Source of the DNA: Alphaproteobacteria bacterium
GTDB lineage: Bacteria > Pseudomonadota > Alphaproteobacteria > TMED109
Direction of reading: 5' to 3'
Assembly: GCA_021296265.1 (NCBI GenBank)
Contig: JAGWAT010000015.1
Location: 1 to 36,506, forward strand
Length of the DNA stretch: 36,506 nt
Shown: positions 1-36,506 of the stretch, one piece after another
How the letters are laid out: each line of letters begins with the position of its first letter
Position numbering within the stretch: the stretch's first letter is position 1
Position numbers and translations under genes: made by a program
Notes under the pieces: model-generated
Told to the model about the DNA's origin: nothing
Databases searched by the model: none
The model's input: only the letters and a program-made list of their open reading frames with translations

Positions 1-661
1 CGGCCAAGTGGATTTCTTCGACAGCCTGCAAGTCGATGGCGTCCAGCCAAGCGACCGGATCGAAGTCTTGATTGCGTGCCGATACAAAGAGGTTATTCAC
101 GTCCAGCAGCAGGCCACATCCAGTTCGTTGGACCAATTCGCTGAGAAATTCGGGTTCCGGGATTTCCTGATCCCGGAACTGCAGATAGGCCGAGGGATTC
201 TCGATCAGAAGGGCCCGGCCGAGATGGTCCTGAGCGCGGGCCACATTGGTCGATACGGTTGCCAGCGCTTCGCGCGTCATCGGAAGTGGGAGCAGATCAG
301 CAAGGAATGCGTCGTTGGTCCGGCTCCATGAGAGATGCTCCGAGACGACGAACGGTTGAAACCGGTCCACCAGGGCGGCCAGGCGATCGAGATGGCTGGA
401 CGTGGGAGGCTCGCACGAGCCGAGTGACATACCGACCCCGTGCAGGGACAGGGGATAGTCGCGTCGAATGGCCCCAAGGTGCCGGAGCGGCGGGCCGCCC
501 TCGACCATGTAGTTCTCGGGATGAACCTCGAACCAGTCCACCGCTGGGAACGATTCGAGCACTTCGTTGTAGTACTGGGCCTTGAGGCCGATTCCGGCAC
601 TTGCGGAAGAAGGCCGGTCCGAGGCGACTGCTAGTGCAGCATCTACTGGCGTGCCAGCCAT
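1..661 (-). CDS. bufB: MNIO-family (DUF692) bufferin-modifying enzyme BufB, 3' end cut by window edge
   Basis: The visible part is the first 220 residues; the rest lies beyond the left edge. DUF692/MNIO enzymes are multinuclear iron oxygenases. The BufB branch modifies cysteines of bufferin precursors, with a BufC partner, into copper-binding heterocycles. Family landmarks run in order along a TIM-barrel-like fold: an early GIGLKAQYY segment, FEVHPENY (45-51), LHGVGMSLG with H74, SEHLSW with E108-H109, IENPS with E154, LLDVNN with D187, and EEIHLA with H218, which together would supply the iron ligands. I place the start at the ATG at 661, 53 bases after the bufA1 stop. The frame stays open further upstream, so a non-ATG start is possible. 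The precursor gene directly upstream supports the bufferin assignment. bufC and a DoxX-like gene would be expected outside the window. Confidence 0.9.
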   Translation of the reverse strand, partial: MAGTPVDAALAVASDRPSSASAGIGLKAQYYNEVLESFPAVDWFEVHPENYMVEGGPPLRHLGAIRRDYPLSLHGVGMSLGSCEPPTSSHLDRLAALVDRFQPFVVSEHLSWSRTNDAFLADLLPLPMTREALATVSTNVARAQDHLGRALLIENPSAYLQFRDQEIPEPEFLSELVQRTGCGLLLDVNNLFVSARNQDFDPVAWLDAIDLQAVEEIHLA

Positions 662-714
662 AGCCAGCTGCCCCGTCCCGGCTACCAGGTTCTTCAGCGG
701 ATCAGGCGAACCGA

Positions 715-996
715 TCAGCTTTCCTCGAGGCTGCCGCCGACCAATTTCTCGCAGAGGCCGGCCGGTACGAAAATCCAGGCATTCTTCTGACCGTCGACGG
801 TCGAAGTGCCTTGGCACGTGGTGCCCTCGCCGGCCGCGCAGTCATTCTGACCCGCCTTGGCAATGCCGTAGCATTTCTCCATGTCGCCATCGGCGGCCAA
901 CGTTGTCGCGGCTGGAGCAGCGACCAGCAGCGCGGCCAGTGCACCTGCTACGACCTTGGCGGTGGAAGCCCGTACAAAAGAGTAAACGATTGTCAT
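715..996 (-). CDS. bufA1: Bufferin precursor peptide, DUF2282 family (BufA1)
   Basis: This 93-residue protein has a typical export signal: a basic start, then a hydrophobic alanine-rich stretch at about 14-33 ending at TTLAA. The mature part has four cysteines (C42, C53, C61, C82) in the DUF2282 pattern: [18 protein letters not shown] near 61-64, and [14 protein letters not shown] near the C-terminus. Members of this family are RiPP precursors whose cysteines are oxidised by the neighbouring MNIO enzyme, giving periplasmic copper-chelating bufferins. The ATG at 996 is chosen because it puts the signal peptide at the N-terminus; the longer upstream reading has no family similarity. The gene is first in the operon, ahead of bufB. 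Copper or oxidative stress control through an ECF sigma factor is common for such operons and is inferred here. Confidence 0.92.
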
Positions 997-1011
997 GCCG
1001 GAATCCGTCGC

Positions 1012-1039
1012 TAGACGGTTTCTCCACTTTGAACTTCCC
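1012..1039 (-). promoter_or_regulatory. Possible ECF-type promoter of bufA1
   Basis: Read on the minus strand, GGGAAG (1034-1039) and CGTCTA (1012-1017) are separated by exactly 16 bases. This resembles the GGAA...CGTC arrangement of many ECF sigma factor promoters. The -10-like element lies 15 bases before the bufA1 ATG, so the leader would be very short. The match is by eye, and no sigma factor gene is visible in the window. Confidence 0.3.
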
Positions 1040-1376
1040 GACCGTGTTCGGCGAGTGAATCCAAACGGCATACACGAGATATATGTTTGTGCGGCTTCTG
1101 CGACCATGTGGCGGCGACAGTCGATCGTTGACCTCTCCGCTGCCCGGCACTCGCACCTGCCTTGCGACGGCATGCAGATGCCAGGAATGCCCGACATCAC
1201 CCCGCCGCGGGTACAACACGGCGAACCGCGCGACAAGGAAAGCGAAGCCGCCTGATCGGGCCCGTGTGCCAATGGTCCTGACGGGCGGTGGACGCTGTAA
1301 GTCTCTGTCCTCCATGCGCGGCGCCCCGAGCAAGACGCGACTCGAAGCTGGACTGCGGTGGCGCGTGAATGCATCC

Positions 1377-1382
1377 AAGGAG
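1377..1382 (+). promoter_or_regulatory. Shine-Dalgarno deciding a TTG start
   Basis: AAGGAG ends nine bases before the TTG at 1392. No ATG or GTG has comparable spacing, and the TTG places the conserved GST beginning (KLYDFGPA) at residue 2. This favours TTG over the GTG at 1365. Confidence 0.7.
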
Positions 1383-1391
1383 TACATCATC

Positions 1392-2024
1392 TTGAAACTC
1401 TACGATTTTGGCCCGGCAGCCAATTCCAAGCGCGTGCGCATGTTCCTGGTGGAAAAGGACATGGAAGTACCGATCGTCCAGTTGAATGTGCGGGATGACG
1501 ACCAATTCAAGGAACCCTACACCTCCATGAATCCATTCCACTGCGTGCCCTTTCTCGAGCTCGATGACGGCACGGTGATTGCGGAATCGATTTCTGTCTG
1601 CCGGTATCTCGAGGAATTGCAGCCGGAGCCGTCGCTGTTCGGCCGCACCGCGGCGGAGCGGGCGGTCATCGACATGTGGAATCGCCGAGTGGAACTCGAT
1701 GGGTTTATGCCGATCTTGCATGCGACGCGGAATCATGTCCCGTTGTTCGCGGGCCGCGTCGTGCCGGGGACGCGAAACGATTTGCCGCAGCTGCAGGCGA
1801 TGGTGGAACGTGGCCAGGAGATGCTGCACATATTTCTGCAGCGTCTGGAACCCCAGCTGGCCCGCAGCCAGTTCATTGCAGGGGACGAGGTCAGCATTGC
1901 GGACATTACCTGCTTCTTTGTGATCAACATGGCGAACCGCTTCGAGATGGATGTCGCGGATCGGTATCCGAGCGTCCATCGTTGGCATGGCGAATTCTCG
2001 GAACGTCCTTCGGCCAGCGCCTGA
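1392..2024 (+). CDS. Glutathione S-transferase family protein
   Basis: The 210-residue product has the two-domain layout of bacterial GSTs. The thioredoxin-like N-terminal domain (about 1-78) begins KLYDFGPAANSKRVRMFLVEK, shown here in part, and contains the cis-proline segment HCVPFLELDDGT and the glutathione-binding AESISVCRYLEE. The all-helical C-terminal domain holds FIAGDEVSIADI, the family N-capping region. Such proteins conjugate or reduce electrophiles with glutathione in the cytoplasm; the substrate cannot be read from the sequence. The start is a TTG with a near-ideal ribosome binding site. The gene stands alone, divergent from the bufferin operon, and a hairpin follows the stop. 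A joint role with copper or oxidative stress defence is possible but unproven. Confidence 0.85.
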   Translation: MKLYDFGPAANSKRVRMFLVEKDMEVPIVQLNVRDDDQFKEPYTSMNPFHCVPFLELDDGTVIAESISVCRYLEELQPEPSLFGRTAAERAVIDMWNRRVELDGFMPILHATRNHVPLFAGRVVPGTRNDLPQLQAMVERGQEMLHIFLQRLEPQLARSQFIAGDEVSIADITCFFVINMANRFEMDVADRYPSVHRWHGEFSERPSASA

Positions 2025-2389
2025 ATGCTCGTCGGCCCGTCGGCGTGCCGATCCCGCGGACTCGGCACGTTCGGCCCGCGCGGCAGGTGGAACGATGTCC
2101 ATCCAAGGCACTGTGGGGCTGACCTGCTCCCCGGAAGTTCTTATATGAGGACCCCCCTGTCAAGCGGCGGTCGCGGCGCGTTCTACAGCATGGCCATGTC
2201 TCCTCCGGCGGGGCGGATCGGCGTCTGGTGTTGCCGGTTCGGAACGCATTGGCACCGGTTGCGCTGGACAGCGCGAACCCAACTCTTATCCGGGCGGTCG
2301 CCGGCGGAGGTCGCCGGTCCGTCCCTTTAAACGGACCACTTCGAGCGCCTGCCGGACTCGCTCCCTTCAGTGTGCTGCAGAAATTTCCC
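2025..2389. other. Gene-free stretch between the GST gene and the ABC ATPase remnant
   Basis: I recognise no gene here. Besides the hairpin behind the GST gene there is a second inverted repeat, GGTCCGT (2316-2322) and ACGGACC (2331-2337), around an 8-base spacer containing TTTAA. The missing 3' part of the ABC ATPase should have been here, but none of the frames carries a signature motif or Walker B, so the deletion or replacement junction is probably near 2390-2400. Confidence 0.45.
2044..2069 (+). terminator. Terminator-like hairpin after the GST gene
   Basis: CGTGCCGA (2044-2051) and TCGGCACG (2062-2069) form a perfect 8-bp stem with a 10-base loop, starting 20 bases after the GST stop codon. 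No T-run follows, so it is not a classical intrinsic terminator. It could stabilise the transcript end or act with Rho. Confidence 0.35.
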
Positions 2390-2677
2390 TCACTTCGAGC
2401 GGAAAAACAAGGCGTAGTTCTGGAATACAACGCCGATACCGCGTTTGCGTGGCGGCAGATGCTGGACGGACCGGCCTGACAGCCGAATTTCCCCGGAGGA
2501 CGGTGCTTCGAAGCCTGCCAACATCATCAAACAGGTTGTCTTGCCTGATCCGGATGGGCCCAGCAACGTGAAGAACTCACCTTCCTCAACGTGCAAATCA
2601 AGGTCTTGGACGACCATCGTCCGCCCGTCGTAGGTCTTGCTGACACCCCGAAACACGACGTGCAGCGAGGAACCCAT
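2390..2677 (-). pseudogene. Truncated ABC transporter ATP-binding protein (5' part only)
   Basis: The 95 codons encode the beginning of an importer-type ABC ATPase, closest in style to spermidine/putrescine or iron/sulfate ATPases. They include VSKTYDGRT at 12-20, Walker A GPSGSGKTT at 40-48, PPRKRGIGVVFQNYALF with the Q-loop glutamine Q86, then an abrupt unrelated FRSK and a stop. The LSGGQ signature, Walker B, switch histidine and regulatory domain are all absent, so the product cannot hydrolyse ATP. The original start seems intact: the ATG at 2677 is preceded by GGAAGTGAG. No permease or binding-protein gene is nearby. It is best read as a decaying remnant of a transporter operon broken by a deletion. 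Confidence 0.8.
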
Positions 2678-2956
2678 ATGCAGCTCACTTCCGGAACGGA
2701 TTTGCTGTCGACAATTGTACCTGCAACCAGACCCGTGAGCATCACGGATGGACATCCGCCACTGCTGCGGATCGTTCAATTCCGATTTCTGGTCGACGAG
2801 ATGGGCGTCTGACAAACAGGTGTCGATTTGCCGATCAACCCCGGGAGGTTCGGGTCTCTCATTCGAGCCCGCGCTACTTGACCTATGCCTTGCGTTGGAC
2901 GTCGGTCAGGCGCCTGCGGCCGCCGCGCGGTATGCTCTCCATCTGCTGTGACGGCC

Positions 2957-3013
2957 ACGTCCGGTTGAATGTCCCGGTTGGACGTCCGCGCAACCGGCCG
3001 GGTGGGAACCCGG
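2957..3013. other. Overlapping, mutually exclusive stem-loops
   Basis: Three pairings are visible: ACGTCC (2957-2962) with GGACGT (2980-2985); CCGGTTG (2974-2980, also present at 2961-2967) with CAACCGG (2991-2997); and CCGGGT (2998-3003) with ACCCGG (3008-3013) around a GGGA loop. The first two compete for the same bases. This is the geometry of a switchable leader RNA, but in GC-rich DNA chance pairing is common. No conserved riboswitch core is recognisable. Confidence 0.3.
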
Positions 3014-3167
3014 GAGGCAGGGCCCAGTCACTCGGGTGTTGCCGGCGCACCTCGGCGGGCTGCCAGTCAGGTCGTCATCCGCAAGCAACGTGACAGTGAT
3101 ATAGCCAGGTACTGGACTCGGGCCGAGGGGCAGCTGTCCCCACACTTCTGAGGGCTTGACCATCAGC

Positions 3168-3179
3168 CTCGAATTCGAG
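3168..3179. repeat. 12-bp perfect palindrome CTCGAATTCGAG
   Basis: The palindrome lies about 15 bases beyond the stop codon of the minus-strand phosphatase gene. As RNA it would have almost no loop, so a protein-binding site or chance is as likely as a termination role. Confidence 0.3.
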
Positions 3180-3194
3180 AACGGCGGGAGAAGC

Positions 3195-4160
3195 TCAAAA
3201 GCAGACCTTCACCAGCGAGAAGTCGTCTGGCAGCGGTCCGTCTCCGTTGTGCGCTTGCACCCACCGATAAATCTCCGTCGGTCCCCGGCTGGTGTCGGTG
3301 CTGGCGAAATCGACTAAATCCTTTTGAGACAGCATTTTGTCGTCAGTGACGGGAATTTCATAGGCACCGTCGCTGTAAACCAGCAATTGATCGCCCGGCT
3401 TGACGGTCGTGGTGGCCTCAGGGAATTGAAGATCTGGGAACGTCCCGATCGCCACGTTCCCCTTGTTGCCCAGCAGCTCGATGGAAACGGCGCGGTCGTC
3501 AGGAGACCGTTCATGATCAACGCCCAGCAAGATGGCCGGCGGGTGCCCTCCGGATGAGTACCGCAATTCTCCGGTACGCTGATCATGCACTCCGTACCAT
3601 ATCGTGAAAAACATATTGTTCTGATTTTCCATTGGAAACGTATCGTTCAGCGTCGCTAGAACCGAGCTTGGATCCTGGAAGTCGACACTCGACATCGCCT
3701 GTGCCCGCAAGACATTGATGACGGTCGCAGACAACAGTGCGGCGCCGACGCCGTGTCCACAGACGTCAATCAAGTAAATTGCAAAATGGTCGGGGTCGAT
3801 GTGGTGATAGCCGAAAGAATCACCACCGAGTTCTGTTGACGGCTCAAAATACCATTGGGTGCTCGGCCACTCAGTGCGCGGCTCGGGCAGGATTGACCTC
3901 GCGTAATGAGAGGCCTCATTTAGCTCTTCTTCCAACCTTGCTTGGGTGCGTTGCAGCAGGATGTTGCTCTCCGCGAGCTGGTCCTCCACTGCTTCTCCGT
4001 GCGCGATCGTCGCCTCATAGAGCAACTTGAGATCATCGTGTTCGGCTTCCAGCTCAGCTAGCTGGCGTTTGGTTTCTGCAAGCACGCCTGCCAGGGCGGG
4101 AGCCAGCTTTGCTTCCTCCTGTCCCCGGCCGGTCAAGCCATCAGTACCCTTCGTGGACAT
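3195..4160 (-). CDS. Soluble PP2C-type (SpoIIE/RsbU-like) serine phosphatase with N-terminal coiled coil
   Basis: The 321-residue protein has no membrane segment. Residues about 18-85 are charged and heptad-like (AETKRQLAELEAEHDDLKLL and on), predicting a coiled coil. The SpoIIE/PPM phosphatase domain fills about 88-321, with the metal-binding motifs GGDSFG (D114), IDVCGHGVGAAL (D132), YSDGAYE (D264) and PDDFSLVKV (D312/D313). Such enzymes dephosphorylate STAS-domain anti-anti-sigma-like proteins in partner-switching systems. The coiled coil probably transmits a signal from a partner, since no receiver, PAS or GAF domain is present. The gene is transcribed away from the operon beginning at 5217, which encodes the matching kinase and STAS proteins plus a second, membrane-bound phosphatase. 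I infer that it acts on the same circuit. No strong ribosome binding site precedes the ATG. Confidence 0.88.
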   Translation of the reverse strand: MSTKGTDGLTGRGQEEAKLAPALAGVLAETKRQLAELEAEHDDLKLLYEATIAHGEAVEDQLAESNILLQRTQARLEEELNEASHYARSILPEPRTEWPSTQWYFEPSTELGGDSFGYHHIDPDHFAIYLIDVCGHGVGAALLSATVINVLRAQAMSSVDFQDPSSVLATLNDTFPMENQNNMFFTIWYGVHDQRTGELRYSSGGHPPAILLGVDHERSPDDRAVSIELLGNKGNVAIGTFPDLQFPEATTTVKPGDQLLVYSDGAYEIPVTDDKMLSQKDLVDFASTDTSRGPTEIYRWVQAHNGDGPLPDDFSLVKVCF

Positions 4161-5216
4161 TGGTCTGGCTCGTTCTCAATGGGGGCAGGATGATCTTTGT
4201 GCAGATTCTGATGAGCTTACAGGAAAGTGTCAATGCGAGGGTATCTGTGTTTCGGTTGGACAAGTCCGGTTAAGCCAATGAGTTTCTGACCAGTATCAAG
4301 GTCTCATAGGCGAGATGGGTCCGACGGGCACGTCGGTGAATCCGGTGCCATGGTCTGCCGAAGGAGGCGAGTGCGAGGGCCCGCTTGAGCTGGCGAAGCA
4401 AGGCACTTGCGTGCATCGTGAAGGCCCTGCGCTGCCGGGTAGCCGCGGGAACGGGGAGCCCTGAGCGTGCCAACTTCGGAGAGCTTGCGGCCCCGGGGGA
4501 TTGTGCGTTCGACCAGACGTCCGGGCAGGGACCTGCGGCGAGCTTCTAAACCGAAGGCGCCGTCTGATGGCAGACAAAGTCAAAGCTTCGCAGGACGGGC
4601 CGCTTTCGCTGACGCTCCAAATTGCTGCGGGAAGTGCCGCGCCGATGGCGATCGATCGTGCTCGCTGTTCTGGCTCATCAGCGATCTGGAACACTGAATG
4701 CAGTTCGCTTGCCCGAGAAGCTGCGCCCGTCAGCTGAGATCAATAACTTGCCTGGTGGACCTCCAGCACGAGTGTGGGTGGGCGCGGGATTCCCTTATCC
4801 GGCCGCAGCACAGCTGTCCATGTGGCGCGCTGCCGCCACCCCTGCTCCTATGGCAACCGCCCTTGCGGCCATTTGGGCTGCGATCAACGGGCCGGTCAAC
4901 TTCAGATCGCGATCGAGCCACATCCGAACTACATGTCAACGATACGATATCCGCACAGTCTTATGGTATCCTGTACGCGGTTCATGACCTATGCTATAGG
5001 TCACCGTCAAGCAACCGGCGAAATTCTGACAGTCTCTCAATCGAAGAAGGTTGTTGCAGCGATTGAGGGGCGGAATCGAGCCGGTCCAAGAGTTGTACAC
5101 GATGGCGGGCGACCGGTTGCGCACCACTTTTGATCCCTTCGATGGTGACTGGCTTCGACGATGGGTTCCCCCTCGACCTCTCTTCGTGCCGGCCAGATCG
5201 CGCGGCTGGTGACGAT
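4161..5216. other. 1-kb gap between the soluble phosphatase and the partner-switch operon
   Basis: This 1,056-base stretch separates two divergent transcription units and should hold both promoters. Several short open frames cross it on both strands, but none shows a domain, a good start or consistent coding character. A remnant of a mobile element is possible but I cannot identify one. The one striking element is a 19-bp dyad at 4985-5003. Confidence 0.45.
4985..5003. promoter_or_regulatory. 19-bp perfect dyad, operator-like
   Basis: TGACCTAT-GCT-ATAGGTCA is an inverted repeat with 8-bp arms and a 3-base centre. It lies 214 bases before the start of the first gene of the signalling operon, in otherwise unstructured AT-richer DNA. 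The symmetry suggests a site for a dimeric DNA-binding protein controlling this operon or the divergent phosphatase gene. As RNA the loop would be tight, so a DNA operator is the better reading. Confidence 0.45.
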
Positions 5217-5738
5217 ATGACCGACACCCAGATGGGCGGCCTTCCTGACGATGGCTTCAAGCCTCTAATTGAATTCGATTTGGACACAACTGTACTGGAT
5301 GATCAGTGGATCTATTGTGACTTCATGTCTTCATTCGTTGCGAGTATGGTCAGTCACAATCGTGGTGACCCGTTCATGTTTTCGAACCTTCTTTCGGCAA
5401 CGCTGAACGAGTTGTTCGAGACGGTCTATCGCACCGAGAAGAAAGCAGGACAATTTCGTTTTCGCATGCTCCAGAAGGGGTCCGTCGATCGGATTACCAT
5501 GGTTGTGCCCTGCGGTCGGGACGAACAGCAATTTTACTTGAAGACGGTTGAGGAAGTTCGCGCTCCGGGCGCATCGGACAAATACTTGGAGCTTCTATTT
5601 TCTGACGATAAGTTGGATCGTCGCGTCGGTCTGTTTGAACTAGCCATTTCGTACAAAGCCCAGATGTCGGCTGTTGCGGTTGAAGACAAAGCGGTCTGTC
5701 TGACGATTGATTTGGTCATTGAGCGAGAGACGGACTGA
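5217..5738 (+). CDS. Degenerate GHKL/SiaB-like (DUF6272-type) ATPase-fold protein
   Basis: The 173-residue protein appears to be a diverged paralogue of the kinase encoded at 9306. Both share a W-x-x-C element followed by S and F (W31, C34, S39, F40 here) and an LNELFE helix at the position of the N-box. Here only N64-E65 of the N-box remains (the second asparagine is a threonine), and the glycine-rich ATP lid is replaced by RRVGLFELAISYKAQ. I infer a pseudokinase or binding-only partner. The ATG at 5217 is preferred because it starts the compact fold, but an in-frame start at 5130 is possible; neither has a strong ribosome binding site. The stop overlaps the next start by one base (TGATG), so it is probably coupled to the methyltransferase fusion. 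It is first in the operon. Confidence 0.6.
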   Translation: MTDTQMGGLPDDGFKPLIEFDLDTTVLDDQWIYCDFMSSFVASMVSHNRGDPFMFSNLLSATLNELFETVYRTEKKAGQFRFRMLQKGSVDRITMVVPCGRDEQQFYLKTVEEVRAPGASDKYLELLFSDDKLDRRVGLFELAISYKAQMSAVAVEDKAVCLTIDLVIERETD

Positions 5739-6913
5739 TGGCGACCCCCGTTTCCACATCGTACGAATTTGGATACGACGACAACGATCAGGTCTTTACC
5801 TTGGCCGGCTCCATGCGCCCTCAGGACATCAGTGAGATTGATGCATGTTTGGAAGCGCTGCGGACGTGTGCGGGGCAGGTTACCGGGATGTTCTATGTCA
5901 ACGTGCGTCGGCTGCTGCAATCGAACAATGTGGCATTCAACGGTCTGGCGTCCGTGCTGACGGAGATTTGCCAGGAGAGGCCCGACGTCAACGTGACCAT
6001 CACGATGTCCAGTGTTGTGGGCTGGACACCAAAAAAATTCAATGCGCTACGTCGCAGGATCCCCCGCATTGACGTTGTGGAGTACGACAAGGACTTCTAC
6101 CCTGGACAGACATTTGTCGAAGACAGTTCGTTTGTTTCCGTCCTACGGAAACAGACCACGATGACCTGGCGGCACGAGAAACATATTCTCCTTCGCCACG
6201 GCATAGCCGAGGGCATGAAAATCGCCGACATCTGCTGCGGGATCGGCGACTTCGCGCTTCTGCTGTTCAAGGAGTTCAACCCAACGTACGTCGTGGCCCT
6301 GGATCATGCCAAGGCCAGCCTCGATTATGCGCGCAAGATGGCAAAGGAATTCAACGTCACCGGTGTCGAGTACGTGTACGGGGATGCCGCTGAAATACTC
6401 CTGCCGAGCGGCGAGTTCGATTTCGTGACGTGCCGGCATTCGCTCCAGGTCTTTGATCGGCCCGAACGGATCTTGTCGGAACTGCTCCGCATTTGTAAGC
6501 CTGGTGGCCGCGTCTACGTCACGAACGAAAAGAATTCCCACTGCCTCGGCGAGCCGCGTGCAGAATCGATTCAGTGGACTTACAACGAAGTCGCCAAACT
6601 GTGGAAACATTTCAATATGGATATCGAAATCGGCCCGAAGAGCAGGAGACTCCTGCTGGATGCAGGTTTCGTGGATATCCGGATGGAATCCTTCATGGTG
6701 ACCAACCTTGACGGAGACCCGGAGGAGTTTGCAGACGTCATTCGGACATGGAAGAACATGTTCGCCGACAGCATGGCCAGAGAGCGCGGCGACGATGAGG
6801 CATTCATAAGGAAATTCAAGAAGGGCTTCGACGACCACATCTTTGCTGCAATGCATCCCAAAGGCTACGCGGGCTGGCCGATTTGGGTTGCTTCCGGACG
6901 GAAACCGCTGTGA
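5738..6913 (+). CDS. STAS-like domain fused to a SAM-dependent methyltransferase
   Basis: This 391-residue protein joins two domains. Residues about 1-125 resemble the stand-alone STAS regulator encoded at 9931: LAGSMRPQDISEID aligns with EGTMRLSGTEAYQP, and YVNVRRLLQSNNVAFNGLASVL aligns with the strand-helix around its NSSG switch site. Here the NSSG serines are not clearly conserved; S62 is the nearest. Residues about 140-391 form a class I methyltransferase, with motif I IADICCGIGDFALLL (162 on), an acidic-end strand VALDHAKASLDYARK, and EFDFVTCRHSLQVFD followed by LLRICKPGGRVYVTNE. The substrate is unknown; the fold resembles UbiE/Methyltransf_11-type small-molecule or lipid methylases. 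I infer that the STAS-like domain lets the neighbouring kinase and phosphatase control catalysis or localisation. It overlaps both neighbours, by 1 and 4 bases, so translation is probably coupled. Confidence 0.8.
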   Translation: MATPVSTSYEFGYDDNDQVFTLAGSMRPQDISEIDACLEALRTCAGQVTGMFYVNVRRLLQSNNVAFNGLASVLTEICQERPDVNVTITMSSVVGWTPKKFNALRRRIPRIDVVEYDKDFYPGQTFVEDSSFVSVLRKQTTMTWRHEKHILLRHGIAEGMKIADICCGIGDFALLLFKEFNPTYVVALDHAKASLDYARKMAKEFNVTGVEYVYGDAAEILLPSGEFDFVTCRHSLQVFDRPERILSELLRICKPGGRVYVTNEKNSHCLGEPRAESIQWTYNEVAKLWKHFNMDIEIGPKSRRLLLDAGFVDIRMESFMVTNLDGDPEEFADVIRTWKNMFADSMARERGDDEAFIRKFKKGFDDHIFAAMHPKGYAGWPIWVASGRKPL

Positions 6914-9291
6914 ATCCGGCTCAGGACGATACCGGCAGATGGTCGCTGGGGCGCTTTTCGCTCCGCAGTTTTCGCGCCAAGTTTGTGCTGGTGGTTGGCG
7001 CCGCAGTGGTGTTCGATCTGGCGCTGTCCGGCGGAGTGTCAATATGGAACATGCAGCGTCTGTCCGAAGGCGCGCGGCAGGAGATCAGCGAAGGCCTGAC
7101 ACAGTCCACCGAGCAGTTTCTGCAAACCTCCATCGAAATGACGACGGCGCAGGCCGACCTGTTGCTGGAACGGGTGCATTCCGAGGTCACGATGCTGGCC
7201 AACGGCATGCAGTTCCTGATTGACCACCCCGACGTGAAAGGCGATCTCGGTGCGGCGATTACGGCCGAACCTGAGCTGACGAGCCCACTGGTTTACAGCC
7301 CTGAAGGCGGATGGTCGCAGAATTTGCCTGGCGCGCCGTCCGCGGTCAGCGTCTGGGGATACCTGCTGGATGAGAATCGCCAGCCCCTCCCGGCCACCGC
7401 TCAAGAAATTCGCGACAGCAAGTTTCTCGACTTGATGGGGCCGGCCCTCATGAACACCGGTGCACCCAAACTGCAGGTCTATTACGTGGGGCCAAAGCAC
7501 GCCTCGATCCTGAGGGCCACGCCGTATTCGGAGCAGGCCCAAACGTTTGACAAGCTGTACCCCGGTCACAATGACGGCCCCAATTTCTGGGATTTCTTTT
7601 TCCCTGGCGTGTACGAGGGCTGGCAGTCGTGGCTGGCCGACCCGAGCACCAGGCAGGTCGATTCCAATATCGTGATGACCGAGCCCTATGTCGACGCGAT
7701 TACCGGCATCCTGATCGTTAGTTTCTTCCATCCGCTCTGGACGGCCGATCGCACAGACGTCGCTGGAATGGTTGCCGTTGACATTACGCTCGATCAGCTG
7801 ACCTCGCTGGTCGAGAGCGTCACGTTGGCCGATACCGGTTTCGGTTTCTTGCTGATGTCGAATGGCAATGTCATTGCCATCAACGAGTCCGGCGAAAAGA
7901 CCATCGGGCTGGTTTCTAGCGACGTCGGCGGCCAGGGTGTGACCGGAATCGACAGATCAATCCGCAACAGCGTGCATCCGGCGATTGCGGAGATGCTTCT
8001 GCCGACCGGAAGCGATGTCACGATCCAGCATTTGACCCTTGATGAGAATGGCGAGGGGACCGCCTATCTGGTCATCCAGAAGCAGATGTTCCCGGCAAAC
8101 TTGTGGAATCCGGACGGTATTGTCAGGGAGAACATGACCGTCGGCTTCGTGGTGTCGGAAGAGGAGGTGTATCAGCTTCTGACGGCCGTTGAGGGCGGGA
8201 TCTCTGATGCAACTTCGCGCATTTTCAATTTACAGATCGCAGTCTTGTTGGTCAGTCTGCTGATCGTGTTCGTTGCCGTTTATGCAATATCCGGCCGCAT
8301 CACGGCAGGCTTGAGCGCCCTCGCCAGCGGGGCCAGGAGGCTGGAACAGAAGGACTATTCGGTTCGTGTCAGGATTCCCACCCGCGACGAGGTTGGCAAG
8401 GTGGGAGTCGCGTTCAACAGCATGGTGCAGGAGATCCAGTATCATACCGAGAATCTTGAGAACCTAGTGGAAGAACGGACGCGGAACCTCGAAGAAGCCA
8501 ACCAGGAAATCGTCTCTCTTAACGAGCAGCTACGAAGCGAGAATCTGCGTCTTGGAGCCGAGCTGGACGTCGCACACCGGATTCAAAAGATGGTACTTCC
8601 GCGAGTTAGCGAGTTGGACCAGATACCCAGACTGGAGATCGCCGGTTACATGGAACCCGCCGACGAAGTTGGCGGTGACTACTACGATGTCTTGCAGGAT
8701 GGTTCCCGCATCAAGGTAGGTATCGGCGATGTAACCGGGCATGGTCTCGAGAGCGGCGTGCTGATGCTGATGGTTCAGTCAGTCGCGCGAGCTCTCTACG
8801 AGAAAGGAGATCGAGACAACAAACGATTCCTCGAAATTGTGAACCGTGCGATCTTCAAGAATATCGAACGTACTGAATCCGACAAGCACTTGACGTTGGC
8901 GTTCGTCGACTACGATGACAATGAATTGACGTTGACCGGGCAGCACGAGGAAGTCTTGGTGGTTCGAAGCGATGGCTCCCTGGAGCGCATCGATACCATG
9001 GATCTCGGGTTCCCGATCGGCCTCGAATTCGACATTGCGCCCTTCATCAATGCCCGCAAGTTGGCGTTTAATAGCGGTGATACCCTCATCCTTCACACGG
9101 ACGGCGTGACGGAAGCGGAGAATTCGGAAGGCGTGCTGTATGGCCTCGACCGCCTCTGTGACAGCGCGCAGGCAAATTGCCGAGGCCCCGCCGTTGACGT
9201 CGTCAACGGCATCGTCACGGATCTCAAATCGCACATTGGGGCGCAGAAGATCCATGACGACATAACGCTCTTGGTCATGAAGCACCGGTAG
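6910..9291 (+). CDS. Membrane sensor serine phosphatase (extracytoplasmic sensor-HAMP-PP2C), SiaA-like
   Basis: The 793-residue protein starts at a GTG whose last bases form the TGA of the previous gene (GTGA). A first membrane helix lies at about 23-43, a large extracytoplasmic region resembling a double Cache sensor at about 45-435, a second helix at about 440-464, then a HAMP domain (GRITAGLSALASGARRLEQK and on, to about 515) and a coiled coil around NLVEERTRNLEEANQEI. The SpoIIE/PP2C domain occupies about 560-793, with metal ligands in GGDYYDV (D590), GDVTGHG (D607), HTDGVTEA (D731) and HDDITLL (D784). This is the architecture of SiaA, which senses outside conditions and dephosphorylates its STAS partner. 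The ligand is unknown. Its place between the STAS-methyltransferase and the kinase gene supports a single signalling pathway. Confidence 0.92.
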   Translation: MNPAQDDTGRWSLGRFSLRSFRAKFVLVVGAAVVFDLALSGGVSIWNMQRLSEGARQEISEGLTQSTEQFLQTSIEMTTAQADLLLERVHSEVTMLANGMQFLIDHPDVKGDLGAAITAEPELTSPLVYSPEGGWSQNLPGAPSAVSVWGYLLDENRQPLPATAQEIRDSKFLDLMGPALMNTGAPKLQVYYVGPKHASILRATPYSEQAQTFDKLYPGHNDGPNFWDFFFPGVYEGWQSWLADPSTRQVDSNIVMTEPYVDAITGILIVSFFHPLWTADRTDVAGMVAVDITLDQLTSLVESVTLADTGFGFLLMSNGNVIAINESGEKTIGLVSSDVGGQGVTGIDRSIRNSVHPAIAEMLLPTGSDVTIQHLTLDENGEGTAYLVIQKQMFPANLWNPDGIVRENMTVGFVVSEEEVYQLLTAVEGGISDATSRIFNLQIAVLLVSLLIVFVAVYAISGRITAGLSALASGARRLEQKDYSVRVRIPTRDEVGKVGVAFNSMVQEIQYHTENLENLVEERTRNLEEANQEIVSLNEQLRSENLRLGAELDVAHRIQKMVLPRVSELDQIPRLEIAGYMEPADEVGGDYYDVLQDGSRIKVGIGDVTGHGLESGVLMLMVQSVARALYEKGDRDNKRFLEIVNRAIFKNIERTESDKHLTLAFVDYDDNELTLTGQHEEVLVVRSDGSLERIDTMDLGFPIGLEFDIAPFINARKLAFNSGDTLILHTDGVTEAENSEGVLYGLDRLCDSAQANCRGPAVDVVNGIVTDLKSHIGAQKIHDDITLLVMKHR

Positions 9292-9305
9292 CGGGACGGC
9301 GACGG

Positions 9306-9857
9306 ATGCTCCAACAGATTGGAAATATCGGTGCCATCGGGACGTTTGGGGCCGGTTCGCTGCGTCTACGACTCTTCGACGGTCCACTTGGCTTGGCTTG
9401 GAAGCACTGCGGGATTACGTCGGATTTCCTGGGAGACATTTATTCGGCTCGCGCCCACCAGGGGTCTGTTGAAGCGAATGAGATCCGCCACAATGTGACT
9501 TATCTGGTAAACGAAATCCTGGAGAATGCCCTGAAGTTCAAGGTTTCGGGCGATATTGTCATCGATACATTGGTGGAGGAGGACCAGTTTCGACTTTGCA
9601 TTGCCAACGTGATCAGTGAAGCGGGGGCGCTTCGTTTCCAGGAGGTCCTGAGCGGGTTGAAGGGCCGCGATCCATCGGAACTCTTGATTGAGCGGATAGA
9701 ACGGAATGCGGCCGACCCGAAAGAAACCGGTTCGGGGCTCGGCCTGCTCACGTTGATGAGCGATTACGGTGTACAACTGGGCTGGGACTTCCGGAAGCCG
9801 GCCGAGGAGAATGGAACGGTCCAGCTGGGTACCTATGCAGTTTTGCCGCTGGCATAG
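9306..9857 (+). CDS. SiaB / slr1658-type (DUF6272) GHKL serine kinase-like protein
   Basis: The 183-residue protein has the small ATPase fold of anti-sigma-factor-type kinases. An N-box NEILENALKF (N69, E73, N74) would bind magnesium and ATP, and a glycine-rich ATP lid, ETGSGLGLLTL (140-150), lies near the C-terminus. There is no phospho-accepting histidine domain or membrane segment. In SiaABC-type systems such a kinase phosphorylates a serine of a STAS-like protein and is opposed by the PP2C phosphatase. The gene begins 14 bases after the phosphatase gene and precedes the STAS gene, as expected for that trio. Its degenerate paralogue is encoded at 5217. Start: an ATG at 9306 preceded by a GGGACGG stretch. 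Confidence 0.82.
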   Translation: MLQQIGNIGAIGTFGAGSLRLRLFDGPLGLAWKHCGITSDFLGDIYSARAHQGSVEANEIRHNVTYLVNEILENALKFKVSGDIVIDTLVEEDQFRLCIANVISEAGALRFQEVLSGLKGRDPSELLIERIERNAADPKETGSGLGLLTLMSDYGVQLGWDFRKPAEENGTVQLGTYAVLPLA

Positions 9858-9930
9858 AGTGCGATATGCTGGTATTCGCGTGTATTCAAGCGCATCCCCT
9901 TCCCAAATGAGCTACGGGTGATTGTGTCAC

Positions 9931-10269
9931 ATGGAAATCAAAACGAGTGAATACCGCATATGGGTCGAGGATGCGGCTATCCATTACGAAGGAACAATGC
10001 GACTATCCGGAACAGAGGCCTATCAGCCGATAATGGAGCTGATGCACAACGTACTCAATTCAGAACCTGAGGAAATTACGCTGGACTTGGTGGGCTTGGA
10101 GTTCTTAAACAGCTCCGGCATCAATTTGCTTGCACGCTTTACGATAGAAGTGCGGAAGCAAAAGAGTATTGCAATTCTCGTTAAGGGCTCCACGCGAATT
10201 CCCTGGCAATCGAAGTCGCTACCAAACCTGAGGAAACTACACCCATCGCTCCAACTTAACTTCGTGTAG
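9931..10269 (+). CDS. Stand-alone STAS-like regulator, slr1659 superfamily
   Basis: This 112-residue single-domain protein has the STAS anti-anti-sigma-like pattern: an N-terminal strand EYRIWVEDAAIHYEG, LRLSGTEAY-like turn region at about 23-31, then ITLDLVGLEFLNSSGINLLARF. In that last segment S61/S62 match the phosphorylated serine region of SpoIIAA-type proteins. The tail RIPWQSKSLPNLRKLHPSLQL is typical of slr1659-like members. It is the predicted substrate of the upstream kinase and phosphatase and, once dephosphorylated or phosphorylated, would bind a target protein. The ATG at 9931 begins the domain exactly; TTG at 9922 is possible but less likely. The gene ends the operon and is followed by a hairpin. 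The STAS-like domain fused to the methyltransferase is its paralogue. Confidence 0.85.
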   Translation: MEIKTSEYRIWVEDAAIHYEGTMRLSGTEAYQPIMELMHNVLNSEPEEITLDLVGLEFLNSSGINLLARFTIEVRKQKSIAILVKGSTRIPWQSKSLPNLRKLHPSLQLNFV

Positions 10270-10279
10270 GCGTCTCCGG

Positions 10280-10297
10280 GCTTCGCGCAAGCGAGGC
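10280..10297 (+). terminator. Stem-loop with GCAA tetraloop at the end of the signalling operon
   Basis: GCTTCGC and GCGAGGC pair over seven positions (one G-U pair) around a GCAA loop of the stable GNRA type, starting 11 bases after the STAS stop codon. No T-run follows, so it may protect the 3' end or mark a Rho-dependent stop. Confidence 0.4.
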
Positions 10298-10373
10298 ACG
10301 GCGCGGGCGCTGTCGGAAGTGGAACAGTTGGTAGGGAAGGAGCACCAAGAAACTCTCAGGGATCAAGTCGGCA

Positions 10374-10401
10374 GCTTGATGCTTGATGTTTGATGTTTGG
10401 T
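10374..10401 (+). repeat. Four imperfect 7-bp tandem repeats (GCTTGAT / GTTTGAT)
   Basis: The units read GCTTGAT, GCTTGAT, GTTTGAT, GTTTGGT. ATCAAG a few bases upstream can pair with the first CTTGAT. It may be a slippage tract or a protein-binding array; nothing more can be said. Confidence 0.5.
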
Positions 10402-10591
10402 GTGATGATCGTCGCGGCTATCGCATTTCAAGCCGAGGCGGTGCCGGACGGCCATCGCAAGTCGTTTTTTCGGAGCCCGACGGTGCGCTACGTTGATCGA
10501 GGTCTGCCATCAATTGTTCGGACCTGGCGCATTTCGTAGGCTTGGTAGCCGCGTCGACTGCACTGCGTTGGCGCCAAGACGCTCAGGGAAA

Positions 10592-10617
10592 ACACCAGTG
10601 GGTATGCCCCTTGGTGT
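10592..10617. other. Imperfect hairpin in the acs upstream region
   Basis: ACACCAG pairs with TTGGTGT (one wobble) and, after one mismatch, GGG pairs with CCC, leaving a very small loop. It lies about 375 bases before the acs start. It may be part of an untranslated RNA or a remnant terminator; no T-run follows on the plus strand. Confidence 0.35.
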
Positions 10618-10992
10618 CGTGGGGTGAGCGCAACGGACGGCGACGCCAATCCGCCTGTGCAATTGCGCCGCTTCAAGAGGCGCGGTGCTGGACACGTGCT
10701 CGACATCCGATCGGCAGTCCGCTTGGAATGTGAGATCGTCTTCCCGGAAGCACGTACCCTTTCATGAAATTTGCAGTTGCCGGGGGCAGTCGGAGCGTTG
10801 CCGCCCAGCCTTCCGACTTCGCAGATGCGAGTCCATTCGAAGTGCGGTTCCGAACGGAGTATCGGCTTCCGGTCTGATCGGGTTACGATGCGGCGTGGAC
10901 CGCAGGTCCCGTTGACCGTGTCGGATAGGTATTCCCATCCGAGAAAAACGGCCCGAGTGCGACTCGAGGATCAGTACGTTGGTGAGAGCTTC

Positions 10993-12930
10993 ATGAACGA
11001 CACTCTATTCCCGGTACCGGACGCAACCGCTGCGACCGCTCACGTCGATGCAGAGCAGTATGAGGCCATGTACCGCGCCTCGGTCGCTGATCCGGAGGCC
11101 TTCTGGTCTGCACACGGCCGAGCAGTCGACTGGCTTCGTCCCTACACCCAAGTGCGCGATGTGAGTTTCGCGCGCGACGACGTCCACATCCGGTGGTTCC
11201 ACGATGGAACCCTCAATGTATGCGCGAATTGCGTCGATCGGCATCTCGAATCTCGCCGCGATCAGGCGGCTATCGTGTGGGAGGGTGATCGTCCCGGGGA
11301 CACACGCACGATTAGCTACGGCGAACTCCACGAAGAGGTTTGCCGCATGGCAAACGTCCTTCTGAAGCGCGGCGTTCAGCGGGGTGATCGGGTCACGATC
11401 TACATGCCGATGATTCCCGAAGCGGCATATGCGCTCTTGGCCTGTGCCCGGATTGGTGCGGTCCATTCGGTAGTGTTTGGAGGATTTTCGCCGGACTCGC
11501 TGGCCGAGAGGATTCTGGACTGCGGATCGACCTGCGTGATCACGGCTGATGAGGGACCGCGAGGGGGCAAGCTGGTCCCGCTCAAGGCGAACACCGATCA
11601 GGCGTTGCGGCGTTGCCCTGATGTCCACACGGTGTTGGTCGTCGAACGCACGGGTGGCGACGTAGCCATGCAGGAAGGCCGCGACGTTTCCTGGGCCGCC
11701 ATGCGTTCCGGAGTCGACGTGAGTTGCCCGCCGGTAGAGATGGCGGCAGAGGACCCGCTGTTCATCCTGTACACGTCGGGCTCCACCGGTCGGCCCAAGG
11801 GCGTGTTGCACACGTCAGGCGGGTACATCGTCTACGCGTCCATGACCCATCGCTACGTCTTCGACTATCGCGACGGGGAGGTCTACTGGTGCACTGCGGA
11901 TGTCGGGTGGGTGACCGGACACAGCTACATCGTCTATGGCCCGCTCGCCAACGGGGCGACGACGCTGATGTTTGAAGGAATACCGAATTGGCCGGACTCT
12001 TCCCGCTTCTGGCAAATCTGCGACCAACACCAAGTCAACATCTTCTATACGGCTCCGACAGCAATCCGGGCGCTGATGCGGGACGGCGAAGAGCCGGTAC
12101 GCAAGACCAGTCGTTCATCGCTTCGCATCCTTGGCTCGGTAGGCGAACCCATTAATCCTGAAGCCTGGCTCTGGTACCACCGGGTTGTTGGGGAAGGGCG
12201 CTGCCGCGTTGTGGATACGTGGTGGCAGACGGAGACGGGCGGCATCCTGATCGCGCCGCTTCCGGGCGCCACGGCTCTGAAGCCAGGCTCGGCCACGCTG
12301 CCGTTCTTCGGGGTTCGTCCGGCGATCGTCGACGACGAGGGAACCCTCGTCGAAGGGCCTGCTTCCGGCAAGTTGGTGTTGCTGGACAGCTGGCCCGGGC
12401 AGATGCGGACGGTATACGGCGATCACCAGCGATTTGTTGATACATACTTCACGACGTTCCCCGGCATGTACTTCACGGGTGATGGTGCACGGCGCGACGA
12501 GGACGGGTACTACTGGATCACGGGCCGTGTTGACGACGTGATCAACGTATCTGGACACCGGATGGGAACCGCCGAGATCGAGAGCGCCCTAGTTGCGCAC
12601 GAGGCCGTGGCCGAAGCTGCCGTGGTCGGTTATCCCCACGAGATCAAGGGTCAGGGGATCTACGCCTACGTGACGCTGGTTGCCGGGGTTGAAGCCACGG
12701 ATGATCTTCGTGCCGCGCTCGCTGCGTGGGTGCGACGCGAAATCGGCCCAATTGCAAGACCAGACCTTCTGCAGTGGGCCCCGGCACTGCCCAAGACGCG
12801 GTCGGGTAAGATCATGCGGCGTATTCTGCGGAAAATCGCAGCAAACGAACACGGCGAACTGGGAGATACATCGACGCTCGCGGACCCAGCGGCCGTCGAC
12901 GACCTGGTTCAGAATAGGCTTAATCGATGA
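10993..12930 (+). CDS. acsA: Acetyl-CoA synthetase (AMP-forming)
   Basis: The enzyme activates acetate with ATP to acetyl-AMP and then forms acetyl-CoA in the cytoplasm, feeding acetate into central metabolism. The 645 residues match the usual length of about 650. Motifs in order: the N-terminal AYRAS-like helical segment with PEAFW, the A3 P-loop [11 protein letters not shown] (260-270), WWQTETGG in the acetate pocket region, the hinge segment [19 protein letters not shown], and the C-terminal TRSGKIMRR with K606, the lysine regulated by reversible acetylation in this family. The ATG at 10993 is preceded by GGTGAGAG and starts the protein where its homologues start. Its last bases overlap the start of a small exported protein gene. 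No acetyltransferase or deacetylase is nearby. Confidence 0.95.
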
Positions 12931-13271
12931 CCCGCTTCTTTGCGAGCATACTGCTGGGCGCTGCATGCCTCGTGCCGAGCATGGTCGCGGCTAAGACGGT
13001 ATGCGTGACCAATACCTTCGAGGTCGCGTGGGTGCATCCCGGAATCTATTTTTACGCGAATCAGGATGAGTATCGCTGTGAGGGGCCGTCAGTGCGTGTC
13101 AAGCAGGGGGAAACCGGTTGCTTTGCTGCGGACCTGGTGACCGCGGGTACTCATTATTTTTTGGCTGGCGAGCACGCGGTTTCCGGCGAGTGTGTGTCGA
13201 TCTGCGAGACGACGCAGGCCGAGAACACCGTGATTTTCGATTTGGCGAACACGTACGCCTGCGCCGAGTGA
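12927..13271 (+). CDS. Small exported protein with six cysteines, unknown function
   Basis: The 114-residue product has a clear signal peptide: TRFF, then a hydrophobic core to about residue 20, with a likely cut after VAA at 22. The mature part of about 92 residues contains six cysteines (C26, C51, C65, C89, C93, C112), suggesting three disulfides in a compact periplasmic or secreted domain rich in aromatic residues. I do not recognise a family. Its ATG overlaps the acs stop codon (ATGA), so it is translationally coupled to acetyl-CoA synthetase, yet nothing in its sequence suggests a role in acetate metabolism. alaS follows after 89 bases. Confidence 0.75.
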
Positions 13272-13360
13272 CTTGACGTCGCCCGTTCAGGCGAACTACC
13301 AACCCACGCAGTTTTGCATGCGTAGCCTGCTCGCTGCTCATTGCTGGATTTGACGACGCT

Positions 13361-16012
13361 ATGGCGACAGCCACGACCACATCGGAGATTCGCGCCGCAT
13401 TCCTGGATTACTTTCGGGCGCACGAGCACGAGGTACTGCCATCGTCGCCGCTCGTGCCCCGCAATGATCCGACGCTGCTGTTTACCAGTGCCGGCATGGT
13501 CCAGTTCAAGAACATCTTTACGGGCCAGGAGAAGCGGAGCCACCCCCGCGCCACCACATCGCAAAAATGTCTACGGGCCGGCGGCAAGCACAACGATTTG
13601 GAAAACGTTGGCCATACCGCGCGTCACCACACGTTCTTCGAGATGCTTGGGAATTTTAGTTTCGGTGACTATTTCAAGGAGCAAGCAATCGAGCACGCTT
13701 GGACGCTGGTTACCCGAGAGTTCGGCGTCAGTGGCGAGCGGTTGCTGGCCACGGTCTACGCGGACGACGACGAGGCGTTCGATCTGTGGCGAAAAATTTC
13801 CGGACTGCCTGAAGAACGCATTCTGCGGATTGCGACGTCGGACAATTTCTGGGCCATGGGCGACACAGGCCCGTGCGGACCGTGTTCGGAACTTTTCTTC
13901 GATCATGGAGACCGGGTACCCGGTGGACCGCCGGGAAGTCCGGACGAGGACGGAGACCGGTTCATCGAAATCTGGAACCTCGTCTTCATGCAGTACGAGC
14001 AGGAAGCACCGGATCGCAGGGTCCCGCTGCCACGGCCGTCGATCGACACGGGCATGGGGCTCGAACGCATGGCTGCCGTCATGCAGGGATTCACGGACAA
14101 CTACGACATTGACTTGTTCCGCGTCCTGATCGAGGCATCGAAGGCGGCAACGGGCACGGACGAGAACGATGGGCGCGCCGTCTCGCACCGGGTAATTGCG
14201 GACCATCTCCGGGCCTCGGCGTTCGTCATTGCGGAGGGCGTGCTCCCCTCGAATGAAGGGCGCGGTTATGTCTTGCGCCGCATCGCGCGCCGGGCCATGC
14301 GGCATGCCCACCTGCTCGGCGTTCGCGAACCAGTGCTGTGGAAGATCGCGAGCAGTGTCGTCGCGGAGATGGGGGATGCTTTCCCGGAGCTTGTCCAAGC
14401 GCGAACGTTGATCGCGGAGACCCTGCTGGGGGAGGAAGCGCGTTTTGGCGAGACGCTCGAGCGCGGCATGCGTCTCCTCGCGAGTGAGACGTCGAAGCTG
14501 GGAGAGGGGATCGCCTTGCCTGGAGCAACGGCCTTCCAGCTTTATGACACGTACGGTTTCCCGATCGACCTGACGGAGGACATTCTGCGCGGCGAAGGTC
14601 GGGCGCTGGACCGGGCGGGGTTCGACGAGGCGATGTCCGAGCAGCGGCGGATGGCGCGCGCCGCCTGGGCCGGAACCGGAGACGCCAAGGTGGATCGGGT
14701 CTGGTTTGACGTTCGTGATGCCACCGAGCCCACCGAGTTCCTGGGGTACGCCGGCACCCGCGCCGAAGCGGTGGTATCGGCGATTGTGGCTGACGGCAGG
14801 CAGATTCGCCGGGCGGATGCCGCAAGTGGTGTCATCGGGGTGGTGTGCAACCAGACCCCGTTCTACGCCGAGGGTGGTGGACAGGTTGGCGACAACGGCA
14901 CGATCCGATGGCCGAACGGGACCGTCCAGGTGACCGACACGCGCGCTTGCGCGGAAGTACTGCACGTCCATTTCGGGACAGTTGAAGACGGCGAATTGCA
15001 TATCGGCGATTCCGTCGAGCTGGCGGTCGACGAGGAGCGGCGCGGTGGCCTGCGGATCCATCACTCAGCAACCCACCTACTGCACGCGGCATTGCGCCAG
15101 CACCTCGGTGACCACGTCATCCAGAAAGGATCGCTGGTCGCTCCGGATCGCCTCCGCTTCGATATCAGTCACCCGCGGGCAGTGACGGCCGGGGAACTCG
15201 CGGACATCGAACGCAAGGTCAACGGATGGATACGGGCAGATGTATCCGTGGAGACCCGTCTCCTGCCACCGGATGATGCGATGAAAGCCGGTGCCCTTGG
15301 CCTGTTTGGCGAAAAATACGGGGACGAGGCACGGGTGGTTCGGATGGGTCCGGTGGCCGGCCCAACGTTTTCGCTGGAACTTTGCGGCGGCACCCACGTG
15401 GCCCGAACCGGCGAGATCGGATTGCTGAAAATTGTCTCGGAATCAGCGCTTGCTTCCGGTGTTCGGCGACTAGAGGCTGTCGTGGGCCAAGCGGCTCTCC
15501 AATTGTTTCAGGATCACGCCCGCACGCTCGATTCCGTCGCCAATGGCCTCGGCGTCCGGCAACAGGAACTAGCCGACCGAATCGAGCGGCTTCTCAAGGA
15601 ACGTCGCGACCTCGAGCGGACGATTGCCGACCTGCGTCAGAAACTGGCACGCGGAGACACTGGGACCATTGCCCCGACCGAAATCGCCGGCGTGCGGGTT
15701 GCCGGGAGGGTTCTGGACGGTGTCCCCCCGAAGGTGCTCCGGGGTCAGGCCGAGGACTTGCGGAATGCACTCGGAAGCGGTTTGGCGGTCGTGGTGACAT
15801 CCTTCGAGGGGAAGGGCTCTCTGGCAGTCGCCGTCAGCGAGGATCTGACGGACCGCTTCGATGCGGTCGACTTGGTGCGGGCAGGCGTCGCCGCACTTGG
15901 CGGGCAGAAGGGGGGCGGTCGGCGCGACATGGCCCAGGGCGGCGGTCCTGACGGGGCGGCCGCCGGCAAGGCGCTAGATGCGGTTCAGCAAGCGATAGGA
16001 CGGGTGGAATAA
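13361..16012 (+). CDS. alaS: Alanyl-tRNA synthetase
   Basis: The 883-residue class II synthetase charges tRNA-Ala. The catalytic domain starts with EIRAAFLDYFRAHEHEVLPS and includes the class II motif region LLFTSAGMVQFKNIF, KCLRAGGKHNDLENVG and the glycine-rich GMGLERMAAV. The editing domain, which clears mischarged Ser/Gly-tRNA, carries the zinc-site motifs HSATHLLHAAL and CGGTHVARTG. The C-terminal region has a coiled segment near QELADRIERLLKERRDLER and a DHHA1-type domain ending GGGRRDMAQGGG. Length and domain order are standard. The end of the gene faces icd with only 13 bases between the two stop codons, and no terminator is visible there. Confidence 0.98.
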   Translation: MATATTTSEIRAAFLDYFRAHEHEVLPSSPLVPRNDPTLLFTSAGMVQFKNIFTGQEKRSHPRATTSQKCLRAGGKHNDLENVGHTARHHTFFEMLGNFSFGDYFKEQAIEHAWTLVTREFGVSGERLLATVYADDDEAFDLWRKISGLPEERILRIATSDNFWAMGDTGPCGPCSELFFDHGDRVPGGPPGSPDEDGDRFIEIWNLVFMQYEQEAPDRRVPLPRPSIDTGMGLERMAAVMQGFTDNYDIDLFRVLIEASKAATGTDENDGRAVSHRVIADHLRASAFVIAEGVLPSNEGRGYVLRRIARRAMRHAHLLGVREPVLWKIASSVVAEMGDAFPELVQARTLIAETLLGEEARFGETLERGMRLLASETSKLGEGIALPGATAFQLYDTYGFPIDLTEDILRGEGRALDRAGFDEAMSEQRRMARAAWAGTGDAKVDRVWFDVRDATEPTEFLGYAGTRAEAVVSAIVADGRQIRRADAASGVIGVVCNQTPFYAEGGGQVGDNGTIRWPNGTVQVTDTRACAEVLHVHFGTVEDGELHIGDSVELAVDEERRGGLRIHHSATHLLHAALRQHLGDHVIQKGSLVAPDRLRFDISHPRAVTAGELADIERKVNGWIRADVSVETRLLPPDDAMKAGALGLFGEKYGDEARVVRMGPVAGPTFSLELCGGTHVARTGEIGLLKIVSESALASGVRRLEAVVGQAALQLFQDHARTLDSVANGLGVRQQELADRIERLLKERRDLERTIADLRQKLARGDTGTIAPTEIAGVRVAGRVLDGVPPKVLRGQAEDLRNALGSGLAVVVTSFEGKGSLAVAVSEDLTDRFDAVDLVRAGVAALGGQKGGGRRDMAQGGGPDGAAAGKALDAVQQAIGRVE

Positions 16013-16025
16013 GCGAGTCGGCGGT

Positions 16026-17246
16026 TCAGAGTGCGTCCCGCAGGTTCTCGGCGATCGCATTGAGGAACGGTTCGGTCTCGAGCCAGCCCTGATCCGGACC
16101 GACGAGCAGGGCCAGATCCTTGGTCATCTTGCCGGACTCGACCGTAACCTGGCACACGTTCTCCAGCGTCTCGGCGAACTTCTGTACGTCGGGCGTGTCA
16201 TCAAATCGCCCGCGGTGCCACAGGCCCCGGGTCCAGGCGAAAATCGATGCAATCGGGTTGGTCGAGGTCGCCTCGCCTCTCTGGTAGGCCCGGTAGTGAC
16301 GGGTCACGGTGCCGTGGGCGGCTTCCGCCTCGATCGTTTGTCCATCGGGCGTCATCAACACCGAGGTCATGAGGCCGAGGGATCCAAATCCCTGGGCCAC
16401 GAGGTCGGATTGAACGTCGCCGTCATAGTTCTTGCAGGCCCAGAGGAACCCGCCTTCCCACTTGACCGCGCTGGCCACAAGATCGTCGATCAGACGATGA
16501 CCGTATTCCAGGCCCGATTCCGCGAACGCTTCGGCAAATTCAGAGTCGAACACGTCCTGGAAGATATCCCGAAATCGTCCGTCATACTGTTTTAGGATTG
16601 TGTTCTTGGTCGACAGATAGACGGGCATTTTGAGATTGAGCCCGTACCGCAGGCATGCCCTCGCGAAACCGCGGATGGATTCGTCAAGGTTGTACATCCC
16701 GAGGGCAATACCGGCCTCTTTGAACCTGAACACTTCGGTTTCGGTCGGCGGCTCCCGCCCGTCCGGTTCGAAGCGCATCACCAGGCGGCCCGGGCCGGGG
16801 ACGCGCAATTCCGTGGCGCGGTACTGGTCACCGAAAGCATGACGGCCGATGATGATCGGCTTGGTCCAGCCGGGCACGTACCGCGGGATGTTGCGGAAAA
16901 TAATGGGCTCGCGAAATACCGTGCCACCAAGGATATTGCGGATCGTCCCGTTCGGAGAACGCCACATCTTCTTGAGGCCGAATTCCGTCACCCGGTCCTC
17001 GTCCGGCGTGATCGTCGCGCACTTGATACCGACGCCGTGTTCGCGGATGGCGTGCGCCGCTTCCACCGTCACGCGGTCGTCGGTTTGATCACGGCTCTTG
17101 ACGTGCAAGTCGTAGGTTTCGAGGTCCACGTCGAGGTGGGGAAGGATTAGACGTTCCCGGATCATTTCCCAGATGATCCGGGTCATTTCGTCTCCTTCGA
17201 GTTCGACCAGAGGGGATGTGACCTTGATTTTGCTCACGGAATGCAT
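16026..17246 (-). CDS. icd: NADP-dependent isocitrate dehydrogenase, dimeric eukaryote-like type
   Basis: The TCA-cycle enzyme oxidatively decarboxylates isocitrate to 2-oxoglutarate and makes NADPH. The 406-residue length and motifs fit the dimeric class found in alphaproteobacteria and eukaryotes: [13 protein letters not shown] near the N-terminus, [18 protein letters not shown] at the substrate site, [20 protein letters not shown] with the metal-binding aspartate, and [12 protein letters not shown] in the cofactor site. The ATG at 17246 has a GGAG a few bases upstream; GTG four codons on is an alternative. It follows the LOG-family gene by 37 bases on the same strand, so they may be co-transcribed. 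2-oxoglutarate supply links it indirectly to the nitrogen-regulation genes farther right. Confidence 0.97.
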
Positions 17247-17283
17247 GCTCCAAGTGTGGGAAAGGGATGACTGGCGACGGCGT

Positions 17284-17925
17284 TCAGCCGCCGCGCACCA
17301 CTGAATCCGGTGTTGCGAGCTGCTTGCTGACTGCTTGCACGGCCGCCTCGGCGGAATCCACCTTGACTACGATGGAATCAAGAATGTCGGGAAGAAACTC
17401 CTGCTCCACCATGCGTTCGAGCATCGTGAACATGGGCTCCCAGTAGCGGTCGATGTCGACCACCACGACGGGACGGGGGTGCTGCTTGAGTTCTCGCAGC
17501 ACCAGCGTTTCCATGATTTCGTCCATGGTCCCGATTGCACCGGGGAGGGCCACGCAGATGTCCGATGCGTTGAACATCATGGTCTTGCGGTCGGCCAGCG
17601 AATCCACGATGACGGTCCGCTCCAGGGACGAATGCGTTTCCTGCATCGACGCAATGTAGACGGGGACAAAACCGGTGGTCAGGACCCCCGCTTCCAGGGC
17701 ACCGTCGGTTACGGCTCCCATGAGCCCGTGCTGCGAACCGCCAGTGACGATGCCGTAGCCTGCTTCGCCCAGTCGCCGTCCCAGCTGGCGGGCCTCCTGC
17801 GCAAATCTGGGATTGCTGCCCGCTCGGGAACCACAGAACACCAGTACGGTACGCCTCTTACCGGCATCGGAGGGGTTGGGGCGCATGCACGCGGGTAGCG
17901 TTGTCCTGCCCAAAGATTGTCCCAT
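17284..17925 (-). CDS. LOG-family (TIGR00730) protein, putative nucleoside 5'-monophosphate phosphoribohydrolase
   Basis: The 213-residue protein has the LOG/lysine-decarboxylase-like Rossmann fold: [15 protein letters not shown] near residue 30, [28 protein letters not shown] containing the catalytic-region arginine, and [15 protein letters not shown]. Family members cleave cytokinin riboside monophosphates or other nucleotides to release the base. In the signature PGG-x-GT-x-x-E the second glycine is alanine here (PGAIGTMDE), while the glutamate is kept, so activity is plausible but specificity may differ. The first ATG is used; a second ATG at codon 14 would still keep the domain intact. 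It is upstream of icd in the same direction. Confidence 0.88.
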
Positions 17926-18039
17926 CTACAACCTGTCTCAAGACGCGGTGAACCTATCGGTCGACCGTTCATTCGTCCAGCAATTGTCACATCCTGTGCA
18001 TTTGCAAGATTTAGGTCATTCAGGGATGTGATCCATCGC

Positions 18040-18076
18040 CAAGACACTTGGTAGTCGTCAAGACACTTGGTAGTCG
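18040..18076. repeat. Tandem duplicate of CAAGACACTTGGTAGTCG
   Basis: Two identical 18-base copies (18040-18057 and 18059-18076) repeat with a period of 19 bases, about 115 bases upstream of the LOG-family start codon. A recent slippage duplication or a pair of regulator half-sites would both look like this. Confidence 0.7.
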
Positions 18077-18447
18077 GCAAGCCGCTGGGTCGGTGCGCCA
18101 AGTGCCGCCTGTCGGGTTTCGTGGCACGTCAGGACGATGATCAGGCGGTCGCGGGCGGGAGTTCGAGGCGCCATGGTCATCCGGCGAAAGCGCTCATCGT
18201 CACCGTTGGCCAATCGGTCAGCCGGGATGAGGACGACCGGTCTGCCGTTTTCATGGAAAACCCGGCGAGTGTCAGGCGCGTCCAGACAGCTACCCGCTCG
18301 CGCGCGCTGATGCCGAGGTTAGCGAACGGTTCTTCGATGCTGTCCCCGACCGCCGAGCGGATCTCCAGGTCGGCGTGGTCCAGCCGCACGTCAGTGGAGG
18401 GAAACAACTCGGTGCGACATCAGACCGGGTACGCTTGTCCCATGGTT

Positions 18448-18468
18448 GCGCCGGAGGCGGGCCGGCGC
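18448..18468 (-). terminator. Terminator-like hairpin after trkH
   Basis: GCGCCGG and CCGGCGC form a perfect 7-bp GC stem around a 7-base loop, 16 bases past the trkH stop on the minus strand. The following sequence has no T-run. It is the best candidate for the end of the long ntr-trk transcript. Confidence 0.4.
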
Positions 18469-18483
18469 TGCGCCATCGATGGT

Positions 18484-19866
18484 CTATCGGGTCCAGAAGG
18501 AGGGACTGAGCACGGCAACTAGGGCAATGATCTCAAGTCGCCCGAGCAGCATCCCGGCCATCAACACAGCGGTGCCAAAGGAATTGGCCGGTCCGGCGGT
18601 GGCGCCGACGAGCGTGGCCATGCCTGGACCCGTATTGGTGAGCGCCGCGACCGCCCCCAGGATGGCATCTTCGGCGCTCACGCCGGTCACAGACAGGAGC
18701 GCTGCCAATCCGGCGCAGGCACTGAACCACAGGACTGCAAATGCGAACAGGGCCGGGACCAGGCCAGGCTCGGCCGGCCGGCCGGCATAGCGGAGAGTCC
18801 GGACTTCATGCGGTTGTGCGCCGCGGTTCAGTTCGTTCCAAATGATCGCGCCGAGGAGCCAGGTGCGGCGCAGGCGGAGCCCGCCGGCGGCTCCGGCCAC
18901 CGATCCGCCAATGACCGCCAGTGCCAGCAGGGGCGTCACCGCGGGGTCGCGGGCTTCGGTCACGATTCCGGAGGTACTGATCAAGGATGCGGTGACGAAG
19001 AAACTGTCGACCAGGCCGGTGTCTGGCACCACTAGCCAGGCAAATCCGATGCCCGCCGTCATCAGCGCGGCCAGTAAAAGTGTCTCCCGGCTCTGAATCA
19101 GCGCCGTCAGGGATGGGTGGTGCCGATCAGGCCTACCCGGGAACCACAGGGCACCGACGAGCATGAAGATGCCCAGGATCATTTGCGTGCCCGCACCTGG
19201 AACCAGCGATGGATACCCCTTGGGATCACCACCGGTAGCGATCGCGGACAGGGCGTAGAGAACACTGTCGAGTGCTCCCGCTCCGTCGGAGCCGAGCAGG
19301 AACATGCACAGCACCGTCAACGACGCGTAGGTACCTGTGATTCCGCGGAACGCCGAGCGCGTAAAGGGGCTGCCCCCGGCCACAGCCCCCGTGATTGCAG
19401 GCGCTGCACCGCCGAGCCCGGCCGGAAGGAACACGACGGCTGCCAGAAGAAGCGTGGCAAGGCCGCCGATCCACTGCAGCACGGCCCGCCAAAGCACCAG
19501 GGCCGGGTCGGCGCCAACGGACTGGGGCGACCAGTAACCGGTGGTGGTCACGGCGGAGACGGAATCGAACAGCGCCGCAGTGGGTTCCGCGCCGGCGACC
19601 CAGAACGGCACCAGCCCACCGATCGAAAGAGCACCCCAACATGCCGCCGCGCTGAGCAGAGCCGTCCGTCGCGTCCAGTCGTGCCCTCGCCTGCGGGTTG
19701 CCAGGAGCACGCCGCCGCTGACAAACACCGTGCCGGCGGCCAGGAGCAGAAATCCGCCGGCGGAGGGGAGCCCGGCGAACCATGCCCAGATCCCGACCAG
19801 GCCGGAGAGCAGACCTTCGGTGCCCAGCGCCAAGGCCAGCGACCGTGAAATGAAGGCAGGTACCAC
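18484..19866 (-). CDS. trkH: Trk/Ktr-type potassium uptake membrane subunit
   Basis: The 460-residue, strongly hydrophobic inner-membrane protein forms the K+ translocation path. It shows the fourfold pore-loop pattern of the TrkH/KtrB superfamily, each with a filter-like glycine: SAVTTTGYWSP, SAIATGGDPKGY, LISTSGIVTEA and LTNTGPGMATL. The usual 8-10 membrane helices are seen between these. The GTG start lies directly after the trkA stop codon with no gap, so it is translated with its regulatory partner. Its presence at the end of the ntr cluster is unusual in that many alphaproteobacteria keep trkA there and carry trkH elsewhere. The chain is a little shorter than E. coli TrkH (about 480). 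Confidence 0.93.
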   Translation of the reverse strand: MVPAFISRSLALALGTEGLLSGLVGIWAWFAGLPSAGGFLLLAAGTVFVSGGVLLATRRRGHDWTRRTALLSAAACWGALSIGGLVPFWVAGAEPTAALFDSVSAVTTTGYWSPQSVGADPALVLWRAVLQWIGGLATLLLAAVVFLPAGLGGAAPAITGAVAGGSPFTRSAFRGITGTYASLTVLCMFLLGSDGAGALDSVLYALSAIATGGDPKGYPSLVPGAGTQMILGIFMLVGALWFPGRPDRHHPSLTALIQSRETLLLAALMTAGIGFAWLVVPDTGLVDSFFVTASLISTSGIVTEARDPAVTPLLALAVIGGSVAGAAGGLRLRRTWLLGAIIWNELNRGAQPHEVRTLRYAGRPAEPGLVPALFAFAVLWFSACAGLAALLSVTGVSAEDAILGAVAALTNTGPGMATLVGATAGPANSFGTAVLMAGMLLGRLEIIALVAVLSPSFWTR

Positions 19867-21258
19867 TTAGAGCTTGGCGGTTCCGAATGCAGCCTCGAGC
19901 GCCTGTACCTTTTCATGCGTCACCAGGACGATGACTCGGTCCCCCGGTCGGATCACGGTATCGCCCACTGGCAGGACCACTTCGCCGTCCCGCACGATGG
20001 CGCCGATTGCGATATCCGAATCCAGCTTCAGGCTGCGGAGTGAGGTTCCGGCGATGCTGGAGGTGTCGAGCGCTTCGTAGTCCATGACTTCCGCGCGCCC
20101 GTCGTGCAGGGTGTGGACCGCCTGGACCCGGCCGCGCCGGACCCAACGCAGGATTTTCGATACCGTCGCGGATCGGGGGACGATGGCTTGGTCGATCCCG
20201 AGCTGGCTGAGCAAAGACCCGTACTTGTTGTCGTGCGTGACGGTGGCTGCATACGGGCAGCCCTTCTGCTTGGCCAGCGCCGATACGAGGGTGTTGACCT
20301 CGTCGTTCTCGGTCAGCGCAAGGAGCATGGCCGCATCGTTGACTCCGGCTTCCTCCAAGACCCCGTCGTCACGCGGATCGCCGAGCAGCACCTTCATGCC
20401 ATCGAGAATCTCGTCGGCCTGTTGGGCAATGTTCGGATCGGCTTCAAGCACCGTCACACCTTCGGCTGACTCCTGTTTCGCGATCCGCTGCGCCACGCGC
20501 CGGCCAAGATTGCCGCCGCCGACGATCAGGATGCGTCGAGGCGCCCCGATTTCCCGCCCGAACGACCGAAGCACACGATTGACGCGGTTGGCTTCGGTAA
20601 CGACAAAGACTTCGTCGCCCACGGCCAGCGTCTCGTCCTTCCGCGGCACGATGCCGAGCCCGTCGCGCACGATGTACACGACACGGGCATGGAGTTCCGG
20701 AAACAGCTCGGTCAGTTCATGGAGCGGGTGCGAGAGGACCGGCGACTGTTGATCGAGCTTCATTCCGATGAGCTGGACCCGGCCGCCCACGAAGCCAACC
20801 GCGTCGCTTGCTCCTGGTAGTGCCACCAGCCTGGACAGTGCGATCGCCACCTCCCGTTCCGGCACGATGATTTCGGCTGGTAGGTCGTTACGGCCGTACA
20901 GTTGCGGCCAGTCCTCCTCCTGGTAGGCCGGATTGCTGACACGCGCGATCCGGGTCCGAATGGAGAACACGCTGTGCGCCACCTGGCAGGCAACCATGTT
21001 GGTTTCGTCGCTCCGGGTGACCGCCACCAGCAGGTTTGCGTTGTCGGCGCCTGCTTCGCGCAGCACCGGCGGGTGCGCCGGATGCCCGCGGAGGGTTTCA
21101 ATTCCGGCTGTGTTCCGGCGCGCCCGTTCAAGAAGTTCAGCTTCCTGGGCGATCAGTGTGACTGCGGCCGCTTCCTCTTCGGCGAGGTGCCGGGCGATGC
21201 TCCGGCCGACCTCGCCGGCTCCGCAGACAATCGCACGGAACTGGGCGTCTTCGTTCAC
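19867..21258 (-). CDS. trkA: Trk system potassium uptake regulatory protein TrkA
   Basis: TrkA is the peripheral nucleotide-binding subunit that gates TrkH. The 463 residues contain two RCK halves. The first Rossmann domain begins IVCGAGEVGRSIARHL (11 on) and has VTRSDETNMVACQVA; it is followed by a TrkA_C domain near VGGRVQLIGMKL. The second half begins ILIVGGGNLGRRVAQRI, contains LLALTENDEVNTLVSALAK, and ends with a second TrkA_C domain (TSLRSLKLDSDIAIGAIVRDGEV). The glycines and acidic residues for NAD(H)/ATP binding are kept in both halves. Its ATG overlaps the ntrX stop by four bases, so potassium control is embedded in the nitrogen-regulation operon. Confidence 0.96.
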   Translation of the reverse strand: MNEDAQFRAIVCGAGEVGRSIARHLAEEEAAAVTLIAQEAELLERARRNTAGIETLRGHPAHPPVLREAGADNANLLVAVTRSDETNMVACQVAHSVFSIRTRIARVSNPAYQEEDWPQLYGRNDLPAEIIVPEREVAIALSRLVALPGASDAVGFVGGRVQLIGMKLDQQSPVLSHPLHELTELFPELHARVVYIVRDGLGIVPRKDETLAVGDEVFVVTEANRVNRVLRSFGREIGAPRRILIVGGGNLGRRVAQRIAKQESAEGVTVLEADPNIAQQADEILDGMKVLLGDPRDDGVLEEAGVNDAAMLLALTENDEVNTLVSALAKQKGCPYAATVTHDNKYGSLLSQLGIDQAIVPRSATVSKILRWVRRGRVQAVHTLHDGRAEVMDYEALDTSSIAGTSLRSLKLDSDIAIGAIVRDGEVVLPVGDTVIRPGDRVIVLVTHEKVQALEAAFGTAKL

Positions 21259-22688
21259 GGCGCCTCCTGCTTGGGGCCGTTCTCGTCAGAGATGCCCAGC
21301 AGCCGAAGTTTACGGTGCAGCGATGTCCGTTCCATGCCGACAAAGGCCGCCGTGCGCGTGATATTTCCGCCGAAACGCGCTAGTTGGGAAGACAGGTACT
21401 GCCGCTCGAACTGTTCCCGAGCCGTTTTCAGCGGGTGGCTCATGATCGGGTCGACGCCGAATCCCCCGCCGTTTTCTCCGCGTTCGTAGAGCACGTCGTC
21501 CGGCAGCATCGAGGCGCGCACCGGGCTGGCCTCTGAATCCGGCGCCAGGATCAGGACACGCTCGATCACGTTTCGGAGCTGGCGGACGTTGCCTTGCCAA
21601 TTATGGGCCTGCAACCGGGCTTCGGCTTCCGCGTCAATGGGGCGCGGCGGTCGCCCGAGGGCCCGCGCGCACTGAGCCATGCAGTGCCGAGCCAGCACCG
21701 GAATGTCCTCGCGCCGCTCGGCCAGGGACGGCACGCGGATCGGCACGACATTGATTCGGTAGTAGAGGCTGGCGGACAGCCGGCCCTGGCGGATGTAGGT
21801 CTCGGGATCCACGCTGGTCGATGCGATAACGCGGACGTCGACCTTGACCGGTGTTTGCCCCCCCACGCGCATGAAGCTGGGATTCTGGAGTGCCCGCAGC
21901 AGCCAAGCCTGCGCGTCCATCGACATCTCGGCGACTTCGTCCACAAATAGCGTCCCGCCATGCGCCTGCTCAAGCAGGCCCACACGGAGCACTCGCCCAT
22001 CTTCATCCTCCCGGCCGAACAGCTCCTCCTCGAATCGGTCGGCCGCGGTGCGCGGTGCGTTCATCACCACGAACGGGGCGCTGCGACGGTGCGACTGACC
22101 ATGAATGGCCCGCGCGGCGGTTTCCTTGCCGGAGCCCGGTGCACCGGTGATCAGAACCCGGCTGTTGGTGGTTGCTACCCTCGCGATGGCGTTCTTGAGG
22201 GCTCGGATGGCAGGCGAATTGCCCATGATCACGTCCGTGGCACCGGTTCGGTCCACCAGGACAGCGTTTTCGCGCCGGAGCTGCCGGGTCTCCAGGCTCC
22301 GCCCGATCACATGGAGCAGCAGTCCGCTGTCGAACGGTTTTTCGAGAAAGTCGACGGCCCCGAGGTTCATGGCGTCGACCGCCGTGCGGACTGAACCATG
22401 TCCACTGATCATCACGACCGGGAGGTCACGAAACCGACTGCCGACCGTCGTCAGGAGGTCGATGCCCTCCCGTTCGCCGTTGCGAAGCCAGATATCGAGC
22501 AGGACCAGGGACGGCACCCGCTCCGCGAGGGCAGCCAGTGCGCTCTTGGTATCGTTGGCCGTTCGGGTGCTGTAACCCTCATCCTGCAGCAGGTCCTGCA
22601 CCGCTCCGCAGATGTCCGGCTCGTCGTCGACGATCAGGACCTCGCCCTTCCAGTTGCCGGAATCCGGACGCTTGCGTGCGGTGACCAT
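21255..22688 (-). CDS. ntrX: NtrX-type response regulator lacking the sigma54 GAFTGA loop
   Basis: The 477-residue partner of NtrY has a receiver domain (about 15-135; acidic pocket D21/D22, phospho-acceptor D65 in VLLDIWL, conserved K in LEKPF), an AAA+ domain with Walker A ITGAPGSGKETAAR and Walker B-like GGTLFVDEVAEM, and a C-terminal Fis-type helix-turn-helix (ITRTAAFVGMERTSLHRKLRLLG). Between ELFG and LLEQAHGG the loop that normally reads GAFTGA is missing; the sequence is REDEDGRVLRVG. Without it the protein should not open sigma54 promoters and probably acts as a classical activator or repressor, as reported for alphaproteobacterial NtrX. The start is the ATG five bases after the ntrY stop. 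NtrX-NtrY control nitrogen, redox and envelope genes. Confidence 0.94.
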   Translation of the reverse strand: MVTARKRPDSGNWKGEVLIVDDEPDICGAVQDLLQDEGYSTRTANDTKSALAALAERVPSLVLLDIWLRNGEREGIDLLTTVGSRFRDLPVVMISGHGSVRTAVDAMNLGAVDFLEKPFDSGLLLHVIGRSLETRQLRRENAVLVDRTGATDVIMGNSPAIRALKNAIARVATTNSRVLITGAPGSGKETAARAIHGQSHRRSAPFVVMNAPRTAADRFEEELFGREDEDGRVLRVGLLEQAHGGTLFVDEVAEMSMDAQAWLLRALQNPSFMRVGGQTPVKVDVRVIASTSVDPETYIRQGRLSASLYYRINVVPIRVPSLAERREDIPVLARHCMAQCARALGRPPRPIDAEAEARLQAHNWQGNVRQLRNVIERVLILAPDSEASPVRASMLPDDVLYERGENGGGFGVDPIMSHPLKTAREQFERQYLSSQLARFGGNITRTAAFVGMERTSLHRKLRLLGISDENGPKQEAP

Positions 22689-22693
22689 GATGA

Positions 22694-24904
22694 TCAGGCG
22701 GCCACGGCTGGCGAGGTCGGTGTGGACGGCGCACACGGAAGGGTCAGCACCACACGGGCGCCCCGATCCGTGTTGGCGAGGCTGATCTGTCCGCCCTGAT
22801 CCTCAACGATTCGGCGGACGATTGCCAGTCCCAGGCCGGTCCCGCCGCGGCGTGTGGTGACGTAGGGCTCTGTCGCGCGGTCGAGGAAGTCGTCGGGAAA
22901 TCCGCCCCCATCGTCTTCCACGGCAACCCGGTAGGTATCACCATCGGCGGTGGCTTCAAGGATGATCTCGATGTTGCCCGTCGTGGGTCCATTGCCGCGG
23001 CGACCCTGGATGGCCTGCACGGCGTTCTGGACTAGATTGCCGAGCGCCCGGTCCACCTGGCTCGGGTCACAGAGGACGTTCACCGGGAGGTCGGGAACGT
23101 GTGCACTGACCTGGATCTCGGCGTGCGCCGTGTCATTGATGGCCTGGACGCCATTGATCAGGGCGACCATGTCAACCCGGCGCAGGGTCGGAGGCGGCAG
23201 CCGTGCGAACTCCGAGAACTCGTCGACCATGCGTGTCATTTCCACGACCTGGCGCACGATGGTATCGATGCACGATTCGAAGACCGCCGGATCAGTCTGC
23301 ACTTCACCGGCATAACGGCGCTTGAGACGCTCGGCGGCGAGCCGAATCGGAGTCAGCGGGTTGCGCACCTCGTGGGCGATGCGGCGGGCCACCTCCCGCC
23401 AGGCGGCCGCCCGCTGGGCGAGAATGCGTTCCGTCATGTCGTCGAACGTGATGACGTGGCCCTGTACGCGGGTGTTCCGGGTGGCGGCGTTCACCCGGAC
23501 CAGGAGGATGCGCTGCTGGCCGTTGCGGATGACGATGACCTGGTCCTGGTTGACCCGGGTGGGGAAGATGACGGCCTTGTTGAACAGGTCCGACATCGCG
23601 GGAATGGCGTCGGCAAAGAGCTGTCCTGTAAGCGAATCCTCCGGCACGCCGAGGAGGTTGGATGCGGAGTGGTTGGACAGGAAGATCACCCCCCGCGAAT
23701 CTACCGCAACGACGCCGGCGCTGACGCCGGCCAGGACCGCCTCCGTGAAGCGCCGGCGGGTGTCGAGTTCGCGGTTGGTGGCAACCAGTTCGTAACGCTG
23801 GTCCTCGATCTGGCCCGTCATCCGGTTGAACGCGCGCAGTAGCAGCATGAGTTCGCCGCTCTGCCCCTCTTCCCGCACGCGGGCGCTCAGGTCGCCGTCG
23901 CGCACCCGGTTGGCGGCACGGACCAGTTCCGAAATGGGACCGGCAAACCGGTTGGCAACCTGGAACCCGATCCAGGCGGCCACGGCCACCAGCAGCACGG
24001 CCACCGCAATGAAGACCATCGTGAACGTGATGTGCAGGCTGGCACGCTCGCGTTCTGCCAGCTGGTATTCCCCCACCGCCGTGCGCACGGCATCGATGTT
24101 GCGGAGTACGTTTGTGTCGATGTAGCGGCCCACGTACAGGAGTTGGTCAGCGAGCCCGGTGAGCGGTGCCAGGGCCCGCACGCGGTCACCGCCGCGAATC
24201 TGGAAGACAACGGTCTCCCCCTGCAGCGCCCGCTGGAGTGCCCCCGCCGGCAGCTGGTCGAACGCCAGCAGCAGGCTCAGGGAGCTCCGCGCCAGGATCT
24301 GCCCGTCCGACCGGAGCACGAGCGCTTCCGCAATCCCGCGTTCGGTCACCAGCCGGTCGAGGGTCGCCGTTTCCAGGCGGCTCTCGGACGGTGCGCGGGC
24401 AAGTCCGTTGGCGATCCACAGCACGTCGGCGAGCACGAGCTTCCGGTGGTCCTCGTAGTAGGCATCCGCCACGGCCAGCGAATGCGTCAGCGCCGACGAG
24501 ACCCGTTCCGAGAACCAGCCCTGGATGCCGATCGTGAAGAACCCGGCAGCCCCGGCGGCCACGATGATCGCCGGCGTGGCAGCCAGCAGGCTGAACGCGG
24601 CGACCAGCTGGACATGCAGGCGTGCGCCCGGTTGCGCTCGCCGCCGGCGTACCCACAGCAGGACGACCCGGCGCGCGAGGATCAGTGTCAACAGGATGAG
24701 GACGAGCAGGTCGGCGTACAACAGGGAGAGGATCAGGTCAGGATCCGAATCGGCGCTCGGGGTGAGGACCGCAAAGGTCACTACGCCGAGCACCCCACCG
24801 GTGAGCGCGAGGGTCCAGGCCATCCACAGCTTGACCCGCCTGTTGCCGGTCAGCCGTCGGATGCGGGACCGCAGCGGTGTCCAGGGGAACGCGGTGGCAG
24901 TCAC
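22694..24904 (-). CDS. ntrY: NtrY-type membrane sensor histidine kinase
   Basis: The 736-residue kinase starts at a GTG overlapping the ntrC stop by four bases. Four membrane helices are visible: about 28-48, 57-79, 98-122 and 291-313, with the extracytoplasmic segment between the third and fourth. A HAMP domain (about 314-366), a PAS domain (about 378-480, VDSRGVIFLSNHSA), the dimerisation/phosphoacceptor helix IAHEVRNPLTPIRLAAERL with H511, and a HATPase domain with N-box LGNLVQNAVQAI and glycine-rich EDDGGGFPD and GGTGLGLAIV follow. It should phosphorylate NtrX. The signal is not evident; in other alphaproteobacteria NtrY is linked to oxygen/redox and nitrogen status. Confidence 0.96.
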   Translation of the reverse strand: MTATAFPWTPLRSRIRRLTGNRRVKLWMAWTLALTGGVLGVVTFAVLTPSADSDPDLILSLLYADLLVLILLTLILARRVVLLWVRRRRAQPGARLHVQLVAAFSLLAATPAIIVAAGAAGFFTIGIQGWFSERVSSALTHSLAVADAYYEDHRKLVLADVLWIANGLARAPSESRLETATLDRLVTERGIAEALVLRSDGQILARSSLSLLLAFDQLPAGALQRALQGETVVFQIRGGDRVRALAPLTGLADQLLYVGRYIDTNVLRNIDAVRTAVGEYQLAERERASLHITFTMVFIAVAVLLVAVAAWIGFQVANRFAGPISELVRAANRVRDGDLSARVREEGQSGELMLLLRAFNRMTGQIEDQRYELVATNRELDTRRRFTEAVLAGVSAGVVAVDSRGVIFLSNHSASNLLGVPEDSLTGQLFADAIPAMSDLFNKAVIFPTRVNQDQVIVIRNGQQRILLVRVNAATRNTRVQGHVITFDDMTERILAQRAAAWREVARRIAHEVRNPLTPIRLAAERLKRRYAGEVQTDPAVFESCIDTIVRQVVEMTRMVDEFSEFARLPPPTLRRVDMVALINGVQAINDTAHAEIQVSAHVPDLPVNVLCDPSQVDRALGNLVQNAVQAIQGRRGNGPTTGNIEIILEATADGDTYRVAVEDDGGGFPDDFLDRATEPYVTTRRGGTGLGLAIVRRIVEDQGGQISLANTDRGARVVLTLPCAPSTPTSPAVAA

Positions 24905-26364
24905 TCGGACGCTCGCCGTCGCCGTGGCAGGGCCCGGAGATCGAGGTCCCGGATCTTCTTGCGGAGCGTGTTGCGGTTGATGCCCAGCAGTTCCGCGGCC
25001 CGGATCTGGTTCCCGTCGGTTGCGCGCAGGGTTCGCACGATCAGCGGCCGTTCGACCTCTTGCACGAACCGCTTGTACAGCCCTGCCGGCGGTAGGGCGT
25101 CACCGTGCGCCGCGAAATAGCGGTGCAGGTGGCGCTCCACGCTGGCACCCAGCGTGGAGCCCTCGGTGTCGGGACGGACCGGTGTCTGGTCCGCCCCACC
25201 TAGCTCCTCAGAGACGGTGTCCGCGCTGATGACATCGCCGGCCGTCAGCACCACCATCCGCCGCAGGAGATTCTCCAACTCGCGGACGTTTCCGGGCCAC
25301 GTGTGTTCGGCCAGTCGGGTCAGCGCCTCTTCCGAGATCCGCTTGGGCTCCATGCCGTCCTCTGAAGCGCGGGCGAGGAGGTGCCGGGTCAGCAGGGGAA
25401 GATCTTCGAGCCGGTCCCTGAGCGGCGGCATGCGGATCGGGACCACATTCAGCCGGTAGTACAGGTCCTCCCGGAAAAGGCCCTCCCGCACCAAGGCGCC
25501 CAGGTCCCGATGCGTGGCGGCGACGATGCGGACATCTGCCTGAACCGGGACCATTCCCCCCACGGGGTTGAACTCGCCTTCCTGCAGCACGCGAAGCAGA
25601 CGGGTCTGGGCATCCGGCGGCATGTCCCCGATCTCGTCGAGAAACAAGGTGCCGCCTTCGGCCTGCCGAAAGCGGCCTACCGACGCCCGGTGGGCGCCGG
25701 TAAACGCGCCGCGTTCATGCCCGAACAGCTCGCTCTCGATCAAGTCGCGCGGAATGGCGGCCATGTTGAGCGCGACGAACGGGCGTGCCCGGCGCGGGCT
25801 GAAGTCGTGCAGCGCCCGGGCGACGAGCTCTTTGCCGGTTCCCGATTCGCCCAGCACGAGCACCGTGAGATTGGTGTTTACGACCCGTGCGACCACCCGG
25901 TACACGCGCTGCATGGCGGGCGACCGACCGACCATTGGCAGATCGTCGGGTGACGTTTCGGCAGCTGACGGCGACTGCACACGGGTTTCGGCGATGGCAC
26001 GCCGAACGGTGGTCACCAGCTCGTCCAGATCGAACGGTTTCGGGAAATACTCGAAGGCCCCGCGCTCTCCGGCGCGCAGGGCCGTCAGCATCGTCGAGCG
26101 AGCGCTGATCACGATGACCGGGAGATCGGGCCGGATCTTCCGGACCCGGGGCAGCAGGTCGAGCCCGTTGCCGGACGGCATCGCCACGTCGGTGATGACG
26201 AGATCGCCGGCCCCGGCGCTGATCCAGGACCAGAGTTCCCCCATGTCGCCGGTGTCACGGGCGGCGAAACCGTGCCGGTGCAGCGCCCGCCGGATCACGG
26301 TCCGGATGGCCGCGTCGTCGTCGCCTACCAGGACGGTGGCGCCGGTCGTCTGCGGGGTATTCAG
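24901..26364 (-). CDS. ntrC: NtrC nitrogen regulator (sigma54 activator), probable CTG start
   Basis: NtrC activates nitrogen-assimilation genes with sigma54. The first canonical start codon in frame (GTG at 26298) would remove the receiver's acidic pocket. Upstream, VLVGDDDAAIRTV (residues 11-23 from CTG) continues the frame without a stop to a CTG at 26364 that overlaps the ntrB TGA. GGAG lies eight bases before that CTG, so I take it as the start, giving 487 residues. The receiver has D15-D17 and phospho-acceptor D59 (VITDVAMP). The AAA+ domain has ELFGHERGAFTGAHR intact, a Walker A LGESGTGKELVAR and Walker B GGTLFLDEIGDM. A Fis-type helix-turn-helix (QIRAAELLGINRNTLRKKI) ends the protein. 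Its partner kinase NtrB is upstream. Confidence 0.93.
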   Translation of the reverse strand: MNTPQTTGATVLVGDDDAAIRTVIRRALHRHGFAARDTGDMGELWSWISAGAGDLVITDVAMPSGNGLDLLPRVRKIRPDLPVIVISARSTMLTALRAGERGAFEYFPKPFDLDELVTTVRRAIAETRVQSPSAAETSPDDLPMVGRSPAMQRVYRVVARVVNTNLTVLVLGESGTGKELVARALHDFSPRRARPFVALNMAAIPRDLIESELFGHERGAFTGAHRASVGRFRQAEGGTLFLDEIGDMPPDAQTRLLRVLQEGEFNPVGGMVPVQADVRIVAATHRDLGALVREGLFREDLYYRLNVVPIRMPPLRDRLEDLPLLTRHLLARASEDGMEPKRISEEALTRLAEHTWPGNVRELENLLRRMVVLTAGDVISADTVSEELGGADQTPVRPDTEGSTLGASVERHLHRYFAAHGDALPPAGLYKRFVQEVERPLIVRTLRATDGNQIRAAELLGINRNTLRKKIRDLDLRALPRRRRASE

Positions 26365-27500
26365 GGCGTCATCTCCGCCGGGGCCGGGTCTGCGGCGCGG
26401 TCGGCCAGGGCCTTCGCGGCCGGGAGGTACACGGTGAAGCGGGTCCCGGGTCCCGCGCGGGCATCCGCGACTTCCACCACGCCGCCGTGATCCTCGATCA
26501 CCCGGGCCACCAACGACAGCCCGAGCCCGCGCCCGCCCGCCTTGGTTGTGACGAACGGCTCGAACAGATGCTGGCGCAGGTCCTCGGGAATGCCGGGCCC
26601 GCTGTCCTCGATCGCCACATACACCGGCAGGCCCCGGTGCGCAGCGGTCCCCGTTTGGACCCGCAATCCGTGCCGAATCCCGGTGACCAGTCGAAGCGGC
26701 CCCGCGGGATTGACCTCCGCGGCATTCTTCACGAGGTTCAGGAAGGCCTGCACGAGCCGGTCGCGGTCTCCCGGAACCATCGGGATGGAGGGATCATACT
26801 CGCGCGTGAACTTGGCGTGCTTGGCAAACCCGTTCTTGGCCAGCATGAACACCCGGTCGAGCACGACATGCACGTTCACGGGCGCGGTCGGCACGGTGCC
26901 GCCATCCACGAACGTGTCGAACCGGGCGAGCAGCTTGCCAATCCGGTCCGTCTCGTCGCAGATCAGCCGGGTGAGCTCGCGATCCGAGGGCCCGACTGCG
27001 GTCTCCAGCAACTGCGCTGCACCGCGGATCCCGGACAGTGGGTTCCGAATCTCGTGAGTCAGGGTCTCGGCGAAACCGGTCGCCGAGCGGGCCGCACTCA
27101 ACTGGCCGAGCCGGTGCCCGCCAATCGACTGGGCGACCGACCGGGCGTGCAGTGTCAATACGATCTGGCGCTGGGCGTCATCGCAGGGGGACGCCCGGGC
27201 ATCGACGATTCGCGGTGCCATGCCCGGGCCGGTCAGGCGAATACCGTACTCGACGGCGCTGCTGCCACGGCGACCAACGCGATGCAGCATGGCCAGCACG
27301 GGGCTGTCACCCGAGAGGAAGTTCCTGATTGGTCGCCGCAACAGGCTTCGGGCGCCGGTCCCGAGCAGCTGCTCGCCAGCCGGGTTGACGTACAGAATGT
27401 GGCCAGAGTCCGAAACCAGGAAGACCGGAACTGCCATGGATTCGAGCAAGTCCTGCGGACCGACCGACGTTTCGATGGAGGTGTCGGGGGACTCCGCCAC
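26361..27500 (-). CDS. ntrB: NtrB nitrogen-sensing histidine kinase/phosphatase
   Basis: NtrB is a soluble kinase that phosphorylates or dephosphorylates NtrC in response to PII proteins. The 379 residues comprise a PAS domain (about 15-110, including VSDSGHILYVNPAGEQLLG), the phosphoacceptor helix TLTHEIRNPLSGIRGAAQLLE with H149, and a HATPase with N-box FLNLVKNAAEV, EDSGPGIPEDL and GGRGLGLSLVARV. The GTG at 27500 is selected because GCAGGAG precedes it by nine bases and homologues begin close to the PAS domain; the long open frame further upstream is only the antisense of the GMC gene. It heads the six-gene ntr-trk operon and is divergent from the GMC gene, 198 bases away. Confidence 0.95.
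   Translation of the reverse strand: MAESPDTSIETSVGPQDLLESMAVPVFLVSDSGHILYVNPAGEQLLGTGARSLLRRPIRNFLSGDSPVLAMLHRVGRRGSSAVEYGIRLTGPGMAPRIVDARASPCDDAQRQIVLTLHARSVAQSIGGHRLGQLSAARSATGFAETLTHEIRNPLSGIRGAAQLLETAVGPSDRELTRLICDETDRIGKLLARFDTFVDGGTVPTAPVNVHVVLDRVFMLAKNGFAKHAKFTREYDPSIPMVPGDRDRLVQAFLNLVKNAAEVNPAGPLRLVTGIRHGLRVQTGTAAHRGLPVYVAIEDSGPGIPEDLRQHLFEPFVTTKAGGRGLGLSLVARVIEDHGGVVEVADARAGPGTRFTVYLPAAKALADRAADPAPAEMTP
26373..26376 (-). promoter_or_regulatory. Shine-Dalgarno supporting the CTG start of ntrC
   Basis: GGAG lies inside the last codons of ntrB, with eight bases between it and the CTG. This is ideal spacing and would allow coupled re-initiation at the CTGA stop/start overlap. Confidence 0.55.
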
Positions 27501-27643
27501 AGCGCAGTACTCCTGCACAACGATTAGGCAGAACACACTAATACCAGAACCCGCCCCGGCCCAACATCTGGGCCATCGGCGACCTGCTCGGTGGGCCTCG
27601 GAGGGAGATGGCGGCGTTGACCGCCGGCGGTTCCAGGCTAGCG

Positions 27644-27680
27644 CATTGCGCCGCCGTGCCCGCTCCGGCACATTGCGCCG
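27644..27680. repeat. Direct repeat CATTGCGCCG x2 in the ntrB-GMC divergent region
   Basis: The 10-base copies at 27644-27653 and 27671-27680 are 27 bases apart start to start, within the only 198 bases between two long divergent operons and close to the GMC start. The context GCGCATTGCGCCGC / GCACATTGCGCCGG is nearly palindromic in places. It could be a shared operator; chance is not excluded in such GC-rich DNA. Confidence 0.35.
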
Positions 27681-27698
27681 GAACTCGGGAGGCGATTC

Positions 27699-29312
27699 AT
27701 GGATGCACCGGTGCGGAGCCTCGGCACGTTCGACTATGTCGTGGTGGGCGGAGGGTCGGCGGGATGCGTGCTCGCCAACCGCCTCAGCGCGGACCCCGGT
27801 GTGCGCGTCCTGCTCCTCGAGGCGGGCGGCTCGGACCGCTGGCACTGGATTCGCATTCCGGTGGGGTACCTCTACTGCATGGGCAACCCCCGCGTGGACT
27901 GGTGCTACTCGACCGAGAGCGAAGCGGGATTGGGGGACCGCGCGATTCCCTATCCGCGCGGCCGGGTGCTGGGTGGCAGTTCGTCCATCAACGGCATGAT
28001 TTACATGCGCGGCCATGCCGCGGACTACGACCACTGGCGCCAACTCGGCAACGCGGGCTGGTCCTGGGAGGATGTGCTCCCGTACTTCATCCGCGCCGAG
28101 GATCACTGGCGGGCTGGCGATTCGATGCATGGCCAGGGCGGCGAGTGGCGGGTCGAACAGGCGCGAGTCCAGTGGGACATCCTCGACGCATTTCGGGCAG
28201 CTGCCCGCGAGGCGGGCATCCCGCCAACCGAGGATTTCAATCGGGGTGACAACGAGGGCTGCGGCTATTTCGAAGTCAACCAGCGGCGAGGCCTGCGCTG
28301 GAACGCGGTACGGGGTTTCCTCGACCCGGTGCGCCGGCGGCCCAACCTCGAAGTGCTTCAGCATGCACACGTCCGCCGCATCCGGATCGAGGAGGGGCGG
28401 GCCGTCGGGCTCGATCTCTGGCAGGGAACCGAGCTAGTCCGCGTGGACGCGGCGAGCGAAGTGGTGCTTGCGGCCGGTTCCATCGGCTCGCCGCAAATCC
28501 TTGAATTGTCGGGGATTGGCCAGGCCGGGCGCCTGGCGGAGCTCGGTGTGACGCCGGTCGTGGATCGCGGCGCGGTGGGCGAGAATCTCCAGGATCACCT
28601 GCAGGTACGGCTGGTGTACCAGGTACGAGATGTGCACACCCTCAACGAAACTGCCGGAACGCTGTTGGGCAAGGCGGGAATCGCGCTGCAGTACCTGCTG
28701 TTCCGTCGCGGTCCCATGACGATGGCACCCAGTCAGCTGGGGTGTTTCGCCCGTTCCGACCCCGATCGTGCCGCGGTCAACCTGCAATACCACATTCAGC
28801 CCCTGAGCCTCGATCGTTTCGGGGCACCGCTGGATCCGTATCCCGCCTTTACTGCCAGTGTCTGCAACCTGGCACCGGAGTCGCGCGGCAGTGTGCACGC
28901 CGCGTCCCCGGACGCACGGGTCGCGCCCGCCATTCGGCCGAACTATCTCTCGGCCCCCGAGGATCGGCGGGTGGCGGCCGATGCGATCCGCCTGACCCGG
29001 AGGATCTGCGCGCAGCCTGCGCTGCAGCGTTACGGCGCTACGGAGGTTCGCCCGGGGGCCACGCCGGACGACGACGAGGGTCTGGCCGCGGCCGCCGGGG
29101 CGATTGCGACGTCGATCTTCCACCCCGTCGGAACGTGCCACATGGGCCGCGACGGCGTGGTCGATGAACGGCTCCGGGTGCACGGGATTCGGGGTTTGCG
29201 GGTGGCGGACGCGTCGGTGATGCCCACGATCACACATGGAAATACGAACGCCCCGACCATGATGATTGCGGAACGTGGCGCAGAGATGATTCTCCAGGAC
29301 GCGCGCGCGTGA
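27699..29312 (+). CDS. GMC-family FAD oxidoreductase (choline/alcohol dehydrogenase-like)
   Basis: The 537-residue flavoprotein oxidises a primary alcohol. The FAD-binding start is [19 protein letters not shown] (11-29) with LLLEAGG ending the first fold unit. The GMC signature [19 protein letters not shown] follows. The C-terminal domain carries the catalytic histidine H475 ([10 protein letters not shown]) and the second catalytic position in [11 protein letters not shown] (H513, N515/N517). Length and motifs fit the choline dehydrogenase/alcohol dehydrogenase branch, but the substrate cannot be assigned. A good ribosome binding site GGGAGGCG precedes the ATG. Its stop overlaps the ispDF start (GTGA), so an alcohol oxidase leads a housekeeping operon; no betaine aldehyde dehydrogenase is nearby. 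Confidence 0.92.
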
Positions 29313-30499
29313 CGCTGGATGCGTGCGTGACACCGTCGGATCGTGTCGATGCGTTGGTCGTCGCGGCCGGAAGCGGCGAACGAGCCGGGCGCGACGCTCC
29401 CAAGCAATTCCGTGTCGTCCGGGGCAGGCCACTCGTCCGGTGGGCGGTGGAGGCGTTCACCCGGCATCCCCGCGTCGACCGGGTGCTGGCGGTCGTCGCG
29501 CCCGGGCAGGCCGCCGCCGCCGCCGGCGCCCTGAAGGGTCTCGATGTCCGCATCCTGAACCGTGGCGGCGCGACCCGGCAGGAGAGCGTAGCGGCCGGGC
29601 TGGAGGCACTGGCGGTGGATCCGCCGAGGTCGGTGCTCATCCACGACGGTGCGAGGCCCCGGCCGGGGGCCGCGCTCATCAACCGGGTGATCGAGGCCTT
29701 GTCGGGCGCCGACGGAGCCCTGCCGGCCGTGCCACTGACCGATACCCTCAAGGAGGCCGACAGCGACGGGCGCGTTCGGCGCACCGTCCCGCGCAGCGGT
29801 CTGCACGGCGCGCAAACGCCGCAGGGATTTCTATTCGAGGTGATCCTGGGGGCGCACCGGGCGGCTGCCGGCGAACGGGCCGCCACCGACGATGCCGCAC
29901 TGGTGGAGACCGCCGGACATGTCGTCCGGGTGGTGCCTGGGGATCCCGCCAATCTGAAAGTGACCGAGCAGGGCGACTTTGCGAGGGCCGAGCGTCTGCT
30001 GGGTGAACGCCTGCCGCGGACTGGTCAGGGATTCGACGTGCATCGATTTGGGCCAGGCGAAACGGTCCGGTTGCTCGGTGTGGACCTCCCGCATAGCCAG
30101 GCGCTGATGGGGCATTCCGACGCGGACGTGGGGCTTCACGCGCTGACCGACGCTCTCTTGGGCGCGCTCGGTAACGGTGATATCGGGCAACATTTTCCTC
30201 CAGGAGATCCGCGTTGGCGCGGCGCCGATTCCGCCGAATTCGTGCAGCACGCCGGGGCCCTGGCGCGCGAAGCGGGTGCCGAGATCACCCATGTGGACGT
30301 CACTGTCATCTGCGAGGTACCCGCCATCGCCCCCCATCGCGATCGCCTGCGCCGGTCGGTGGCAGGGCTCCTTGGTATTCCGGTGGAGGCAGTAAGCGTG
30401 AAGGCAACCACGACCGAAGGCCTCGGGTTCACAGGGCGCGGTGAAGGGATCGCCGCGCTGGCGCTGGCCACGTTGCTCGTGCCGCCTGCAGGTGCATGA
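29309..30499 (+). CDS. ispDF: Bifunctional IspD/IspF of the MEP isoprenoid pathway
   Basis: One 396-residue chain carries two enzymes of isoprenoid synthesis. The IspD half (about 12-225) makes CDP-methylerythritol: [20 protein letters not shown] at the nucleotide site, LIHDGARP, and AQTPQGF. The IspF half (about 237-396) makes the cyclic diphosphate: GQGFDVHRF with metal ligands D243 and H245, [31 protein letters not shown] and [18 protein letters not shown]. The fusion is characteristic of alphaproteobacteria and some epsilonproteobacteria, although the intermediate enzyme IspE is not part of it. It starts at a GTG overlapping the GMC stop and ends overlapping pgpA by four bases. Confidence 0.97.
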
Positions 30500-30975
30500 G
30501 GGGCCTCGGCGGCGACCGCATGGCGGCGAGCATGGCCACGATCGGTGGCCTGGGCCGATTCGGGCCGGCTCCCGGGACCCTCGCATCTCTGGTGACGGTC
30601 CCGGTCGGCGTAGCGCTGCATGCGCTGGGTGGCGCCGTGGCGGTGGTCGCGGCGCTCGCGTGCGTGGTGGCGGTCGGCTGGTGGTCGGCCGACCGGTACG
30701 GGCGCATGACCGGCCGCCACGATGCGCCTGAAGTCGTGGTGGACGAGGTGGCCGGGATGCTGATACCGCTTGCCGTGGCCGGCGGCGACGTCGTGCTGGT
30801 GGTGACGGCGTTCGGCCTGTTTCGGCTGTTCGACATCGCCAAGCCGTTCCCGATTTCCTGGCTGGACGCCAGGATTCCCGGCGGGCTGGGAGTCATGGCA
30901 GACGATCTCGCCGCAGGCGTCGTGGCGCTGGTCGGCACGTTGGGGGTGGGAGGGTTGCGTGACGGCTGGGCCTGA
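30496..30975 (+). CDS. pgpA: Phosphatidylglycerophosphatase A
   Basis: The 159-residue inner-membrane enzyme removes phosphate from phosphatidylglycerophosphate to give phosphatidylglycerol. Family features are the N-terminal [13 protein letters not shown], the acidic motif [28 protein letters not shown] and [12 protein letters not shown] near the end, with three to four hydrophobic segments between. The ATG overlaps the ispDF stop (ATGA). Its neighbours ispDF and the CinA-type amidohydrolase gene form a grouping common in alphaproteobacteria. Its 3' end overlaps the next gene by 17 bases. Confidence 0.95.
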
Positions 30976-31456
30976 ACTCGCGCAGGTAAGCGAGGAATGT
31001 CTGCGGCTGCTGGATCGCGACGGCCTGACGGTGGCGACAGCGGAGTCCTGCACGGGCGGGATGATCGCGGCGGCACTGACCGATCACCCGGGCGCATCAC
31101 GCGTCGTGAACCGGGGTTTCGTCGTGTACGCGGATGACGCAAAGGCGCAGTTGCTAAGTGTTTCTCCCACTGTCCTGGCGGCGAGCGGTGCCGTGAGCGA
31201 GGAGACCGCGCTGGCCATGGTCGAGGGCACGCTGGCGAACGCGCCGGTTGATCTGGCGGTCGCGGTGACCGGAATTGCCGGGCCGGCCGGCGCGACTCCT
31301 GGCAAGCCCGTTGGCCTGGTGCACGTCGCGGCCGGCCGGCGCGGTCATCGGCCGCGCCACGAACGTTTGCTGCTGCCGGGCAACCGGCAACGAGTCCGCG
31401 AGCAGGCGGCCGTGCGGGCGCTGGGACTGCTGATGCAGGTGGCGGCGCAGCCTTGA
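30959..31456 (+). CDS. pncC: Nicotinamide-nucleotide amidohydrolase PncC (CinA C-terminal domain)
   Basis: The 165-residue protein corresponds to the stand-alone C-terminal domain of CinA, which deamidates nicotinamide mononucleotide in pyridine nucleotide salvage. Visible motifs are LTVATAESCTGGMIAAALTD (with the catalytic-serine-containing ESCTGG), FVVYADDAKAQLL, GAVSEETALAMVEG and AVTGIAGPAGATPGKPVGLVHVA. The GTG start lies inside the end of pgpA and is preceded by a purine-rich GGGAGGG. The stop TGA is part of TTGA, which starts the next gene. The N-terminal CinA domain (MoCF-like) is absent, as is usual in proteobacteria. Confidence 0.93.
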   Translation: MTAGPELAQVSEECLRLLDRDGLTVATAESCTGGMIAAALTDHPGASRVVNRGFVVYADDAKAQLLSVSPTVLAASGAVSEETALAMVEGTLANAPVDLAVAVTGIAGPAGATPGKPVGLVHVAAGRRGHRPRHERLLLPGNRQRVREQAAVRALGLLMQVAAQP

Positions 31457-32412
31457 AGGCTGCGCATGCGGTGCTGACCGGCGGCGCCGGATTCGTCGGC
31501 GGCTGGACCGCTCGGGCATTCCTGGCTGCGGGTTGGCGCGTGACTGTCGTGGATCCAGCCGCCGCGGTCAGCGGTCGGGTGCCAGAGGGCTGCGCCACCG
31601 TGGCCAAGCCGGTGGATTCCGAGGTCCTCGACTCGATCGTGGCGACGGACCCGCCCCGGGTCCTGATCGGCTTGGGCGCGTTCGGAGCCGGCGGAAAAGG
31701 GCTTCTGGCGGCATCGGACGCGGATCCCGGGGCCGCCATCACGGTCAACGCGGGCGGCCTCGCGACGCTGCTGCAGGCGGCGGCCAGGGCCGGCATCCGA
31801 CGGGTCCTGTGGACCAGTTCCACGGTGGTGTACGGCCGGACCGATGTCGCCGGCCTGCCGCCGGCCGACGAGATTCAGCCGGCGGACCCGGACACCGCTT
31901 ACGGTCTTTCGAAACAATTGGCCGAGATCACCGCGGGGTGGTTTCGGACGCATCGGCCCGTCGAAGCGACCGGTGTCCGTCTGCCGCTGGTGCTGGGTCC
32001 CGGTCTCCACTACCGCGGCGCGGCAGCACAATTCCTGGATGTGATGATGAGCGTCACGTCCAGGGGTGAAATTCCGACGCCACTGCCGGCGGATTTCCGG
32101 AGCGACGTGCTGTACGTGAAGGATGCCGCACGGTTGCTGGTATCGCTGGCCGAGTTTCCCGGCGCCCTCGCGCCGGTCTACAACGCCCCGTCATTCTCAC
32201 TCAGGTTTTCAGAGTTTGTACAGCGCTTGGTCGACCGGACGGGCCAGACGGTGACCGTGCCGCATGCTCACGTAGTCAACAGGCCTCCTAGCTGGCGTAC
32301 CCTCTCCGACGCGAGGCTGCGCAAGGATACGAACTTCGAACCCGGCTTTGACCCGGTAGCAATGATTTCCGATTGGCTGGACGAAGCTGCACAAGGGGCA
32401 GGAAAGGCATGA
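31453..32412 (+). CDS. Extended SDR / NAD-dependent epimerase-dehydratase family protein
   Basis: The 319-residue protein has the extended SDR fold. The nucleotide-binding motif AVLTGGAGFVGGWTARAFL (6-24) ends in VTVVDP, and the active-site block has SST (VLWTSSTVVYG) followed by the catalytic Y-x-x-x-K in TAYGLSKQLAE. The C-terminal half (SDVLYVKDAARLLV, YNAPSFSLRFSEFV) resembles sugar-nucleotide epimerases and related 3-beta-HSD-like enzymes. The substrate is unknown. The start is a TTG overlapping the pncC stop; the next in-frame ATG or GTG would lose the glycine motif, so TTG is likely real. Its end overlaps the creatininase-family gene by four bases. Confidence 0.87.
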   Translation: MKAAHAVLTGGAGFVGGWTARAFLAAGWRVTVVDPAAAVSGRVPEGCATVAKPVDSEVLDSIVATDPPRVLIGLGAFGAGGKGLLAASDADPGAAITVNAGGLATLLQAAARAGIRRVLWTSSTVVYGRTDVAGLPPADEIQPADPDTAYGLSKQLAEITAGWFRTHRPVEATGVRLPLVLGPGLHYRGAAAQFLDVMMSVTSRGEIPTPLPADFRSDVLYVKDAARLLVSLAEFPGALAPVYNAPSFSLRFSEFVQRLVDRTGQTVTVPHAHVVNRPPSWRTLSDARLRKDTNFEPGFDPVAMISDWLDEAAQGAGKA

Positions 32413-33173
32413 CCGACATCCTCGAAATGGCGCGTCTGACGTCACCGGAAATGGCTGCGGCCATTCCGGACCTTGAAGTTGCCCTGCAACCGATCGGGGC
32501 CACAGAACAGCACGGTCCGAACCTCGCGTTGGGCACGGACTTCGTGACGGCCGACCGGATCGCCAGACGTGTGGCCGCGGAGCTGGGGCACCGGGCGTTA
32601 CTCCTGCCCGTGCTACCGTTCGGACTGTCCCCGCACCACATGGGCTTTCCCGGCACGATTACGCTGGAACCGGAGACGGTGATTCGGCTCTGCTTCGACG
32701 TCGCGCGTTCGCTTGACCGGCAGGGAATCAAGACCATCGTGTTCGTCAACGGACACAATGGCAATTCGGCTGTCCTCCAGGTCGCCGCCACCAAGATCCG
32801 GTATGACCTCGGCATGCGTGCGGCGGTCGCCTTCTACTTCGCCCAGGCGTCGGACCGGGTGCGCGCGCACGGACGCACCCCGCGTTTCGGCCACGCCTGC
32901 GAAGTGGAAACCAGCGTCCTGATGCACCTGGACGCGGACTACGTCCGGGCCCACGCGCTTGCCCCCGGCGAGGTGAAGGAGACCGGGCTCGTCCATGGCT
33001 TCAACAATGATCCGTTCGCGCTGCAGTTTCCGGTGCCGTTCGACCGACAGACCGCCAACGGGGCATTCGGCGATGCCCGCCTGGCGTCGGTCGAGGCGGG
33101 ACGGGACATTGTCGAGACTGCGGTCAACCGGACCGTCGCCTTCATCGAAAGCCTGAAGAGCGCTTCCATCTGA
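32409..33173 (+). CDS. Creatininase-family amidohydrolase
   Basis: The 254-residue protein keeps the metal-binding residues of the creatininase/MftE/ArfB superfamily: ATEQHGPNLALGTD (E33, H35, D44), FVNGHNGN (H116) and GHACEVETS (E165). Members hydrolyse cyclic or linear amides: creatinine, formamidopyrimidines or RiPP peptides. The ATG overlaps the upstream stop (ATGA) and has AGGAAAGG a short distance ahead. Co-translation with the SDR gene suggests the two act on the same small molecule, but no further pathway enzyme is visible. No creatinase or mycofactocin genes are nearby, so creatinine hydrolysis should not be assumed. Confidence 0.9.
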   Translation: MTDILEMARLTSPEMAAAIPDLEVALQPIGATEQHGPNLALGTDFVTADRIARRVAAELGHRALLLPVLPFGLSPHHMGFPGTITLEPETVIRLCFDVARSLDRQGIKTIVFVNGHNGNSAVLQVAATKIRYDLGMRAAVAFYFAQASDRVRAHGRTPRFGHACEVETSVLMHLDADYVRAHALAPGEVKETGLVHGFNNDPFALQFPVPFDRQTANGAFGDARLASVEAGRDIVETAVNRTVAFIESLKSASI

Positions 33174-33177
33174 GCGC

Positions 33178-33192
33178 GACGGCGCAGCCGTC
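33178..33192 (+). terminator. Tight hairpin between the creatininase and lytic transglycosylase genes
   Basis: GACGGC-GCA-GCCGTC starts four bases after the stop codon. The TCTC that follows is a weak pyrimidine tract. It might attenuate transcription or stabilise the upstream mRNA; the next start is 27 bases away. Confidence 0.35.
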
Positions 33193-33219
33193 TCTCGAGC
33201 AGTCGGTACTTCCTTCGGT

Positions 33220-35325
33220 ATGTCAGCGAGTTCCCTGTCGATGCGACCAACCAGCTCTGCACGCCCGCGCAGTCCCCAGCGAACCCTTGGCTCGCCAGCG
33301 GCCGGGGAAATCCCCGCGTGGTCCCGGTCCCCGGCCTCCGTTACCGGGCGCATTCGCCGGGCCGTTCGGGCTGCCTGCAGTGTGGCGCTACTGGCCTCGG
33401 TGATTTCCGCCTATCCACCGCCGGTCCTGGCGGCGGCGCCGCTTCTGTCGAGCGACGACGGCGCACTGTTCAGGAAAGCCCTCGTGGCCATGGACAGAAC
33501 GAAATGGAAGCGCGCCCTAGACCTGACCCGAGAAGCCCAGGATCCCTTGCTCCACACCATCGCCAAATGGCGCTGGCTGTCGGCCGATGATGGTCTCTTC
33601 ACGTGGCAGCAGGTGCGTGACTTCCATACCGGACATGCGAACTGGCCGTTCGCCAAGCGCCGGCAGGCGCTCGCCGAGCGCCGCCTGCCCGTGAACCTCC
33701 CGGATCCGGACGTCAGGGATTGGTTTGAGCGATTTCCTCCGGTCACCGGCCCCGGGCAGATGCGTTACGCCGAAGCGCTTGCCGCCGCCGGTGTGGATGT
33801 CGACGTAGCGGCCGAAGCTCGGGCCGCCTGGAGGACTGGCGGCTTCCAGTCGGCGGAGGCCCGATCCTTCCTGCAGCGTTACGGCCGGCACCTGAGCGAG
33901 GAGGACCATGCCGCCCGGCTCGATCGGCTCATCTGGGAACGGCAGTGGGGAGCGGCACTCTCGCAGCTTCGGCGCGTACCGGCCGATATCCGGCGCCTGG
34001 GCACGGCACGGATCCGACTCGGCCGGCGATCCGATGGCGTGGACGCCGCTGTCGCGCGAGTCTCGCCGGCATTGATGTCGGATCCCGGGCTCGTCTTCGA
34101 GCGGGCGCGCTGGAGACGAAGATCCGGCATGCATGAACGGGCCCTTGAATTGCTGTTCGATCCTCCGGCTGAACTCGGGGCAAGGCCCGACCGCTGGTGG
34201 TTCGAGGTGCGGCTGCATGCCCGGCGGCTGATCAACGATGAGCGGTTTGGCGATGCGTACCGGCTGGTGTCCGCGTACCTGTCGCTGGACGGGGTTCCGG
34301 GAGTCGAGGCGGACTGGCTCGCGGGATGGATCGCGCTCCGGTTTCTGGAGGATCCCGCCGCGGCCAGTCGTCGCTTTCGGGACATGCATGCCGCTGTCAC
34401 GATGCCCGTGTCAATTGCGCGTGCCGCCTATTGGGCCGCACTTTCCGCTGCAGGGGATGAGACGGTCGACGACTGGCTCGACGAGGCGGCCCGTTATCCG
34501 GCTACGTTCTACGGCCAAATGGCCGCTCGGTGTCGCGGTCGTCCGATCGTGCTGCCCCGCCCACCCGCCGTCATCGATGGAGCGCGCTGGGAATCCCTGC
34601 CCGAGGTCCGGGCCATGCTCCTTCTGGCGGAGGAAGGGCGGCATCATCTCGCCCGGCGGTTTGCGCGGCAGCTGGCCGACACGGCCGAATCACTTGCGGA
34701 GGTGAGAAGCCTCTACGAACTCCTGCATGCGGCGGGACACACGCATCTCGGGCTGGCCATGCTGCGCAAGGCCGCCCGCTCGGGTCTCTATGTTCCCGGA
34801 CTCGCGTTCCCGGACGACGTGCACGCGGGCGCATTCGCGGGCGTCAACGATGGCGTCGAGAGAGCCCTGCTGCTGGCGGTTGCCCGGCAGGAGAGCGCAT
34901 TTCAGGTCGGTGCCAGGAGCTCTGCCAACGCGCGCGGACTGATGCAGGTTCTGCCCAGCACCGCCAAGTTCGTGGCGCGCCGCGAGCGCATGCGATACGA
35001 CCAGGTGAAGCTCTCGACCGACGCGGCCTACAACGTTGCCATTGGTTCGCGCTACCTCGCTGGCCTGCTGGCGGACTATGACCAATCGTATCCGCTTGCC
35101 TTGGCCGGGTACAATGCAGGCCCTGGACGGGTAAAGAGATGGATCCGTCGGTACGGTGACCCCCGCAACGGGGATATCGCGATGCTCGACTGGCTCGAAC
35201 TCATCCCGGTGAACGAAACCCGGAACTATGTCCAGCGCGTGCTGGAAGGGCTCGCGATCTATCGTTCGAGCGCAGGCGACGGCTTCGCGGGCCGATGGGA
35301 GATGCCGCTCACGTGCCCGCGCTAG
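33220..35325 (+). CDS. slt: Soluble lytic murein transglycosylase, Slt70-like
   Basis: The protein cleaves peptidoglycan glycan strands in the periplasm, producing anhydromuramyl ends. About 701 residues fit the family. An unusually long N-terminal lead ends in an export signal, RRAVRAACSVALLASVISAYPPPVLA (shown by its ends: RRAVRAA to PPPVLAA), so the true start may be downstream of the ATG at 33220. An alpha-helical superhelical ring occupies about 70-520. The C-terminal catalytic domain has VARQESAFQVGARSSANA with the catalytic glutamate E558, RGLMQVLPSTAK and LALAGYNAGPGRVKRW, ending before ETRNYVQRVLEG. It follows the creatininase-family gene by 46 bases, and the dehydratase gene starts inside its last codons. 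Confidence 0.93.
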   Translation: MSASSLSMRPTSSARPRSPQRTLGSPAAGEIPAWSRSPASVTGRIRRAVRAACSVALLASVISAYPPPVLAAAPLLSSDDGALFRKALVAMDRTKWKRALDLTREAQDPLLHTIAKWRWLSADDGLFTWQQVRDFHTGHANWPFAKRRQALAERRLPVNLPDPDVRDWFERFPPVTGPGQMRYAEALAAAGVDVDVAAEARAAWRTGGFQSAEARSFLQRYGRHLSEEDHAARLDRLIWERQWGAALSQLRRVPADIRRLGTARIRLGRRSDGVDAAVARVSPALMSDPGLVFERARWRRRSGMHERALELLFDPPAELGARPDRWWFEVRLHARRLINDERFGDAYRLVSAYLSLDGVPGVEADWLAGWIALRFLEDPAAASRRFRDMHAAVTMPVSIARAAYWAALSAAGDETVDDWLDEAARYPATFYGQMAARCRGRPIVLPRPPAVIDGARWESLPEVRAMLLLAEEGRHHLARRFARQLADTAESLAEVRSLYELLHAAGHTHLGLAMLRKAARSGLYVPGLAFPDDVHAGAFAGVNDGVERALLLAVARQESAFQVGARSSANARGLMQVLPSTAKFVARRERMRYDQVKLSTDAAYNVAIGSRYLAGLLADYDQSYPLALAGYNAGPGRVKRWIRRYGDPRNGDIAMLDWLELIPVNETRNYVQRVLEGLAIYRSSAGDGFAGRWEMPLTCPR

Positions 35326-36335
35326 GAAGTGAAGTCGCAGGAATCTCCCGGAGCGAAATCGTCGCGGCAGGCAAGGTCATCCAGGGACGCGCCCGGCTGA
35401 CCCCCCTGCTGGAGTCCGGGACGCTCAACGCGCGGACCGGCGGAAGGGTCCTGATCAAGCCCGAGTGCCTGCAGCGGACCGGATCATTCAAGTTCCGGGG
35501 GGCATACAACCGGATTGCCGCGATACCGGCCGAAGACCGCGCCGGGGGAGTCGTGGCCTGGTCCTCAGGCAACCATGCCCAGGGGGTCGCTTGTGCGGCG
35601 CGTCTCTTCGGGTTACCGGCGACCATTGTCATGCCGAATGACGCTGCTCGCATCAAGGTCGCAGGCGTTCAGCATTTCGGTGCAGAGATCGTGTTCTACG
35701 ACCGCCGGACCGAAGGGCGCGAGGCACTCGGCACCAAAGTTCTCTGTGAGCGGGGAGGGACGTTCGTGCATCCGTACGACGACCCGCTCATTGTGGCCGG
35801 TCAGGGGACAGCCGGCCTCGAGGCCGCGCACCAGATGCTCGTTCGGGACATTGTTCCTGATGTTGCCCTGGTTCCGTGCGGCGGAGGCGGTCTTGTGTCC
35901 GGCGTGACCATCGGACTGCGATCGGAGTTTCCCGACATCGATGTCCGTAGCGTTGAGCCGGTGGTCCACGACGACATGGCGCGCTCGCTTGCGGGCAATC
36001 AACGCGTGGCAGCCGATGAAGGAGCCGCCACGATCTGCGATTCGCTGCTGCCGCCTCAGGTGGGCGACATCGCCTTCGAGGTTGGGAGGAAGTGCCTGGG
36101 TCCCGGGCTCGTCACGTCGGACACCGAGGTACTGGAGGCAATCGCCTTTGCGCTGCTGCGGTTGAAACTGGTGGTGGAGCCGGGTGGGGCGGCAGCCCTG
36201 GCTGCAGCGCTGGCAGGGCGCATCGACCTGCGCAACAAGACGGCGCTGGTGGTGCTGTCAGGCGGTAACGCAGATCCGGCCATGCTCGCGCGGGCGCTGG
36301 CGGAAACCAACGAAGCACGGGTTGGTCGTGCCTGA
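35295..36335 (+). CDS. Threonine/serine dehydratase (PLP-dependent), short form
   Basis: The 346-residue fold-type II PLP enzyme deaminates threonine or serine to the 2-oxo acid. The PLP lysine is K66 in RTGSFKFRGAYNR, with the substrate loop SSGNHAQG, the phosphate-binding glycine run PCGGGGLVSG and the C-terminal LSGGN serine region. The ACT-like regulatory domain of biosynthetic IlvA is absent, so it should not be feedback-inhibited by isoleucine through that domain; a catabolic threonine ammonia-lyase or serine racemase-like role is equally possible. ATG at 35295 overlaps the transglycosylase gene by 31 bases; GTG at 35313, with GGGAG upstream, is an alternative. It ends the plus-strand block. 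Confidence 0.92.
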   Translation: MGDAAHVPALGSEVAGISRSEIVAAGKVIQGRARLTPLLESGTLNARTGGRVLIKPECLQRTGSFKFRGAYNRIAAIPAEDRAGGVVAWSSGNHAQGVACAARLFGLPATIVMPNDAARIKVAGVQHFGAEIVFYDRRTEGREALGTKVLCERGGTFVHPYDDPLIVAGQGTAGLEAAHQMLVRDIVPDVALVPCGGGGLVSGVTIGLRSEFPDIDVRSVEPVVHDDMARSLAGNQRVAADEGAATICDSLLPPQVGDIAFEVGRKCLGPGLVTSDTEVLEAIAFALLRLKLVVEPGGAAALAAALAGRIDLRNKTALVVLSGGNADPAMLARALAETNEARVGRA

Positions 36336-36369
36336 GCACTGGGCGCTACGGGCGGTCCCGGAAAGGTCG

Positions 36370-36387
36370 TCAGCCGGTCTGGGCTGA
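36370..36387 (+). terminator. Weak terminator-like hairpin after the dehydratase gene
   Basis: TCAGCC and GGCTGA pair around a six-base loop, 35 bases past the stop codon. No T-run follows. The remaining bases to the window end show no recognisable gene. Confidence 0.3.
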
Positions 36388-36506
36388 TCAGCAGTTCCCA
36401 AAAGGCCGAAACCCAACATTGCCCGCGAGCAGAGATCAACCGTGAGACGCGCAAAGTGCTCGTTTTCCAGCCAAATAATTGGCGAACAGACGCTACTCCC
36501 GAAGAA

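Follow-up and report, generated by a model that had tools for sequence, protein, structure and literature searches.

A probable Bgr-like partner-switch cassette with a pseudokinase and a STAS-fused methyltransferase as candidate output in an alphaproteobacterial lineage

What does a partner switch control when its kinase and STAS genes occur twice and one of the STAS modules is fused to an enzyme? This question is raised by positions 3195-10269 of the window, the 36,506-nucleotide stretch of contig JAGWAT010000015.1 from an Alphaproteobacteria bacterium analyzed here. The region encodes two PP2C (SpoIIE) phosphatases, two proteins with a kinase fold and two STAS modules, one of them fused to a class I methyltransferase. 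A preceding sequence-only reading had listed the same parts, all of which were recovered in place, and had assigned them to a duplicated SiaABC-like switch with the enzyme as built-in target. The features are given below, with gene positions named after the Bgr system of Sinorhizobium meliloti.

3195..4160, minus strand: soluble PP2C (SpoIIE) phosphatase, transcribed divergently to the core genes and marker of subtype A (Pfam SpoIIE 134.8 bits, cut-off 25; motifs intact; position kept in 6/6 congeners)
5217..5738, plus strand: K1, pseudokinase in the BgrS position, slr1658-like fold (NF047703 30.5 bits, E 2.1e-7, under the curated cut-off of 100; N-box NELFETV, no G2 loop)
5738..6913, plus strand: fusion protein in the BgrT position, slr1659-like STAS (aa 7-112) and class I methyltransferase (~aa 130-391) (family, profile and structure-model matches)
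5930..5932, plus strand: Val65 of the fusion, aligned with acceptor Ser62 of STAS2 (sequence and profile alignments)
6910..9291, plus strand: sensor phosphatase in the BgrU position, Cache-like, HAMP and SpoIIE PP2C (Pfam, start comparison, motifs)
9306..9857, plus strand: K2, kinase in the BgrW position, N-box NEILENA and G2 loop TGSGLG intact (slr1658 superfamily NF047703, 160.7 bits, over the cut-off of 100)
9931..10269, plus strand: STAS2, stand-alone STAS protein in the BgrV position, NSSG motif (slr1659 superfamily NF047705, 145 bits, over the cut-off of 100)
10114..10116, plus strand: Ser62 of STAS2, the expected phosphoacceptor, second Ser of NSSG (alignments; RsfB match)

Both PP2Cs of the window contain the GGD, D-V-x-GHG, [ST]DG and DD-[FI]-[ST]-L motifs, which we take to be metal-binding. 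No membrane or sensor domain was found in the soluble phosphatase, and its N-terminus was read from the sequence as a putative coiled coil. The sensor phosphatase matched SpoIIE (119.4 bits) and HAMP (41.6 bits), and also dCache_1 with 34.2 bits (E 2.6e-8), which is under the cut-off of 45. Its start is more likely GTG 6910, which overlaps the methyltransferase stop, than the possible TTG 6883. The gap of ~1 kb before K1 gave no reason to call a gene; it spans 938–1213 bases in the seven genomes of the window's genus and aligns in patches only.

K2 reached just 22.7 bits with DUF6272, under the cut-off of 26.6, and nothing significant was obtained for it by sequence comparison with the PDB (best E 0.093); the best PDB match of STAS2 was RsfB (E 0.0063). 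The NSSG motif with its Ser acceptor is present in 27/27 rows of the STAS2 alignment, and we take Ser62 to be equivalent to SpoIIAA Ser58. The components of a general PP2C/GHKL kinase/STAS partner switch occur in the window with intact motifs and a Ser in the STAS protein, and STAS2 is very likely the substrate of K2 and PP2C.

One of the two kinases had been proposed to lack its ATP site, and this holds for K1 well beyond the window. Its N-box has no second Asn; N-box Asn and G2 loop are lost from K1 in 25/25 rows, whereas K2 retains both in 25/25 (the frameshifted locus L058 was dropped from both counts). K1 had no Pfam match. The first PDB matches of its structure model (pLDDT 87.7) were SpoIIAB with its sigma factor and SiaB (6kko). 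With a median dN/dS of 0.141 and a maximum of 0.237 (21 pairs), K1 is under purifying selection and is thus not decaying. In 15 of 19 loci, with starts chosen by script, the K1 gene shares 1 or 4 bases with the fusion gene.

The predicted STAS fold of the fusion's N-terminus was borne out by an slr1659-like NCBIfam match (29.8 bits, E 5.7e-7, under the cut-off of 100), by profile-profile comparison (probability 96.8, E 2.2e-10) and by the STAS-like strand/helix order of the structure model, the PDB matches of which were methyltransferases only among the 50 listed. Residues 164-260 matched Methyltransf_11 (65 bits, cut-off 21.2), and the best matches of this domain were small-molecule enzymes, namely UbiE/MenG-like proteins, 3mgg and phosphoethanolamine methyltransferases. 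These matches argue against a reading in which the methyltransferase stands upstream and methylates one of the switch components, for instance the sensor phosphatase, in a feedback or adaptation role, with the STAS domain bringing the enzyme there. Although the fusion to a docking domain and the constant linkage with the sensor PP2C would suit such an arrangement, we consider it quite unlikely.

The gene order suggested for comparison with other genomes proved to be retained far beyond the genus. Together with the STAS-like N-terminus of the fusion, this removes two of the three grounds for refutation that the sequence-only reading had named. All 26/26 loci read, from Alphaproteobacteria to Acidobacteria, have a core of five genes (pseudokinase, STAS-methyltransferase, sensor PP2C, kinase, STAS) in one order; these loci were located via the fusion, the presence of which is therefore partly by construction. 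The slot ahead of the core is occupied by a soluble PP2C in 13 loci including the window (subtype A) and by a GGDEF-EAL protein in 13 (subtype B). The subtypes are separated by a single split in the tree (support 96/100, 24 rows), and hence their traits are not independent observations. Order and orientation of the six genes were identical in 6/6 congeners, and the cassette genes had median dN/dS values of 0.03–0.14 in the congener comparison, which indicates that the cassette is not a chance assembly. A decaying relic was ruled out by dN/dS and conservation. The methyltransferase domain (dN/dS 0.030) is the most conserved part, with 59.0% identity between the window and locus L056 as compared to 27.8% for the STAS domain and 29.0% for K1. 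An Acidobacteria MAG also carries the core, with a fusion 48% identical to that of the window. Among 203 pattern-matching stretches of viral contigs, one encodes a relative (25% match, methyltransferase part only).

NCBIfam scores and profile comparison support a common descent of the two kinase/STAS pairs. Within the window the kinases are 24.8% and the STAS modules 17.9% identical, less than K1, K2 and the fused STAS are to their distant Acidobacteria counterparts (29.0%, 32.6% and 27.8%, respectively). A recent duplication was rejected on these grounds; judged by these identities, the duplication of the pair is old.

The acceptor position differs between the two STAS modules. In the fused STAS a Ser was found there in 0/26 rows and in 0/6 further loci (0/32). 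The window has Val at this position, and subtype A loci, the window included, have V/I/L/M in 13/13; in GGDEF-EAL loci the residue is Thr in 17/19 and Ala in 2/19. A Thr acceptor as a rule for GGDEF-EAL loci fitted the first 13/13 and was abandoned when 2 of 6 further loci had Ala. In the window's genus, a Ser three residues ahead of the acceptor position would be usable in principle. Phosphorylation of the fused STAS by the circuit, as assumed in the sequence-only reading, is thus not supported for the window and its subtype. The corresponding mechanism would have K2 act on both the fused STAS and STAS2, so that a phosphate on the enzyme itself would switch it and K1 would be only a scaffold. 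Because of the Thr in 17/19 GGDEF-EAL loci, the fused STAS may itself be phosphorylated there, and SiaC, which had been taken to be a serine-phosphorylated protein, is phosphorylated on Thr68 according to the available portion of PMC7647112. With the residues found in subtype A and the Ala of two subtype B loci, however, direct phosphorylation is very unlikely.

Which output remains for the switch in this lineage? GGDEF and EAL domains were each detected in 0/7 genomes of the window's genus, and c-di-GMP is therefore unlikely as output. All seven genomes contain two SpoIIE phosphatases and two slr1658-type kinases, all within the cassette, and no SpoIIE phosphatase was found outside it in 7/7. 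Since GGDEF and EAL are missing and the genus's only two SpoIIE phosphatases reside in the cassette, the methyltransferase is the likeliest output. We regard it as rather likely that the enzyme is an output of the switch; as far as sequence comparison indicates, the enzyme is probably gated through the pseudokinase K1. The earlier idea of the enzyme as built-in target thus gains from the missing second-messenger domains, although the phosphorylation it invoked does not fit the Val. Alternatively, STAS2 or the phosphatases may act on regulators outside the cassette, the methyltransferase being a passenger with a docking domain. Possible targets exist, as an RsbW-like HATPase_c_2 gene adjoining a STAS gene, plus one further STAS gene, is found outside the cassette in 7/7 genomes without a SpoIIE phosphatase of its own. 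A Burkholderia plasmid carries a lone slr1659-like STAS gene without further cassette genes within 8 kb, so proteins of this type can exist apart from the core, and the output described for S. meliloti is the cyclase BgrR (PMC7647112, available portion). However, the fusion is present in 26/26 loci (partly by construction), the strongest constraint falls on the methyltransferase domain, and the fused STAS belongs to the cassette's own family. An output outside the cassette is therefore unlikely.

For a methyltransferase output, we propose that K2 would phosphorylate STAS2 on Ser62 and that one or both PP2Cs would remove the phosphate. K1 would not phosphorylate, but would dock either the fused STAS or unphosphorylated STAS2; whether it is the exchanged partner we consider evenly balanced. 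Upon activity of the sensor PP2C, or when a second input arrives through the soluble PP2C, unphosphorylated STAS2 would accumulate and take K1 away, altering methyltransferase activity. As the fused STAS is not phosphorylatable at the canonical site, it would report only via which partner holds K1. Mirror-tree partial correlations in three data sets were 0.59, 0.62 and 0.36 for K1 with the fused STAS and 0.54, 0.54 and 0.52 for K1 with STAS2, as compared to 0.22, 0.42 and 0.32 for K2 with the fused STAS; the latter were below the K1 pairs in each data set, but this contrast is weak because all six pairs were positive, including K1-K2 and STAS-STAS. We give a Bgr-type partner switch with methyltransferase output in this lineage about an even chance. 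Somewhat more tentative is the full picture of a dead pair (pseudokinase and acceptor-less, enzyme-borne STAS) beside a live kinase/STAS pair, which would decide which STAS the pseudokinase holds and would drive a methyltransferase rather than a sigma factor or cyclase. The window's genus would then have kept the enzymatic arm, with the second-messenger arm absent, and rhizobia may run both.

Known systems share parts of this layout. SpoIIAA/SpoIIAB and RsbV/RsbW likewise consist of a STAS protein and a GHKL kinase, and SpoIIAB with its sigma factor was the top PDB match of the K1 model. In contrast to them, no sigma factor gene was seen in the window cassette, and an enzyme would take the role of the competing ligand. 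By score, K2 and STAS2 are members of the slr1658/slr1659 families (NF047703/NF047705), whereas K1 and the fused STAS remain under the cut-off of 100 and are related by E-value and profile comparison. Synechocystis slr1658 mutants have been tied to recovery from iron limitation and to Pgr5 expression, and the available portion of the source mentions no methyltransferase fusion for the cyanobacterial proteins (PMC7555055).

SiaABCD of Pseudomonas aeruginosa is also an operon with a HAMP-PP2C, a GHKL kinase and a STAS-like protein acting on an enzyme. The window differs by the missing diguanylate cyclase SiaD (GGDEF 0/7 in the genus), by a second, degenerate kinase/STAS pair and by the STAS-fused methyltransferase. 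The proposed SiaABC membership was not upheld, as all Sia models stayed under their cut-offs: SiaA (NF038263, cut-off 700) gave 126 bits for the sensor and 29 for the soluble PP2C, SiaB (NF038262, cut-off 85) gave 24.3 bits for K2 and did not list K1, and SiaC gave 12.1 bits for STAS2 (NF038265, cut-off 150), with 13.9 for Pfam PF09345 (cut-off 24.5). Despite the similar domain set, the 126 bits of the HAMP-PP2C part and the resemblance of the K1 model to SiaB, a true SiaABC-type system acting via a cyclase encoded elsewhere is extremely unlikely given these scores and the lack of GGDEF in the genus.

Among described systems, Bgr of the plant symbiont S. meliloti comes closest, and we are confident that the window cassette belongs to a Bgr-like family. 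BgrRSTUWV was reportedly described by Baena et al. 2019 (doi 10.1111/1462-2920.14624). From gene content and order we infer that locus L061 on pSymB of S. meliloti 1021 (GGDEF-EAL, K1, STAS-methyltransferase, sensor PP2C, kinase, STAS) is bgrRSTUWV; its tags are presumably SMb20447–SMb20452, counted from neighbouring genes, and no mention of them was found in open-licence literature. Within the open-licence literature searched, no title pointed to a STAS-methyltransferase switch, which does not prove absence in print, and the Bgr system was named only in PMC7647112 and PMC8457831. In the available portions of these sources, the switch is described through its cyclase: BgrU and BgrW set BgrV phosphorylation and thereby control BgrR, and mixed-linkage beta-glucan is controlled through c-di-GMP (PMC7647112). 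The window shares the core order S-T-U-W-V with L061 and the PP2C/kinase/STAS trio with BgrU/BgrW/BgrV. It differs in that a divergent soluble PP2C takes the slot of the BgrR-type GGDEF-EAL protein and in that the fused-STAS acceptor is Val instead of Thr. As judged from this comparison, the core appears to have its constant partner in the methyltransferase rather than in the cyclase; the pseudokinase and a STAS without acceptor serine appear to accompany the enzyme from one phylum to another, and the core appears to persist in a lineage without detected c-di-GMP enzymes. This may be a case in which a kinase and a substrate that are both dead serve together as a switch, and for the standard laboratory organism S. 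meliloti 1021 it yields a testable claim on the roles of BgrS and BgrT.

The segment at 3195-10269 of the window comprised six genes, one on the minus strand and, after a gap of ~1 kb, five on the plus strand which form the core of the cassette:

3195-4160, minus strand, soluble SpoIIE-type PP2C phosphatase
5217-5738, plus strand, kinase-fold pseudokinase (K1)
5738-6913, plus strand, STAS-methyltransferase fusion
6910 (GTG start; or TTG at 6883) to 9291, plus strand, Cache-HAMP-PP2C sensor phosphatase (Cache match below the Pfam cut-off)
9306-9857, plus strand, kinase with intact motifs (K2)
9931-10269, plus strand, stand-alone STAS protein (STAS2)

All parts named by the sequence-only reading, i.e. 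two PP2C phosphatases, two kinase-fold proteins, and two STAS modules of which one is fused to a methyltransferase, were present, and both phosphatases retained the motifs typical of PP2C enzymes. Judged from their translations, the downstream neighbors were CoA ligase-like and alaS-like reading frames, followed farther downstream by frames resembling icd, Trk potassium uptake, and Ntr genes, and the surroundings of the cassette look ordinary. The minus-strand frame at 2390-2815 codes for an ABC transporter ATPase that stops early, after its N-terminal half (positions 2-71 of 137 in Pfam ABC_tran), and looks like a truncated gene.

K2 and STAS2 scored above the cut-off of 100 bits of the NCBIfam slr1658 and slr1659 superfamily models (160.7 and 145 bits, respectively). 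These two models also matched K1 and the fusion N-terminus, respectively, at scores far under this cut-off (30.5 bits, E = 2.1e-7 and 29.8 bits, E = 5.7e-7). Profile-profile comparison related K1 to K2 (probability 94.7, E = 6.1e-8) and the fused STAS domain to STAS2 (probability 96.8, E = 2.2e-10), with the acceptor region aligned gap-free in the latter pair. The top PDB matches of an AlphaFold2 model of K1 (13-row alignment, pLDDT 87.7) were SpoIIAB (1l0o, E = 8.2e-4) and SiaB in the SiaB-SiaC complex (6kko, E = 8.7e-4, TM ~0.6). In the fusion model (pLDDT 76.3, pTM 0.67; 13 rows), strands and helices in STAS-like order preceded a class I methyltransferase. All 50 PDB matches listed for this model were methyltransferases, the best being 3mgg from Methanosarcina mazei, which was also the best match by sequence; the STAS assignment of the fusion therefore rests on sequence profiles and element order. 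When PDB was searched by sequence, STAS2 weakly matched STAS proteins (RsfB, E = 0.0063), and K2 had no significant match. The membership in SiaABC suggested by the sequence-only reading was not borne out, as every Sia model scored under its cut-off. In three public plasmid records K1 is labelled “ubiquinone biosynthesis methyltransferase UbiE” (L059 7483-7989, L060 7468-7983, L062 9742-10260), a label that probably spread from the fused neighbor; in a fourth plasmid record, L067, it is a “hypothetical protein”.

The gene order, which was to be sought in other genomes, proved conserved: K1, the fusion, the sensor PP2C, K2, and STAS2 occurred in all 26 loci read (window counted), all of which had been found via the fusion or STAS2. 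These loci include near copies, namely three S. meliloti strains as well as L016, from a congener, and L050, a MAG contig titled Rhodobacteraceae, whose fusions are identical; a mis-binning or naming error seems likely for L050. The slot upstream of K1 was occupied by the soluble PP2C in 13 loci (subtype A: the window, six congeners, L050, L052, L053, L054, L063, and L056) and by a GGDEF-EAL protein, which seems split in two pieces in L065, in the other 13 (subtype B). The two proteins were not seen together in any stretch examined for the 26 loci, and the subtypes formed a single split in the tree (support 96/100). In 15 of 19 loci, the reading frames of K1 and the fusion shared 1 or 4 bases, as expected for proteins made together. 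In L056, from an Acidobacteria MAG, the soluble PP2C was co-directional with the operon and an extra slr1659 protein was inserted. Adjoining this cassette on the opposite strand (14844-17540), we read RsbW-like, STAS, and further PP2C frames from the translation, the PP2C by match, and L056 may thus carry two adjacent partner-switch modules. In L058 (S. meliloti AK57 pSymB), the core was interrupted by apparent frameshifts in K1 and the sensor PP2C, which were lacking in two other S. meliloti records and could be sequencing errors.

Motif counts over the 26 loci (L058 left out of the kinase rows) separated a degenerate from an intact pair. Both the N-box Asn and the SGLG of the G2 loop were missing from K1 and kept by K2 in 25/25 rows, and STAS2 contained NSSG in 27/27 rows (two from L056). 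The residue of the fused STAS domain aligned with STAS2 Ser62 was V, I, L or M in every subtype A locus (13/13) and Thr in every subtype B locus (13/13). Another six loci, all of subtype B and five of them too short to cover K2 and STAS2, also had K1 without N-box Asn and SGLG (6/6), and Thr (four) or Ala (two) at the acceptor position. None of the 32 fused STAS domains had Ser as acceptor; 17 had Thr and 15 a residue that cannot be phosphorylated. Phosphorylation of the fused STAS domain is not supported for the window. The two degenerate parts evolve under purifying selection, with a median dN/dS (seven genomes, 21 pairs) of 0.141 for K1 and 0.118 for the fused STAS domain, compared with 0.130 for K2, 0.039 for STAS2, 0.030 for the methyltransferase domain, 0.045 for the sensor PP2C, and 0.067 for the soluble PP2C.

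The output of the switch was assessed in seven genomes of the genus (the window's own and six congeners; 92-97% complete, 2.5-3.8 Mb). GGDEF matches were found in 0/7 and EAL matches in 0/7, while the same searches were positive in 8/14 and 6/14 control genomes, respectively; at such genome sizes, this absence from all seven is notable. The cyclase arm described for S. meliloti is consequently missing beyond the locus, and the organism probably lacks c-di-GMP. Identity of the window to the Acidobacteria copy was 59.0% for the methyltransferase domain, 27.8% for its STAS domain, and 29.0% for K1; no domain of the cassette is more conserved than the methyltransferase. As the enzyme left in a system lacking the cyclase arm, the methyltransferase is, on these sequence data, the likeliest output of the switch in the window's lineage; in rhizobia it is perhaps a second output. 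Each of the seven genomes encoded two slr1658-family kinases and two SpoIIE phosphatases, all in the cassette. A point against the methyltransferase as output is that all seven genomes contained, elsewhere, an RsbW-like kinase gene adjoining a STAS gene plus one more STAS gene, with no SpoIIE phosphatase outside the cassette (7/7); the two cassette PP2Cs might serve these proteins. In the window's own genome, with counterparts in the six congeners, these are:

L078 4281-5067, adjacent genes for an RsbW-like kinase and a STAS protein
L079 3301-3636, STAS gene located apart from these, its product with an SSAG motif

For a switch with the methyltransferase as output, we propose that K2 would phosphorylate STAS2 at Ser62, and that the phosphate would be removed by the sensor PP2C, with a possible second input through the soluble PP2C. 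K1 would act as a docking protein, for which unphosphorylated STAS2 and the STAS domain of the methyltransferase would compete. The sequences show which parts have retained catalytic motifs; we infer all binding steps, the way in which control runs, and the substrate. Mirror-tree partial correlations, given phosphatase and methyltransferase distances, were calculated for 21 loci, without L056, and without L056, L055, and L067. In this order, they were 0.59/0.62/0.36 for K1-fused STAS, 0.54/0.54/0.52 for K1-STAS2, 0.46/0.60/0.57 for K2-STAS2, 0.22/0.42/0.32 for K2-fused STAS, 0.32/0.43/0.47 for K1-K2, and 0.44/0.40/0.26 for the two STAS modules. This ranking fits the docking model, yet all pairs were positive and the data are few. 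Our best guess remains that of the sequence-only reading, with the methyltransferase as putative target and the pseudokinase K1 and free STAS2 as competing partners.

The fusion (E ≤ 1e-20) was present in 7/61 genomes near the window, i.e. its own and the six congeners, and in 0/54 other genomes of the family and class. With a wider profile (E ≤ 1e-60; at most four candidates scored per genome), it was detected in 6/398 genomes sampled from the phylum, namely the window's own and five that all belong to one family. Matches to slr1659 above the cut-off occurred in 3/385 genomes drawn from the class, all three of the window's genus, and 48 further genomes had weaker, mostly partial matches. Two peptide patterns, used in a non-exhaustive scan of genome_contigs, yielded 11 loci. 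Five of these lie outside both the genus and its near copies, and their fusions matched as follows:

Gammaproteobacteria MAG, 76%
Rhizobium sp. RU36D, 65%
Mesorhizobium loti, 61%
Rhizobiales isolate, 57%
Acidobacteria MAG, 48%

Among 72,556 plasmid records, 194 matched the fusion (120 covering ≥80% of it), led by Sinorhizobium (82/194) and Rhizobium (29/194). Of ten plasmid records that matched the soluble PP2C (E ≤ 1e-20), one, from Rhizobium jaguaris, encodes a close relative (60%), and identity was ≤37.8% in the other nine. The patchy spread of the cassette suggests horizontal transfer. Plasmid pBMC401 of Burkholderia ambifaria MC40-6 carries a lone slr1659-like STAS gene (L076 8001-8345, ~42% to the cassette STAS2) among hypothetical genes, with no further cassette match in the 16-kb stretch.

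In the S. meliloti partner switch BgrSTUWV, the phosphatase/kinase couple BgrU/BgrW is described as determining whether the STAS protein BgrV is phosphorylated and thereby how active the cyclase BgrR is, which affects mixed-linkage beta-glucan synthesis (PMC7647112, PMC8457831). On pSymB of S. meliloti 1021 (L061, an unannotated record), the order GGDEF-EAL protein, K1, fusion, sensor PP2C, K2, and STAS2 fits R, S, T, U, W, and V, and by gene content and order this locus appears to be bgr. The primary paper on bgr is reportedly Baena et al. 2019. Unlike Bgr with its cyclase BgrR, the window locus and all seven genomes of the genus are without a cyclase arm. The cassette is very probably a variant of this known partner switch and not of SiaABC.
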